Positions 1-64,000 of a stretch of DNA of 64,000 bases are shown one piece after another. Position 1 is the first letter of the stretch, and the number at the start of each line of letters is the position of its first letter. The notes under the pieces were generated by a model. The model saw nothing but the letters and a program-made list of their open reading frames with translations, was not told where the DNA came from and searched no databases. Origin of the DNA: Frankia casuarinae. GTDB taxonomy: Bacteria > Actinomycetota > Actinomycetes > Frankiales > Frankiaceae. The stretch is taken from contig NC_007777.1 in NCBI RefSeq assembly GCF_000013345.1, positions 4,216,001 to 4,280,000 on the forward strand, given 5' to 3'. The position numbers were made by a program, and so were the translations under genes.

Positions 1-1
1 T

Positions 2-496
2 CGGCTGCGCTCCATCGCCGCGGCACAGCGGGACGCCGAGGCGGCCCCGGCCTGGGCGCAGCCGGCGGCCGGCCCACCGAGCTCATCGTCCGCGCAGGCC
101 GTCGTCCTGGCCGCGGCCGATCCGGCCAACCCGTTCGGTGCCGCGCTGCCCTGGCCGACCCGACCGGGGGATGACGCGGACGGCGCCGCCGGCCACCGGC
201 CGGGGCGCAAGGCGGGCGCGATGGTCGTCATCATCGACGGGGAACTCATCCTCTACGTGGAACGCGGGGGCCGTTCCCTGCTGTCATGGACCGAGGACGA
301 CCATCGGGTGGCCCCGGCGGTGGAGGCGTTGGCCCGCGCCGTGCGGGACGGCCTGCTCGGCAGGCTCACGGTGGAGAAGGCGGACGGCCAGACGATCGTC
401 GGCAGCACCCTGGGTGCCGCCCTGGAGCGCGCCGGTTTCCACCCGACCCCGCGGGGCCTGCGGCTGCGGAGCATCAGTTCCGAGAGAAGGAAATAA
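2..496 (+). CDS. lhr: Lhr-type ATP-dependent helicase, C-terminal end (partial)
   Basis: This is the last 164 residues of a large DEAD/DEAH-family helicase whose start lies left of the window. Lhr is a 3'-5' superfamily 2 helicase linked to DNA repair in actinobacteria. The visible part has the Lhr tail: an 'AADPANPFGAALPWP' stretch, the 'DGELILYVERGG' strand, and a final segment ending in 'RLTVEKADG...GFHPTPRGLRLR'. The motor motifs are off the window. The frame is open from base 2 to the TAA at 494-496. Its last 23 bp overlap the end of the convergent sigma-factor gene. The family call is by recognition of the C-terminal motifs only. Confidence 0.8.
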   Translation, partial: RLRSIAAAQRDAEAAPAWAQPAAGPPSSSSAQAVVLAAADPANPFGAALPWPTRPGDDADGAAGHRPGRKAGAMVVIIDGELILYVERGGRSLLSWTEDDHRVAPAVEALARAVRDGLLGRLTVEKADGQTIVGSTLGAALERAGFHPTPRGLRLRSISSERRK

Positions 497-1037
497 GACG
501 GGCACGTCCGCGGGTGAACGCTCCCTCGGCCGCCTTGAGACTGATCTCCAGATCCGCGGCCGCCTCCCGGGTACTCTTCCCGGCCGCCCGAGCCATGATC
601 ACCTCACGCTCCCGGCCCTGCAGTCCCCCGGCCCGGGCCAGCAGCCAGCGGGCTTCCGCACGGTCACAGACGGCGTCGTCCGGGGCCGGCTCCCACGGCT
701 GCAGATAGCCGCGCACGACCGCCCGCTCCGCACGCTGACGAGCTCTATGGTGATCAACGCAGAGACGTAGCACCGTCGTCGTCAGAAACTGCCCGACCCG
801 GCTCGCGTCGAGATCCCGAAATCCGGCGGCGCGGATGAATGCCTCGTGTACGCAGTCCTCCGCGTCGGCCTTGCTCGGCAACCGCCTACGGGCTATGTGG
901 ATGAGCCGATCACGGTGCGGGAGCATCAGCGACCAGCGCTGCTGGCTGTATGGCCGGTCCAGCTCGACCACGGGCGCAGCGGATACAAAATCAACCGAGG
1001 GCGTGTCCCCGGCAGGGCATGTCACGGTTTGCTCCAC
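474..1037 (-). CDS. RNA polymerase sigma factor, sigma-70/ECF-like
   Basis: A 187-residue protein with a two-domain sigma layout. Residues about 38-75 resemble region 2 ('RLIHIARRRLPSKADAEDCVHEAFIRAAGF'-type helix). Residues about 140-183 resemble region 4 with a helix-turn-helix ('REREVIMARAAGKSTREAAADLEIS'). No anti-sigma gene sits beside it. The GTG start at 1037 has only a weak upstream purine stretch, so an internal start near the Met at residue 38 is possible. It faces lhr tail-to-tail and overlaps it by 23 bp. Its 5' side opens on the region before the lanthipeptide remnant, so it may have been part of that accessory segment, but nothing proves a functional link. Confidence 0.72.
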   Translation of the reverse strand: MEQTVTCPAGDTPSVDFVSAAPVVELDRPYSQQRWSLMLPHRDRLIHIARRRLPSKADAEDCVHEAFIRAAGFRDLDASRVGQFLTTTVLRLCVDHHRARQRAERAVVRGYLQPWEPAPDDAVCDRAEARWLLARAGGLQGREREVIMARAAGKSTREAAADLEISLKAAEGAFTRGRARLISFSRN

Positions 1038-1632
1038 CTGTCATGCTCAGACCGCGCCACCCCCCAGCACGATCGCCTACCTTCCCGGAACGCGCCAGCA
1101 CCGAGAACCGCGATGTGCCTTGGTCAGTTGGACCCGCTGCTTGCCAGAACAGCGGACTAGGACAAGGCGGACATTACCATCCGCTCCCGGGTAGGCCAGC
1201 AGCGGCATATCCCGGTGGGCGACGTACCCGCCCGATCGATACGCACCGTGTTATCGCCTGGCCGTGACCCGAGCTTATCGAGAGCCGCATTGGCGCCATC
1301 AACCGGTCAGTACACCGCCAAAACGGGCGAGATAATGACGTTCTGCTTCGTAAGCTCTTATGGAGTCACTCGCCCTCGGTCACTGTGGGTACACGAAGGA
1401 ACTGGGCGGAACGTCTCGACGACCTACCCGATGGCGCTACCCGGTCTGGTACACGACGCCTGATACACGACACGAGGTACGACAGCCCGTCCCCGCTGTC
1501 GGGTGTCATCGAAGATTTTAGTATGACATCCTATTTTCGGCCTAGATTTCAATAGGAAGCCAAAGGTTTTAGTAGCTGACCCGGTTTGGTGACGGCACGG
1601 CGCGGTGCAGGCCCGGAGCGGGAGCCGTTCAG
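1038..1632 (+). other. Gene-free stretch upstream of the lanthipeptide remnant
   Basis: About 595 bp with no convincing gene on either strand. The part around 1320-1590 is clearly more AT-rich than its surroundings, with runs such as 'gattttagtatgac' near 1512. A lanthipeptide precursor gene would be expected here, upstream of lanB, but no short ORF with a leader followed by a Ser/Thr/Cys-rich core was recognised. The missing 5' part of lanB suggests that a deletion removed this part of the locus. Confidence 0.6.
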
Positions 1633-3566
1633 GTGCGACTGCGTGGGTATCCGGTGGGGTATCGCGGGAGCGTGCTGCCCACGCCGCCACCGGGGATCTC
1701 CGAGCGCGACGAGCGGCTGCTGGTGCTGACCTGGCAGGCGATGGCCGACGGCACCCGCGAGATCATCCTGACCGACGACGTGATCGGCGAGCTGACCGGC
1801 GAAACGTTTGACGACCGGTACATCCCGCCACACGTAGAGTTGTCCGCCCGCATCCACGCCGCCACCACCCAAGCACTGGATCGGGGCGACTTCCTGCTCA
1901 CCGTCGCGCCCGCCCGCTCCGCCGGCACCCTCACCAGCCGGTTCACCCCGACGGCCACCGGGTCCGGCCTGGCGCGGGCGTACCGGGCACTGCCCGCCGC
2001 CACCGCCGGGGCGCTGCGGGTGCAGATGTCCTTCGGGCCGCTGTACCCGCACGCGGAGAACGTCTGCCGCGTCCCGGCCTACCTCGACCACGTGCTCCCG
2101 CTGGGCGAACACCGCCAGCCCGGCGACGACAGCCTGCTCACGATGGACGACCTGGCCATCACCGCGACCCGCGACCGGCTGCACCTGGTCAGCATCTCGC
2201 GTCGTCAAGTGGTTGAGCCGCAGGTGTTCCACGCGCTCGCACGGGACAAACAGCCCCCGCCGCTGGCCCGGTTCCTGGCACACCTGCCAGGGCGTTCTCC
2301 GCCGCCTGGTACCAGTTCGATTGGGGACCGCGCGTCCGGCTGCCGTTCCTGCCACGGGTGCGCTACCGGCGCACCGTCCTGTCCCCGGCCCAGGGGCGGC
2401 TTGCCCCCCGACGACCTCCCACCCGGCCAGGACGGTCCCGGCCAGTGGAGGCAGGTACTCGACCGGTGGCGGCGCCGCTGGGACTGCGCTGGGACTGCCC
2501 TGACGTGGTCGAGCTCCGCGACGCGGACCGCACGCTGCGCCTCACCCTCAACGAGCCCGCCCACGCCACCCTCCTGCACGCCCACCTCAAACGGCACGGC
2601 CAGGCGATCCTGTACGCGGCCACCCCGGCGGCCGACTACGGGTGGATCGACGGCCACGCCCACGAAATCGCGCTGCCCCCGGTCACCATCTGCCCCGCTG
2701 CACCCGGCCCGCTGCACGGCCTCCTACCCGTCGTGACGAACACACACGGGCACCTGCCCGGCGCCCCGGACGCCACCTGGCTCTCGGCGAAGCTGTTCAC
2801 CCATCCCGAACGGATCGGCGAGATCGTCGCCGAGGCGCTTCCCGGCCTGCTGGCCACGCTCGACACACCCGCGTGCTGGTGGCTGCGATACCGCAGCCGA
2901 CAGGAGACAGACCACCTGCGCCTGCGGCTGCGCACTACCCCCGACTGTTATGCGCAGTACTCGAACGCGGTCGGGGAGTGGGCGCAGCGGATGCGCCAAG
3001 CAGGACTGGCCGGGCGGCTGGTGATCGACACCTACTCCCCGGAAGTCGGCCGCTACGGGCATGGCGAGGCACTGGACGCCGCGGAGAACGTCTTCGCCGC
3101 CGACTCCGCCACCATGGCCGCCCTGCTGCGGCACCAGCCCACCACCGAGGTCGACCTCGGGCTGGTGGTGGCGAACATGGTAGGCATCGTCAGCGGGTTC
3201 TTCGGCGATCCCAACGAGGCGATGGACTGGCTGGCCGCCCGGCCGGCCCCGGCTGCCGCTGCGGCCCTCGACCGGGCGGTGGCCGAGCGAGCGACCCAGC
3301 TCGCCACCGACCCGGCCGGGCTGTGGTCGCTGTCCGGCTGGACCATCGACATCGGGCCGGCGTGGGACAACCGCGCCGACGCGCTGGCCAGCTACCACAA
3401 GGCGCTGCCACCGGAGGCGAACACCGACGTGGTGCCGGAGTCGCTGCTGCACATGCACCACAACCGGGCCGTCGGCATCAACCGGGACAGCGAACGCACC
3501 TGCCGCCGCCTGGCCCGGCAAGCCGCGCTCACCTGGCGAGCCCGCCGTAGCAGTGGTGCCCGGTGA
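1633..3566 (+). pseudogene. Class I lanthipeptide dehydratase (LanB) remnant, truncated and frameshifted
   Basis: LanB enzymes glutamylate Ser/Thr of a precursor peptide using Glu-tRNA and then eliminate glutamate. Here about the first third is missing: the frame picks up in the middle of the glutamylation domain ('ISERDERLLVLTWQAM...IILTDDVIGELTG'). It runs in frame 1 to about 2288, jumps to frame 3 ('AFSAAWYQFDWGPRVRLPFL'), appears again in frame 1 at about 2400-2490 ('LPPDDLPPGQ...QVLDRWRRRWDC'), then returns to frame 3 to the stop. The C-terminal elimination domain (SpaB_C / thiopeptide-type domain) is intact from about 2500. The last shift coincides with an 11-bp tandem duplication. The stop overlaps the lanC GTG start (GTGA). 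It is clearly non-functional as a single protein. Confidence 0.85.
2477..2498 (+). repeat. 11-bp tandem duplication causing a frameshift in lanB
   Basis: The unit 'gctgggactgc' occurs twice back to back (2477-2487 and 2488-2498). Removing one copy would join the frame-1 'RRRWDC' segment directly to the frame-3 'PDVVELRDADRTL' segment, so this looks like a recent slippage event that broke the gene. Confidence 0.85.
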
Positions 3567-4451
3567 CCTACACCGACCCGTACACGCCACCGCCCGAGCA
3601 CCATCCCGCACCCGGCGGGGGTCAATCCCTGGCAGACGGGGCCGCCGGGCTGGCGCTGCTGCACATCGCCTATGCCCGCGCCGGGATCGGAGACTGGGCC
3701 ACCGCCCACCAATGGGTCAAGGCCATGACCGCCGAACCCGTGGCCGCGGACACGGGCGCCGGCCTGTACCGGGGCGCCCCGGCGGTCGCATTCGTGCTGC
3801 GCACCGCCGGCCAGCCCGTCTACACCGGCGCACTGCACACCCTCGACGAGCACATCGCCGCGATCACTTGCACCCGCCTGGAGGCAGCGCACGAGCGGAT
3901 CGACCGCGGCGAACTGCCCGCGCTGCGGGAGTTCGACCTGATCAACGGGCTGACCGGACTCGAATGGGTCAACGCCGCCGCCGACCAGCCGGGTCCGCAA
4001 CGCCCGTCCTGGTGCTACGGCGCCCCCGGCCTGGCCCGCGCCCGCCACCTGACCGCCCAGGCACTGGACACCCCGAACAGGGTGGCCGACGCCAAGGCCA
4101 CGCTCGTCGCGTGTCTCACCGACGAGGCTCAACTCGCCCAACTCGGCGACGACTCGCTGTGCCACGGCTGGGCCGGGCTGGTGCACGTCTCCCGCCGGAT
4201 ACTCGCCGACACCGAACCCGGCGGCGAATTCGCCGAGGTCCTGTCCCGGTTGGAACACCGCTGGCGTCACCGCCGCGCCCAGGCGGCCCGAAAACTATCG
4301 GAGGTGAGGGGGATGCTGGAAGGCGACGCCGGAATCGCGCTCACCGATCTGCCGCCGGGCACCGGATGGGACGCCTGCCTGCTCACCGTCCCGCCCACGG
4401 CCGGACCAACGCACTCGCCCGTATCCGCAAGTACACACACGAAGGAACCGG
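3563..4451 (+). pseudogene. Lanthionine synthetase C-like cyclase (LanC) remnant with internal deletion
   Basis: LanC proteins are zinc-dependent alpha-toroid cyclases that form the thioether rings. The start GTG at 3563 overlaps the lanB stop. Recognisable parts are the N-terminal 'SLADGAAGLALLHIAYARAG', then 'GLTGLEWV', then the zinc-site pieces 'SWCYGAPGLARA' and 'LCHGWAGL', and the end '...LEGDAGIAL...GWDACLL'. Family members have roughly 100 more residues between 'GLEWV' and 'RPSWCYG', including the conserved 'AHGIAG' segment, which is absent here. The normal stop after 'GWDACLL' is also missing; the frame runs on to 4846 inside the methyltransferase remnant. The two zinc-site motifs survive, but the fold cannot be complete. 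Confidence 0.83.
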
Positions 4452-4822
4452 ATGACCAACGCCACCAGCACCCGCCCCGAGGACCTGCGCGAGCAGATGA
4501 TCAGCAACATCCGCACCGCTGGTCACCTGCGCTCCGAGCGCATCGAGCAGGCGTTTCGGGCCGTTCCCCGGCACCGGTTCGTTCCCGCGGCCTCGGTCGA
4601 GGAGGCGTACGCCAACAAGGCGATCACCATCAAGCCCGGCGCAGACCGGCCCGCCAGTTGCATCTCCGTGCCGACCGTGGTGGCGATGATGCTCGGTCAG
4701 CTCGAACTGACCACGCCCGCCGCGCCCTGGCCGAGACCAGCTACGACCGAGTGCGGGTGGTCACCGGCGACGGCGCCATCGGCGACGCGGACCACGCCCC
4801 CTACGACAAGATCATCGTTACG
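4452..4822 (+). pseudogene. Isoaspartate-methyltransferase-like lanthipeptide tailoring gene, 5' fragment
   Basis: This is the front part of a PCMT-like O-methyltransferase of the kind that accompanies lanB/lanC in FxLD-type lanthipeptide loci. Frame 3 gives 'EDLREQMISNIRTAGHL...RVPRHRFVP'-like PCMT N-terminal sequence up to 'VPTVVAMMLGQLEL'. The S-adenosylmethionine-binding motif I ('VLEIGAGTGY'-type) that should follow is deleted. The gene then continues in frame 2 with 'RRALAETSYDRVRVVTGDG' and 'APYDKIIVT', where it stops abruptly at the insertion boundary (4822). The rest is found after the insertion, from 6813. The deletion of motif I means that excising the insert would not by itself restore the enzyme. 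Confidence 0.82.
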
Positions 4823-4922
4823 GAACTGTTGACCGGACTTTCCTGAGGTCGAACGGCGTGTCGTAGGGCAGGGTCGGACAGGTCGGAACAGTCTGCATCT
4901 CTCTGATCTTGGAGGGTGCTGG

Positions 4923-6158
4923 GTGTTTGAGGACAGCGATCATCGGGTGATCGAGGCGATCCGGCTTCCGCTGTGGGGAAGCGTGGTCGCGTCCGACGGC
5001 GTGGTGCCGTGGAGGCTGGTCGACGGCCTCGGTGAGCCGGTCGAGCCGGTCGAGGTCTTCCTACGGGACTTCGTCGCGCAGGGCCGGTCGGCGAACTCGG
5101 TGCGCAGCTATGCGCTGGCGTTGCTGCGGTGGTGGCGGTTTCTGGTCGCGGTTGGAGTGGCCTGGGACCGGGTGAGTCCGGCGGAGGTCCGGGACTTCGT
5201 GCTGTGGCTCGGGCAGGCGACCAAGCCGGTCGCGGCGGCGCGGGTCGGGTCGCGGGCGACCGTGGGGCAGGTCAACCCGGTGACCCGTAAGCGCCACCTC
5301 GGGGACGGCTACGGGCCGGCGACGGTGCGGCACAGCAACGCCGTGCTGCGGACCTTCTATGAGTTCTGGCTGGAGCGTGGTGAGGGGCCGCTGGTGAATC
5401 CGGTTGTGCTTGCTCGGGCGGGCCGGGGCCGGGCGCACGCGCACCACAACCCGCTGGAGGCATTCCGTCCGGAGGGGCGGCTGCGTTATAACCCTCGGCT
5501 GCCGAAGCGGAAGCCGAGGGCGATGCCGGACGAGCGGTGGGACGCGCTGTTTGCGGCGATGGGCCGTAACCGGGACCGGGCGATCCTGGCGCTGGGCGTG
5601 TCCACCGGTGCCCGCGCGGCCGAGCTGCTCGGCATGCGCGGCGCGGACCTGGACTGGGGTGGCCAGCTGGTGCGGGTGGTCCGCAAGGGGACGCGGGCCG
5701 AGCAGTGGCTGCCGGCGAGCCCGGAGGCGTTCGTCTGGCTGCGTCTCTACCTGGCCGACGTCGGCGGCGGTGTGCTGGGCGCGGGTGATCCGGTCTGGCG
5801 GACGGTCTATCGGCGCGGCGGGGTCCACGAGCCGTTGAACTACGAGGCGCTGCGGGCGGTCTTCCGTCGGGCGAACCGCCGGTTGGGCGCGAACTGGACG
5901 ATGCACGATTTGAGGCACACCTGTGCGATTCGGATGGTGCGCGACGGCCGGCTGTCGCTGCGCGACGCGCAGACGATCCTCGGCCACGCCCACCTGTCGA
6001 CGACCCAGCTCTACCTGGAGCAGGACGACGAGGAGGTCTTCGCTCGGGTCCGGGAGCATTTGGCTGCGCGGGAAAGACCTCGCCCCGCGCCCCCAGCGCC
6101 GGCGGCCCTCGGCTACGACCCCGCTGACCTCGCGGTCCTGTTCGGGAACCCGAGGTGA
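4923..6158 (+). CDS. Tyrosine recombinase / phage-type integrase
   Basis: A 411-residue site-specific recombinase. Residues about 30-160 form the SAM-like core-binding domain ('FVAQGRSANSVRSYALALLRWWRFL'). The catalytic domain follows with the box I Arg ('STGARAAELLGMRGADLDW'), the H-x-x-R box ('MHDLRHTCAIRMV'), 'ILGHAHLSTT' and the nucleophile Tyr in 'TQLYLEQD'. All key residues are present, so the enzyme may be active. A strong ribosome-binding site (GGAGG) precedes the GTG start at 4923. The stop overlaps the start of the next gene. The gene is intact while the host gene around it is decaying, so the insertion may be the younger event. Confidence 0.9.
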   Translation: MFEDSDHRVIEAIRLPLWGSVVASDGVVPWRLVDGLGEPVEPVEVFLRDFVAQGRSANSVRSYALALLRWWRFLVAVGVAWDRVSPAEVRDFVLWLGQATKPVAAARVGSRATVGQVNPVTRKRHLGDGYGPATVRHSNAVLRTFYEFWLERGEGPLVNPVVLARAGRGRAHAHHNPLEAFRPEGRLRYNPRLPKRKPRAMPDERWDALFAAMGRNRDRAILALGVSTGARAAELLGMRGADLDWGGQLVRVVRKGTRAEQWLPASPEAFVWLRLYLADVGGGVLGAGDPVWRTVYRRGGVHEPLNYEALRAVFRRANRRLGANWTMHDLRHTCAIRMVRDGRLSLRDAQTILGHAHLSTTQLYLEQDDEEVFARVREHLAARERPRPAPPAPAALGYDPADLAVLFGNPR

Positions 6159-6812
6159 TGCCTACCGCGGTCGCGGCCCCAGCCACCAAGCAGGCCATCG
6201 GCCCAGGGGCGTCGGGCTGGGAGCCGGCCGCGCGGCCGGTCGGCCCGTGGGATACGGCGTCGTTGGACGACGTGCTCGCGGCTGTGCCGACCTTGTCGTG
6301 GTGGAACGCGAAGCGGCAGCAGGCGCAGCGGTCGGTTGCCGGTGTCGAACTGCTGCTGGACTGGCTGGGCCGGGTGCCCGGCGGCTGGCAGGACCGGTGG
6401 GAGCATGCCGAGGCGATGCTCGGTCCCAGGTGGGCGACCTGGTCAGCCGCCATTCCCGAGCCCGACAGGCCCTGCGGCGAACGCCATCGCGTGGTGCTGA
6501 CCCGAGGGCTGGCCTGTCTGCTGCGGATGAGGCTCGTCCGGCCGAGCTACCCGTTCCTGACCACCTACGGGCCGACGACGACGTTCGCGGTCGTCCGCGA
6601 CCTGGTGAGCCCGGAGTTGTTCGCCTGCGCGGCCGACGCCGCGCGGGCGTGTGGCGGCCATTCCGAGAACGTGCTCAGGAAGGCGCTGAACGTCCTGACC
6701 GCGATCGTGATCCATACCGGTGGCAGCCTGAACGAGGTGACCACAGGCGACCTCCTCGCGTTCCAGTCAGCCACGGCGCCCAGCCGTGGCAGCAAGATCA
6801 AAATCCGGATAA
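6155..6812 (+). pseudogene. Second recombinase-element protein, 3'-truncated
   Basis: The start (GTG 6155 or ATG 6158) overlaps the recombinase stop, so the two were translated together. About 219 residues are native, from 'DTASLDDVLAAVPTLSWWNAKRQQAQ' to 'LLAFQSATAPSRGSKIK'. The style (helical, Trp/Arg-rich N-terminal part) resembles the N-terminal DNA-binding part of the larger recombinases that follow an integrase in three-gene sets, which are several hundred residues longer. No catalytic Arg-His-Arg-Tyr residues are reached before the border at 6812. Beyond it the frame runs out of phase through the methyltransferase fragment to a stop at 7021. The function is not established. Confidence 0.6.
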
Positions 6813-7205
6813 GTCGGGCCGTGGGACCTGCCCCCGGCCTGGTTCGACCAACTCGCCCCCGGCGGTACGCTCGTGGTCCCGCTGCACTGGCGGGGCCAGG
6901 CCCGCAGTGTCGCCTTCGCCCGTCAGGACACCCATCTCCGGGCGGAAAGCAGCCAGCTCTGCGGGTTCATTCCCATGATCGGTATCGTGTCGACCGGCGA
7001 GCAGACCGGCACGATCACTGACAACGTGGACCTGTGCTGGGATGCCGACCAGAACATCGCCCCGGCCGCCCTGCACGAGATGTTCACTGGACCGAGACCA
7101 CCGCGTGGTCCGGCGCCTCCGTCGTCGCCAACGAGCCGTTTGACCACATCTGGCTGTGGCTGACCGCCACCTCACCCGGCACCTGCCGCATCGCAACTGA
7201 AATCT
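6813..7205 (+). pseudogene. Lanthipeptide methyltransferase gene, 3' fragment
   Basis: This continues the gene broken at 4822. Frame 3 gives 'VGPWDLPPAWFDQLAPGG', 'LVVPLHWRGQARSVAF', 'SSQLCGFIPMIG' and 'APAALHEMF', all recognisable as the second half of the PCMT-like enzyme and its C-terminal extension. At about 7095 there is another frameshift to frame 2, where 'TTAWSGASVVANEPFDHIWLWL' and 'PGTCRIATEIFAG' follow. The match fades after about 7205, well before the usual end, so the 3' end is deleted. The frameshift and the truncation are separate from the insertion, which shows a long-dead locus. Confidence 0.78.
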
Positions 7206-7247
7206 TCGCTGGCAACCGACACCCGGGATCACCGTCGACATCCGCGA

Positions 7248-8006
7248 TCAACCGGAAAGTTCACGCAGTGCGGCAGCGTAGCCACGCAGAGCCTCGATCT
7301 GCTGGGTCAGTCGGGCCAGGTCCGGCGAAGACGCGACCACCGTGCCCACGACCTCGCTGGCCGCTGCCAGCAGGTCGTCCAGAGTGGCCACCGACGCCGA
7401 CATTTCGGCCACCAGGTCCTTCCTCGTCGCCAGGATCTCGGCTCGTCGAGCGGGATACGTCACCGCTCGGGCCGCCCTTTCACACGCGACGACCCGCATG
7501 GCGGTGACCCGCAGCCCGTCCACCAGATCGGCGGCGCCGGCCACGGCCGCCCGCACCGGGCCGCGGGCGGCGCCGGGAGCAAGCGTCCGGGCCATCGCGA
7601 CGAGCGCCGCCAGACCCGCCTCGCCACGGCGCAACGGCTCGGCGGCCGCCGAGTGCCGCAACGCCCAGGGAGGCGGAGCGGGAGCGCTCGGCAGGGCGAA
7701 CCCGCGGTCCTCCCGCCGGATCACGGCCGTCTCCCAGCCCGCGAGACCCGCCCTGATGATCGCCGCAGCGCCCACGACCAGCCAACCCCAACCGTCCACG
7801 ACGGCGGCGACCGGCGTCACCGAGGCCACGGCGATCCATCCGAAGGCGGTCACCGCCGCCCGACGACGCGCCCACCGGACGCCACGCCCGGCGCGCCGTT
7901 CGGTCCGCAGCAACGACCGGCGTTCGACATCGGCACGCACCCAGTCCGGCAACGCCGGCCGCAGTGCCCCGCCCGGCGCCCCGTCCCAACCCGGCCAGCC
8001 GGTCAC
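7248..8006 (-). CDS. pspM: PspM-like phage shock membrane protein
   Basis: About 252 residues from the GTG at 8006. Two hydrophobic segments follow each other at about residues 50-90 ('AVTAFGWIAVASVTPVAAVV' and 'GWGWLVVGAAAIIRAGL'). The second half is a helical cytoplasmic part ending in a heptad-like stretch ('LVAEMSASVATLDDLLAAASEVV'). In mycobacteria PspM is the integral membrane partner of PspA in an envelope-stress response, encoded directly after pspA and clgR. The gene starts 20 bp after the pspA stop, so the two are probably cotranscribed. A longer reading from 8159 exists but would overlap the pspA repeat tail, so the GTG start was chosen. The call rests on topology and gene order. 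Confidence 0.68.
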   Translation of the reverse strand: MTGWPGWDGAPGGALRPALPDWVRADVERRSLLRTERRAGRGVRWARRRAAVTAFGWIAVASVTPVAAVVDGWGWLVVGAAAIIRAGLAGWETAVIRREDRGFALPSAPAPPPWALRHSAAAEPLRRGEAGLAALVAMARTLAPGAARGPVRAAVAGAADLVDGLRVTAMRVVACERAARAVTYPARRAEILATRKDLVAEMSASVATLDDLLAAASEVVGTVVASSPDLARLTQQIEALRGYAAALRELSG

Positions 8007-8025
8007 GGCCGGTCCGCCATCCGAC

Positions 8026-8865
8026 TCACGGCGTCCCACCGCCGGTGGGCTTGGCCGCGGAACCAGGCGACGCCGCGGAACCAGGCGACGCCGCGGAATC
8101 GGGCGATGCGGCGGAACCGCCCGCGCCAGCGGGAAGCTGGCCCCCGGCCGCCATGTCACCGCGCAACTCGGCGAGGCGGGAGGAGGCCCGGGCGTCCATG
8201 GTCGCGCGCCGCACCTCGATCATCCGCGCCTCCATCCCCTGGGAGGCGAGCTCGTGACGCCCAAGAGCGACCGCGTAGCGCTGCTCGACCTTGTCGCGGA
8301 TCTCCCCGAGGGTGGGCGTGTCCCCCGCCGGGGCGAGCGAGGACATCCCCTCCATCGCCTTGGTCATCTGCTCCTGCATGGCGGCGTGCTCGATCTGTGT
8401 CAGCAGGCGGGCACGCTCGGCGAGATGGCGTTGCATCCGCACGGTGTTGTCCTCGACCGCGGTTCGGGCCTGCTGGGCGGACGCGGCGGCCTGGCGGTGC
8501 AGGTTCTTCAGGTCCTCCAGCGATGCTTCCGCCGAGACCAGCTGGCTGGCGAATGCCTGGGCCGTCTCCTCGTACCCGGCCGCGGTGACCAGGTCACCGG
8601 CCGCTCGCGCGTTGTCAGCCAGCAGCAACGAGGACCGGGCGGACTCGGTGAGGTTCGCGACCTCGTCCACCTGGCGTGCCATGCGCATCTCCAGCTGACG
8701 CTGGTTACCCACGACGAGCGCCGCCTGCTGGACCAGCGCCTCGTGCTGCTGCCGGGCCTCCATGATGGCCTGGTCGATCTGCACCCGCGGGTCGGCCTTC
8801 TCGTCGAACTTCCGGTTCGCCGAGGCCGACAGATAGCGGTAGATCTTGCGGACGACATTCGCCAT
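8026..8865 (-). CDS. pspA: PspA/IM30 family envelope stress protein
   Basis: A 279-residue coiled-coil protein of the PspA/VIPP1 (ESCRT-III-like) family, which binds and stabilises the inner face of the cytoplasmic membrane. The N-terminal 'MANVVRKIYRYLSASANRKFDEKADPRVQIDQAI' amphipathic start and 'LVQQAALVVGNQRQLEMRMARQVDEV' are typical. Helices continue to about residue 220. The C-terminal 30 residues are a low-complexity tail of hexapeptides (GSAASP) encoded by an 18-bp tandem repeat, followed by 'GGGTP'. pspM follows; a CxxC protein, dps and clgR precede it on the same strand. By analogy with mycobacteria, ClgR is the likely activator. Confidence 0.9.
   Translation of the reverse strand: MANVVRKIYRYLSASANRKFDEKADPRVQIDQAIMEARQQHEALVQQAALVVGNQRQLEMRMARQVDEVANLTESARSSLLLADNARAAGDLVTAAGYEETAQAFASQLVSAEASLEDLKNLHRQAAASAQQARTAVEDNTVRMQRHLAERARLLTQIEHAAMQEQMTKAMEGMSSLAPAGDTPTLGEIRDKVEQRYAVALGRHELASQGMEARMIEVRRATMDARASSRLAELRGDMAAGGQLPAGAGGSAASPDSAASPGSAASPGSAAKPTGGGTP
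8055..8119 (-). repeat. 18-bp in-frame tandem repeat in the pspA 3' end
   Basis: Units 'ccgcggaaccaggcgacg' at 8055-8072 and 8073-8090, a variant at 8091-8108, and a partial copy to 8119. They encode GSAASP/DSAASP hexapeptides in the PspA tail. Confidence 0.9.
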
Positions 8866-8887
8866 ACATCGATCGTCGCACGCCGGA

Positions 8888-8909
8888 GCCGCGGCGGTTA
8901 CCCCGCGGC
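8888..8909 (-). terminator. Hairpin between the CxxC gene and pspA
   Basis: GCCGCGG (8888-8894) pairs with CCGCGGC (8903-8909) around an 8-nt loop, five bases past the stop of the CxxC gene and upstream of pspA. There is no T-run. It could be a partial terminator that separates pspA from the upstream gene, or part of the pspA leader. Confidence 0.45.
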
Positions 8910-8913
8910 GGAC

Positions 8914-9108
8914 TCAGACGGGCGGCTGCAGCGCCGTGCGGCCGCGTCCCGCGCAGACCAGACACGTCCGGCAGGCCGGCACAAAGCCGCCGCGCATGGT
9001 GGCGAAGACCACCAGCAGCTCGCCCAATCCGTTGCAGCTCTTGCACACCTGGACCAGCCGGCACTCCGACCAGCCGTCGTCGTCCTCCGGCCACGCGGGG
9101 GTATTCAC
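8914..9108 (-). CDS. Small zinc-ribbon (CxxC) protein
   Basis: A 64-residue protein starting at GTG 9108 behind a purine-rich 'aaagaag'. It holds two CxxC/CxxCxGxG knuckles: 'CKSCNGLGE' at about residues 26-34 and 'CRTCLVCAGRG' at about 47-57. This is the DnaJ zinc-finger style, so one structural zinc or a redox role is likely. The acidic start 'VNTPAWPEDDDGWSE' is typical of small actinobacterial proteins of this kind. It lies between dps and pspA on the same strand, which suggests a stress-related role, but no function is known to me. A longer reading up to 9297 overlaps dps and looks non-coding. Confidence 0.65.
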   Translation of the reverse strand: MNTPAWPEDDDGWSECRLVQVCKSCNGLGELLVVFATMRGGFVPACRTCLVCAGRGRTALQPPV

Positions 9109-9293
9109 GTGATCTTCTTTCCCTGCGGGCCATGCCCGGGAGTCCGCCCGGGAACGACGATCGGCACCAACCTGCGCCACGAGAACTATCTCGGGATAGT
9201 CGCGGAGGGGTCCGCCACCCGCCACCCGCCACCAGACAACCCTTTTCGGGGGAGGGCCCTTTCGGGGAGGGCAAACCGCCACCGGCGCGGGAC

Positions 9294-9761
9294 TCACACC
9301 ATCGCCTGGAACATCCAGTGCTGCTCCTCCAGGTCGTGGACGATCTCGATGATCAGGTTCTGGGTGACCGGGTCGGCCTTCTCGGTCGCGTCCATGCGGG
9401 TACGCATCCTCGTGACCACCCCGGCGAGGACCTCGGTTGTCTGCCGGATCACCTTCTCATCCGGGATGTACCCCACCTCCACTCCCGGCAGGTGGGTGCT
9501 TCGGGCGACCGTCGAGGACTGACCGTCCGGGTTGACCCCGATCGCGACGGCACGTTCGGCGGTGGCGTCCGCGTAACGACGCGCCAGATCGACAACCTCG
9601 TCGAGTTGGCGATGCACACTACGGAAGGTGCGCCCGGTGACGTTCCAGTGCAGCTGCTTGGCGGACAGGGACAGGTCGATCAGGTCGATCAACGTGCCCT
9701 GGAGGGCCTCACCGGTGACACTTCGTGCCCCGTCGGACAGCGGGCTGCGGATGGCACTCAT
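9294..9761 (-). CDS. dps: Dps-family DNA-binding ferritin-like protein
   Basis: A 155-residue Dps: a dodecameric mini-ferritin that oxidises ferrous iron with peroxide and protects DNA. The ferroxidase-site segment 'LSAKQLHWNVTGRTFRSVHRQLDEVVDLARRYAD' carries the expected His, His and Asp/Glu ligands at the dimer interface. The C-terminal helix 'NLIIEIVHDLEEQHWMFQAMV' is also typical. Length is normal for the family. It sits between clgR and the CxxC-pspA-pspM genes on the same strand, an unusual addition to the mycobacterial-type clgR-psp locus, and points to combined envelope and oxidative stress protection. Confidence 0.92.
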   Translation of the reverse strand: MSAIRSPLSDGARSVTGEALQGTLIDLIDLSLSAKQLHWNVTGRTFRSVHRQLDEVVDLARRYADATAERAVAIGVNPDGQSSTVARSTHLPGVEVGYIPDEKVIRQTTEVLAGVVTRMRTRMDATEKADPVTQNLIIEIVHDLEEQHWMFQAMV

Positions 9762-9837
9762 ACTCGACCTCTCTCACGCCGGAGACATCTGCTCCCTGCG
9801 GCGTGCCCCGTGAAGAGATCCGTATGCGACCAGAACA

Positions 9838-9905
9838 CCCGACGTCCAGAACGCCCCGACGTCCAGCACAGCCCGACGTCCAGCACAGCCCGACATCGCG
9901 AACGA
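9838..9905. repeat. 17-bp tandem repeat in the dps-clgR intergenic region
   Basis: Four units of 17 bp: two exact copies of 'cccgacgtccagcacag' (9855-9871, 9872-9888) flanked by variants at 9838-9854 and 9889-9905. More degenerate copies may extend to about 9960. It lies in the 273-bp gap upstream of dps. No protein-coding role is seen. Confidence 0.8.
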
Positions 9906-10034
9906 GACACACATCGAGACCTACCTCATCGGGACCTACATCACGAACGGAGCGCACGTCATGAACGGAGCAGACCCCGAACGTGAACGGGACAGCCGAC
10001 GTGGCAGGACACCGGAAGACGCCGGACGCGCAAC

Positions 10035-10346
10035 TCAGGCCGCCCGGTCGACGACCGCGGCGCGGGCGGGAACCACCACGGTGGGCGCGCCGACCCGCGC
10101 GGCGACCGCCAGTTCGGCGAGTTCGAGATCCTCACTCACCTCGCGCAGCAGGTCCGCGAGCCGTACTCCCAGTGCGTCACAGATGGCGGCGAGCAACTCG
10201 GAGCTGGCCTCCTTCTGCCCACGCTCGACTTCCGAGAGGTAGCCGAGCGACACCCGTGCCGCCGACGACACCTCCCGAAGCGTGCGGTGCTGATCCTGAC
10301 GGCGGCGGCGCAACGCCTCGCCGAGCATGCGTCGGAGCAGGACCAT
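10035..10346 (-). CDS. clgR: ClgR-like helix-turn-helix regulator
   Basis: A 103-residue XRE-type regulator. The HTH at residues about 8-65 ('[38 protein letters not shown]') matches ClgR, the actinobacterial activator of clp protease, psp and some repair genes. The C-terminal tail '[14 protein letters not shown]' ends in two Ala, as is usual for ClgR proteins, which are themselves Clp substrates. It lies directly downstream of cinA-pgsA-rimO and upstream of dps-pspA-pspM, the same neighbourhood as in mycobacteria. It probably controls the psp genes. Confidence 0.88.
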
Positions 10347-10467
10347 CGAGCCTCCTCCTTCGTCCGCGGGATGCGTTCACCGTATACCCACCGCCGCGAC
10401 CATCGGGCCCTCGTTGACGGGACTGTAACTGTGTAAGCACCTCAGATCCGGTGATTGGTCTCGCGCA

Positions 10468-11769
10468 TCAGGGTGCGCCGTCTCCGGTTGTGGTCATCTC
10501 GCTGTTCGGCAGCCCGGCGAGCATCCGACGCACCAGGTCCAGCGCGGACACCACCGCGTAGGTGCGGATGCGCGGCCGGTCCCCGGGCAGCCGTACCGAC
10601 CGGGTGACGGTGCCGTCCGGTCCGGCCAGGCCGATATGCAGCGTTCCGACCGGTTTGTCCTCCTGCGGCTGCGGGCCCGCGACTCCCGTGGTGGCCAACC
10701 CGTAGGTGGCGCCCAGCCGGGACCGGACCCCCGCCGCCATCGCGGCGGCCGTCCTCGACGACACCGCGCCCTCGGCGGCCAACAGCCCCTCGTCGACACC
10801 GAGCGCCGACGCCTTGACCTCCGTGGCGTAGGAGACGATGCCGCCACGGAACGCGGCGCTCGCACCGGGGACGTCGGTCAGCCGCCCGGCGAGCAGCCCC
10901 CCGGTGATGGACTCCGCGACGGCCAGCGTCGCCGACCGCTGGACGAGCAGCCCCAGGACCACGCCTTCGAGGGAGTCGTCCGCACCGCCGTACACCCCGG
11001 CGCCCAGTGCGGTCCGGGCCGCGGTCTCCACCGGTGCGATCAGCATCTCGGCCTCGGCCCGATCCCGGGCCCGGGCCGTGATACGCACCCGGGTCTGGCC
11101 ACCGCTGGCCAGGAACGCGATGCGCGGATTGCCGATCCGGGCAAGCCGGTCGACCTCGTCCGCGAGGGCCTCGGCGACGGCCGACTCCCACATGCCCGCC
11201 GTGCGCAGCACCCGGTGGACGACCACCGCGGGCTGCCCGGCCCGGCGCAGGATGTCGGGCAGCACGCTGGCGGTGAACATGCCGTTCATCTCGAACGGCA
11301 CACCGGGCATCGCGTAGACGACGCCAGTCCCGATCTCCATCCGTATCCCCGGGGCTGTTCCGGTGCCGTTCGGCAGCGGTTGTGCCCCCTCGGGCAGGTC
11401 CGCCTGCCGGTAGTTCATCTGGGGCACGCGCCGGCCACCGTCACCGCGGCCCATGTCCCGGAACCGTCGCCGCAGCATCGACTCCAGGAAGTCGTCCCGG
11501 CGCAGGCCGACGCCGGCCGCGGCGGCGATGCCCTCGCGGGTCAGGTCGTCCTGGGTGGGACCGAGCCCTCCGGTCATGATGACGACGTCAGCCCGGTCCA
11601 GTGCCACCCGGATCGCCGTGGCGATCATGTCGATGTCGTCACCGACGACCGTTGACGTCGTGACGGTCACTCCGACGTCGGCCAGCTGCCGACCCAACCA
11701 GGCCGCGTTGCCGTTGACGATGTCGCCGTAGAGAAGTTCGTCCCCCACCGCCAGCAGCTCAGCGCGCAT
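10468..11769 (-). CDS. cinA: CinA-family competence/damage-inducible protein, nicotinamide-nucleotide amidase type
   Basis: A 433-residue protein with the two usual parts. The N-terminal MoaB/MogA-like COG1058 domain (residues 1-170: '[25 protein letters not shown]', 'MTGGLGPTQDDLTREGIA') is an ADP-ribose-type pyrophosphatase in characterised members. The C-terminal CinA amidase domain (residues about 265-420: 'LAVAESITGGLLAGRLTDVPGAS', 'GVDEGLLAAEGAVSS', 'TGVAGPQP') converts NMN to NaMN. The ATG at 11769 was chosen because a GGAGGGG site precedes it; a longer reading to 11913 covers pgsA. Its start overlaps the pgsA stop by 11 bp, so it is translated from the rimO-pgsA-cinA message. Confidence 0.92.
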   Translation of the reverse strand: MRAELLAVGDELLYGDIVNGNAAWLGRQLADVGVTVTTSTVVGDDIDMIATAIRVALDRADVVIMTGGLGPTQDDLTREGIAAAAGVGLRRDDFLESMLRRRFRDMGRGDGGRRVPQMNYRQADLPEGAQPLPNGTGTAPGIRMEIGTGVVYAMPGVPFEMNGMFTASVLPDILRRAGQPAVVVHRVLRTAGMWESAVAEALADEVDRLARIGNPRIAFLASGGQTRVRITARARDRAEAEMLIAPVETAARTALGAGVYGGADDSLEGVVLGLLVQRSATLAVAESITGGLLAGRLTDVPGASAAFRGGIVSYATEVKASALGVDEGLLAAEGAVSSRTAAAMAAGVRSRLGATYGLATTGVAGPQPQEDKPVGTLHIGLAGPDGTVTRSVRLPGDRPRIRTYAVVSALDLVRRMLAGLPNSEMTTTGDGAP

Positions 11770-12568
11770 CGGTCCGCCCCTCCGTCTTCCTGATGGTCGG
11801 TCCGGCCGCCGTCGACGGGTCGGACCCGGCCGGCCCCGCCATCCGGTGGCGCACCGAGGGGCCGGTGCCGGGCGAGAGGCCGGTGGATGGTGCGCCCCTC
11901 GGCGGGGTGACACCGCCGGAATCCCGCGAGGCCCGCCGCCGCAGCGTGAGAGCTCGACAGACGTAATCGATCCCGGTGACCATGGCGACCACCACGCCGG
12001 CCGCGAGAATCACGGCCCGGCTCGTGGCGGCAACGCCCGCCAGCGGAAGCACGTAGAGACCGATCGCGACGTTCAGCAGCAGGGTCTTGGCCTTGCCCCC
12101 ACGGCTCGCCGCGATCACCCCGAAGCGGATCACCCACAAGCGCAGGAGGGTGACACCGACCTCCCGCAGGAGGATCAGTGCGGTGACCGGCCAGGGCAGC
12201 TCGCCGAGCACGGACAGCGAGATCAACGCGGCACCGGTCAGCGCCTTGTCGGCGATCGGATCGACCAGGATGCCGAAGTCGGTGACGAGGTGCCAGCGGC
12301 GGGCGATGGAGCCGTCGATCTGGTCGGTCATCGCGGCCACCGCATAGGCGCCGAAGGCGGCGTACCGCCAGGTGTGACCGTCGGGCCCGGCGAACAGGAA
12401 GACCACGAAGACCGGCACCAACACCAGCCGCGTGATCGTCAGCAGGTTGGCGACGTTGACCACCGGGGCCGCGGGGACCACCGGGGCAGAAACGGGCTCC
12501 GCGGGGAGCGGCGACGGCCCTTCGCCGCGCTCCCCCTGGCGTCGGCGCCCGACGCCGTCACGTCCCAT
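11759..12568 (-). CDS. pgsA: CDP-diacylglycerol-glycerol-3-phosphate 3-phosphatidyltransferase
   Basis: PgsA makes phosphatidylglycerol phosphate in the membrane. The CDP-alcohol phosphatidyltransferase motif is complete: '[18 protein letters not shown]' followed by 'ILVDPIADK', giving the D-G-x2-A-R-x8-G-x3-D-x3-D pattern. Several transmembrane helices follow. The catalytic core runs from about residue 35 to 210. The N-terminal 30 and C-terminal 55 residues are low-complexity extensions. The gene overlaps rimO at its start and cinA at its end. Other CDP-alcohol transferases of the family share the motif, so the precise substrate is assigned from the conserved rimO-pgsA-cinA order. Confidence 0.9.
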
Positions 12569-14129
12569 CCGCGACGCCCCGGCCCACGAGGGCCGCCGCC
12601 CGGTCCGGCGTCGGCCGCGCGACCGCAGCCGTGGGACGGGCCCGATCGAGCACCGCGATGAACTCCGCGATCAGATCGACACCCTCGGTGGCGACCACCC
12701 GGGCCTCGACGAGATCCCCCACCCCGACGAGATCCCCCACCCCGAGGCGCTCCGGCCCGTCATCCGCCGCGCCGCCCGGGGACAGTCGCACGACGCACCC
12801 GCCGTCGACCTCCGCCTGCTGGTGGGCGGCGCAGCCGGTGGCCAGACCACCGGCGACCTCCTCCACCAGGACCTGTACCCGGGAGCCGATCCGCGCGTCC
12901 GCCCGGGCGGCGGTCAGCTGCTCGACGAGGTCGGTGACGCGTACCCGGCGGCGCTCGATCAGCTCATCGGGGATCTTGTCTGTCAGCCCGGCGGCCTCGG
13001 TACCCTCCTCGTCGGAGTAGCCGAACACGCCGACGGCGTCGAGCTCGGCGGCCTCGAGGAACTCCGCGAGGATGTCGACATCCTCGGGGGTCTCCCCCGG
13101 GAACCCGACGATGACGTTGGATCGCGCCCCCAGCTCGGGCGCCAGCGCGCGGGCGCGGGCGAGCAGGTCGAGGAAGTGCCCACTGCCACCGAAGCGGCGC
13201 ATCCGGCGCAGCACCGGCGGGCTCGCGTGCTGGAAGGACAGATCGAGATAGGGCGCGAGGCCCGGAGTGGTCAGCAGCACCTCGAGCAGCGACGGACGCA
13301 TCTCGGCGGGCTGCAGGTAGACCGTGCGCACCCGGACGATGCCCGACACCGCCGCGAGTTGCGGCAGCAGCTTCTCCAGCGCGCGCAGATCCCCGAGGTC
13401 CTTGCCGTAGGAGGTGGAGTTCTCGCTGACCAGGACCAGCTCGCGGGCACCCTGACCGGCCAGCCATTCGGCCTCGGCGAGCACGTCGTCGGGTGACCGC
13501 GAGACGTGGGAGCCGCGGAACGACGGGATCGCGCAGAAGGCGCAGCGCCGGTCACACCCGCTGGAGATCTTCAGGACGGCGACCGGCCCGGCCGTCAACC
13601 GCCGGCGCAGCGGAACGGCTCCGGTGGACACCGCGGCCGGCGGGAGAGCGGGGGCGGCCCGGTCCACCGGGGTGATCGGCAGCATCGTCCGCCGGTCACG
13701 CGGGGAGTGCGCGGGCACCGGGGTACCGGCCAGCACGGCCGCGAGGTGCGTGGCGATGTTCGGATAGGCATCGAATCCGAGGACCGCGTCCGCCTCGGGC
13801 AGGCTCTCGGCGAGCTCGGTTCCGTAACGCTCGGCCAGGCAGCCCACGGCCACCACCGCGCGCGGACCCGGGCCGGCGCCGTCCGCGGGACCGGACGGAC
13901 CGCCACCGGCCCGCAGGCCGTCCGCCGCAAGCAGAGCGTCGATGGAGTCCTTCTTCGCCGCGTCGACGAATCCGCAGGTGTTGACGAGCACGGCGTCGGC
14001 GTCGGCGGCGTCGGAGACGAGCTCCCACCCGTCCGCGCCGAGCCGGGCGGCCAGCTCCTCCGAATCCACCTCGTTCCGGGAACAACCGAGCGTGATCAGA
14101 GCTACCCGGCGATGGAGGCGTGTGGACAC
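12558..14129 (-). CDS. rimO: Ribosomal protein S12 methylthiotransferase RimO
   Basis: A radical-SAM enzyme that methylthiolates an Asp of ribosomal protein S12. The N-terminal UPF0004 domain has the three Fe-S cysteines ('[13 protein letters not shown]', 'VNTCGFVD', and a third in 'VGCLAERYG'). The radical-SAM motif C-x3-C-x2-C is seen as 'CDRRCAFC', with '[22 protein letters not shown]' after it. A C-terminal TRAM domain closes the protein. At 523 residues it is longer than typical RimO (about 440-490), partly because of a Gly/Val hexapeptide repeat within the C-terminal part and a Gly/Ala-rich insertion near residue 75. It overlaps pgsA by 11 bp. Confidence 0.94.
12705..12746 (-). repeat. 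18-bp in-frame repeat in rimO
   Basis: Unit 'accccgacgagatccccc' at 12721-12738, preceded and followed by near-complete copies (12705-12720, 12739-12746). It encodes repeated GVGDLV hexapeptides within the TRAM-domain region. Confidence 0.85.
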
Positions 14130-14133
14130 CAGG

Positions 14134-15003
14134 TCAGGCTACCGGGACCGGCGCGGGCGGTGGCGCGGCCACGAGACCGCTACGCTGTTCGTCGCCGACC
14201 TCGCAGGCGCCGGAGGCTGCGGCGCTCACCCGGATCGTCACGACCTGCCCGAGCCCGCCCGGCGCCCCGAGGCTCCTGCCGTTGCACGACACATCGACCG
14301 CACCGGCATTGCCCACCCTGATGTGCAGGGCCCCCGACGCCGTCACCGTCCGGCTGTCGCCGGACTGCAGGAGCTGGGAGAGCAGGACATGCTCGGCGTC
14401 GTCGCGCACCTCCAGCCAGCTCTGCGCGTCGCGTACCGTCAGGACGACGTTCACCCCTGTCGGCGCGGGCGTGGTCACGCTGGGAGCGGCCGGGCTCGTC
14501 GAGACCGGCGGGACGCTCACGGTCGGAGTGAGCCCCACGGCCCCGCCCGGCCCCGGCGCGGCCCTGTCGTCCGAGGAACCGGAGGAACCTGGCAGCAGCA
14601 ACGCGAGAGCCACGATGACGCACACCACGACCAGCGAAACGATCATTGCCGGACCCCACCGGAACCCGCCGCGCCGCCGGCGGGACCCCCCGCGCAGCGG
14701 ATCGAACTCGGCCGAGGGGATAATCATCAATGGGCCGGTGTGGTGCTCGTGCGAGGCGTCGTAAGCCGCCAGCACCCGCCCGGGATCGAGCCCGAGGGTG
14801 GTGGCGATGCTGCGCAGATGCCCGCGGGCATACACCGTGCCGCCGCACTGCGAGAAGTCGTCCCGCTCGATCTGATCGATCAGACCCGCCCTGACCCGGG
14901 TGCGCTCGCTGACCTGGGAGACCGTGAGACCGCGGTCACGCCGCGCCGCGGCCAGGATGGACCCGACGCTGTCCCGCGGCTGCGGATCGTCCGCGGACTG
15001 CAT
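14134..15003 (-). CDS. RodZ-like helix-turn-helix membrane protein (DUF4115)
   Basis: A 289-residue bitopic protein. A HTH_25 domain occupies residues about 12-85 ('[37 protein letters not shown]', then '[21 protein letters not shown]'). A basic linker (GGSRRRRGG) and one transmembrane helix ('[19 protein letters not shown]', about 118-138) follow, then a Pro/Ser/Thr-rich extracytoplasmic linker. A DUF4115 domain ends the protein ('[22 protein letters not shown]...[21 protein letters not shown]'). This is the RodZ architecture; in rods RodZ couples MreB to cell-wall synthesis. In filamentous actinobacteria the role is less clear. It lies between ftsK and rimO, the usual position of this family in actinobacteria. 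Confidence 0.85.
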
Positions 15004-15109
15004 GAGCGAACCTCCGCAACCGTCTTTTCCGCCTACCGTGGGCGCGAGGCCTTCAGTTTACGGTGCGTCCCCCGGCGCTGAAAGCGGGGACATTCCACCG
15101 GAGGCTTCC

Positions 15110-17974
15110 TCATCCGTTACGCAGGGTTGTGAGCAAACCCTCCAACTCGTCCGGCATGACCAGCACGTCACGCGCCTTCGATCCCTCACTTGCGCCGACG
15201 ATGCCCCGGCTCTCCATCAGGTCCATCAGCCGCCCGGCCTTCGCGAACCCGACCCGCAGCTTGCGCTGCAACATCGAGGTGGAGCCGAACTGCGTGCTCA
15301 CCACGAGCTCGACGGCCTGCAGGAAGAGCTGCAGATCGTCTCCGATCTCCTCGTCGATCTCCTTCCTGGCCTCGCCGCCGGCGTCGAACACGTCCTCCCG
15401 GAACGCCGCCGGCGCCTGTTCCTTCGTGTGGTCGACGATGGCCGCGATCTCGTCCTCGGAAACGAAGGCACCCTGGATACGGGCGGGTTTACCCGCTCCC
15501 ATCGGCAGGAAGAGCGCGTCCCCCAGGCCGACGAGCTTCTCCGCGCCGGCCTGGTCGAGGATCGTCCGGCTGTCCGCCAACGACGCCGTCGCGAAGGCGA
15601 GCCGGGACGGCACGTTCGCCTTGATCAGACCGGTCACCACGTCGACGGAGGGCCGCTGGGTGGCGAGCACCAGGTGGATGCCCACCGCCCGGGCCATGGC
15701 GGTGATCCGGCAGATGGCGTCCTCGACGTCGCGCGGCGCCACCATCATCAGGTCGGCGAGCTCGTCGACGATGGCCAGGATGTAGGGGTAGGGCACGTAG
15801 ACACGTTCGGATCCCGGCGGGGCGGCGATCTCGCCGTTGCGCACTTTGCGGTTGAAGTCGTCGACGTGACGCACCCCGCACGCGGCCAGGTCCTCGTACC
15901 GGTTCTCCATCTCCTTCACGACCCATTGCAGCGCATCGGCCGCCTTTTTGGGATTCGTGATGATCGGCGTGATCAGATGGGGAATACCCTGATAGTTCGT
16001 CAGCTCGACCCGCTTGGGGTCCACCAGCACCATGCGCACCTGGTCAGGGGTGGCCCGGGCCAGCACCGAGGTGATGAGGGTGTTGATACACGTCGACTTG
16101 CCGGCTCCGGTCGCCCCGGCGATGAGGATGTGCGGCATCTTGGCCAGGTTGGCGAGCACGTAGCCGCCCTCGATGTCCTTGCCGAGACCGACAACCAGCG
16201 GATGCGGGTTACCGATCGCCTCCCCGCTGCGCAGGACGTCGCCGAGCGACACCAACTCCCGGTCGGTGTTGGGAATCTCGATACCGACCGCGCTCTTGCC
16301 CGGGATCGGACTGATGATCCGCACGTCCGGGCTCTTCACCGCGTACGCGATGTTCTTCGTGAGCTGGATGATCCGCTCGACCTTGACCGCGGCACCGAGC
16401 TCGACCTCGTAGCGGGTCACCGTCGGTCCCCGGGTGAAGCCGGTGACCTGGGCGTCCACTTTGAACTGGGCGAACACGTCGGTCAGCGAGGCAATCACCC
16501 CGTCGGTCGCGGCCGAGCGGACCTTGGGCGGCGTACCGGAACGCAGCAGGGTCGGCGACGGCAGCCGGTAGTCACCGTCGGTCGGGGGGACCAGATGCTC
16601 GATCTCGCCGCCGAAGTCCGCGGAACCCGGACCGGGGACGCCGGTCGCGGTGTCCGCCGCACCCGCGGTCACCCGGGCTGTCCGGGCCCGGGCCCTGCGC
16701 TGCGACCCGGGCGGTGCGGCCCCCGCTACCGGTTCCCCGCCACCGGCGGCCGCACCGCCCGGGTCGGGGGCCGTGGTCACGTAGCCGGTGTCCGCCTCCG
16801 GGCCGGCGAGCTCGCCGAACAGGTCGAGGGCGAGATCCCCGGCGGGCGGCCCGGCGGGCGGCCCGGCGGCATCGGCGGCATCGGCGGCATCGGCGGCATC
16901 GCCATCACCCGGGGACGTTCCCCCAGGCGGGGTCGCCCGACCACCACGCCGACGCCGACCCCTACCCGCCCCGGCCGCCCCGGCTGCGAGCAGGCCGTCG
17001 GACAGCTCCGAATCGTCCTCGGGGTCGTCGCGGAAGTCCGCGTCCGCGTCGTACTCGCCGGCATCCCGGGCGGGACCGCGCACCCCGATGGTGAGCCGAT
17101 CAACGAGTTCACCGAGCCGCTCGGGCACCTGGCGGACAGGGGTCGCCGTGATGACGAGAACGCCGAAGAACGTCAGCAGCAGCAACAGCGGAACGGCGAC
17201 GTACGGCGTCACCGCGCTCGCCAGCGGGAGGCCACCGAGCAGCCCGACGACGCCACCGGCCGCCCGCATCCGGGCGACGCCGTCCGAGAAGTCGGGCAGG
17301 CCACGGGCGATGTGCACCATGCCGAGCAGACCGACGGCGACCGCCGTCCACCCGATCACCACCCGGCCCCGGCTATCCGGATCGGTCGGGGACCGGACCA
17401 GCCGCCACGCGGCGCCCAGGCCGAACAGCGGCAGTACCCAGGCGCCGGCGCCGACCAGCAGCTCCAGGATCGCGGCCACATACCTCCCCAGCGGCCCGGC
17501 GGCGGAGAACCACACCGAGGCGCCGGCCAGGATCGCCCCGCCGAACGCGGTCAGGCCGAGCCCGTCACGCCGGTGCCCTGGATCGATGTGCAGCTCACGG
17601 GCGCCCCGACCGGCCCGGCGCAGCACGGTGCCCAGCGCCGTCGCCGCGCCCATCCACAGCCGGTAGACGCTCTTGACGACTGTCTGGCCGATCAGCAGCG
17701 ACAGCGGGGGGCGACTCGCCCGCGCCGGTGGACGGGCCGGTGTCCTACCGCGGCCGGCCGCGCGGGAGCTGCCCGACCGGCCAGAGCCGCCCGACCGGCC
17801 AGCCGCCGTCGATGCGCGTGCCTTGCCGCCCTGACCGCCGCCTCGCGAGGTACCTTCACCCCGCGAGGTGCCTTGACGCCCACCACCGCCCCTCGGCCGG
17901 GACGTGGCCGTCTCCGTCTGCGCACGCGTCCGCGCGCCACTGGTCCGTGTGGCCACCGTCGAAACGGTACACAC
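15110..17974 (-). CDS. ftsK: DNA translocase FtsK/SpoIIIE
   Basis: A 954-residue septal DNA pump. After a low-complexity Arg/Gly/Ser N-terminus (about 75 residues), four hydrophobic segments lie between residues about 90 and 310. An acidic/Ala-rich linker follows, containing a 9-bp repeat (AAD triplets, near 16865-16905). The motor has Walker A 'GATGAGKST' at about residue 620, Walker B-like '[14 protein letters not shown]' and '[20 protein letters not shown]'. The last about 70 residues are the gamma winged-helix domain that reads polar DNA motifs ('[39 protein letters not shown]'). The GTG at 17974 is the longest start; others lie within the first 30 codons. It is downstream of rnj, transcribed the same way. 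Confidence 0.95.
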
Positions 17975-18025
17975 GAGCGTGCCCGAGTACTGGCAACCCC
18001 GACGAACCGGGCGCGCCGCAACGCC

Positions 18026-19711
18026 TCAGACCTCGAGAACCACCGGAACGATCATCGGACGGCGCCGGTAGTTCTCGTTGACCCAGCGACCGACCGTACG
18101 CCGCACGAGCTGCTGCAGGGCCGTCAGATCGTTCATCCCGGTGCGCATCGCGTCCACCAGCCCGTCGCTGACCAGTTTGGAGACGGAGTCGAAGGCGCCC
18201 GGCGCATCGGAGAAGCCGCGGGCGGAGAGATCCGGGCCGACGACGACCTTGCCCGCCGCGGCGTCCACCACGACGGTGATCGTGATGAAACCCTCCTCGC
18301 CGAGGATCCGGCGGTCCTTCAGGCTCGGCTCACCGACGTCCCCGACCGCGGCGCCGTCAACGTAGACATAGCCGCAGGGAACAACGCCGGTGATCCGCGC
18401 CCGGCCGTCAAGCAGGTCGATGACCATGCCGTCCTCGGCGAGCACTACGTGGTCCGGGGGCACCCCGGTCGCCTCGGCGAGCTTGGCATGGGCCCGCAGG
18501 TGCCGCCATTCGCCGTGGACCGGCATGACGTTGGACGGCCTGGTGGCGTTCAGAACGTAGAGCAACTCGCCCGCCGGGGCGTGACCCGAGGTGTGCACCT
18601 TCGCCACGCCCTTGTGAACGACCTTGGCGCCGTAGCGGGTCAGCCCGTTGATCACCCGGAACACCGCGTTCTCGTTGCCGGGGATGAGGCTGGAAGCGAG
18701 CACGACCGTGTCGCCGGCCTGGATGCGGATCTGGTGATCCCGGTTGGCCATCCGGGACAGGGCCGAGAGCGGCTCCCCCTGGGAGCCCGTGGAGATCAGG
18801 CAGATGTTGCGGTCCGGCAGCGCGTCCACGTCCCGGGCGTCGACGATCAGACCCGGTGGCACCCGCAGCAACCCGAGGTCGCGGGCCACTCCCATGTTGC
18901 GGACCATCGACCTGCCCACGAAGCAGACCGACCGGCCGTGCTCCTCGGCCGCGTCGAGCACCTGCTGCACCCGGTGCACATGGCTGGCGAAGCAGGCGAT
19001 GATGATCCGGCGGGTCGCCTCGCGGAAGACTCCGTCGAGCACCGGGGCGATCTCCCGCTCGGAGGTGACGAACCCGGGCACCTCGGCGTTGGTCGAGTCG
19101 GACAGCAGCAGGTCCACACCCTCGCGGCCGAGCCGCGCGAAGCCCCCCAGGTCGGTCAGCCGGCCGTCGAGCGGCAGCTGGTCCATCTTGAAGTCGCCGG
19201 TGTGCAGGACGAGCCCGGCCTCGGTGCGGATGGCCACGGCCACGGCGTCCGGGATGGAGTGGTTGACCGCGAAGAACTCGCACTCGAACGGCCCGAAGGC
19301 GTGCCGCTCCTCCTCCCGGATCTCCTGAGTGACCGCCTTGACGCGGTGCTCGGCGAGCTTCGCGTTCATCAGCGCCAGGGTGAGCCGGGTGCCGATCAGC
19401 GGGATGTCACGCCGTTCCCGCAGCAGGTAGGGCACCGCCCCGATGTGATCCTCGTGTGCGTGGGTGAGGATCACCGCCTCGATGTCGTCGAGGCGATCCC
19501 GGATGGCGGTGAAGTCGGGCAGGATCAGGTCGATCCCCGGCTGGACGTCCTCCGGGAACAACACCCCGCAGTCCACGATCAGCAGCCGGCCGGCGTGTTC
19601 GAAGACGGTCATGTTGCGACCGATCTCCCCAACCCCACCGAGCGGGATGATCCGAAGGCCGTCCGCGCGCAGCGGCGGCGGCGGGCCGAGGTCGGGATGC
19701 GGATGGCTCAT
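18026..19711 (-). CDS. rnj: Ribonuclease J
   Basis: A 561-residue metallo-beta-lactamase/beta-CASP ribonuclease with endo- and 5'-exonuclease activity on RNA. The zinc motif 'LTHAHEDHIGAVPYLL' lies at about residue 85. Others include 'IPLGGVGEIGRNMTVFE' near the N-terminus, 'VLHTGDFKMDQ', 'LLSDSTNAE', and the beta-CASP segments 'CFASHVHRVQQVLDAAEEHGR' and 'HTSGHAPAGELLYVLNATRP' with 'VMPVHGEWRHLRAHAKLA'. Length is normal. Its ATG overlaps the dapA stop (ATGA), so dapA and rnj are translationally coupled, a conserved actinobacterial pair. Confidence 0.96.
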   Translation of the reverse strand: MSHPHPDLGPPPPLRADGLRIIPLGGVGEIGRNMTVFEHAGRLLIVDCGVLFPEDVQPGIDLILPDFTAIRDRLDDIEAVILTHAHEDHIGAVPYLLRERRDIPLIGTRLTLALMNAKLAEHRVKAVTQEIREEERHAFGPFECEFFAVNHSIPDAVAVAIRTEAGLVLHTGDFKMDQLPLDGRLTDLGGFARLGREGVDLLLSDSTNAEVPGFVTSEREIAPVLDGVFREATRRIIIACFASHVHRVQQVLDAAEEHGRSVCFVGRSMVRNMGVARDLGLLRVPPGLIVDARDVDALPDRNICLISTGSQGEPLSALSRMANRDHQIRIQAGDTVVLASSLIPGNENAVFRVINGLTRYGAKVVHKGVAKVHTSGHAPAGELLYVLNATRPSNVMPVHGEWRHLRAHAKLAEATGVPPDHVVLAEDGMVIDLLDGRARITGVVPCGYVYVDGAAVGDVGEPSLKDRRILGEEGFITITVVVDAAAGKVVVGPDLSARGFSDAPGAFDSVSKLVSDGLVDAMRTGMNDLTALQQLVRRTVGRWVNENYRRRPMIVPVVLEV

Positions 19712-20745
19712 GAGACCTCACCCGCCGCGGCGACGGCCAGCCCGACGGACGACCCGGACCCGGACGACCCGGACCCGGACGAGGCGCCGGCCGGCGCGCC
19801 CCGCCCCCCGGCCTCGACGCCGCCAGGCGCGCCCGGCGGCCCGGCGGCGTCGAGGAGCGCCTCGGCGAGGTCCGCCCGCAGCCGCGCGACCTCGGCGGGA
19901 GTGGCGTCCACCAACGGTGGCCGGACCGGCCCCGCGGGCAGCCCGGCCAGCCGCAGCGCGGCCTTGGCCAGGATCACGCCCTGGGTGCGGAACATTCCTT
20001 CGTACGCGGGCAGCAAGCCCTGATGCAGCGCGATCGCCCGACCCACCTCACCGGCCCCGAAGGCCTCGATCATGGCACGGATCGCGGGTGCGGCCACGTG
20101 CCCGACAACACTGATGACTCCGCATGCCCCGATGGACAGCAACGGCAGATTGAGCGCGTCGGTGCCGGAGTAATACGCCAGACCGGTCCGCGCCAGCACC
20201 CAGGAGGATGCGGGCAGATCGTCCTTAGCGTCCTTGACCGCGACGATACGCGGGTGTTCGGCCAACCGCACCAAAGTCTCCGACGCCACCGGAACCCCGG
20301 TCCGGCCGGGGATGTCGTAGACGACGACCGGTAGCCCGGTCGCCTCGGCGACGGTGACGAAATGCCGCAGCAACCCGGCCTGCGGTGGCTTGTTGTAGTA
20401 GGGCGTCACGACGAGCAGGCCGTGCGCGCCCGCGGCTTCGGCGGCCCGCGCCAGTTCCACGCTGTGCGCGGTGTCACTCGTCCCGACACCGGAGATCACG
20501 CGGGCACGGCTTCCCACGGCCTCGACGACGACCCGCACCAGGCGGTCCTTCTCCTCGTCGGTGGTCGTCGGAGACTCCCCGGTGGTGCCGTTGACCACGA
20601 GCCCGTCGTTGCCGGCGTCCACCAGACGGCTCGCGAGCTGCGCGGCACCCGCCTCATCGAGACCGCCGTCCGCCCGGAACGGCGTGACCATCGCTGTGAT
20701 CACGCGCCCGAACGGCGCCGGCGGCAACATTGACATACCGGTCAC
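19708..20745 (-). CDS. dapA: 4-hydroxy-tetrahydrodipicolinate synthase
   Basis: DapA condenses pyruvate with aspartate semialdehyde at the start of the lysine/diaminopimelate branch. Motifs: 'FGRVITAMVTPF', 'GTTGESPTTTDEEK', 'VTPYYNKPPQAGLLRHF', 'VVYDIPGRTGV' and the Schiff-base Lys in 'RIVAVKDAKDD'. The TIM-barrel core ends at about residue 295; the remaining about 45 residues are a Gly/Ser/Ala-rich tail containing a short 15-bp duplication. The start was set at GTG 20745, just downstream of a GGAGG; ATG 20736 is an alternative. The open frame extends much further upstream, but that part lacks family similarity. It overlaps rnj by ATGA. Confidence 0.94.
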   Translation of the reverse strand: MTGMSMLPPAPFGRVITAMVTPFRADGGLDEAGAAQLASRLVDAGNDGLVVNGTTGESPTTTDEEKDRLVRVVVEAVGSRARVISGVGTSDTAHSVELARAAEAAGAHGLLVVTPYYNKPPQAGLLRHFVTVAEATGLPVVVYDIPGRTGVPVASETLVRLAEHPRIVAVKDAKDDLPASSWVLARTGLAYYSGTDALNLPLLSIGACGVISVVGHVAAPAIRAMIEAFGAGEVGRAIALHQGLLPAYEGMFRTQGVILAKAALRLAGLPAGPVRPPLVDATPAEVARLRADLAEALLDAAGPPGAPGGVEAGGRGAPAGASSGSGSSGSGSSVGLAVAAAGEVS

Positions 20746-21288
20746 GCTAGACGGCACCTCCGACATCACCTCGGCGACCGACGTCACCCGCCGGACCGCC
20801 GAACCTCCACGTTCACTCCTCCGACACCGCCGGGCCGGCACCGGTCCATCCTCCGCCCACGCCGCCTTTCCCGCTCCGCCGGCCCGAGCCGGGTCTGCTC
20901 CCCGGACCCGCCCACAAGCACCACCGGCGACCGGCGCGAGACCCGCGGGGGCCGCCGGGCCACCACACGCGGATACCATCCGGCCCAGCCCGGGGACGGC
21001 GCACCGCGCGGTGTCGGGCACCGCGACCGGGTCGGACGCCGATCGGACCCTGCCGTCACCGGATGGAGACGGATCGCGACCGGCCGGGCCCCGCTCGGGG
21101 ACGACGGGACGACCGGCGAAGACAACACCGCACCGCACCGGACCGGACCGCGCAGCACCGTCCCACTCGCCGCGACAGAGCCTCCAGAGTACCGCCACCG
21201 GATCGTCCGGGCGGTGCCATCCGGCGGCGCGCGGGTCCGCCAGGATCGCACCCGCCACCCGGGACATTACCGTAATGCCGGACTACCA
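20746..21288 (-). other. Gene-free stretch between ackA and dapA
   Basis: About 540 bp. The dapA frame is open upstream to 21267, but the translation is Arg/Gly/Pro-rich and has no recognisable motif, as expected for random high-GC sequence. No small gene or RNA was recognised. It probably holds the dapA promoter; a GGAGG lies directly before the chosen dapA start. Confidence 0.55.
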
Positions 21289-22545
21289 TCACCCATTGCC
21301 ACCAGCGAGGGCCGCCCGGGTCCCGCGGGCGATCTCCAGGTCCTCGCGTGCCTCGATCACGAGCGTGCGCACGGCGGCCCCCGGCACGCCGATCTCGCGC
21401 TCCGTGCCACCAGATGGGCCCGTACCACCAGATGGGCCCGTACCACCAGATGGGCCCGTACCACCAGATGGGCCCGTACCACCAGATGGGCCCGTACCAC
21501 CAGATGGGCCCGTACCACCAGATGGGCCCGTGCCGCCCGGCAGACCCGTACCACCGGCCCGGGCCGGATCGTTACGCTCGGGATCCACCGCCACGCCCAG
21601 GTAGCCGAGTCCGGCCGCGGCCCCGGCCCGCACGGAGGCGGAGTTCTCCCCGACGCCGCCGGTGAACACCAGGGCGTCCAGCCCGCCCAGCGCGGCGGTC
21701 ATCGCGGCGATCCCGGCGCGCAGCCGGTGCAGGTAGACCGCCAGCGCCAGCGCGGCGGCAGGCTCACCCGCGGCGACGCCGGACTCGACATCCCGCATGT
21801 CCGCCGTCCCCGCGAGCGCGCGCAGCCCCGCCGAGGTGAACAGGCGATCGGTGAGCTCGTGCGCGCTCAGTCCCGCCTCCGTCTGCAGCCACAGCAGCGC
21901 GCCGGGATCCACGGTGCCGGACCGGGTGGCCATCACCAGGCCCTCCAGCGGGGTGAAGCCCATCGTGGTGTCCACCCCCACCCCGTCGAGAACGGCGGCG
22001 AGCGACGCGCCCGAGCCGAGATGACAGGTCACGATGCGCCGCGCCCCGGTGAGCGCGGCCGCCCGCCGGGAGACGTGGGCGTGGGACAGGCCGTGGAAGC
22101 CGTACCGGCGGATGCCATACCGCTCCCGCCACTCGGCCGGGATGGCGTAGGTGATGGCCTCCGCCGGCATCCGGCTGTGGAACGCCGTGTCGAAGCAAGC
22201 GACCTGCGCCACCTCGGGCACGGCCGCCCCGACCTCGTCGAGGGCGGCAAGTGCCGCAGGCTGGTGCAGGGGGGCGAGGGCGGTCAGCCTCCGCAGCCGC
22301 TCGGCCACGGCCCGGTCGACGACCACGGGTGCGGTGAAATCCGTCCCGCCGTGCACGATGCGGTGCCCGACCGCGCCCGGCTGGCCACCCTCGTGGGTGA
22401 GCTCGCGCAACGCGGCGATGACCCCGGCCGGGTCCACCCGACCGGCTGGCGCGGTGAGATCGCGCGCGGCGAGCAGGACGTCGTCCGGGCCGATCAGCCG
22501 CAGCTTGAGGCTGGCCGATCCGGCGTTGACCACCAGGACGTTCAT
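21289..22545 (-). CDS. ackA: Acetate kinase with an inserted hexapeptide repeat
   Basis: AckA converts acetyl phosphate plus ADP to acetate plus ATP. Motifs in order: 'VVNAGSASLKLRLI', 'VGHRIVHGG', 'FDTAFH', 'YGFHGLSHAHVS', 'CHLGSGASLAAV', 'TMGFTPLEGLVMATRSG' and 'LVFTGGVGENSASVR'. Between residues about 333 and 381, where the family has a short surface loop near the C-terminus, it carries at least seven copies of GGTGPS from a tandem DNA repeat. The C-terminal 'VRTLVIEAREDLEIARGT' then resumes normally. Without the insert, the protein is close to the usual 370-400 residues. It lies 32 bp after xfp and is surely cotranscribed with it. Confidence 0.94.
   Translation of the reverse strand: MNVLVVNAGSASLKLRLIGPDDVLLAARDLTAPAGRVDPAGVIAALRELTHEGGQPGAVGHRIVHGGTDFTAPVVVDRAVAERLRRLTALAPLHQPAALAALDEVGAAVPEVAQVACFDTAFHSRMPAEAITYAIPAEWRERYGIRRYGFHGLSHAHVSRRAAALTGARRIVTCHLGSGASLAAVLDGVGVDTTMGFTPLEGLVMATRSGTVDPGALLWLQTEAGLSAHELTDRLFTSAGLRALAGTADMRDVESGVAAGEPAAALALAVYLHRLRAGIAAMTAALGGLDALVFTGGVGENSASVRAGAAAGLGYLGVAVDPERNDPARAGGTGLPGGTGPSGGTGPSGGTGPSGGTGPSGGTGPSGGTGPSGGTGPSGGTEREIGVPGAAVRTLVIEAREDLEIARGTRAALAGGNG
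21403..21546 (-). repeat. 18-bp minisatellite inside ackA
   Basis: Seven near-identical units 'cgtaccaccagatgggcc' from 21403 to 21528 (the first has g for a at position 4), then degenerate copies to 21546 and beyond. Encodes (GGTGPS)n. The near-identity of the copies indicates recent expansion. No spacers, so not CRISPR. Confidence 0.97.
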
Positions 22546-22577
22546 CGCGACGGGGCGGGGCTCGGTAGGGGCGAGGC

Positions 22578-24986
22578 TCAGTAGGGCCAAGTCCAGTTCC
22601 GGATCTCCGGGGCGTCCTCGCCGTGGTCCCGGGTGTAGGTCCGGGCCGCGAGCCGCGCGTCGATCATCTGCTGCCGGACGTGCGCGGCGCGGGCGCCCAG
22701 GCTCGGTACCCGGTCGATGACGTCCGCCACCAGGTGGAACCGGTCGAGGTTGTTCAGCATGACCATGTCGAACGGGGTGGTGGTCGTCCCCTCCTCGATG
22801 TAGCCACGGACATGCAGGTTGTGATGGTTGTGCCGCCGGTAGGTCAGCCGGTGGATCAGCCAGGGATAGCCGTGGTAGGCGAAGATGATCGGCCGGTCGG
22901 TGGTGAACAGCGCGTCGAAGCGGGCGTGCGAGATGCCGTGCGGATGTTCCGCCTCGTCCTGCAGGGACATCAGGTCGACGACGTTGACGACGCGCACCTT
23001 CAGATCGGGGAAGTGCTGGCGCAGGAGGTCCACCGCGGCGAGGGTCTCCAGGGTCGGGATGTCCCCGGCACAGGCCATCACCACATCCGGCAGCCCGTCG
23101 CCGGGCGCGTCGTGGTCGTTGCTGGCCCAGTCCCAGATGCCCAGGCCACGGGTGCAGTGGGCGATCGCCGCCGGCATCGACAGGTAGTTCAACGCCGGCT
23201 GCTTGCCGGCCACGATCACGTTGATGTAGTGCCGGCTGCGCAGGCAGTGGTTGCCGACGGAGAGCAGGGTGTTCGCGTCCGGGGGCAGGTACACCCGGAC
23301 GACCTCGGCCTTCTTGTTCACGACGTGGTCGATGAATCCGGGGTCCTGATGGGAGAAGCCGTTGTGGTCCTGCCGCCACACGTGGCTGGTCAACAGGTAG
23401 TTCAACGATGCGATCGGGCGCCGCCACGGGATGTGCCGGGTGGTCTTCAGCCATTTCGCGTGCTGATTGACCATCGAGTCGACGATGTGGATGAACGCCT
23501 CGTAGCAGGAGAAGAACCCGTGCCGGCCGGTGAGCAGATAGCCCTCCAGCCAGCCCTGGCACAGATGCTCGGAAAGCACCTCCATGACCCGACCGTCCAC
23601 GGCCAGGTGCTCGTCCGTCGGTTCCGTCCCGGCGTTCCAGACGCGGTCGGTCACCTCGAAGAGCGCACCCAGCCGATTGGAGGCGGTCTCATCCGGGCCC
23701 ATCACCCGGAAGGTGCTCGGATTGGCGGCCACCACGTCCCGTAGGAACGCGCCCAGGATCCGGGTCGGCTCGGCGAGGGTGGTCCCGGGGGCGGTGACGT
23801 CGACCGCGTAGTCACGGAAGTCGGGAAGAGTCAGATCACGCAGCAGCTCGCCCCCGTTGGCATGCGGGTTCGCACTCATCCGCCGGGGACCGCGGGGGGC
23901 GAGCGCGGCGAGTTCGGCCCGCGGGGCGCCGCCGGCATCGAAGAGCTCCTCCGGCCGGTAGGAGCGCAGCCACGCCTCCAGCTGGGCCAAGTGCCCGGGG
24001 TTGTCGTGCAACTGCGCGACGGGCACCTGGTGGGACCGCCACGTGCCCTCGACCGGCAGGCCGTCAACAGTGGCCGGCCCGGTCCACCCCTTGGGGGTCC
24101 GCAGCACGATCATCGGCCAGGTGGGGCGCTCGGTGCGGCCGTGGCGGCGGGCCCGGTCCTGGATCTCGTGGATCTCGCCGACGGCGGCGTCCAGGACGCC
24201 CGCCATCCGCTGGTGCACCGCGGCCGGGTCGTCCCCGACCACGAAGTACGGATGGTACCCGTAGCCACGCAGGAGCGCGGTCAGCTCCTGCTCGGGGATG
24301 CGGGCCAGGATCGTCGGATTGGCGATCTTGTAGCCGTTGAGGTGCAGGACCGGCAGCACCGCGCCGTCGCGACCCGGGTCGAGGAACTTGTTGGAGTGCC
24401 AGCTCGCCGCGAGCGGGCCCGTCTCGGCCTCCCCGTCCCCCACGACGGCGCAGACCACCAGGTCGGGATTGTCGAAGGCCGCGCCGTAGGCGTGGGTCAG
24501 CGCGTAACCGAGCTCGCCGCCCTCATGAATGGACCCGGGAGTCTCCGGCGCGACGTGGCTGGGAATTCCGCCGGGGAAGGAAAACTGCCGGAACAGCCGC
24601 CGCATCCCCGCCACATCCCGGCCGATCGAGGGGTAGACCTCGCTGTAGGTGCCTTCCAGGTAGGCGTTCGCCACGATGCCGGGACCGCCGTGACCCGGAC
24701 CGATGATGTAGATGGCGTTCAGGTCCTTTGCCCGGATCACGCGGTTCAGATGGGCGTAGATGAGGTTCAGGCCGGGAGTCGTGCCCCAGTGCCCGAGCAG
24801 GCGCGGTTTGACGTGCTCCGGACGCAGCGGCTCGGTGAGCAGGGGATTGTCGAGCAGGTAGATCTGTCCGACGGACAGATAGTTCGCCGCTCGCCAGTAG
24901 GCGTGGATGAGGTCAAGCTCCGCCGGGGACAACGGCCCCGCGGCCGGATCCGCCCCGCTCCGCTCGGCGTCGACGACGCTCGTCAT
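22578..24986 (-). CDS. xfp: Phosphoketolase (xylulose-5-phosphate/fructose-6-phosphate)
   Basis: An 802-residue thiamine-diphosphate enzyme that splits xylulose 5-phosphate (or fructose 6-phosphate) with phosphate into acetyl phosphate and an aldose phosphate. It shows the family signature '[23 protein letters not shown]' followed by '[22 protein letters not shown]' (ThDP/Mg site, about residues 160-205), the N-terminal '[15 protein letters not shown]' and 'GHGGPG', and the C-terminal '[36 protein letters not shown]'. Length is normal. The ATG at 24986 follows a GAGAAAGAG stretch. The product feeds acetate kinase encoded just downstream, giving ATP and acetate. Confidence 0.96.
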
Positions 24987-25051
24987 CGGCTGTACTCTTT
25001 CTCTTTCTCCCAGTAAATCAATAGACGGCCGGCGGCGGGAAGGTCCGGCGC

Positions 25052-25849
25052 TCAGCCCTCCCCCACCAGCGGGCTGGAGGCGACCTCGGTGCCGTCATCC
25101 AGCGTCGAGATCCGGAAGTCGGCGAACACGTTGGGCGCCACCCGGAGCAGTTCCCGCAGGACGGCGACGGCAAGCCCGCGGATCTCCACGTCGGCATGCT
25201 CACTCGCCCGCATCCCGATGAAGTGCCGCCACGCCCGGTAGTTCCCGGTGACCACGATCCGGGTCTCGGTCGCGTTCATCAGCACCGACCGGGCCGCCTG
25301 GCGCGCCTGCTTGCGCCGTGAGATGGGCGCGGAAACGTCGGCGAACCGCTTCTCCAGACCTTCCAACAGGCGCCCGTAGGCCTCCAGCGAGGCCGCCGCG
25401 GCCTGTTGGAACAGGGCGTGCAGCTCCGGATCGGCCGCGATGACCTCCGGTTCCACCACGGCGGCGTCCCGCTCGGGGACGTAGCGCTGGGAGAGCTGGC
25501 TGTAGGAGAAGTGCCGGTGCCGGACCAGCTCATGGGTGAGGCTGCGCGACACCCCGGTGAGATAGAGCGATACGGTCCCGTGCTCGAGCACGGACAGATG
25601 CCCGACGTCGAGAATGTGCCGTAGGTAGCCGGCGTTGGTCGCGGTCGCCGGATTCGGCTTGTTCCAGCTCTGGTAGCAGGCCCGCCCGGCGAACTCGGCG
25701 AGGGCCTGACCGCCGTCGGCGTCGGTGCTCCAGGCCACGTCGTCCGGGGGGATGAACTCGGTCTTGGCGATCACCTGGACCCGAAGCCGCACGGACGTCG
25801 GTTCGGACGTCGGTTCGGACGTCGGCTGCGACACTGCCACCTCCATCAT
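25052..25849 (-). CDS. thyX: Flavin-dependent thymidylate synthase ThyX
   Basis: ThyX methylates dUMP to dTMP with methylene-tetrahydrofolate, FAD and NADPH. The ThyX motif RHRxxSxxxxSQR is present as '[13 protein letters not shown]' at about residues 110-122. '[28 protein letters not shown]' and '[26 protein letters not shown]' are typical. The first 20 residues are a variable tail with a 12-bp repeat (SEPT units), so one of the GTG codons at 25840 or 25834, just after GGAGG, may be the true start instead of 25849. thyX normally sits close to dapA and dapB in actinobacteria; here xfp-ackA lies between thyX and dapA. Confidence 0.95.
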
Positions 25850-26294
25850 CCATCATCTGGACGCGGGACCCGTTGCCCGGTCGCTGGCGGACTCCGCCCA
25901 CGATAGACGGCGCCCATCCGCCGGGGCGCGGGGACCTCACCCGGCGGCGGCATGCACCCGGACGCCAGGCCTGCAATCACCCGACCGGGCCAGCAATCGC
26001 CCAACCGGGATCGTGTCGGCATCCACTTACCCGTCCGGTCACCCGATCGACGCGCGGGGATTGGCAGTCACGACCCGCGTGGTACACCGGAGGTGGACGC
26101 CTCGTCAGTCCCCAGCGACGAGGAGTCGCAGTGCCCGCCCTCACGGCGTGGCATGGCGCGGCCGGGGATCTCCGCCCCCGTCAATCCCCGGCCGCCCGGC
26201 CACGTCACGACGGACAGCCTCCCGGCGATGGCGCGGCGGCACGCCCGCCGCGCGCATCGGACCGCGGGCTGCGCACGACCCCCGGGCCCGCCGG
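25850..26294 (-). other. Intergenic region between hisS and thyX
   Basis: About 445 bp without a supported gene. The hisS end contributes a strong hairpin at 26262-26305. The rest should hold the thyX promoter. Short ORFs in it are Arg/Pro-rich and look random. Confidence 0.55.
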
Positions 26295-26305
26295 TCAGCC
26301 CGCGG
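26262..26305 (-). terminator. Probable hisS transcription terminator
   Basis: CAGCCCGCGG (26296-26305), overlapping the hisS stop codon, pairs over 10 bp with CCGCGGGCTG (26262-26271). The loop contains a further palindrome 'cccgggcccg'. There is no T-run, as is common for actinobacterial terminators. Confidence 0.55.
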
Positions 26306-27617
26306 ACGGGGTCCAGGTCGCCGGGTCCGCCGCGGACTGGTCCCCGGTGGCCATGTTCTTCACCTCGTGCGCCCGGCCATCGTCGAAGGGCGGGAACCAG
26401 ACGAATCCGATGCCCTTGCGGGAGGCGTAGCGGACCTGCCTGGCCACCTTGTCCGGCTGGTGGTAGGTCTCCACCCGCAGCCCCCGGGTGCGCAGCTCGG
26501 CGGCCGTCGCGAGGGCGGCGGCGCGGCGCGGCGCGGCGGGGATCACGACCAGCACGTCGGCGGGGCTGGACGGCCCGGTGGTGAGCAGGCCCTCGGCCAG
26601 GAGCTTGGCGAAGATGCGGGTGAGGCCGATCGAGATCCCGACGCCGGGGAGGTTGCGGCGGATGAAGGAGCCGGCAAGGTTGTCGTACCGCCCCCCCGAG
26701 CAGATGCTGCCGAAGTCCGGCCAGTCGACGAACTTCGCCTCGTAGACGGTCCCGGTGTAGTAGTCGAGACCGCGGGCGATCGAGAGGTCCGCGACCACGT
26801 CGCCGGCGGGCAGGTCGGCGAGATCGCCGAGAACCGCGGCGAGCTCGTCGAGCCCCTCGGAGAGCAGGTCCGATTTCACCCCGAGCCGGCGTACCTCCTC
26901 GACGACGCCGGGATCGCAGCCCCGAATGCCCGTGAGCTCCAGGCAGGCGCGCACCTGGTCCGGGTCGAGCCCGACCGCGGTGGTCAGCAGCCCCTCCACC
27001 CCCGCGAGGCCGATCTTGTCGAGCTTGTCGGCGACCCGGATGACGGCCAGCGGATCGCCGATGCCCAGACCCTCGTAGAAGCCCTGGAGCACCTTGCGAT
27101 TGTTGATGTTGAGGGTCCAGGGCGGAACGCCGAGGGTGCCCAGGACCTCGTGCACGATGCGGGGAAGTTCCGCGTCGAAGTGCAGGGGCACCTGATCAAC
27201 GTTGATCACGTCGATGTCGCACTGGGTGAACTCGCGGAAGCGGCCCTCCTGAGGACGCTCCCCCCGCCACACCCGCTGGATCTGGTAGCGCTTGAACGGG
27301 AACACGAGGTCGTTGAAGTGGGCGGCCACGTACCGCGCGAAAGGCACTGTGAGGTCGAAGTGCAGGCCGAGGCGGGCGCTGTCGTCGTCGGCGTCGGCCT
27401 GCAGGCGGCGTAGCATGTAGACCTCCTGGGAGGTCTCCCCCTTCGCGGTCAGCACCTCGAGCGCCTCGACCGAGGGGGTCTCCACCGAGCAGAAGCCGTA
27501 CCGCTCGAACGTCGCTCGGATGGTGTCGAGCCAGCGCTGCTCGACGAGACGGACCTCGGGCAGCCACTCGGGAAATCCGCTCACGGGCAGGGGACGGACG
27601 ATCGGCGCGTCACTCAT
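26295..27617 (-). CDS. hisS: Histidyl-tRNA synthetase
   Basis: A 440-residue class II synthetase. Motif 2 is seen in 'FKRYQIQRVWRGERPQEGRFREFTQCDID', and the histidine-binding signatures in 'LSIARGLDYYTGTVYEAKF' and 'ICSGGRYDNLAGSF'. Motif 3 lies in 'VGISIGLTRIFAKLL'. The C-terminal anticodon-binding domain starts at about residue 335 ('ADVLVVIPAAPRRAAALATAAELRTRGLRVETY'). Length is normal. It is a single gene bounded by the udg terminator upstream and its own hairpin downstream. This location, between udg and thyX, is not the usual actinobacterial one. Confidence 0.96.
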   Translation of the reverse strand: MSDAPIVRPLPVSGFPEWLPEVRLVEQRWLDTIRATFERYGFCSVETPSVEALEVLTAKGETSQEVYMLRRLQADADDDSARLGLHFDLTVPFARYVAAHFNDLVFPFKRYQIQRVWRGERPQEGRFREFTQCDIDVINVDQVPLHFDAELPRIVHEVLGTLGVPPWTLNINNRKVLQGFYEGLGIGDPLAVIRVADKLDKIGLAGVEGLLTTAVGLDPDQVRACLELTGIRGCDPGVVEEVRRLGVKSDLLSEGLDELAAVLGDLADLPAGDVVADLSIARGLDYYTGTVYEAKFVDWPDFGSICSGGRYDNLAGSFIRRNLPGVGISIGLTRIFAKLLAEGLLTTGPSSPADVLVVIPAAPRRAAALATAAELRTRGLRVETYHQPDKVARQVRYASRKGIGFVWFPPFDDGRAHEVKNMATGDQSAADPATWTPSAG

Positions 27618-27784
27618 CGCCGCGGAATCTCCTCATCATCTCGAACGGACGGGCACCTGCCGCCCCGGGCACGGTCAACCGCGAAGCCGGGTGGCAGTCA
27701 CCGATGTCGAGCGAGGAGACGCATAAGCAGCAGCCTATCGCGTGGGGCTCGTTGACCTCACAGCCGGAGAGCGATTCCACGGCG

Positions 27785-27816
27785 GGGATGGGGCCCGTTC
27801 CACCGGGCCCCATCCC
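27785..27816 (-). terminator. Terminator of the galE-udg operon
   Basis: GGGATGGGGCCCG (27785-27797) and CGGGCCCCATCCC (27804-27816) form a perfect 13-bp stem with a 6-nt loop, ending six bases after the udg stop. It is the strongest intrinsic-type hairpin in the window, but without a T-run. Confidence 0.75.
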
Positions 27817-27821
27817 GTCGA

Positions 27822-29450
27822 TCACACCGGGTGCCCCGCGCGCGCCTCGACCTCCGCGAGCCGCGCACCCGTCTCGCCGCACTGCTCGACCGGCGCCGGC
27901 GGCGCTCCGTCCCCCCGGTGCCGCTGCTCCGGCAACGAGCTCGGGATGACGCCGGTCGGCCGGCCGGGGGCCAGGTAGACCCATCCGGCCTGGCGCCACT
28001 GGTCGGCGTCGAGCGCGTGCCGGGCGTCCACCACGACCTTGCGCCGGACCACGGCCCCGAGCCGGGCCGGGTCCAGGTCGGCGAACTGGCGCCACTCGGT
28101 GAGCAGGACCAGCGCGTCGGCCCCCTCGACCACGGCCTCGACGGAGTCGCTGTAGGCGAGGCCGGGCAGGGCCTGCCGGGCGTTGTGCGTCGCGACCGGA
28201 TCCACGACCGTCACCCCGGCGCCGGTCTCGGCCAGTAGCCCCGCGACCGCGAGCGCCGGGGAGTCCCGCACGTCGTCGGAGTTGGGCTTGAACGCGGCGC
28301 CCAGCACGACGAGGCGCCGGCCGACCAGCGTGCCGTCGAGGGCCGCGGTGACCAGGTCCACCACACGGTCCCGGCGACGATTGTTGATCTCGTCGATCTC
28401 ACGCAGGAAACGCAGCGCCGCACCGACCCCGAGCTCGTCTGCGCGGGCCTGGAAGGCCCGGATGTCCTTGGGTAGGCAGCCGCCCCCGAACCCCACCCCC
28501 GGACGCAGGAAGTTCCCGCCGATGCGCACGTCGTGGGACAGCGCCTCGGCCAGCGTCAGGACATCGGCATCGACCGCCTCGCACACCTCCGCCATCGCGT
28601 TGATGAAGGAGATCTTCGTCGCGAGAAAGGAGTTGGCCGCCGTCTTCACCAGCTCGGCCGTCGCGTAGTCGGTCACGATGACCGGCACCCCCTGGGCGAT
28701 CACCGGCGCGAAAGCGGCCCGCAGCGCTCCCTCCGCAGCCGGGGAGGCGACACCGAAGACGAGCCGGTCCGGTCGCAGGGTGTCGGCCACCGCGAAGCCC
28801 TCCCGGAGGAACTCCGGGTTCCAGGCCAGCTGGACGCCGGCGAGATCGCTGGAGATGTCGGCGGCGGGCTCGTCCACCTCGTCATGGCCCAACCCGTCAT
28901 GACCCACCTCGACGCGGCCCAACCCGTCGGCCCCCGCCGCGCCGGGCGCCGTCTCGCCCGCGACCGGGCGGTTCGCCGGGGCGAGCTGCGCGATCGTCCG
29001 GGCGAGCCCCGCAGCCGTGCCGGCCGGCACCGTCGACTTGCCGACCACGAGGCACGGCCGGGTCAGCAGCGGCGCGAGGCGCTCGATGGCGGCGTGCAGG
29101 TGGCTCAGGTCCGCCCCGTAACCGTCGGCACGCTGGGGGGTGCCCACACAGACGAAGTGCACGTCGCCGAACTCGGCAATCTCCTCGAAGGAGGTGGTGA
29201 AACGCAGCCGTCCGGTCCGGAGGTTCGCGCGCAGGAGGTCGGCGAGGTCGGGCTCGAAGAACGGGATCTCCCCCGCGGACAACCGCTCGATCTTCGAATG
29301 GTCGACGTCCACGGCGAGCACCTCGAAGCCAAGCTCCGCCATGCACACCGCGTGGGTGGCCCCCAGGTACCCGGTGCCGATGACGGTCAGGCGTGGACGA
29401 GGCCCGGTTCCGGGCGCCGCCGCATCATCAAGGCTGTCCGACGAGCTCAT
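27822..29450 (-). CDS. udg: UDP-glucose 6-dehydrogenase
   Basis: It oxidises UDP-glucose twice to UDP-glucuronate with NAD. The N-terminal Rossmann motif is 'LTVIGTGYLGATHAVCMAELGFEV'. The catalytic Cys is in 'GVGFGGGCLPKDIRAF', with 'NPEFLREGFAVAD' and the Lys of 'ELVKTAANSFLATKISFIN'. The C-terminal domain has 'VVLGAAFKPNSDDVRDSPAL'. At 542 residues it is about 100 longer than usual. A linker near residue 165-200 contains an imperfect 10-residue duplication (DGLGRVEVGH/DGLGHDEVDE), and the C-terminal 45 residues are disordered. The ATG at 29450 has a good GAGGAG site and overlaps the galE end by 23 bp. Confidence 0.93.
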   Translation of the reverse strand: MSSSDSLDDAAAPGTGPRPRLTVIGTGYLGATHAVCMAELGFEVLAVDVDHSKIERLSAGEIPFFEPDLADLLRANLRTGRLRFTTSFEEIAEFGDVHFVCVGTPQRADGYGADLSHLHAAIERLAPLLTRPCLVVGKSTVPAGTAAGLARTIAQLAPANRPVAGETAPGAAGADGLGRVEVGHDGLGHDEVDEPAADISSDLAGVQLAWNPEFLREGFAVADTLRPDRLVFGVASPAAEGALRAAFAPVIAQGVPVIVTDYATAELVKTAANSFLATKISFINAMAEVCEAVDADVLTLAEALSHDVRIGGNFLRPGVGFGGGCLPKDIRAFQARADELGVGAALRFLREIDEINNRRRDRVVDLVTAALDGTLVGRRLVVLGAAFKPNSDDVRDSPALAVAGLLAETGAGVTVVDPVATHNARQALPGLAYSDSVEAVVEGADALVLLTEWRQFADLDPARLGAVVRRKVVVDARHALDADQWRQAGWVYLAPGRPTGVIPSSLPEQRHRGDGAPPAPVEQCGETGARLAEVEARAGHPV

Positions 29451-30495
29451 CAGGCTCCTCCTCATCGTCGTACCCCCCTGGATTGAGACGCTGAAACTCC
29501 CAGGCGTCCCGGCACATGTCCGCGACATCCCGGCGGGCTGACCAGCCGAGTGCCGTACGGGCGAGCGCCGCGTCGGCGACCAGGGCGGCGACGTCCCCCG
29601 GCCGCCTCGCCACGACGCGACTGGGGAGATCACGAGCGCAGGCCGCGGAGAAGGCCGCGAGCAGTTCCCGCACGGAGGTGCCAGCGCCGGTCCCGAGGTT
29701 GATGACCCGATGTCCCGCCTGGTCATCGAGATGATCGAGAGCGAGTCGATGGCCCTCCGCCAGGTCGACCACGTGGATGTAGTCGCGTACGCCCGTGCCG
29801 TCGGGCGTGGGGTAGTCGTCGCCGAAGATGGACAGCTCCGGGCGCCGGGCGACCGCCACCTGGGCCAGGTAGGGCATGACGTTGTTCGGCACCCCACGGG
29901 GATCCTCGCCGAGCAGGCCCGACTCGTGCGCCCCGGCGGGGTTGAAGTATCGCAGGGACGTCACGTGCCAGGACGGATCCCGGGCGCAGAGGTCGGCGAG
30001 GATCTGCTCGCACATCCATTTGGTGCGCGCGTAGGGATTGGTCGGGCGGGCCGGCGTGTCCTCGGCGATCGGTACCTTGTCCGCCGCTCCGTAGATTGCG
30101 CACGAGGACGAGAAGACCAGCCGGCGCACGCCGTGCTCCGCCATCACGCGGACCAGACCCAACGTCGCGTTGACGTTCGTGTCGTAGTACTCCAGCGGGA
30201 TGTCGACCGACTCGCCGACGGCTTTGAGAGCGGCGAAGTGAATAACGGAATCGATCTTCCATCGGCGGAACACGTCACCGAGCGCCGCCCGGTCACGGAC
30301 ATCGAGCCGCACGAAGTCGATGTCGCCGTCCACCACCTTACGCAGCCTGTCCAGCACCCGCGGTGAGCTGTTGACGAAGTTGTCCACTCCCACTACCCGA
30401 TGACCCGCGGCGAGCAGGTCCACCCAGGTATGAGAGCCGATGAACCCCGTCGCCCCGGTCACCAGGACCGTCTCGGCTCGACTCGTCGACGTCAT
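29428..30495 (-). CDS. galE: UDP-glucose 4-epimerase
   Basis: An extended short-chain dehydrogenase/reductase that interconverts UDP-glucose and UDP-galactose. The NAD motif is 'VLVTGATGFIGSHTWVDLLAAGH'. The catalytic pair is the Ser in 'FSSSCAIYG' and YxxxK in 'NPYARTKWMCEQIL'. 'SLRYFNPAGAHESGLLGEDP' and 'GVRDYIHVVDLAEGH' are typical GalE. Length (355) is slightly longer than usual (about 330-340) because of the C-terminus, which overlaps udg. With udg and the neighbouring decarboxylase it supplies UDP-galactose, UDP-glucuronate and UDP-xylose for envelope polysaccharide. Confidence 0.93.
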   Translation of the reverse strand: MTSTSRAETVLVTGATGFIGSHTWVDLLAAGHRVVGVDNFVNSSPRVLDRLRKVVDGDIDFVRLDVRDRAALGDVFRRWKIDSVIHFAALKAVGESVDIPLEYYDTNVNATLGLVRVMAEHGVRRLVFSSSCAIYGAADKVPIAEDTPARPTNPYARTKWMCEQILADLCARDPSWHVTSLRYFNPAGAHESGLLGEDPRGVPNNVMPYLAQVAVARRPELSIFGDDYPTPDGTGVRDYIHVVDLAEGHRLALDHLDDQAGHRVINLGTGAGTSVRELLAAFSAACARDLPSRVVARRPGDVAALVADAALARTALGWSARRDVADMCRDAWEFQRLNPGGYDDEEEPDELVGQP

Positions 30496-31269
30496 AGCTC
30501 GGTTATCCACTTCTTCGGTGATCAACTGAAACAACTCGTCACCGGTGCTCCACACCGGCCCGGAACAACCGATCCCGGCAGCAGGATCAACCCGACGGCG
30601 GCTAGGATCCGTACCACGGCCACGGCCACGGCCACGGCCACGGCCACGGCCACGGCCACCGCCACCGCCCTTCGGCTGGACCGCGCGGTCCCGACCGTTC
30701 GGGCAGCGAACACCGCGATGGGCACGGGCACACCCGGGGCGACGGACATCGGGCACAGCAGAACATAACCCCCAGGTCGGTGCATCGCCGACCTGGTAGC
30801 GGCCGCGGCGATCCCGGTGAACCAGACGATCGGCGCGAGCAGGAGCCCCGGTCCGGTCACAGCGCCAGCGTCGGGTAGTGCACGGCCGGTGGCAAGAACC
30901 GCGCGCACGGCACCCGGGACCGGCGGCCCACGTCCCGGAAGAAGATGTCCGGGAGGTGGCGTGGCCACGGGAACTCTCGGGTCACCATTGCCGCGGACGT
31001 CCCGGGCCCGTCGCCGTTCGCCCACGCATCGGCGGCGAGGGCCCCGCCTCGGCCTGAGCGCGCACGGCAGGTAGGTGGCGCTGACATCCTCGGCGGGTTG
31101 CGGACCAATGCCACCGATCTCACGTAACGCGGCGGTGCACACGGCGTGGCGCCGGCCATCACGAACCCTCCCCCCGCAAACAGAAAGTCACGTTCCCCGC
31201 GCGGCCACGTTCCTGGAAAGCCACGTCCCCGGAAAGCTCGGTGGCGGGGCGGGACACCTGTGACGCCGG
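30496..31269 (-). other. Gene-poor stretch between uxs and galE, with a doubtful membrane ORF
   Basis: About 770 bp. One minus-strand frame (30522-30860, GTG start) would encode a short protein with three hydrophobic stretches ('LLLAPIVWFTGIAAAA', 'VPVPIAVFAA', and a Val-Ala run from the hexamer repeat). The Val-Ala run is an artefact of the DNA repeat and there is no family similarity, so it is not called a gene. Near 31175-31250 there are two imperfect 17-bp direct repeats ('ccacgttcctggaaa'-like). The galE promoter should lie here. Confidence 0.5.
30614..30660. repeat. Hexamer repeat (ccacgg)n upstream of galE
   Basis: Between seven and eight tandem copies of 'ccacgg', continuing as degenerate 'ccaccg' to about 30669. 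It lies about 120 bp upstream of the galE start, in or near its leader, so copy-number change could affect expression. Confidence 0.9.
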
Positions 31270-32220
31270 TCAAGCGACCTGACGGCTCTGCGCGAGCTGG
31301 CCGGCGAACCAGGAGATCGTCCGGGTGAGCCCGTCGTGCAGGCTCGTCTTCGGTTCCCAGCCCAGGAGGGTCCGGGCGAGGGTGATGTCGGGTTGACGCA
31401 CCGAGGGGTCGTCCTGGGGCCGCGGGACGAAGGTGATCGGCGCCGTCGATCCGCACAGGTCACGGACGAGCACCGCGGTGTCGAGGATCGACATCTCGTG
31501 CGGGTTCCCAATGTTCACGGGCCCGGGCAGGTCCGAGTGCAGAAGTCGGACGATGCCGTCGATCAGGTCGTCGACGTAACAGATGGACCGGGTCTGGGTT
31601 CCGTCACCGGCGACCGTGATGGGCTCGCCCCGCAGCGCCTGGGAGATGAAGGCGGGAATGGCGCGACCGTCATCGACCCGCATCCGCGGGCCGTAGGTGT
31701 TGAAGATGCGGACAATACCGGTGTCGACACCGTGCTTGCGCCGATAGGCCATGGTCACCGCCTCGGAGAAGCGCTTGGCCTCGTCGTACACACTGCGCGG
31801 GCCGACCGGGTTCACGTTGCCCCAGTAGCCTTCCGGCTGGGGATTGACCTGTGGATCGCCGTAGGACTCCGAGGTCGAGGCGAGCAGGAACCGAGCATTC
31901 TTCTGCCGCGCCAGGCCAAGGGCGTGGAAGGTACCGAGCGAGCCGACCTTGAGCGTTTCGATCGGCAGCTCGTAGTAATCCACCGGAGATGCCGGGGACG
32001 CAAAGTGCAACACGGCGTCGACCGGACCAGAAACATAAATGAAATCATTCACATCCCGGTTGACCAGGCGGAAACGTGGGTCGGCGAGCAGATGCTCCAC
32101 ATTCTCCGGCCGGCCGGTGATGAAGTTGTCGAAACAGATGACCTCGTAGCCGCCGCCCAGTAGGCGTTCACAGAGATGACTGCCCAGAAAACCGGCGCCG
32201 CCGGTCACTATCGCACGCAC
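31270..32220 (-). CDS. uxs: UDP-glucuronate decarboxylase (UDP-xylose synthase)
   Basis: A 316-residue NAD-dependent extended SDR. It starts with '[24 protein letters not shown]'. Active-site segments specific to UXS are '[23 protein letters not shown]', '[18 protein letters not shown]' and '[18 protein letters not shown]' (YxxxK). '[21 protein letters not shown]' follows. These match UDP-glucuronate decarboxylase better than dTDP-glucose dehydratase, in which 'TDEVYG' is usual. Its substrate is the product of the udg enzyme encoded in the neighbouring operon. It is transcribed alone, from a leader with strong RNA structure. Symbol by family resemblance. Confidence 0.85.
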
Positions 32221-32247
32221 GTCGTGTGCTCCCGGATCTGGAATACA

Positions 32248-32307
32248 GAGGACCCCGGAGAGTGCCCGTCGATCGCTGTCCGGAGTCCGGCGACGACGGG
32301 CGTCCTC
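32248..32307 (-). promoter_or_regulatory. Structured leader of the UDP-xylose synthase gene
   Basis: 28-87 nt before the ATG there are nested inverted repeats. GAGGAC (32248-32253) pairs with GTCCTC (32302-32307), and inside it GCCCGTCG (32264-32271) pairs with CGACGGGC (32294-32301). The inner loop contains a further 'ccgga/tccgg' pair. This may be a cis-regulatory RNA or an attenuator. No known riboswitch class was recognised. Confidence 0.4.
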
Positions 32308-32718
32308 CCTTGAGCCATGCGAAGGAGGCGGCGCATCCGATCAGATCGCGCCGCGAGGCCAGGTTGGAGGATCGGGGGAAACGGACATCAAATGATCGGA
32401 GATCAGAGGATCAGTAGCTGCTCACCCGCCGGAGCACTCAGCATGGACACTGCCGGACCGATCTCGAATGGCCGCAGGACACGAACACCGCACTACCCCC
32501 CAGTAGTCTGATGGCCGACAACGCCGACCCTCTGCGGCATCGTACACAGGTCATCGACGCGTTAAGTACGCGGCCCGGCCCAGTCTCCCTCCTAGCCACG
32601 TCGATACGATATAACCACCCGTCACCGATGGCGCCCGACTCCCTACGGGAGATGTCAATGGCCGTCCCGGAGCCGCCTGCATTGGATGAGCAATTCACCG
32701 CCAGGGGACGGAGCACGG
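32308..32718. other. Intergenic region downstream of the TPR gene
   Basis: About 410 bp with no supported gene. The section near 32590-32620 is locally AT-rich ('cgatacgatataacc') and could hold the promoter for the UDP-xylose synthase gene. Confidence 0.45.
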
Positions 32719-33219
32719 TCACCCGCGGGAGTGCCGCTCAAGGACGATCGCGTGACGCATCGCGGCGCGTCCCCGGCGGGTGTCCCCGGCATCTCCATAG
32801 GAGACCGCGAGCCGGTACCAGCGACGCCATTCACCCGGCGCCGCCTCGACCTCCGCCCGACGCTGGGCGAACGCGGCGTCGGCCGAGGCGCGGTCGATCC
32901 GGCCCGACGGCCGGCGCACGAGAACCGGCTCGTCGGCACGGGCGCCGGGGTCGAAGCCGCGGGCGGTGCCGGACTCGACGTCAGCCGTCGCATCCGCGGC
33001 TACGTCGAACATCCGGGCAAGCCGCTCGGTGTCGCGGCCGAAACGCAGCTCACGCAGGATGACGACGGCGCCGATCATCGGAAGCAGCACGACACCGAGA
33101 CCGAGTCCACGGGCCGCCCAGCGATCGTCGCCGAGCAACTGGATTCCCCGCCACCCGATCAGCCCGAGGTAGAAGCCACACGCCGCGACGAGCACGGCCA
33201 CCAGCCACCGGGCCCTCAC
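32719..33219 (-). CDS. Membrane protein with a C-terminal TPR-like motif
   Basis: 166 residues from the GTG at 33219, preceded by GGTGGGG. Two hydrophobic helices lie near the N-terminus ('WLVAVLVAACGFYLGLIGW' and 'ARGLGLGVVLLPMIGAVVIL'). The C-terminus has one tetratricopeptide-like helix pair ('EWRRWYRLAVSYGDAGDTRRGRAAMRHAIVLER'). A TPR-type gene next to dapB is common in actinobacteria, so this fits the conserved order. The start overlaps the stop of the Hsp70-signature ORF as GTGA, implying coupled translation. The function is unknown; the TPR motif suggests protein-protein contact. Confidence 0.7.
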   Translation of the reverse strand: MRARWLVAVLVAACGFYLGLIGWRGIQLLGDDRWAARGLGLGVVLLPMIGAVVILRELRFGRDTERLARMFDVAADATADVESGTARGFDPGARADEPVLVRRPSGRIDRASADAAFAQRRAEVEAAPGEWRRWYRLAVSYGDAGDTRRGRAAMRHAIVLERHSRG

Positions 33220-33440
33220 CTGGACGCCCCACCGGATGCCGACGCCACCGGGCCGTCCGGATCCAGCCGGATCCGCGCCCCGGGTGCCGCCAAGGTCGCC
33301 ACGACCGGCATCCGCCGCTTGACCAGGGAGCACACGTCGTCGGGGCGCGCCCGGGCCAGGCAGCTGAACGTCGTACCAAGATCGATACCAAAGACGCTAC
33401 GGGTACCCGCCGGGAAACGACGGTCAACGTGTCCGACCAC
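33216..33440 (-). pseudogene. Short ORF with the Hsp70 (DnaK) phosphate-binding signature
   Basis: A 74-residue frame from GTG 33440, with a weak 'agatagg' site before it. Residues about 15-28 read 'VFGIDLGTTFSCLA', essentially the Hsp70 family signature 1 that binds ATP phosphates. The next 40 residues ('RARPDDVCSLVKRRMPVVATL' and onward) resemble the start of a DnaK-like ATPase only loosely and then end. No other Hsp70 piece was found nearby. It overlaps the TPR-like gene by GTGA, which argues that it may still be translated. It is either the stump of a deleted Hsp70-like gene or a real micro-ORF. Confidence 0.55.
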
Positions 33441-33505
33441 ATCCGGAAACCTATCTTTCGCGGCCCGTGGTGGCAGCAGACACCTGCCCCAAGATGCCCG
33501 CGGCG

Positions 33506-35763
<2,258 letters not shown>

Positions 35764-35772
35764 GACGGGCCG

Positions 35773-37998
35773 TCAGGAGGCGGCGGCCGCCGCGTCGGCG
35801 GCTTCGGCGCTCGGGGACAGGCTGATCTTCCCGCGGCTGTCGATCTCGGTGATCTCGACCTGGAGCTTCTGGCCCACCGTCAGGACGTCCTCCACCTTCT
35901 CTACCCGCTTACCGCCGGAGAGTGTCTTGAGCTTGCTGACGTGGAGCAGGCCGTCCCGGCCCGGGGTGAGCGAGACGAAGGCCCCAAAATTGGTGATCTT
36001 CACAATCGTCCCCAGATAACGCTCGCCGACCTCGGGCATCTGCGGGTTGGCGATCGCGTTGATCGCCGACCGGGCGGACTCCGCCGACGGACCGTCCACC
36101 GCGCCGATGTAGATCGTCCCGTCGTCCTCGACGGTGATCTCGGCACCGCTGTCCGCCTGGATCTGGTTGATCATCTTACCCTTGGGTCCGATGACCTCCC
36201 CGATCTTGTCCACCGGGATCTTGACGGAGATGACCCGCGGGGCGTGAGCGGACATCTCGTCCGGGCTGCCGATGGCCTCGGCCATCACGTCGAGGATCGC
36301 GAGCCGCGCCCCGCGCGCCTGCTGGAGCGCCGCGGCGAGGACCGAGGCCGGGATGCCGTCGAGCTTGGTGTCGAGCTGGAGCGCGGTGACGAAGTCCCGG
36401 GTGCCGGCGACCTTGAAGTCCATGTCCCCGTAGGCGTCCTCGGCCCCGAGGATGTCGGTCAGGGTGACGTAGGAGTCGTCGGCGTGGATGAGGCCCATCG
36501 CGATCCCGGCGACCGGCGCCTTGAGCGGTACCCCGGCGTTGAGCAGCGACAGGGTGCTCGCGCACACCGAGCCCATGCTCGTTGACCCGTTCGAACCCAG
36601 CGCCTCGGATACCTGCCGGATCGCGTAGGGGAACTCCTCGCGGCTGGGCAGCACCGGGAGCAGGGCCCGCTCGGCGAGTGCCCCGTGGCCGATCTCTCGG
36701 CGCTTCGGCGAACCGACGCGGCCGGTCTCGCCGGTGGAGTACGGCGGGAAGTTGTAGTTGTGCATGTACCGCTTGGTGCGGTCGGGGTTGAGCGTGTCGA
36801 CCGTCTGCTCCATGCGCAGCATGGCCAAGGTCGTGACGCCGAGGATCTGCGTCTCGCCCCGCTCGAACAGCGCCGAGCCGTGTACCCGCGGGATGTAGTC
36901 GACCTCGGCCGACAGCGCGCGGATCTCGGTTGTCGAGCGACCGTCGATGCGCACGCTCTCGGTCACGATGCGGGAGCGGACGAGCTTCTTGGTCAGCGCC
37001 CGGTAGGCGGCGCCGATCTCTTTCTCTCGCCCCTCGAACTGGGAGGCCACCTTCTCGGCCGCGAGCTGGCGGACCCGGTCGAGCTCGTTCTCGCGCTCAG
37101 CCTTGCCGGGGATGCGCAGCGCGGCGGACAGCTCGTCGCCGATTGCCGCGGACAGCGCGTCCAGCACGTCGTCGTGATAGTCGATGAAGACGGGGAACTC
37201 CCGGGCAGGCTTCGCGGCGAGCGCGGCCAGCTCGCTCTGGGCCCGGCAGAGCTCACGGATGGCGGGCTTCGCCGCCTCGAGGCCCGCGGCCACGACCTCC
37301 TCGGTGGGAGCCGGCGCGCCGTGCGCGAGCAGCTCGACCGTGCCCGGGGTCGCCTCGGCCTCCACCATCATGATCGCGACGTCCGAGCCGTCCTCGATCA
37401 CCCGACCGGCCACGACCATGTCGAAGGTCGCCCGAGCGAGCTCCGCATGGGTCGGGAAGGCGATCCACTCGCCGTCGACGAACCCGACCCGGGTCGCACC
37501 GATCGGCCCGGTGAAGGGCAGGCCGGACAGCGTCGTCGACGCGCTGGCCGCGTTGATGGCGACCACGTCGTAAAGGGTGTCGGGATCCAGGGCGAGCACG
37601 GTGGCCACGACCTGGATCTCGTTGCGCAGCCCCTTGGCGAACGACGGCCGCAGCGGCCGGTCGATGAGCCGGCAGGTGAGGATCGCGTCCTCGCTGGGGC
37701 GGCCCTCCCGCCGGAAGAACGAACCGGGGATGCGCCCGGCCGCGTACATCCGCTCCTCGACATCCACCGTCAGCGGGAAGAAGTCGAGCTGTTCCTTGGG
37801 CTGCTTGCTGACCGTCGTCGCCGAGAGCACCATCGTGTCGCCCAGGTAGGCGACGGCGGAGCCGGCGGCCTGCTTGGCGAGACGTCCGGTCTCGAACCGA
37901 ACCGTCCGGTCTCCGGCCGGGGTCGCGATGACCGCTTCGGCCGCATGTGTCGAGTCGTCCACTCGAACCACTCCATCCTCTTCCTCGGCCGGATCCAC
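35773..37998 (-). CDS. pnp: Polyribonucleotide nucleotidyltransferase (PNPase)
   Basis: A 3'-5' phosphorolytic exoribonuclease; in actinobacteria also the RNA 3' polymerase. It shows two RNase PH domains (first: '[30 protein letters not shown]', '[25 protein letters not shown]'; second: '[42 protein letters not shown]'), then a KH domain ('[23 protein letters not shown]') and an S1 domain ('[31 protein letters not shown]'). The listed start (37998) is the longest; GTG codons 9 and 12 codons downstream, after AGAGGA, are equally plausible. It is followed closely by the M16 gene. Confidence 0.96.
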
Positions 37999-38211
37999 GC
38001 GGCCGAGCCTCTTCTACGGCCGGGTCCACGCCAACGAGGATGCCGGTGCTCAGTCGAAGTCCCCGGGTCCGGTGCCCGTACCCATCCCGGCGACCACGAC
38101 CGAGGACCGGCGGCTCGCACCACCACGGACCCGGCCAGGTCCTCCACACCGCCGAGCGGACGACTCCGCCGACGGCTCGACGCATTCGGTACCTACCCCC
38201 GATGCGTCAGA

Positions 38212-38237
38212 GGGAGCGTCCCACCCGGGCCGCTCCC
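38212..38237 (-). terminator. Hairpin downstream of rpsO
   Basis: GGGAGCG (38212-38218) and CGCTCCC (38231-38237) form a 7-bp stem with a 12-nt loop, about 10 bases after the rpsO stop. In the pnp 5' leader, so it may act as an attenuator between rpsO and pnp, which are often linked this way. Confidence 0.5.
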
Positions 38238-38247
38238 CCTCTTCGCG

Positions 38248-38517
38248 CTACCGCCGTAGCCCGAGTCGCTCGATCAGAGCGCGGTATCGGTTGATATCCG
38301 TCTTCGCCAGGTAGTTCAGCAGCCGTCGGCGACGGCCGACGAGCAGCAGCAGACCGCGGCGGCTGTGGTGATCGTGCTTATGCACCTTGAGATGCTCGGT
38401 CAGGTCACTGATCCGACGGGTCAGCATCGCGACCTGCACCTCGGGCGAGCCCGTGTCCCGCTCGACGGTGGCGTAATCGGACATGATCTTCTGCTTGACG
38501 TCGCTCGCGAGCGGCAC
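38248..38517 (-). CDS. rpsO: 30S ribosomal protein S15
   Basis: 89 residues, the normal length. The S15 pattern is clear: '[80 protein letters not shown]', of which the '[10 protein letters not shown]' RNA-binding part is diagnostic. The GTG at 38517 was chosen because a strong AAGGAGAAGGTGGAG stretch precedes it; in-frame sequence upstream to 38583 is not S15-like. It binds 16S rRNA early in 30S assembly and commonly represses its own message. pnp follows after 250 bp. Confidence 0.97.
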
Positions 38518-38701
38518 GCTCCACCTTCTCCTTCTGTTTCGGGACGGCGCGCGTCCGGGGTCTTCCCCACCCGGATCGATCACCGGACCTCGGCATCATC
38601 GCCGTCCGGTCCGGACACACCGCACCCGCCTGACCGGGAAGCCTATCAACCCGAGGAGAGCCGCTCGGCCACCGGCGGAGTTCAGCCGAGTTCAGCCGAG
38701 T

Positions 38702-39631
38702 TCAGACGAGCAGGGTTGCCGCGCGGGTGGCCTCCACATCCGCGGCCATCTGGGTGACGAGCTCGGCCACCGAGTCGAAGCGCAGGGTCGGACGCAGCCG
38801 ATGGGTGAACTCGTAGGCCATGTACTCGCCGTAGAGATCCTCGTCGAAGTCCAGGAGAAACGCTTCGACGCGCCGGTCGCGTCCCTCGAACGTCGGATTC
38901 GTACCGATCGAGATGGCGGCGGGCTGGCGGCGGCCGGACCAGCAGGCGAAGCCCGCGTACACGCCGTCCGCCGGAACGGCGGCCCACGGCGTCACCTGGA
39001 TGTTCGCCGTAGGATAGCCGATGGTGCGGCCACGCGCGTCGCCGTGCACGACGACACCCTCGACCCGATGCGGCCGGTCCAGCGCGGCCGCCGCAGCCGC
39101 CACGTCGCCCTCGGCCACCCGGGCACGGATCGCCGTCGAGGAGAGCACCTGCTCGCCGGAGCGGACGAGACGGACCCCGTCAACCTCGAATCCCTCCCGG
39201 GCGCCCGCCTCCGACAGCGTCGCGAGCGTCCCGGCGGCCCGGTGACCGTAGGTGAAGTTCTCCCCCACCACGACCACGCTCGCCCGCAGCCGCTCGACCA
39301 GTATCCCGTGCACGAAGTCAGCCGGGGAGACCCGACTGAACTCCAGCGTGAACGGCTCGACGCAGAGCGCGTCCACCCCGGTCCCGGCCAACAGCTCGGC
39401 CTTGAAACGCAGCGTCGTGAGCAGGGCGGGATGGCTGCCGGGTCGCAGCACCTCACCGGGATGCGGGTCGAAGGTCAACACCAGCGAACGCTCACCGCGT
39501 TCCCGCGCCAGCCGGACCGCCCGGCCGATGATCTGCCGGTGCCCGAGGTGCACCCCGTCGAAGAAGCCAATCGTGACGACCCCGCCCCGCCACTGGACAG
39601 GCGTGTTCTCCGCCCCTCGCCACGTTTGCAC
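38702..39631 (-). CDS. ribF: Bifunctional riboflavin kinase / FMN adenylyltransferase
   Basis: RibF makes FMN and then FAD. The N-terminal FAD synthetase domain has 'VVTIGFFDGVHLGHRQIIGRAV', 'VLTFDPHPGEVLRPG' and 'VVVGENFTYGHRAAGTLATL', ending with 'LSSTAIRARVAEGDV'. The C-terminal kinase domain has 'GRTIGYPTANIQV' and 'GVYAGFACW', then 'FLLDFDEDLYGEYMAYEFTHRLRP'. Length 309 is normal. Between truB and rpsO, as in most actinobacteria. A 10-bp triplicate ('agttcagccg', about 38680-38708) straddles its stop codon. Confidence 0.96.
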   Translation of the reverse strand: MQTWRGAENTPVQWRGGVVTIGFFDGVHLGHRQIIGRAVRLARERGERSLVLTFDPHPGEVLRPGSHPALLTTLRFKAELLAGTGVDALCVEPFTLEFSRVSPADFVHGILVERLRASVVVVGENFTYGHRAAGTLATLSEAGAREGFEVDGVRLVRSGEQVLSSTAIRARVAEGDVAAAAAALDRPHRVEGVVVHGDARGRTIGYPTANIQVTPWAAVPADGVYAGFACWSGRRQPAAISIGTNPTFEGRDRRVEAFLLDFDEDLYGEYMAYEFTHRLRPTLRFDSVAELVTQMAADVEATRAATLLV

Positions 39632-39697
39632 GTGCGAAGCCTAGGACATTCTCGTGGGGCGCTGTCGGGCCACCGAACCCCGGCCGGGGCCGCCGGA

Positions 39698-40681
39698 CTA
39701 GACCGGGGCGAAGACGACGAGCGACCGGACCGCATGCTCGGTCTCCTCGACCAGGGCCAGCACGGTCCCGTCGGGACCGAAGACGCCGTACGTACCCGGC
39801 CGTCCCACCGGGGGCAACCGTCGGCCATGGGACACGTCCGCTGCCGCCTCCGCCGTCACGTCGCGGCGCAGGAAGCCGGCCGCGACCGCGTCGGTCAGCG
39901 ATGTGACCGCCCGCGGCCCCAGCTCGGCGAACGTGTCGAGAGTCACTGCGCCCGCCAGGTCGAAGGGACCAACGGCGGTGCGCCGCAGGGCGGTCAGATG
40001 CGCCCCGCAGTCCAACGCCGCCCCGAGATCACGGGCGAGCGCCCGCACGTATGTTCCACTGGAGCAACCGACCGTGACCTCCAAATCGGTTCCGGCCGGG
40101 TCCACCGCCCCGTCGCCCGCGGCCCGCCGCGCCAGCAGGTCGAAGCGGTGGACCGTCACCCGGCGTGGGGCGAGATCGACCACCTCGCCGGCCCGGACCC
40201 TGGCGTACGCGCGTACCCCGCCCACCTTGACCGCGCTCACGCTGGCAGGAACCTGGTCGAGCACCCCGGTAAGGGCGGCCATGGCCCGCGTGAGCCGGTC
40301 GGCGTCGACGTCCACCGGACGGTCCTCGACCGGCGCGCCCTCGGCGTCGTCGGTCGTGGTAGTCCGGCCGAGCCGGATCGTGGCGTCGTACACCTTGTCG
40401 GTGAGGGCGAGATGTCCGAGCAGGCGGGTTCCCCGGCCGGCTCCCAGCACCAGCACGCCCGTCGCCATCGGATCGAGGGTGCCCGCGTGGCCGATCCGAC
40501 GCTGCCCGAGAATGCGCCGCGCCCTGGCGACGACATCGTGCGACGTCCAGCCGGCCGGCTTGTCCACGACGACGAGCCCGTCGACCTGTGGCCCGGGACT
40601 GGGACCGGGACCGGATCCCCGGCGGGATGCGGCTCCCCCCGGCCGCGCGGATCCCCGGGTGGATCCCCCCCGGGTGCTCAC
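39698..40681 (-). CDS. truB: tRNA pseudouridine-55 synthase
   Basis: TruB converts U55 to pseudouridine in the T-loop of tRNAs. The catalytic Asp lies in 'RIGHAGTLDPMATGVLVLGAGRGTRLLGHL' at about residue 70. 'VDGLVVVDKPAGWTSHDVVARARRIL' marks the start of the core, and 'GCSSGTYVRALARDLGAALDCGAHLTALRRTAVGPF' is typical. The first 30 residues are a Gly/Ser/Arg-rich variable extension. A C-terminal actinobacterial domain closes the protein. The ATG at 40681 overlaps the stop of the DHH gene (ATGA), so the two are coupled. Confidence 0.96.
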   Translation of the reverse strand: MSTRGGSTRGSARPGGAASRRGSGPGPSPGPQVDGLVVVDKPAGWTSHDVVARARRILGQRRIGHAGTLDPMATGVLVLGAGRGTRLLGHLALTDKVYDATIRLGRTTTTDDAEGAPVEDRPVDVDADRLTRAMAALTGVLDQVPASVSAVKVGGVRAYARVRAGEVVDLAPRRVTVHRFDLLARRAAGDGAVDPAGTDLEVTVGCSSGTYVRALARDLGAALDCGAHLTALRRTAVGPFDLAGAVTLDTFAELGPRAVTSLTDAVAAGFLRRDVTAEAAADVSHGRRLPPVGRPGTYGVFGPDGTVLALVEETEHAVRSLVVFAPV

Positions 40682-41802
40682 CGCGGGCTCCGGACCGCGT
40701 TCCTCGGGCCACCCGGGCCGCGCGGATTCTCCGGAGTCCCCGGGCCCCCCAGGCGCGGAGCCCGCGCCAGCGCGTCCCGAAGCACGTCCATCAACTCGTC
40801 GAGCGTCGTCCCGCAGGAGAATCCGGCGGCGAAGCGATGGCCGCCACCACCGAGAGCCGTACAGACCGCGCCGACGTCAACGTCCCCCTTGGAACGGACC
40901 GAGACCTTCCAGACGTCACCATCCTGCTTGCAGACAAGGGCGACCTCTGCCTCCGACACGGTGCGCACCGTGTCGATGAGCCCCTCGATCTCGTCGTACT
41001 CCAGTCCCGCGGCGCGCAGATCGGCCTGGCTGCACCAGGACCAGACGAGGTCGTACTCGGGCTCCAGCCGGACGCGGCCGAGAACCTCCCCGAGTAGCTT
41101 GAGATAGCCGAAGCGGTGGGTGTCCCACAGGGCACGGCTGATCAGGTCGGGACGGATGCCCGTGGCCACCAGCCGGGCGGCCAGCTGGTGCACCGCCGGT
41201 GTCGTCGCGGCGAAACGGAACGATCCCGTGTCGGTTACCAGACCGGTGTAGATCGCTGTCGCGATGTCCCGGTCGAGCCGCACGCCCAGGGCATCGACGA
41301 GGTCGATGACCATGGCGCTGGTCGAGGCCGCCTCGGGGTCGACCAGATTGAGATCGCCGAACCGGGTGTTGGAGGCATGGTGGTCGACGACCAGGACCCG
41401 GCAACCGGCCGTGGTGCTGGCGAGCCTGCCCAGCCGGGACCGGCTGCCGGCGTCCAGGGTCACCACGAGACCCGGCCGGCCGGTGACGGCCTCGGGGGCC
41501 ACCAACAGATCCTGACCGGCGAGGAAACGAAGCACCCGGGGAACGACGAAGGGATCCGCGTCGAAGGACACCCGCGGCCTTCCGCCCAGCGACCGCAGCG
41601 CGAGCCCCAGCGCCAACGCCGATCCGAGACTGTCCCCGTCGGGGTTCACGTGGGCGATCAGCAGGATGTCGTCACCGGCGTCGATCGCGCCGGTCAGTGC
41701 GGTCACCGCGGCCTGGAAATCACCGGTCGGACCGGCACCGTCCGGGCGGGAGCGGTTGACCGACGCCGCCGGCGGGCCCGCGAGATCGGTCGCATCGCTC
41801 AT
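40678..41802 (-). CDS. DHH-family phosphoesterase, NrnA-like
   Basis: About 374 residues. The DHH domain shows 'LLIAHVNPDGDSLGSALALGLAL' (metal site), 'VVTLDAGSRSRLG', 'VLVVDHHASNTRFGDLNLVDPEAASTS' (the DHH motif) and 'AIYTGLVTDTGSFRF'. The DHHA1 domain ends with 'CTALGGGGHRFAAGFSCG'. This matches bifunctional oligoribonuclease / pAp phosphatase NrnA, which degrades nano-RNA and pAp; actinobacterial members may also cleave cyclic dinucleotides. The ATG at 41802 ('MSDATDL') was preferred; 41838 is possible. It lies between rbfA and truB in the usual order. Confidence 0.9.
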   Translation of the reverse strand: MSDATDLAGPPAASVNRSRPDGAGPTGDFQAAVTALTGAIDAGDDILLIAHVNPDGDSLGSALALGLALRSLGGRPRVSFDADPFVVPRVLRFLAGQDLLVAPEAVTGRPGLVVTLDAGSRSRLGRLASTTAGCRVLVVDHHASNTRFGDLNLVDPEAASTSAMVIDLVDALGVRLDRDIATAIYTGLVTDTGSFRFAATTPAVHQLAARLVATGIRPDLISRALWDTHRFGYLKLLGEVLGRVRLEPEYDLVWSWCSQADLRAAGLEYDEIEGLIDTVRTVSEAEVALVCKQDGDVWKVSVRSKGDVDVGAVCTALGGGGHRFAAGFSCGTTLDELMDVLRDALARAPRLGGPGTPENPRGPGGPRNAVRSPR

Positions 41803-41863
41803 CGTCAGTTCCCATCGCAGCTGTCTCGTGCCTGTCACCGCGGTGTCCCGGGCCCGTACCCCG

Positions 41864-42370
41864 TCATCCCTCCTGCCGGGCCGTCCCGCCGTACTCGTCC
41901 ACCTCGCTCAGCTCATCCACCTCGCTCAGCTCATCCACCTCGCCGGCGGCGGGGCGCGGCCGGCGGTAGGGATCGTCGTCGCCCGCCGGGCGAGCATCCC
42001 GACGGACCTCGGCCAGATACGCGTCGCGTTCCCGGGCAACGCTGATCAACTTCTCCAGATGCTGGGCGTCGTCGGGAAGTCGGTCATGAACGAAGGTGAG
42101 CGTCGGGGTCACCTTCACCCCCGTGGCCCGGCCGACCTGGCTGCGCAGCAGCCCCCGGGCGGATTCGAGCGCCTGGGCCGACGCCTGCCGCGCCGTCTCA
42201 TCGCCGTAGACGGTGTAGAAGACCGTCGCGTCGACCAGATCCGGCGTCAGCCGCACATCCGTGACGGTCACCATGCCGAGTCGAGGATCCTTGACGCCAC
42301 GCTCCAGCGTGGACGCCACAACCTCGCGGATACGCACGGCCAGCCGCCGTGCCCGGGCCGGATCAGCCAC
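41864..42370 (-). CDS. rbfA: Ribosome-binding factor A
   Basis: RbfA helps mature the 16S rRNA 5' end in the 30S subunit. The KH-like fold is visible: 'RRLAVRIREVVASTLERGVKDPRLGMVTVTDVRLTPDLVDATVFYTVYG', then 'LESARGLLRSQVGRATGVKVTPTLTFVHD'. Length 168 includes a C-terminal acidic tail with VDELSE hexapeptides from an 18-bp repeat (41895-41942). Its start overlaps the DUF503 gene end by eight bases. Confidence 0.94.
   Translation of the reverse strand: MADPARARRLAVRIREVVASTLERGVKDPRLGMVTVTDVRLTPDLVDATVFYTVYGDETARQASAQALESARGLLRSQVGRATGVKVTPTLTFVHDRLPDDAQHLEKLISVARERDAYLAEVRRDARPAGDDDPYRRPRPAAGEVDELSEVDELSEVDEYGGTARQEG
41895..41942 (-). repeat. 18-bp in-frame repeat in the rbfA 3' end
   Basis: About 2.6 copies of the unit 'tcatccacctcgctcagc' (first copy with g for a), encoding (SEVDEL)n in the acidic tail of RbfA. 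Confidence 0.9.
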
Positions 42371-42761
42371 CGTCCACCTCCTCGTTCGCCGGTCCCGCCG
42401 GCGGCACGCTCACCGCGGCAGATGCACCGGGTGCGTGCGGTTCACCGGGTGCATGCGGTTCGTCGTCCGCGTCGTCCGCCGAAAAGTAGCGCGCCCGCGC
42501 GGCGAGGACCTCGACGTCCGGTCGCTGGGCCACCAGATGCTCGCAGGAACAGAGGACCTCGACGCAGTGCGCCCGGTCCGCGGCGACGACCGCCATCCCG
42601 ATCTCGGCTCGCCGGTGCAGATCATGATGGCCGGTCTCGGCCACGCTGAGGGCGAAACGGCGACGCAGCTCCGCCACGATCGGCCGCACCACCGACCGTT
42701 TCTCCTTCAACGAGTGCACGTCACCGAGCAGCAGATCAAGGCTGAGGGTTCCGATCCACAT
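42363..42761 (-). CDS. DUF503 (YlxP-like) protein
   Basis: A 132-residue protein from ATG 42761, behind GGGAGA. The DUF503 core is 'MWIGTLSLDLLLGDVHSLKEKRSVVRPIVAELRRRFALSVAETGHHDLHRRAEIGMAVVA' followed by 'VEVLCSCEHLV'. The family (YlxP) is found between infB and rbfA throughout bacteria and is thought to be linked to ribosome maturation; its activity is unproven. The C-terminal 40 residues are a variable tail with a GEPHAP hexapeptide duplication (18-bp repeat at 42424-42461). It overlaps rbfA by 8 bp and follows infB. Confidence 0.88.
   Translation of the reverse strand: MWIGTLSLDLLLGDVHSLKEKRSVVRPIVAELRRRFALSVAETGHHDLHRRAEIGMAVVAADRAHCVEVLCSCEHLVAQRPDVEVLAARARYFSADDADDEPHAPGEPHAPGASAAVSVPPAGPANEEVDGG
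42424..42461 (-). repeat. 18-bp repeat in the DUF503 gene
   Basis: Two copies of a unit close to 'caccgggtgcatgcggtt', encoding EPHAPG twice in the variable C-terminal tail. Confidence 0.85.
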
Positions 42762-42839
42762 GGTCGTCTCCCGCCGCCGGGCACACACCGCCGGTGACGA
42801 TCGGGCAGACAGCTCGATCGTCACCGGCCGCGGACGTGC

Positions 42840-45800
42840 TCAGGCGCGGGGAACCTCCCGTTGCTCGAACGTCTCGATCACGTCATCGATCTTGATGTCG
42901 TTGAACGACCCGAGACCGATACCGCACTCGTAGCCCTCGCGGACCTCCGTCGCGTCGTCCTTGAAACGCTTGAGCGACTCGACCGTGAGGTTGTCGGCCA
43001 CGACGACGCCGTCGCGGATGAGCCTGGCCTTGGTGTTCCGCCGGATGACGCCGGAACGGACCAGAGAGCCGGCCACGTTGCCGATCCGCGGCACGCGGAA
43101 GACCTCGCGGACCTCGGCGGTACCGAGCTGCGCTTCCTCGTAGACGGGCTTGAGCATGCCCTTCAGGGCGTTCTCGATGTCCTCGATAGCCTGGTAGATC
43201 ACCGAGTAGTACCGGACCTCGACGCCCTCACGGTCGGCCAGCTCCGTCGCCTTGCCCTGCGGCCGGACGTTGAAGCCGATGATGATCGCGTCGGACGCCG
43301 ACGCCAGCATCACGTTGGTCTCAGTGATCGCGCCGACCCCACGGTCGATGATCCGCAGACCGACCTCGTCACCGACATCGATCTTGAGCAAGGCGTCCTC
43401 GAGCGCCTCGACCGAACCGGACACATCGCCCTTGAGGATGAGGTTGAGCTGGGTCTTCTCGCCCTCCTTCATCCGCTCGAGGATCGTCTCCAGCGTCGGA
43501 CGGCCCCGGCTCAGCGCCAGCTCCGCGTTACGCTCGCGGGCCTGACGCCGTTCGGCGATCTGACGGGCCACCCGGTCCTCGGGCACCACCAGGAAGTTGT
43601 CACCCGCGTCGGGAACGCTGGTGAACCCCAGGACCTGGACGGGTCGGGCCGGGCCCGCCTCGACCACCTGACCACCGTGTTCGTCGAGCATCGCCCGAAC
43701 CCGACCGAACGCCTCGCCGGCGACGACCGAGTCACCGACCCTCAGCGTGCCGCGCTGGACCAGCACGGTCGCCACCGGACCCCGGCCCCGGTCGAGCCGA
43801 CCTTCGATGGCGACACCCTGCGCCTCGACCTCGGTCGGAGCCCGCAGGTCCAGGGATGCGTCGGCGGTCAGGACGATCGCCTCGAGCAGGCCGTCGATGT
43901 TCGTCCGGTTGCGGGCGGAGACGTCAACGAACATCGTGTCGCCGCCGTACTCCTCCGCCACCAGGCCGTACTCGGTGAGCTGACCCCGCACCTTGGCCGG
44001 GTCGGCGCCCTCCTTGTCGACCTTGTTGACCGCCACCACGACCGGGACGCCGGCCGCCTGGGCGTGGTTCAGCGCCTCGATGGTCTGCGGCTTCACCCCG
44101 TCGTCGGCGGCCACGACCAGGACCACGATGTCCGTCACCTGCGCACCGCGGGCCCGCATGGCCGTGAAGGTCTCGTGGCCCGGAGTGTCGATGAAGGTGA
44201 TCGGACGCTCGTCGCCGTCGACCTTGGCCCGCACCTGGTAGGCACCGATGTGCTGGGTGATACCACCGGCCTCGCCCCCGACCACGTCGGTGGAGCGGAT
44301 GGCGTCCAGCAGTTTCGTCTTACCATGATCGACGTGACCCATGACGGTCACGACCGGCGGCCGGGAGCTGAGCTCGACGTCGTCGCCGTACTCCCCGCCG
44401 AAGGAGAGGTCGAAGCTCTCGAGAAGCTCCTTGTCCTCGTCCTCCGGGCTGACGATCTGGACCTCGTAGCCGAGCGTGACACCCAACAGCTGCAGCGTCT
44501 CGTCGGTGCAGGACTGGGTCGCGGTCACCATCTCGCCGAGCTGGGTGAACACGACCTGGACCAGAGCGCCCGGGTTCGCGTCGATCTTGTCGGCGAAATC
44601 GGCCAGCGAGGCGCCACGGGGAAGCCGGATGGCCTGCCCGTTGCCGCGGGGCACCATCGCGCCCATGCGCGGCGCTTCGAGCCCGCTCTCCCATTCCTGC
44701 CGCTTCGCGCGCTTGGACTTGCGCTGGCGACCGGGGCGACCACGGCCACCGGGGCCGAAGGCGCCCGCCGTGGTCCCACCGCGGCCACGGCCGCCGGCCG
44801 CGGGACGACCGGGCGCACCGCCACCGCCGCCACCACCACCGGGACGACCGGGCGCACCACCACCGCCGCCACCACCACCGGGACGACCGGGCGCACCACC
44901 CCGCCCGGCGAATCCGCCGGGACGCGGACCGCCGCCACCGCCGGGACGACCGGGCGCGCCACCACCGCCGGGACGACCGGGCGCGCCACCACCGCCCGGG
45001 CGTCCGGGAGGGCCACCGGCGGGCCGAGGCTGGAACATGTTCGCGTTGGGGCGCGGCCCCCCGGTGCCACCTGGGCGGGGCGGCATGCCGCCCCCCGCTC
45101 CTGACCGTGGACCGCCGGGACGTGGTGGCATCCCGCCGGGAGTGGGCCGTGGACCACCGGCACCGGTGCCACCGGGGCGCGGTCCACCCGGCCGGGGGGT
45201 ACCTGGCCGGGGGGTACCCGACCGCGGGGCGCTGGGCCGGGGAGTGGGCGTCGATGGCGGACCCGACTGCCCGGCCGACGGACGCGGCCCAGCGGACGGA
45301 CGCGGCCCAGCGGACGGCGTCGTGTAGGGGTTGTTACCGGGCGCAGCCGACCGGGGTCCGGGACGCGGCCCGGGCCGGGGGCCGCCTGCGGTCGGACCGC
45401 CAGCGGTCGGACCGCCAGCGGTCGGACCGCCAGCGGTGGGACCCGAGGGAGGAACCGGGGTGCCGGGACGCGGACGGCCACCGCCCTGCGGGGCACCGGG
45501 ACGCGGAGCGTTCGGCCCGGGTCGCGGCCCGGAGGGAGCGGACGGCACGGACGGCATCGGCGGCGCGGGCACGGCGGAGGCCGCGGCCGGACGGGGAGCG
45601 GCGGGTGCAGACGTCGGCGAAGCCTGCACCGGGGAGGCCTGCACCGGCGAAGCCTGCACCGGGGAGGCCGGTAGCGGCGGGGACGCGGGCGAGGGGGACG
45701 GCGCCGGGGTCGCCGGACCGGGCCGGCCGAGGGGACCAGGCCGCCCGGGAACCGGGCGCGGACCGGGCCGAGGCGCCAGACCAGGACGGGACGGCGGGGT

Positions 45801-46028
45801 CGGACGAGCGCCGCCACCCGGCGGTCCCGGACGGCTGGTGGCCCGGCCCGGGGAAGTGGGTGCGCCGTCGGCGGGGAACGCTTCCTTCAATTTGCGGACG
45901 ACGGGTGCCTCGACAGTGGACGAAGCGGACTTCACGAACTCGCCGAGATCCTTGAGCTTGGCGAGCACGGTCTTACTGTCGACACCAAGCTCCTTGGCGA
46001 GCTCGTGTACGCGGGCCTTTCCTGCCAC
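42840..46028 (-). CDS. infB: Translation initiation factor IF-2
   Basis: A 1062-residue IF-2. The N-terminal IF2_N domain (1-50) reads '[34 protein letters not shown]'. Residues about 55-430 are a huge Pro/Gly/Ala/Arg-rich linker built from short repeats (15-bp units SPVQA, GGPTA; also GGGAPGRP). A second IF2_N-like stretch and the GTPase domain follow: G1 '[18 protein letters not shown]', G3 '[11 protein letters not shown]', G4 '[11 protein letters not shown]'. The IF2 beta-barrel and C-terminal domains close the protein ('[24 protein letters not shown]'). IF-2 places fMet-tRNA on the 30S subunit. The long linker is typical of high-GC actinobacteria. Confidence 0.97.
45390..45675 (-). repeat. 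15-bp tandem repeats in the infB linker
   Basis: Two separate arrays. One is about four copies of a unit close to 'gtcggaccgccagcg' (about 45390-45440, encoding GGPTA); the other is about four copies of 'gcctgcaccggggag' and variants (about 45615-45675, encoding ASPVQ). Both keep frame. Confidence 0.85.
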
Positions 46029-46310
46029 GGTGCTCCTTCGTTCGGCCCGCGGTCCGTGCCCGCGTGACCTCGTTACCTGCCGGTCGTGATCATGGCTGGG
46101 TGCTCATTGAGCGGTCATCGCTGTCTCGACCTGCTTCCCTGTCGACGTCTGTTGGCGCCGCCTGTGGGAGCGGATGCCGCTGGCGCGGGTACCCACTCCG
46201 TCTGACCCGGCCGGCCCGCTGCCGCGGTCCGCCCGTTCCATCCATCCATCTTTACCTGGTATCTCCCTGTGCCTGGCGCGACTACGGCGGACCGCTCCCG
46301 GAGGGACCGG

Positions 46311-46580
46311 CTACCGCGGGCGAAACCGCTCCAGATACAGCCTGACCTGCTTCGACCCGAGCGGGCCTGACACCCGCAGTGCTCGTGAGAACGCCTTGCG
46401 ACGCTCCGCGAGATCGAGGCACGCAAGATCAGGATGCACGTGCGCACCCCGACCACGCATCCGACGACGAGCATCCGGCAGAAGCTCGCCGCCTTCTACG
46501 ACGATACGCAGTAGGTCAGAACTCGACGCACGGCTTCGGCATCCGACACAGGTACGGACGGGCTCCGCACGACGCGCCAT
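46311..46580 (-). CDS. ylxR: YlxR-family RNA-binding protein (DUF448)
   Basis: 89 residues from ATG 46580. The YlxR signature 'RRAEPVRTCVGCRSRASSSDLLRIVVEGGELLPDARRRMRGRGAHVHPDLACLDLAERRKAFSRALRV' is complete, including the GRGA(x)-type motif. YlxR is a small basic protein encoded between nusA and infB; it has been reported to affect RNase P. It starts seven bases after the nusA stop and is followed by a 282-bp gap before infB. Confidence 0.93.
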   Translation of the reverse strand: MARRAEPVRTCVGCRSRASSSDLLRIVVEGGELLPDARRRMRGRGAHVHPDLACLDLAERRKAFSRALRVSGPLGSKQVRLYLERFRPR

Positions 46581-46587
46581 CGTAAGT

Positions 46588-47685
46588 CTATCCCGCCTGG
46601 CCCCGAGAATGGCCACCCGCGGCAGGTGATCGCCGCGGCACCGTAGCTGGTCCCGATCGTCGAGGCGCTCCAGCGGAGTCCCGTTCGGATCCGCTCCCAC
46701 CGCCCTCGCCGGAGTCCTCGGTGTCAGAGTGGATGTCGATGCGCCACCCCGTCAGCCGGGCGGCGAGGCGGGCGTTCTGCCCCTCACGCCCGATGGCCAA
46801 CGACAGCTGGTAATCGGGCACCACCACCCGCGCCGAGCGGCTCGCCGGATCCGTCACCTCGACCCGGGCCACCCGGGCCGGAGACAGCGCGCTCCCGACG
46901 AAGGTTGCCGGGTCGGCCGACCAGTCAACGATATCGATCTTCTCGCCCCGCAGTTCGGCCATGACGGCACGCACCCGGCTGCCCATCGGCCCGATGCACG
47001 CGCCCTTGGGGTTGACCCCGGCCACCCGGGACCGCACCGCTATCTTGCTGCGATGCCCGGCCTCGCGGGCGATCGCGGCGAGTTCCACGGTGCCGTCGGC
47101 GACCTCGGGCACCTCCAGCCGGAACAGCCCCTTCACCAGCTCGGGATGGGTGCGGGACAACGTCACCGTGGGTCCGTGCGGCCCCCGCGCGACGTGCACC
47201 ACATAACACTTGATTCGGTCGCCGTGCTCAAGCCGCTCGCCGGGGACCTGCTCGGCCGGCGGCAGGACACCCTCGACGGTGCCGAGATTGACGAGCACGA
47301 CCCTGGAGCCGGCCCGCTGTTCGTGATGTTGCACCACACCGGAAACGATCTCGTGCTCCCGGTCGGCGTACTGGCCGTAGGTGACCTCCTGCTGGGCCTC
47401 GCGCAGCCGCTGCATGATCACCTGTTTGGCGGTCATGGTCGCGATCCGCCCGAAGTCCGCCGGGGTGTCGTCGTACTCCCGGCTGGTGCCGTCCGGGCCC
47501 TGTTCCCGGGCAAGGACGGAGACATCTCCGGTCGTCCGGTCGATCACCACCCGGGCGTCCTGCGCGGACCCGGCCGTGTGGTGATAAGCCGTCAGCAGGG
47601 CCGTCTCCATCGCCTGCACCAAGGTGTCAAAGGCAATGTCCTTCTCCCGCTCGATTCCGCGCAGCGCGGCCACGTCGAGCTTCAC
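46588..47685 (-). CDS. nusA: Transcription termination/antitermination factor NusA
   Basis: A 365-residue NusA. The N-terminal RNA-polymerase-binding domain is '[37 protein letters not shown]'. An S1 domain (residues about 110-180) contains '[31 protein letters not shown]'. KH1 and KH2 follow ('[42 protein letters not shown]' and '[32 protein letters not shown]'). The C-terminal 45 residues are Ser/Gly/Arg-rich and replace the acidic repeats of enteric NusA. Its start overlaps the rimP stop by ATGA. Confidence 0.96.
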
Positions 47686-48458
47686 CGGGTCATCTCCTTA
47701 CCGGCCGCGCCCCGGGGGCCGGCCTCCCGGCCGTCGTCATTGGATTCCCTCCCCGGCGCCGCCGGAAGATCGTCGTCCGGCTCTCCGTACCCGAGATCGG
47801 CTGTCTCGCCGGGTTCCACCAACACGGCGGACAAAGACGGCGTCTCCACCGACTCGATAGAAAGATCATCATACGCCTCGGCCGAGAACTCGACCTCGAC
47901 GGTAGCCCGGGCCACCTGTGCGAAGGTCACCCGCGCGAGCCGCCGACGCGGGGGGCGTCCGGGCCGCGCGGGATCCGTCGCCACCGCCAGATCCGCCCCC
48001 GATTCGTCGGCGGACAGGACACGCCCGGCGAGGACGATGCCGTCTCGATCACGTACCGTGACAAGCCTGCCGATCGCGCGGCGCCAGTGCCGAGGCTCGG
48101 TCAGCGGCCGTTCGACGCCCGGTGAGGTGACCTCGAGAACATAAGGCCCGGCGACCAGGCCCTGGCCGTCGGTCTCGGCGGCGTCAAGCAGCTCGGAGGC
48201 GAGCCGGCTGGCGTCCGCGACCGCGTCCAGGTCGACTCCTCCGTCGCGGTCCACCACCACCCGCACCACGCTGCGCGATCCGGCCCGTGTGACCGTCACA
48301 TCCTCGAGATCGAAGCCCGCGTCGGCGAGGCCAGCCGCCAGCCGAGCCCGCAGCGCCGTCCGAACGCCGCCGCGCCCGCGGGCCGATCCGGATGGGCTCC
48401 GGTCACGCGCGCGGCCGGCCTCCCCCGCCCCTACCACTTCGACCGTCCCTTCCCGCAT
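47682..48458 (-). CDS. rimP: Ribosome maturation factor RimP
   Basis: RimP assists 30S subunit maturation. The N-terminal domain shows '[57 protein letters not shown]' and then '[30 protein letters not shown]', the family signature. An SH3-like C-terminal domain follows. Length 258 is longer than usual (about 150-200) owing to a 30-residue N-terminal and a 60-residue C-terminal extension, the latter acidic. ATG 48458 was chosen; GTG 48503 is an in-frame alternative and neither has a strong ribosome-binding site. The gene heads the rimP-nusA-ylxR-infB operon. Confidence 0.92.
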
Positions 48459-48777
48459 CCGCGATGCCTGATCATCCGCCGAACCCACGACGTCGCTCCC
48501 CACGCCGTAGGCCGGCCGCTACGTTGTCATCCCCCGGGGGCGATACCCAGGTTCGGCCGGCGCCATCAAGCCGTGCGACCCTCGTCGACCCGACCCGCGG
48601 CACCGTCGAACAGCGAGGACCGACCGCCGACGGTCCCGCCGGGCTGGGCCGCCCCGGGGCGACGGCATCCCGGGTGAGATCCATAGCCTACGTCCGCCCC
48701 GACCGGGGTCCGTCGCGACCCGGGGGTAACCGGATCAGGCCGCGCGGACCACACGGCGCTCCGGACGACAGCAGGGG
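48459..48777. other. Divergent promoter region rimP / exported protein
   Basis: About 320 bp between the divergently transcribed rimP and 48778 genes. No gene or RNA was recognised. It should hold both promoters; no clear -10/-35 pair could be picked by eye. Confidence 0.5.
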
Positions 48778-49491
48778 ATGTGCAAAGCTGCGACGGTGGA
48801 TCCGGCGAACCTCACCCACGCCTCCCGACGACGGCTCCTCACCGGGCTGACCAGCCTTGCCCTTACCGGATTCGCCGGATTTGCCGGATTCGAGGCCGCC
48901 GGCTGCAGCACCACGGTCACGACGAATCGGACCGGTCCCGCGGTGGGTCCGGACGGCGACGACCGCCGGGCGGCGAGGGCCGCCGCCGTCCGGGCGGCCG
49001 CGCTGGCCGCGGCGTACCGGACGGCGGCCGAGCGCCACCCGTCCCTGCGTCCCCTGTTCGACACGCTGCGGGCCCATCACGAGGTCCAGCTCCGGACCTT
49101 GGCCGAACAGTTCCCGGGCTCCGCACCGGCCACCCCGACCCAGGCGACCACCCCGACCCAGGCAGCCACCCCGACCCAGGCGACCACCCCGACCCAGGCA
49201 GCCACCCCGACCCAGGCAGCCACCCCGACCCAGGCAGCCACCCCGACCCAGGCGATCGGGCGTGACGGCGCCGGGACGGCGGGAACGGCGCAGCTCGTCA
49301 ACGAGTCACCCACGGCCCGCGCCGCCACCCTCGCCTCCCTGACCGGGATGGAGGGTGCGGCGACGAACGCCGCCCGCACCGACTGCCTGCGCGCGGGCGG
49401 TCCGCTCGCGTCCCTGCTGGCGAGCATGTGCGCCGCCGGGACCGCGCATGCGGAGCTGCTGGCCCTCGCTGCGAGCCGGGTGTCCGGATGA
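48778..49491 (+). CDS. Exported ferritin-like protein with hexapeptide repeat
   Basis: A 237-residue protein (ATG 48778; GTG 48796 possible). 'SRRRLLTGLTSLALTGFAGFAGFEAAGC' is a twin-arginine-type signal followed by a Cys that could be a lipobox, so it is probably an exported lipoprotein. The mature part has long Ala-rich helices with conserved His/Glu-like positions ('RTAAERHPSLRPLFDTLRAHHEVQLRTLAEQF', 'ATLASLTGMEGAATNAARTDC'), similar in layout to the DUF4439 ferritin-like fold. Seven TPTQA(A/T) hexapeptides from an 18-bp repeat separate the helices. The stop overlaps the DUF4439 gene by ATGA. Confidence 0.65.
   Translation: MCKAATVDPANLTHASRRRLLTGLTSLALTGFAGFAGFEAAGCSTTVTTNRTGPAVGPDGDDRRAARAAAVRAAALAAAYRTAAERHPSLRPLFDTLRAHHEVQLRTLAEQFPGSAPATPTQATTPTQAATPTQATTPTQAATPTQAATPTQAATPTQAIGRDGAGTAGTAQLVNESPTARAATLASLTGMEGAATNAARTDCLRAGGPLASLLASMCAAGTAHAELLALAASRVSG
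49132..49257 (+). repeat. 18-bp tandem repeat, seven units
   Basis: Seven units of the type 'accccgacccaggcgacc' or 'accccgacccaggcagcc' fill 49132-49257 exactly, encoding (TPTQAT/TPTQAA)n. The two unit types alternate at first, then the last type runs in succession, which suggests duplication of a two-unit block. Confidence 0.97.
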
Positions 49492-50012
49492 CCGCCGACA
49501 CACCATCGGGCGATCCGGCGTCGGCGACCCCCACGGAATCGACCGCCGCAACCGAGCACCCGGATCCCGCGGGCGTCGCGGCACTGGTCACGATGCTCAC
49601 GGCCACGCATGCCGCGGTCTACGCCACCGCGGCGGCGGGAGGTGCCGTCGCGCCGCTCGGCCCGGCCGCGGCTCAGGCGCGCGAGCTCGCGCGACTGAGC
49701 TGTCTGGCGCACCAGGCGCTGCGCGACGACCTCATCACCGCGATCCGGGCCCGCGGCGGGGATGCGCCACCGGCACTGCCCGCCTATCGGCTCCCCGTCG
49801 CGCCGGAGGGCATCGGGGCGGCACTGGCCCTCCTGGCCAGGATCGAGGACGCCTGCGCCATGGCGGCCCACGACGCTGTCGCTGTGCTCGTCGGGGACGT
49901 CCGTGCGCTGGCTCTGGACGCGCTGACCGGCACCGCCGTACGCGCGCAGCGGGCCCGCATCGCGGCCGGCATGCCGCTGGCAGCCGCGAGCCGCGCGCTA
50001 CCGGGGACATGA
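49488..50012 (+). CDS. DUF4439 ferritin-like domain protein
   Basis: A 174-residue helical protein. The family layout (DUF4439) is seen in 'LVTMLTATHAAVYATAAAGGAVAPLGP', 'LSCLAHQALRDDLITAIRARGGDAPPALPAYRLPV', 'ALALLARIEDACAMAAHDAVAVLVGDVRALALDALTGTAVRAQRARIA'. It has no signal peptide. Its gene overlaps the exported partner by ATGA, and both are on the plus strand against the general direction. A DUF4439 gene next to rimP is common in actinobacteria. Its function is unknown; ferritin-like folds often bind metal, but the usual Glu/His ligand pattern is not obvious here. Confidence 0.75.
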   Translation: MTADTPSGDPASATPTESTAATEHPDPAGVAALVTMLTATHAAVYATAAAGGAVAPLGPAAAQARELARLSCLAHQALRDDLITAIRARGGDAPPALPAYRLPVAPEGIGAALALLARIEDACAMAAHDAVAVLVGDVRALALDALTGTAVRAQRARIAAGMPLAAASRALPGT

Positions 50013-50043
50013 CCTGGCGTCCAGGGAGGCCGGGCCGCTCCCG

Positions 50044-50499
50044 TCAGCGGGTGACCCACGCGTCGGGATCGCAGCCGAGGGTGGTCACGATGTCCGGAAG
50101 CTGACCACTCGCCACGTCGGCGAGGGTCACGGCCTCCAGCACCCGCCGCAGGTTCACTCGAACCGCGATCCACACATCCTGCAGGTGCTTGGCCGCGCCG
50201 TCGTAATTCGTGTCCTCAGGACGCCGGCCCCGCACGCTGGCGAGCGGACCGTCGGTCGCCCGGATCACCGTGGCGATGGTGATCCGCTCGGGGGGAAGGC
50301 TCAGCTGGTATCCCCCGTCCGCGCCCCGGCGGCTCTGGACCAGCCCCGCCCGGCGTAGATCGGTGAGGATGTTCTCGAGGAAGCGCAGCGGCAGATCCTG
50401 CGCCGCGGCAAGCGCCTCGCCCTTGACGAGCCGACCGTTGCTCGCGGCCAACGTCAGGAGTGCGCGCAATGCGTAGTCGGCGCGAGCGGAGATCTGCAT
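50044..50499 (-). CDS. Rrf2-family transcriptional regulator
   Basis: A 151-residue winged-helix regulator. 'MQISARADYALRALLTLAASNGRLVKGEALAAAQDLPLRFLENILTDLRRAGLVQSRRGADGGYQLS' is the Rrf2 DNA-binding domain. The dimerisation helix is 'LQDVWIAVRVNLRRVLEAVTLADVA'. The Fe-S-binding cysteines of IscR/NsrR-type members are missing (only one Cys, near the C-terminus), so it resembles CymR-type or other Fe-S-free members. It lies directly beyond the ABC transporter genes, same strand, and probably controls sulphur assimilation or that transporter; this is inferred from position. Confidence 0.85.
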   Translation of the reverse strand: MQISARADYALRALLTLAASNGRLVKGEALAAAQDLPLRFLENILTDLRRAGLVQSRRGADGGYQLSLPPERITIATVIRATDGPLASVRGRRPEDTNYDGAAKHLQDVWIAVRVNLRRVLEAVTLADVASGQLPDIVTTLGCDPDAWVTR

Positions 50500-50652
50500 G
50501 CATCCATTTTGCCGCCGGTCCTCGCCGAATGGGTGGGCCGGGTCGGCACCGGGCGAGGCACGGCCCCGCGCCGACGGGCGCTGTTCCCGCCGCCGGCTCG
50601 GCCAACGAACCTGCCGGCCAACGAACCTGCCGGCCGGGGAATCGGGACTTCC

Positions 50653-51690
50653 TCAGCCAGCCCTCTCGGGACGGGGGGCGTCCGTGCCGCCTCCGGCGGA
50701 GGAGGTGGCCGTGGTGGCGGCCGCGGCGGACCCGTCGGCGCTGCCGCTCCGGCGACGCCGAGCTGCCCGGACCGCCGTCGTACCCTCCGCAACCAGCCCA
50801 CGGCGCTGCCGCATCCGCTGGTCCGCCGCGTTGAACCCGGCGTCGATGAGCACCCCGATCACGAAAATCGTGATCATCGAGGCCAGTACCCCGACCGTGT
50901 CGAGTAGTTCGCGGGCATTCTGCAGGTCAGCTCCGACGGACGGATGCCCCGGAACGATGACCAGCAATTCGCCGGCCATCAGGCTGCGCCAAGCGAACGC
51001 CCAGCCCTGCTTCAGGCCCGCGAGCACCGAGGGCAGGGCCGCCGGTACCACGACGTACCGGTAGAGGGACAGGCTACGCGCGCCCATGCTGCGGCCGACC
51101 TGGACCAGCAGAGGCGGCACGTAGTCCACGCCGTAGATGACGCCGTTGGCCACCGAGGGCGCCGCCCCGAGCACCACCACGAACATGATTGCGGACTCGC
51201 TGAGCTTGAACAGCAGGACGGCGAGCGGGAACCAGACGATCGAGGGCATCGTCTGCACCGCGGTGATGAACGATCCCACCGCGGTACGCAGGACTCCGAA
51301 GCGGGACACCGCGATCCCGACCACGGTGCCGATGAGCACGGCGAGAGCGTATCCCTCCAGGGCCCGGACCAGGGTGCGGGCGAGGGCGTCCCAGAAGTGT
51401 CCGCTGCCCAGCTGGTCGACGAACTCGCCCAGTGCCTCGCCCGGGCCGGGCAACACATAGCTGGGCTTCCAGCCACTCCAGACGACGATCTGCCAGAGCA
51501 GCAGGAACAGGAGCAGAGCGCCGAGCTTCGGCCAGCTGGCCGCCCAGACGCGGACCGCGAACGGCCGCCGTTGCGCGGTCGGGATGTCCAGCGCGTCGAG
51601 GCCGGCGAGGGCCGTGTCGACGTCGAAGGACTTACCCGCCTCGCCGAGCAGGACACTCTTATCGCTGGAGACGCTGACGTCAGTGGCCAT
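50653..51690 (-). CDS. ssuC: ABC transporter permease, sulfonate/taurine/nitrate family
   Basis: A 345-residue integral membrane protein of the BPD_transp_1 family. Six transmembrane helices begin at about residue 55 ('LGALLLFLLLWQIVVWSGW'). The EAA-type motif that meets the ATPase is 'GRSMGARSLSLYRYVVVPAALPSVLAGLKQGWAFAWRSLMAGELL'. A long C-terminal Ala/Gly/Arg-rich tail (about 50 residues) is unusual. The start overlaps the ATPase gene by 11 bp. SsuC, TauC and nitrate permeases share this fold, so the substrate is uncertain. Confidence 0.83.
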   Translation of the reverse strand: MATDVSVSSDKSVLLGEAGKSFDVDTALAGLDALDIPTAQRRPFAVRVWAASWPKLGALLLFLLLWQIVVWSGWKPSYVLPGPGEALGEFVDQLGSGHFWDALARTLVRALEGYALAVLIGTVVGIAVSRFGVLRTAVGSFITAVQTMPSIVWFPLAVLLFKLSESAIMFVVVLGAAPSVANGVIYGVDYVPPLLVQVGRSMGARSLSLYRYVVVPAALPSVLAGLKQGWAFAWRSLMAGELLVIVPGHPSVGADLQNARELLDTVGVLASMITIFVIGVLIDAGFNAADQRMRQRRGLVAEGTTAVRAARRRRSGSADGSAAAATTATSSAGGGTDAPRPERAG

Positions 51691-52477
51691 GGCGGCCGAC
51701 CTCCTCGCGTAGCCGCGCGGTCACCTTGGTGGCGAGCTCCGAGACGTGGGTGGAGTCGATCCGGCGGGGGCGGTCGAGGTCGACGTCGAAGATCTCCGCG
51801 ACCCGGCCAGGCCGGGAGGACAGCAGCACGATGCGGTCACCGAGCCGGACCGCCTCACGCACATCGTGGGTGACGAAGATGACGGTGACCCCCGTCTCCC
51901 GCCAGATCCGTTCAAGTTCGTCGTGGAGCAGATCGCGGGTCATCGCGTCGAGCGCACCGAACGGCTCATCCATGCACAGGATGTCGGCCTCCTGCGCGAA
52001 GGCCCGGGCCAGGCTCACCCGCTGGCGCATGCCGCCGGACAGCTCATGGGGGCGCTTCGCGGACATACCGGCGAGCCGGACCATCGCGAGCAGACTCTCG
52101 ACCCGGTCCCGCCGCTCGGCCTTGCCGATCCCCCGCAGCCGCAGCGGCACCTCGACGTTGCCGCCCGCGGTCAGCCAGGGCAGCAACGCCGAGTCCTGGA
52201 ACATCATCCCAACCCGCCGGCCGGTGGTGTCGACGACGCCCACAGACGGCTGGTCGAGACCGGCGACCAAGCCGAGCAGGGTCGATTTCCCACAGCCGGA
52301 CGCGCCGAGGAGACAGACGAACTCGCCCGCCCGGACGTCCAGGGAGACGTCGTCGAGCGCCTTGACGCTGGCGGGCCCGGATCCGAAGACCCGACTGACG
52401 CGGTGGATGCGCAGCGCGGTGTCGGCGGGTACAGCGGTGTCGGCGAGTACAGCGGTGTCGGCGAGTACAGCGGTCAT
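51680..52477 (-). CDS. ssuB: ABC transporter ATPase, sulfonate/taurine/nitrate family
   Basis: A 265-residue ATP-binding subunit: Walker A 'LLGASGCGKSTLLGLVAGL', Q-loop 'VGMMFQDSALLPW', signature 'HELSGGMRQRVSLARAFAQ', Walker B 'ILCMDEPFGALD', H-loop 'VIFVTHDVREAV'. The first 20 residues hold three copies of a six-residue unit (VLADTA), encoded by an 18-bp repeat (52419-52472). The real start could therefore lie after the repeat. It is separated from ssuA by 157 bp containing a strong hairpin. Confidence 0.88.
   Translation of the reverse strand: MTAVLADTAVLADTAVPADTALRIHRVSRVFGSGPASVKALDDVSLDVRAGEFVCLLGASGCGKSTLLGLVAGLDQPSVGVVDTTGRRVGMMFQDSALLPWLTAGGNVEVPLRLRGIGKAERRDRVESLLAMVRLAGMSAKRPHELSGGMRQRVSLARAFAQEADILCMDEPFGALDAMTRDLLHDELERIWRETGVTVIFVTHDVREAVRLGDRIVLLSSRPGRVAEIFDVDLDRPRRIDSTHVSELATKVTARLREEVGRHGH
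52419..52472 (-). repeat. 18-bp in-frame repeat at the ssuB 5' end
   Basis: Three units close to 'gtgtcggcgagtacagcg' (52419-52436, 52437-52454, 52455-52472; the first differs by one base), encoding (VLADTA)n directly after the start codon. Confidence 0.95.
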
Positions 52478-52534
52478 GGTTCATTCCCCCGTCGCGGTGT
52501 ATGCGGCCGGTGTGCATGGACGGATGGACGGACG

Positions 52535-52575
52535 GACCAGGCCGGGGCATCGATGATCGACACCCCGGCCTGGTC
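52535..52575 (-). terminator. Strong hairpin between ssuA and ssuB
   Basis: GACCAGGCCGGGG (52535-52547) and CCCCGGCCTGGTC (52563-52575) form a perfect 13-bp stem with a 15-nt loop, 60 nt after the ssuA stop. A partial terminator here would give more binding protein than permease and ATPase, as usual for ABC importers. Confidence 0.65.
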
Positions 52576-52634
52576 GTCGCCCTGTGGTCTCGGACCGAGG
52601 TTCAGCCGGCCCGGCTACCGCCGGGTGCCGCGGG

Positions 52635-53708
52635 TCAGGAGTCGGCGACCGTCGGTTTGCCCTGCTTGGCGAGGATCTCGTTGAGGACCGTCAGATCGAA
52701 CAGACCGTCGAGCTTCGGGTTCTTGATGAGGCCGAGCTCCTCCTGGTGCTTTGCCGAGGTGAACAGGGACGCCGCGATCGGGTCCGGAGTGAAGGTCAGC
52801 CCCTTCCAGGCCAAGGTGAGGATCTTGTCGGACAGCGGCTTGCCGCTCAGCTTGCCCAGCGCCGTGTTGGTGACCTTCGCGCCGGCGTCACGGTCGGCGT
52901 TGAGCGCGTTGATCGATTCCACATTCGCCGTGATGAGCCGGCGGACGATCTCCGGGTTCTTCTTCAGATAGTCCGTGCTCACCAGAAGCACCGTCGTGAC
53001 GAACTGGCCCTTGGTCTCCGGCCACTCGTCGGCCTCGTCGACGAGCACCTTGCCCCCCGCTGCGACGAGCCGGGAGGCCGTCGGCTCGGGCACCCAGGCC
53101 CCGTCGATGGCCCTGTTGGCGAAGGCGTCCACCGTCACGGTGTTGTCCTGGGGCTTGATGGAGACATCACCCCCACCCTGGGTGTCGGTCTTCAGCCCGT
53201 TCTTCTTGAGGAAGTACCGCAGCGCCACGTCCTGGGTGTTGCCCAGGCTCGGGGTGGCGAGCGTGGTGCCCTTGAGCTGCGCGACGGAGGTGATCTCAGG
53301 CTTGACCACCAGCGACGCACCACCCGAGGTAGCGCCGGAGACGATCCGCACCGCCTCCCCGTGCGACTTGATGAAGCTGTTGACCGCCGGGTTGGGACCG
53401 ATATAACCGGCATCGATGGCGCCGGACAGAATCGCCTCCGCCTCCTGCACGCCGGAGTTGAAGGTCGATGTCTTGAGCGTGACTCCAGAGCCGAGGTCCT
53501 TGGCGAAGATCCCCTTCTCGGCGCCGTAGAGAGCTGGCGCGTGGGTGAGGTTCGGGAAGTACCCGAGCCGTAGGGTGCCGGTGATCTGGCCGTTCGAGGC
53601 GACCGTCTGGGAGTCCCCGTCGTCACTCGAGCAGCCCACCACCGCCAGTACAAGCGCCCCCGCGGCGATGAGTGGCGTCGCTGCACGCCACAGTCTGCTC
53701 GGCCTCAT
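52635..53708 (-). CDS. ssuA: ABC transporter substrate-binding protein, SsuA/TauA/NMT1 family
   Basis: A 357-residue lipoprotein. The signal 'RAATPLIAAGALVLAVVGCSS' ends in a lipobox Cys at about residue 26. The NMT1/SsuA fold is seen in 'GTLRLGYFPNLTHAPALYGAEKGIFAKDL', 'VQEAEAILSGAIDAGYIGPNPAVNSF', 'ITSVAQLKGTTLATPSLGNTQDVALRYFLKKNG' and 'AFANRAIDGAWVPEPTASRLVAAGG'. Aliphatic sulfonate or taurine is the commonest ligand, but nitrate and thiamine precursors are bound by relatives. ATG 53708 has a GAGGGGG site, with a small hairpin just before it. It is the first gene of the transporter operon. Confidence 0.85.
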   Translation of the reverse strand: MRPSRLWRAATPLIAAGALVLAVVGCSSDDGDSQTVASNGQITGTLRLGYFPNLTHAPALYGAEKGIFAKDLGSGVTLKTSTFNSGVQEAEAILSGAIDAGYIGPNPAVNSFIKSHGEAVRIVSGATSGGASLVVKPEITSVAQLKGTTLATPSLGNTQDVALRYFLKKNGLKTDTQGGGDVSIKPQDNTVTVDAFANRAIDGAWVPEPTASRLVAAGGKVLVDEADEWPETKGQFVTTVLLVSTDYLKKNPEIVRRLITANVESINALNADRDAGAKVTNTALGKLSGKPLSDKILTLAWKGLTFTPDPIAASLFTSAKHQEELGLIKNPKLDGLFDLTVLNEILAKQGKPTVADS

Positions 53709-53721
53709 AGATACCCCCTCA

Positions 53722-53739
53722 CGCGGGCTGACACCCGCG
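53722..53739 (-). promoter_or_regulatory. Hairpin directly upstream of the ssuA ribosome-binding site
   Basis: CGCGGG (53722-53727) and CCCGCG (53734-53739) form a 6-bp stem with a 6-nt loop just before the GAGGGGG site of ssuA. It could modulate translation or be an operator for the Rrf2 regulator encoded in the same cluster. Confidence 0.4.
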
Positions 53740-53931
53740 CCATGCAAGTCGATCGAAGTCATCGGGATGGTAAGCATGCCAGATGGTGCCCATCCTGGCC
53801 AGGTGGCTTCATCACGATGACATCGATCTGCAATATCTTTGACCAGACAGGAGCACATATCCGACAAAACAGACATTTTTTTCGCTGGAGCGCAGAGGCC
53901 CCGGACACCATAGGAGCGGGTCCGGGACGCT

Positions 53932-53999
53932 CTCAGACCGGGATCGACCTCAGAACAGGATCGACCTCAGACCGGGATCGACCTCAGAACAGGATCGAC
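53932..53999 (-). repeat. 17-bp tandem repeat at the 3' end of the GNAT gene
   Basis: Four units of 17 bp alternate between 'ctcagaccgggatcgac' and 'ctcagaacaggatcgac' (53932, 53949, 53966, 53983). The GNAT stop codon lies inside the last unit, so three units lie beyond the gene. Confidence 0.93.
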
Positions 54000-54835
54000 G
54001 CGAAGGTCCCGACCCGCTGAAAGCCCACCCGGTCGTAGACTCGGCGGGCGGCATGGTTGAAGTCGTTGACGTACAGGCTGACCCGCGGGGCGAAGGCGGC
54101 CCGCGCCAGCGCGACCACGCTCGCGGTTCCCGCGGCGCCGAGGCCGCGCCCACGCAGCGCCGGGTCGACCCAGACGCCCTGGATCTGGCAGACGTCGCCC
54201 GCGACGGCGCCGATCTCGGCCTTGAACAGCACCCGGCCGTCGGCGATGTGGGCGAAGGAACGCCGCTGACCGACAAACTCGGCGACGCGGGCGCGGTAAA
54301 GGGCGCCGCCGTCGGCGAGCACCGGGGACACCCCGATCTCCTCGGTAAACATGGCGATGCAGGCCGGCAGGATGACGTCCAGCTCGTCCGGGCGCACCGG
54401 ACGCACCGCCGGATCGGGGGCGACCCGCGGCGGGCGGTCGATCACCAGCAGGGGCTGGTCGGCCCGTACCTCTCGGGCCCGCCCCCAGGTCGGCTCCAGA
54501 TGCTTCCACATCGCCGTCACCGAGGAGGAGACGCCGACGATGGACGAGCAGCGCCGTCCCTGCCGGCGGGCCCGCTCGGCGAACAGTCTCGCCGAGGTGG
54601 GGCCCGCCGCCACGGGCCAGAGGTTGGCGCCGGAATAACACAGGGCGACCAGGCGGCCGTCCACGGTGTGCCCCCACATCTCGGCGCCGAGACGCCACGG
54701 GTCGAGCCCCGCCGCCTCGACCCGAGATGCGACGAACACATCGGCGACCGGGTTGCGGGCCAAGAGCTCGCGGACGGCCGGAAGATCCCTGTCGTCAAGC
54801 AGACGGGTCGGCGCGGACCGCAGAGGTAGGCCCAT
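53984..54835 (-). CDS. GNAT-family acetyltransferase with DUF4081 domain
   Basis: A 283-residue protein from ATG 54835. The N-terminal half is the DUF4081 domain ('LLDDRDLPAVRELLARNPVADVFVASRVEAAGL' and 'GHTVDGRLVALCYSGANLWPV'). The C-terminal half is a GNAT fold; the acetyl-CoA loop is 'VDPALRGRGLGAAGTASVVALARAAFAP', ending with 'SLYVNDFNHAARRVYDRVGFQRVGTFASI'. Such proteins follow ispG in actinobacteria; the substrate is unknown. It starts 14 bp after the ispG stop. The end lies within a 17-bp repeat. Confidence 0.88.
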   Translation of the reverse strand: MGLPLRSAPTRLLDDRDLPAVRELLARNPVADVFVASRVEAAGLDPWRLGAEMWGHTVDGRLVALCYSGANLWPVAAGPTSARLFAERARRQGRRCSSIVGVSSSVTAMWKHLEPTWGRAREVRADQPLLVIDRPPRVAPDPAVRPVRPDELDVILPACIAMFTEEIGVSPVLADGGALYRARVAEFVGQRRSFAHIADGRVLFKAEIGAVAGDVCQIQGVWVDPALRGRGLGAAGTASVVALARAAFAPRVSLYVNDFNHAARRVYDRVGFQRVGTFASILF

Positions 54836-54848
54836 CCGGTCGAACCGG

Positions 54849-56003
54849 TTAACCCACGGAAACCGAGGGTTCGCCGGACGGGGTGCCGTCCGCCGCCATC
54901 TCCTCGGCCAGCCGCATGGCTTCCTCAATGAGGGTTTCCACGATCTGCGCCTCCGGAACGGTCTTCACGACCTCACCTCGGACGAAGATCTGACCCTTGC
55001 CGTTCCCGGATGCGACGCCGAGATCGGCCTCCCTGGCCTCGCCCGGCCCGTTCACGACGCAGCCCATGACGGCGACGCGCAACGGGACCTCCATGCCCTC
55101 GAGACCGGCGCTGACCTGATTGGCAAGGGTGTAGACATCGACCTGAGCCCGACCGCAGGAAGGGCAGGATACGATTTCGAGCTTACGCTGCCGAAGTCCC
55201 AGGGACTCCAGGATCGCGGTGCCGACCTTCACCTCCTCGACCGGCGGTGCCGACAGCGACACCCTGATCGTGTCACCGATTCCCTCGGCGAGCAGGGCCC
55301 CGAAGGCGACCGCGGACTTGACCGTGCCCTGGAAGGACGGTCCGGCCTCGGTGACACCGAGGTGCAGCGGGTAGTCGCAGGCCTGGGCGAGCAGCCGGTA
55401 CGCCTGGATCATGACGACCGGGTCGTGGTGCTTCACCGAGATCTTGATGTCACGGAAGTCGTGCTCCTCGAACAGCGAGCATTCCCACAAGGCCGACTCC
55501 GTCAGCGCCTCCGGCGTGGCCTTGCCGTACTTCGCCAACAGCCGCTTGTCGAGTGAACCCGCGTTGACCCCGATCCGGATCGGAACGCCGGCGGCCTTCG
55601 CCGCGCGAGCAATCTCCCCGACCTTGTCGTCAAAAGCCTTGATGTTGCCGGGGTTGACCCGGACCGCGGCGCAGCCCGCGTCGATCGCGGCGAAGACGTA
55701 CTTGGGCTGGAAGTGGATATCGGCAATCACCGGGATCGGGGACTTGCGGGCGATCGCGGCGAGGGCGTCGGCGTCGTCCTGGCTTGGCACCGCGACCCGG
55801 ACGATCTGGCATCCCGACGCTGTCAGCTGTGCGATCTGCTGCAGCGTGGCGTTGACGTCCGACGTCAACGTGGTGCACATCGACTGAACGGAGACCGGAG
55901 CGTCACCCCCGACCAGGACGTTGCCCACGTGGATCTGCCGGCTGTGCCGCCGCGTGCCGAGCGGACGGGCCGGAGCGGTTGGCATGCCCAGAGTTACGGT
56001 CAC
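54849..56003 (-). CDS. ispG: 4-hydroxy-3-methylbut-2-enyl diphosphate synthase (GcpE)
   Basis: IspG makes HMBPP from MEcPP in the methylerythritol phosphate isoprenoid pathway, using a [4Fe-4S] cluster. The cluster ligands are seen in '[19 protein letters not shown]' (two Cys) and '[19 protein letters not shown]' (third Cys), with the Glu nearby. '[24 protein letters not shown]', '[10 protein letters not shown]' and '[19 protein letters not shown]' are typical. GTG 56003 was chosen because GAGGA lies five bases upstream; sequence further upstream to 56090 is not conserved. With dxr nearby, two steps of the same pathway are encoded here. Confidence 0.95.
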
Positions 56004-56112
56004 GTTGTCCTCACTGGCGAATCGGAGACGAAGATCGACGTGCGACTGACTCGGCCTGTCGGCTGCAGGAGGCAGGGCAGAATGGCACACCGTCGCGCAT
56101 GTTCATACGAAA

Positions 56113-57297
56113 TTACTGATTCAGGCGAATGGGATTGACGATGTCGGCGGACAGGACAAGCAGACTGAACCCGAGCAATACGACGACCGTGGCGTACGTG
56201 GCTGGTAACAGTTTGGCGAAATCCACCTTCTGCACCGGACCGCGATAACCCCGGAGCCTGCGTAGACCGTGCCGGGCCTGCTCGAAGCCCAGCACGGCAA
56301 TATGACCGCCGTCCAACGGGAGTAGGGGCAACAGGTTAAAAATTCCGACCGCGAGATTGATCGCGGCGACCAGAATGAGAAGGTTCCGCACCCGGTCCAC
56401 GGCCGAACTGCCCTCGGCCGAGACCACGTCACCGCCGATACGCGCCGCTCCCACCACGCTGATGAAACCCTGGGGGTCGCGGTTGTCGCTGAAGATATTA
56501 CCGATATCACCGATCCGGCGGGTCAGCGTTTCGTACATGCCGGTGAACCCGGACCCGATGACATCGAAGGTGCGGGGCACCGCTTCGATCGGGTTGTAGT
56601 GCACTGTCTCGGTTCCCGGTTTGACGCCCAAGGCGCCGACCCGGTCGTCGCCCGCCTGCCCGGTCTCCCGATCGCGCCGGACCTCCACCAGGTTCGGCGT
56701 GAGAGTGAGGGTGCGGCCGTCCCGTTCGACGACCATCACCGCAGGCCCCGCTCCGTGCGCACGCACCTGCCGGGTGAACTGCGTCCAGGTCGTGACCGGA
56801 ACTCCGCCGAAGCTGACGATCCGGTCACCCGGCCGCAGACCGGCCGCCGCGGCCGGCCCCGGTCCGGAACAAGTCGCGGTCGTGGCGATGCAACTCGTCG
56901 CGCCGACCCTCGACTCGCTGATCGTGGTCGTGCCCAGGACAACGAGCACTCCGTAGACCAGCACGATGGCGATGACGAAATGCACGAAGGAACCGGCCGA
57001 CATGACCACGAGCCGGGCCCGCGCCCGCGCATTGTGGAAGGCGCGGGGTTCATCGGCCGGATCGATCTCCTCGAGCGGAGTCATCCCCTCGATCTTGACG
57101 AAACCGCCGGCCGGAATGGCCTTGACACCGTACTCGGTCTCCCCCCGCCGCCGGGACCAGATGGTCGGCCCGAAACCGACGAAGAACTTGGAGGCCTTCA
57201 TGCCGTAGTGCCGGGCCGTCACGAAATGCCCGGCCTCGTGCGCGACGACCGACACCAGCAGGGCCAGTGCGAACGCCGCAATGCCGAGAAGCTCCAT
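56113..57297 (-). CDS. rseP: Site-2 protease, RseP/M50 family
   Basis: A 394-residue intramembrane zinc metalloprotease. The active-site HExxH is 'VVAHEAGHFVTARHYGM' at about residues 18-34; the third ligand Asp is in 'FNLLPLLPLDGGHIAVLGFE' near residue 335. A PDZ domain (about 140-210: 'AAGLRPGDRIVSFGGVPVTTWTQFTRQVRAHG') lies between them. Four transmembrane helices are visible. In actinobacteria this family cleaves anti-sigma factors and cell-division or envelope proteins. It sits between dxr and ispG as usual. Confidence 0.94.
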   Translation of the reverse strand: MELLGIAAFALALLVSVVAHEAGHFVTARHYGMKASKFFVGFGPTIWSRRRGETEYGVKAIPAGGFVKIEGMTPLEEIDPADEPRAFHNARARARLVVMSAGSFVHFVIAIVLVYGVLVVLGTTTISESRVGATSCIATTATCSGPGPAAAAGLRPGDRIVSFGGVPVTTWTQFTRQVRAHGAGPAVMVVERDGRTLTLTPNLVEVRRDRETGQAGDDRVGALGVKPGTETVHYNPIEAVPRTFDVIGSGFTGMYETLTRRIGDIGNIFSDNRDPQGFISVVGAARIGGDVVSAEGSSAVDRVRNLLILVAAINLAVGIFNLLPLLPLDGGHIAVLGFEQARHGLRRLRGYRGPVQKVDFAKLLPATYATVVVLLGFSLLVLSADIVNPIRLNQ

Positions 57298-57328
57298 CAG
57301 ACCGCCCCCTCGGCGCCGGGGGGGCGGC

Positions 57329-58552
57329 TCATACCGTGTCCCGTTCGGTCTCGCGCCGGATCAGCCGCCCTGCCGCCGCCCGCGCGGCTCGTTCGGTGGC
57401 GAACACCTCCTCCACCGTGGGATGATCGATCACTTCGTGCTCGGCGATGACCTCGGCCACCAGGTCGACGATACGGATGAAGGGCAGCCGCCCGGCGAGG
57501 AAGGCCGCCACCGCCTCCTCGTTCGCGGCGTTGAAGACCGCGGGGGCGGTGCCGCCGCGCCGCCCGGCTGTGCGCGCGAGCTCCACCGCCGGGAACGCCA
57601 CCTCGTCCAGCGGTTCGAAGGTAAGCGCCTGCGCCCGCGACCAGTCCATCGGCGGCTGTGCCTGCGCCACCCGGTCCGGCCAGCCGAGCGCCAGCGCGAT
57701 GGGCAGTCGCATGTCCGGTGGGGAGACCTGAGCGATCGTCGAGCCGTCGGTGAACTCGACCATCGAGTGCACCAACGACTGGGGGTGCACGACGACCTCG
57801 ATGTCGTCGTAGGGAACCCCGAAGAACAGGTGCGCCTCGATCAGCTCAAGCCCCTTGTTCATCAGGGTCGCCGAGTTGATCGTCACCAGGGGTCCCATGT
57901 CCCAGGTGGGATGGGCCAACGCCTGCTCCGGGGTAACGGCGGCAAGCTCGTCGCGGCGGCGCCCGCGGAAGGGACCTCCGCTGGCGGTCAACACCAGTTT
58001 GCGTACCTCGTCCCGCCGCCCGCCACGCAGGCACTGCGCCAGTGCGGAGTGCTCGGAATCCACCGGCACCAGGCGGTCGGGGTCGCCACCGAGCGCGTCG
58101 AGCACCAACGGCCCCCCGGCGACCAACGATTCCTTGTTCGCCAACGCCACAGTCCGGCCGGCGGCCAGCGCCGCGAGCGTCGGGGCCAACCCGACCGAGC
58201 CGGTGATGCCGTTGAGGACGATGTCGCATGGCCACGCCGCGATCTCGCTCGCGGCGTCGGGACCGGCGAGAATCTTTGGCACGGGGAACTCACCCCGACG
58301 GTAGCCACGCCGCGACGCCTCGGCGAAGAAGGCCAGCTGGAGGTCCTGAGCGGCCGAGGCCGCCGCCACTCCCACGGCCTGGACGCCGAGGTCCAGTGCC
58401 TGAGCGGCGAGCAGGTCCACCCGGGACCCGCCGCCCATCAACGCCACCACCCGGAACCGCTGCGGGTTGCGGCGTACGACATCTATTGCCTGGGTTCCGA
58501 TCGAACCGGTGGACCCGAGCAGGACAACCTCACGCAGGATCGAAGCCTCCAC
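57329..58552 (-). CDS. dxr: 1-deoxy-D-xylulose-5-phosphate reductoisomerase
   Basis: Dxr converts DXP to MEP, the first committed step of the isoprenoid pathway completed in part by ispG. The NADPH motif is '[18 protein letters not shown]'. Metal and substrate residues are in '[27 protein letters not shown]', '[14 protein letters not shown]', '[10 protein letters not shown]' and '[21 protein letters not shown]'. Length 407 is slightly above normal. GTG 58552 was chosen (GTG 58555 is adjacent) with AGGTGA before it; the open frame to 58621 is not conserved. Confidence 0.95.
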
Positions 58553-58707
58553 CACGTCACCTATTCTCTCAGGCCCACCGACCGCTCGACGCCGCCCTGT
58601 TCGGTTCATGACAGGTGCCACCCGAAGATGCGCAATGGGTCCAGTGACAACTACGTTTCGTCAGGTCTGGTGGGCAGGACTTTGCGGTCGCCGCCCACCC
58701 CGATCGG

Positions 58708-58725
58708 CCACCCCGATCGGGGTGG
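58708..58725 (-). terminator. Palindrome between the esterase-like gene and dxr
   Basis: 'ccaccccgatcggggtgg' is a perfect 18-bp palindrome, with a second copy of its left half just upstream (58694-58706). It lies 46 bp after the esterase-like stop and before dxr. It could be a terminator or a regulator-binding site. Confidence 0.5.
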
Positions 58726-58770
58726 CACGTCGGCCCGGTCGGTCACGTCGACGACGGCTCCGACGTCTAC

Positions 58771-60099
58771 TCATCCCCGGCCGGGTGAGGAAGAAGGTGT
58801 GGCGCCGGCTGCCGGCTGCCCGGACGGTTCGGCACGGGGGGCGGCATCCGGGGCGGCGGGCGACGCGGGCGTGGTGGCAGGTCCGGAGGATGCGGCGGGT
58901 CCGGAGGATTCAGCCGACGGTGCCGCGGGAGTCGGACTGGTGGCGACGCCCGGGCCGGCGGGACCGGCGGAGACGGCGGGAGCGGGCAGGCCACTTGTCG
59001 CGGGCGTAGGCGTGTAACCGAAATAGGTCAACGCCACAATGGTGGCACTCAGGCTGACGGAGGTCGGACCCAGCGCCGGGCGTGCCTGCGCCCCCGGCCA
59101 GGTGTGCCCCGCGCCCTGCATGGCTAACAGTCCGACATCGTGGCCGGCTGGGCAGCCGCTCCACACGGTGCGCTGCCAGGCGGCCGTGTCCCGGGAGGTC
59201 TGGCGGGCTCCGCCGCAGCCCAGAGCGGAGGCGTACCGGGCGAGCCGGTCTTCCACGGGCTGCGCGACGACCCCGGTGAAGGGGACCGGTCGCGGAGCAC
59301 CTCCGCCGGCATACGGTGCGATCTGGTCCGAGGTCCCATGGATCTCCAGGACGTTGGTGGCGGGCTTGGCGCAGGAGCCGGGCAGCACGCTCGACCCGAC
59401 GGTCACCGCCGCCGCAAGACGGCCCGGCAGCGCGCAGGCCAGCGTGAGCACCATGTTCGCGCCGTCCCCGTAGCCCACGGCGAAGACGCGTCCCGCGTCC
59501 AGGCACATCTGACCAACGAGGTCGTTGAGCAGCGCGCCGACGAAGAGTACGTCGTCGGGTCCCACCGCCTTCGATCTGGTGAAGTTCCACCGCATCTGCG
59601 TCCCGATCGGGGCGGCGACCACGAAGCCCGCCTTCGTCCCCTGATCGGCGAGCCGCGTGTACGCTTCCAGATCTTCCGGCGTCTGATTCAGATCATGGAA
59701 ATTGAAGATCAGTGGTAGTGGCCTGGCCCGTGGACCCGCGGTCGGTACGGCGAGGACGTAGCCGCGCTCGGTTCCTCCCACCCGCAGCGCGCGGGTACCG
59801 ATCCCGGACGGCAGGGTCTTCCCGGTGACGCAGCCGCTCTCGGGGGGCGGTGGGACCGTGGGCAACGGTATGGCCGACGCCACGGCGGCACCGGCGGCAC
59901 GACCGCCGGATGCTCCGAGAGCGGCCTGGGTCGCCGAGGTCTTCGCCGGCCCCGGCTCCTGGGACATCGCGTACCACAGGAGCAGCAGCAACACTCCGGC
60001 GGCGGCCGTGATCGGCAGCCATACGGTGTTCGTCGCCCGGATACCCGGCCGGGAGGCCCCCCGGCGTCGACTCGTCGGACTACCGAAGGACACGGTCAC
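58771..60099 (-). CDS. Secreted/membrane-anchored esterase-like protein (PHB-depolymerase/LpqC family) lacking the nucleophile Ser
   Basis: About 442 residues. One transmembrane or signal helix lies near residue 30-50 ('[20 protein letters not shown]'). The alpha/beta-hydrolase core has '[21 protein letters not shown]', '[43 protein letters not shown]', '[18 protein letters not shown]' and '[10 protein letters not shown]'. The Asp and His of the triad are in place, but the nucleophile elbow reads GYGDG where family members have GxSxG, so the Ser is replaced by Gly. A 70-residue Pro/Ala/Ser/Thr tail follows the domain. GTG 60099 is one of several possible starts; all overlap rlmN. Confidence 0.8.
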
Positions 60100-61345
60100 C
60101 GTCAGGCGTCGTGCTCCCCACGGCACCGAACTCGACGAGACGGTCGGATCCGACCTGCTCCGGCCGGTCCGTCCGCTCCGGCTTCCCGGCCGGCTCGGCC
60201 GCGAGCTGTCCGCAGGCTGCCGCGATCTCCCGGCCCCGGGTGTCGCGCACCGTCGTCACGATGCCGCGGTCCCGGAGCCTGCGGACGAACGCGCGCTGGC
60301 CGGCCGGGGCGCTGGCGCGCCACGAGGATCCACCGGTCGGATTCAACGGAATGAGGTTCACATGCGCGAGCCGGCCGACGAGCAGGTCCGCGAGGGCGTC
60401 GGCGCGTCCCACGTCATCGTTGACCCCGTCGATCAGCGCGTACTCGACGCTTACCCGTCTGCCGGTCACCTCGGCGTACTCCCAGGCGGCCGCGAGCACC
60501 TCGACCACCGGCCAACGGGTGTTGATGGGGACGAGTTCGTTCCGCAGAACGTCGTCCGGGGCGTGCAGGGACACCGCCAGAGTCACCGGCAGGCCCTCTC
60601 CGGCGAGACGACGAATCGCCGGAACAAGGCCGACGGTGCTGACCGTCAGGCCGCGAGCCGACAGGCCCAGGCCCTCGGGGGGGTGAGCGGTGAGGCGGCG
60701 TAGCGCGGCGATCACCGCGGCATAGTTCGCCAGCGGCTCGCCCATCCCCATGAAGACCACGTTCGACAACCTGGTCTCGCCGCCCGCGAGCTCACGGCGC
60801 CGGAGAACCCGGGCGGCGTGCACGACCTGTTCGACGATCTCCGCGGTCGACAGGTTTCGGGTCAGCCCCCCCTGACCGGTGGCACAGAACGGGCAGCCCA
60901 TGCCGCAGCCCGCCTGGCTCGACACACAGACCGTCGCGCGATCCGGATATCTCATGATCACAGACTCGAGAGAAGCGCCGTCCACGGTCCGCCATGCCGT
61001 CTTGCGGGTCAGACCGTCGTCGCAGCTCAGCGTCCGCACCGGGACGAGCAGCCTCGGCAGCAGGGCGTCGAGGAGCGGCTGGCGGTCCCGCTCCGGCAGG
61101 TCGGTCATCGCCTCGGGCTCATCGGCGGCGATCAACCGCGCATAGTAGTGCCGGGCCACCTGATCGGCGCGGAAGGCCGGCTGCCCCAGCGACACCGCGA
61201 CGTCACGCCGTTCCTGCCGGGTCAGGTCGGCGAGGTGACGCGGCGCTCGGCCCGCTCGCCGGGTGAGCGTCAGCCGCACGGGCCGGCCCGCCTCGGCGGT
61301 CGGGGGCTGGTCCGGACGTCCGGATTCGGCGGTCGTGGCAGTCAT
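60080..61345 (-). CDS. rlmN: 23S rRNA/tRNA adenine-C2 methyltransferase RlmN
   Basis: A radical-SAM enzyme that methylates A2503 of 23S rRNA and A37 of some tRNAs. The cluster motif is '[24 protein letters not shown]' (CxxxCxxC). The catalytic Cys pair includes the one in '[13 protein letters not shown]' near the C-terminus. '[23 protein letters not shown]', '[17 protein letters not shown]' and '[18 protein letters not shown]' are typical. About 421 residues; the last about 40 are a variable tail. ATG 61345 was chosen; the open frame upstream runs into cdsA and is not conserved. Confidence 0.95.
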
Positions 61346-61446
61346 CGCGGATCCAGTCTGCCAGGTGACCGCGACCGAGACGAATGCACGGATCTGTCCG
61401 AAGGGGCCTACGAGAGGCGAGACCGGTCGACTGGACCCGGTTTCGA

Positions 61447-62388
61447 TCAGTTCAGGAAGGAAGTGATCAGAAGCCAGGCGACCGGGGCGGTGCACAACAA
61501 CGAGTCCAGACGGTCCATCAGGCCACCATGGCCGGGCAGCAGGCTGCTCATATCCTTGATGCCGATGTCGCGCTTGAGCAGAGACTCACCCAGGTCGCCG
61601 ATCGTCGCGGTACACGCGACCGCCAGCCCCAGCAGAACGCCCTGCCAGGCCTCGGCCTCCAGCGGCCAGGCCAGCACGATCCCGGCGACGATCACACAGG
61701 TCACCGCCGAACCGGCGAATCCCTCCCACGACTTCCCCGGGGAGACGGTGGGGGCCATCTTGTGCCGACCGCCGGAGAGGACACCGGCCGTGTAACCACC
61801 GACGTCGCTGGCCACCACCGTTCCCAGAAAGGCGACGACTCGCCAGCGACCATCGGAGGGTTCGGTGAGCAGCGCGGCGAAGCCGGCCGGAAAGCCGATG
61901 TAGCCGGCCACGAACGCGGCGCCGGCGACGTCGCGGAGCAGACCCGTGGACGGCCCGAAAGCACGGACCAGCGCCGCCACGCCGATGGTGCCGGCGAGAG
62001 TCAGCAGCAGGCCGGTGGTCCCGTCGGCGTACGCGACGACCGGCATGGCCGCCGCCCCGGCAACCAGGGGAAGCAGGGGAACCCGTACCTGCGTCAGTCG
62101 GATCGCGCGGACCACCTCGTGGGTGCCCAGGGCCATCGCGGCACTGATCACCCCGACAAAGATCACCCGCAGGGTGAACAGCGGAACGAGGATGACGGCA
62201 CCGAGAAGGATGCCGACACCGATGGCGGCCGGCAGATTGCGGCCGGCACGTGAGGGCCGGGACGCCGTCCCGGCGGGCCGGCCGTGATTACCGGACCCAG
62301 GCGAGGATCCCGGCGGCGAGGATCCCGGCGGCGCGGATGACCCGGACGGCCCGGACTCAGCCACCGCGCGGCCGTCGACAGTCGTCAT
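61447..62388 (-). CDS. cdsA: Phosphatidate cytidylyltransferase
   Basis: CdsA makes CDP-diacylglycerol for phospholipid synthesis, the substrate of PgsA encoded at 11759-12568. The signature near the C-terminus is '[33 protein letters not shown]'. About eight transmembrane helices begin at residue 53. '[32 protein letters not shown]' is typical. The first 45 residues are a disordered Pro/Ser/Gly segment containing a 15-bp duplication. Length 313. It lies between frr and rlmN as usual. Confidence 0.95.
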
Positions 62389-62526
62389 GGCTGCCCGGCC
62401 GTGGGCAGCGACCGCCGCATCGCGTATGCGTCATGCGCGGATCCGGGGACCGTCCAGGCGATTCCGAGACCATGGGAACCGAACATCGGAGCGAGCGGCC
62501 GGTATCGAGAACGGACGCGGGAGTGA

Positions 62527-63084
62527 TCAAACCGAGAGAAGATCCGATTCCTTGAGCCGAAGAAGTTCATCCACCTGTCCGACGTATCGGTGGGTTGCCT
62601 CGTCGAGATCCTTCTCACCCCGCCGGCCCTCGTCCTCGCCGGCATCGCCGTCCCGCACGATCCGATCGATCGTGTCCTTGGCGTGACGTCGGACGTTGCG
62701 GATACTCACCCGGGCTTCCTCGGCCTTGGTCCGAGCCACCTTGACAAGATCGCGACGCCGTTGCTCGGACAGCTCCGGAAAAACACACCGGATGATGGTG
62801 CCGTCATTGCTCGGGTTGACCCCGAGATCGGAATCACGCACGGCCTTCTCGATCGCCCCCAGGGACGACTTGTCGTAAGGCGTGATGATCACCATACGTG
62901 GCTCCGGGATGTGGAACGACGCGAGCTGCTGCACCGGTGTCGGAGCGCCGTAGTAGTCCACCAGGATCTTGGAGAAGACCGCGGGAGTGATACGCCCCGT
63001 GCGGATGTTCGCGAAGTCCTCCCTGGCGACCGAGACCGCCTTCTCCATCTTCTCCTCGGCCTCGAGAAGCGTGTCGTCGATCAC
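62527..63084 (-). CDS. frr: Ribosome recycling factor
   Basis: 185 residues, the family length. '[65 protein letters not shown]', then '[50 protein letters not shown]' are full RRF signatures. It splits post-termination ribosomes with EF-G. The GTG at 63084 was chosen because GGAAGG lies just upstream; the open frame to 63234 is not conserved. The tsf gene is only 276 bp upstream with no pyrH between. Confidence 0.97.
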
Positions 63085-63360
63085 CGCATTTCCTTCCGTC
63101 TGTTCCTGGTCCGCCGGCGTCCACCGGGCGCCGGTCCTGTCATCACCGCGGTTCGGCCGAGCGCAGCCGAGTTCGTCGTCCCAGGGGCGAAGCCGTCCCG
63201 CCCGGTCCCGGATTCGCCTGACCGATGATCGCACAGCCGCCGCCTGCAGTGTGCCCTACCACGACGTCCCCGCCGACCTGGGCCGACACCGCACCCACCG
63301 AGAAGCCTCGGAGCCGACGGCCGCCGGCCACCCGACAGGGAGCCGGCGGTCCGACGACGC
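63085..63360 (-). other. Empty slot between tsf and frr
   Basis: 276 bp with no gene. In most actinobacteria the UMP kinase gene pyrH (about 750 bp) lies here. No trace of the PyrH fold (for example a 'KLSGEAL' start) was seen in any frame, so this looks like clean loss or a rearrangement. Confidence 0.7.
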
Positions 63361-63975
63361 TCAGGCCTGGCGGATGTTGAACCGGGAGAACCGACCGACC
63401 TCGATCTTCTCACCCAGTGACGCGCCGGCCTGGTCGAGCAGAGCTCGGATGGTCACCTTGCCGTCCTTCACCCATGGCTGGTCAAGCAGCACGCTGCTCT
63501 TCACATACCCGTTGACGCGCCCTTCAACGATCTTCGCGATCGCCTGCTCGGGCTTGCCCTCCTCGCGGGCCGCGGCCTCGTAGATCTTTCGCTCCGCCTC
63601 GAGGACCTCGTTCGGGATCTGCTCGGCGGTGACGTACAGCGGGTCCGCCGCGGCGATGTGCTGCGCGAGATCGCGGGCGAGTTGCTTGAAGTCCTCGGTC
63701 TTGGCCACGAAGTCCGTCTCGCAGCGAAGCTCGACGAGCACGCCGAGGGTGGGCGGGAGCTGCGGGTCGGTCCGGTGCAGATAGGACTCGACCAGGCCGT
63801 TGGCGGCGCTGCGTGCCGCACGCTTGGCGACCTGCGCCTTGCCCTTCTCCCGCAGCCAGGACTTCGCCTTCTCGAAGTCCCCGGCGTTGTCGACCAACGC
63901 CTTCTTGACGTCGCTCATCCCAGCGCCGGTGAGCTCCCGGAGCTTCCGGATGTCAGCGACTGAAATCTCTGCCAT
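63361..63975 (-). CDS. tsf: Translation elongation factor Ts, short form
   Basis: EF-Ts recharges EF-Tu with GTP. The N-terminal UBA domain is 'ISVADIRKLRELTGAGMSDVKKALVDNAGDFEKAKSWLREKG', followed by 'AANGLVESYLH' and the core 'GVLVELRCETDFVAKTEDFKQLARDLAQHIAAADP'. Residues 140-204 ('GRVNGYVKSSVLLDQPWVKDGKVTIRALL') end the protein. At 204 residues it is much shorter than the about 270 residues common in actinobacteria and resembles the Thermus-like short form with one core subdomain. rpsB is expected just off the right edge. Confidence 0.95.
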   Translation of the reverse strand: MAEISVADIRKLRELTGAGMSDVKKALVDNAGDFEKAKSWLREKGKAQVAKRAARSAANGLVESYLHRTDPQLPPTLGVLVELRCETDFVAKTEDFKQLARDLAQHIAAADPLYVTAEQIPNEVLEAERKIYEAAAREEGKPEQAIAKIVEGRVNGYVKSSVLLDQPWVKDGKVTIRALLDQAGASLGEKIEVGRFSRFNIRQA

Positions 63976-64000
63976 GGTGCTCTTCTCGTCGGTGTGGGTC

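Follow-up and report, generated by a model that had tools for sequence, protein, structure and literature searches.

Leaderless genes of the Actinobacteria carry a published mark, a TANNNT box approximately 12 bases before the start codon (PMC3160421). One paper on Casuarina-infective Frankia, in which genome reduction has been described, concludes that genes have been discarded (PMC4117964). The window analysed here is a stretch of 64,000 nucleotides from Frankia casuarinae (NC_007777.1, positions 4,216,001 to 4,280,000). It contains a 74-codon frame that is very probably an in-frame deletion fusion, likely to be only a short translated leader for the membrane protein gene that follows.

The dapB-linked hsp70 locus in Frankia

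In relatives, the gene order is an M16-type peptidase, dapB, hsp70 and then the downstream genes. A dapB orthologue is found in nearly all relatives, and within the genus it lies directly before hsp70. The longer Hsp70-like gene that the preliminary description proposed seeking in close relatives is present in 10 of the 12 other genus members, as a complete hsp70 of approximately 600 codons after dapB; the intact orthologue in L041 encodes 617 aa and matches Pfam HSP70 with an E value of 1.2e-87. In the remaining two members (G012 and G008), the assemblies are fragmented and contigs break at the locus. Both give partial dapB matches, and ORF2 matches that start at contig starts; in G012 the end of ORF2 is intact and the membrane gene is present.

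ORF2 encodes an uncharacterised protein of 800–900 aa (809 aa in L041) and adjoins hsp70 in Frankia (L041, oriented 4163-6592, raw 1410-3839 minus; L082, 8140-10257). A Pfam search of ORF2 returned no match. By eye, it contains a J-domain-like stretch and a fibronectin-III-like stretch, neither confirmed by Pfam. By comparison, the ancestral cluster read dapB, hsp70 (about 600 codons), ORF2 (about 800–900 codons), membrane gene.

Candidatus Frankia californiensis and Candidatus Frankia meridionalis have dapB followed by the membrane gene, hsp70 and ORF2; in Frankia sp. CIT1, dapB is followed by the membrane gene and hsp70, and no ORF2 match was found after hsp70. In this group (L082-L084) the membrane gene therefore lies before hsp70 and not after ORF2, the module having been rearranged within Frankia. 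Conserved motifs of the CIT1 hsp70 (L084, 5926-8200) are altered in unusual ways (GIDLGATYS, LGGATFD), and independent decay of the same hsp70-ORF2-membrane module is possible in this strain. An apparent N-terminal truncation of the Candidatus Frankia meridionalis hsp70 was rejected, as it reflects a masked run of N.

The F. casuarinae genome is a single contig of 5.43 Mb, 99.94% complete; of the 12 genus relatives searched, 11 have a larger one. It retains two full dnaK-type genes. No orthologue of the dapB-linked hsp70 or of ORF2 was found elsewhere in the genome; the best matches are to a second Hsp70/ORF2-like pair, located at 4.404 Mb, whose members share 52% and 34% identity with the lost genes. 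Since relatives have both pairs, the dapB-linked copy has been lost rather than moved. An ORF2-like gene thus adjoins the second Hsp70 as well, and ORF2 is read as an uncharacterised Hsp70 partner.

The fused frame and its junctions

The features of the locus in the window are as follows.

33506..34333, minus strand: a gene taken to be dapB (4-hydroxy-tetrahydrodipicolinate reductase), which flanks the locus upstream, is conserved and fixes its position; orthologue 72-86% identical
33448..33453, minus strand: TAGGTT, a retained -10-like box that begins 13 bases ahead of the GTG (counted from its first T); conserved across the genus and in most other genera compared
33440-33216, minus strand: fused frame, GTG at 33440-33438 and TGA at 33218-33216, encoding 74 aa, MVGHVDRRFPAGTRSVFGIDLGTTFSCLARARPDDVCSLVKRRMPVVATLAAPGARIRLDPDGPVASASGGASR
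33351..33440, minus strand: codons 1-30, from the N-terminus of the dapB-linked hsp70, with the phosphate-loop signature GIDLGTTFSCLAR; codon match to the full hsp70 of 10 relatives
33309..33350, minus strand: codons 31-44, ARPDDVCSLVKRRM, equivalent to hsp70 residues 73-86; 14 of 14 residues identical in 10 relatives
33216..33308, minus strand: codons 45-74 and stop, from the C-terminal tail of ORF2, in frame with the hsp70 stump; by alignment to the L042 ORF2
33217..33219, minus strand: GTG at which the membrane gene starts, in GTGA overlap with the stop codon (TGA) of the fused frame; the same ORF2/membrane-gene overlap in L041, L042 and L043
32719..33219, minus strand: the membrane protein (166 aa), intact but orphaned from the hsp70-ORF2-membrane module; weak TPR-like helix pair towards the C-terminus

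The fused frame lies immediately downstream of dapB on the same strand. Within the N-terminal coding region of dapB (window 34248-34310) there is a short tandem repeat of CCGGTTACCGGGACAGCG-like units, encoding repeated residues.

Residues 18–27 of the 74-aa protein, GIDLGTTFSC, form the phosphate-1 loop (GIDLGTTxS) of Hsp70/DnaK. The Pfam HSP70 model (PF00012) gives only a weak match to residues 16–35 (E 0.16, below the cut-off), and NCBIfam likewise gives weak Hsp70-type matches; comparison of the locus was decisive instead. When the 74 residues were searched against 58 related genomes, the first 31–33 were up to 90% identical to the same-locus hsp70 of related species (best E 3e-13), and residues 22–44, approximately, gave separate matches 160–200 bases further along the same long frames in genus relatives. 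That the frame is spurious, a product of GC-rich DNA in which an Hsp70-like motif arose by accident, would agree with the Pfam value and with the abundance of long spurious frames (83 ORFs of at least 50 aa around 28–40 kb), but it is refuted by synteny and by codon-level identity with true hsp70 genes, and we give it practically no weight. On these alignments the signature is true homology, and the frame first described from its Hsp70 signature is real, running from GTG to TGA on the minus strand.

Two junctions were mapped. At the first, 42 hsp70 codons (126 bp) are missing, in frame, between the near-repeats CTGGCCCGG and CTCGCCCGGG, an arrangement that would suit slippage or recombination as the cause of the loss. 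The preceding piece, codons 1–30, has 82-90% amino-acid identity to the closest relatives. At the second, the window reads CCG GTC GTG GCG ACC ... after the ATG of codon 44, and the counterpart at the end of the L042 ORF2 is CTG GTC GTG GCG ACC TCG GCC GGG GCC CGG ... TGA. The tail aligns as GTCGTGGCGACC...GGGGCGCGG...TGA in the window against GTCGTGGCGACC...GGGGCCCGG...TGA in the L042 ORF2; it also shows small in-frame indels relative to relatives, with which the last 30 residues align poorly. From the hsp70 start to the membrane gene start there are 221 bases in the window versus 4158-4461 in relatives, a total loss of approximately 3.9-4.2 kb, to which the first deletion contributed 126 bp. 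Comparison with relatives thus shows two deletions, one inside hsp70 and another of about 3.8 kb that begins at hsp70 codon 87 and extends to the ORF2 tail.

A misassembly that brought together far-apart stretches of hsp70 and ORF2 genes that are in truth intact would also produce such a frame, but the single-contig genome holds neither orthologue elsewhere, there are two separate junctions, and the tail differs from relatives by small in-frame indels as well; this is very hard to credit. In relatives this locus holds an intact orthologue of the hsp70 remnant, and the breakpoints can be mapped, as expected of a pseudogene, which bears out the earlier suggestion of a stump of a deleted DnaK-like gene. 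The frame is an ordinary, well-resolved deletion scar.

Only residues 1–30 and 73–86 of about 600 are left; the full nucleotide-binding domain (DLGGGT, the connect and phosphate-2 motifs) and the substrate-binding domain are absent from the 74-aa peptide. The loss of the substrate-binding domain and of nearly the whole nucleotide-binding domain means that the peptide cannot function as an ATPase. It might still have been kept as a new small protein, binding for example the membrane protein or another Hsp70. The frame is open through two junctions, and its 44 retained hsp70 codons show few amino-acid changes (pN/pS 0.05-0.11 versus the closest seven relatives), with four synonymous changes and one amino-acid change unique to the window, the latter at a column that varies among relatives. 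However, selection before the deletion fully explains the low pN/pS: hsp70 itself evolves slowly (pN/pS among relatives mostly 0-0.25), and few changes are therefore expected if the deletion is recent. The codon-conservation comparison that had been proposed is consistent with a recent deletion and also with some selection acting on the peptide; it does not separate the two. The C-terminal 30 residues derive from an unrelated protein's tail, and the fused frame is seen in one genome only. A functional micro-protein is consequently very unlikely. The alternative first put forward, a small mimic of the Hsp70 loop that is produced along with its partner, finds no support at the locus: no relative has a short version of hsp70, and the overlap with the membrane gene, like the last 30 codons, comes from ORF2, a different deleted gene.

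The upstream box and the membrane gene

The deletion fusion retains the promoter-like box and start codon of hsp70 together with the stop codon of ORF2, which overlaps the start of the membrane gene. All 11 genus sequences (10 relatives and the window) carry AAAGATAGGTT upstream of hsp70, and the bases further upstream vary. Among eight sequences from other genera, TAGGTT occurs in seven and TAAGTT in one, 6–9 bases before the GTG. Genome-wide, GATAGGTT followed by ATG or GTG 4–8 bases later is found at only two places, one of them here. As a Shine–Dalgarno site the box was rejected; its AGG lies 10–12 bases from the GTG and is a poor match. Because of this, and because the T-A-n-n-n-T form is kept across genera, as in leaderless actinobacterial mRNAs, a -10 box is preferred, and TAGGTT is likely to be the promoter of a leaderless hsp70 mRNA.

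If so, the mRNA would start at the GTG, and ribosomes would translate all 74 codons, terminate at the TGA and reinitiate on the GTG that overlaps it. Restart at the GTGA would keep the membrane gene expressed, and survival of the box suggests that the fused frame is probably a leaderless translated leader for it. That selection has kept the frame open, as a coupling leader maintaining expression of the orphaned membrane protein, can be proposed only tentatively and is rather doubtful. That both junctions are in frame and the tail is open could reflect constraint on the open frame and not on the peptide itself. Were this true, the deletion of two genes would have created a short regulatory frame.

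The GTGA overlap with the start of the membrane protein (33219-32719, minus strand), noted in the preliminary description, was confirmed, and on comparison with relatives it is inherited from the lost ORF2. The membrane protein is 70-75% identical to its orthologues. Its gene has a pN/pS of 0.33-0.39 versus relatives, which suggests that it was still constrained during at least part of its separate history. The TPR-like character first attributed to it is reflected only in sub-threshold matches of orthologues (E 0.02-0.08, one repeat at most); the window copy gave no TPR match. Its proposed association with Hsp70 has indirect support, since hsp70, ORF2 and the membrane gene stay neighbours in two gene orders. 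A partnership with Hsp70, and a function shared by the three genes, is therefore plausible on gene order.

Comparison with described systems

The locus offers a clean, readable case of gene loss in the reduced genome of a nitrogen-fixing symbiont, and a warning that deletion scars can show up as a signature motif inside a short open reading frame. It draws attention, too, to an hsp70-ORF2-membrane protein module that is uncharacterised and conserved in Frankia; only the membrane member of this module is kept here.

The dapB-linked Hsp70 of Frankia, for example that of Frankia torreyi CpI1, Frankia sp. QA3 or Frankia gtarii, resembles the fused frame in locus, start region, phosphate-loop signature and upstream box. 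It differs in that some 600 codons are intact in relatives, whereas here two short pieces run on into the tail of the gene that followed. The placing of the TAGGTT box, which has its first T at 13 bases from the GTG, is like that in leaderless mRNAs of Actinobacteria (PMC3160421). Loss by deletion in a 5.43-Mb genome is shared with the deletion pseudogenes of reduced symbiont genomes; unlike these, the frame has stayed open through both junctions and still overlaps the next gene.
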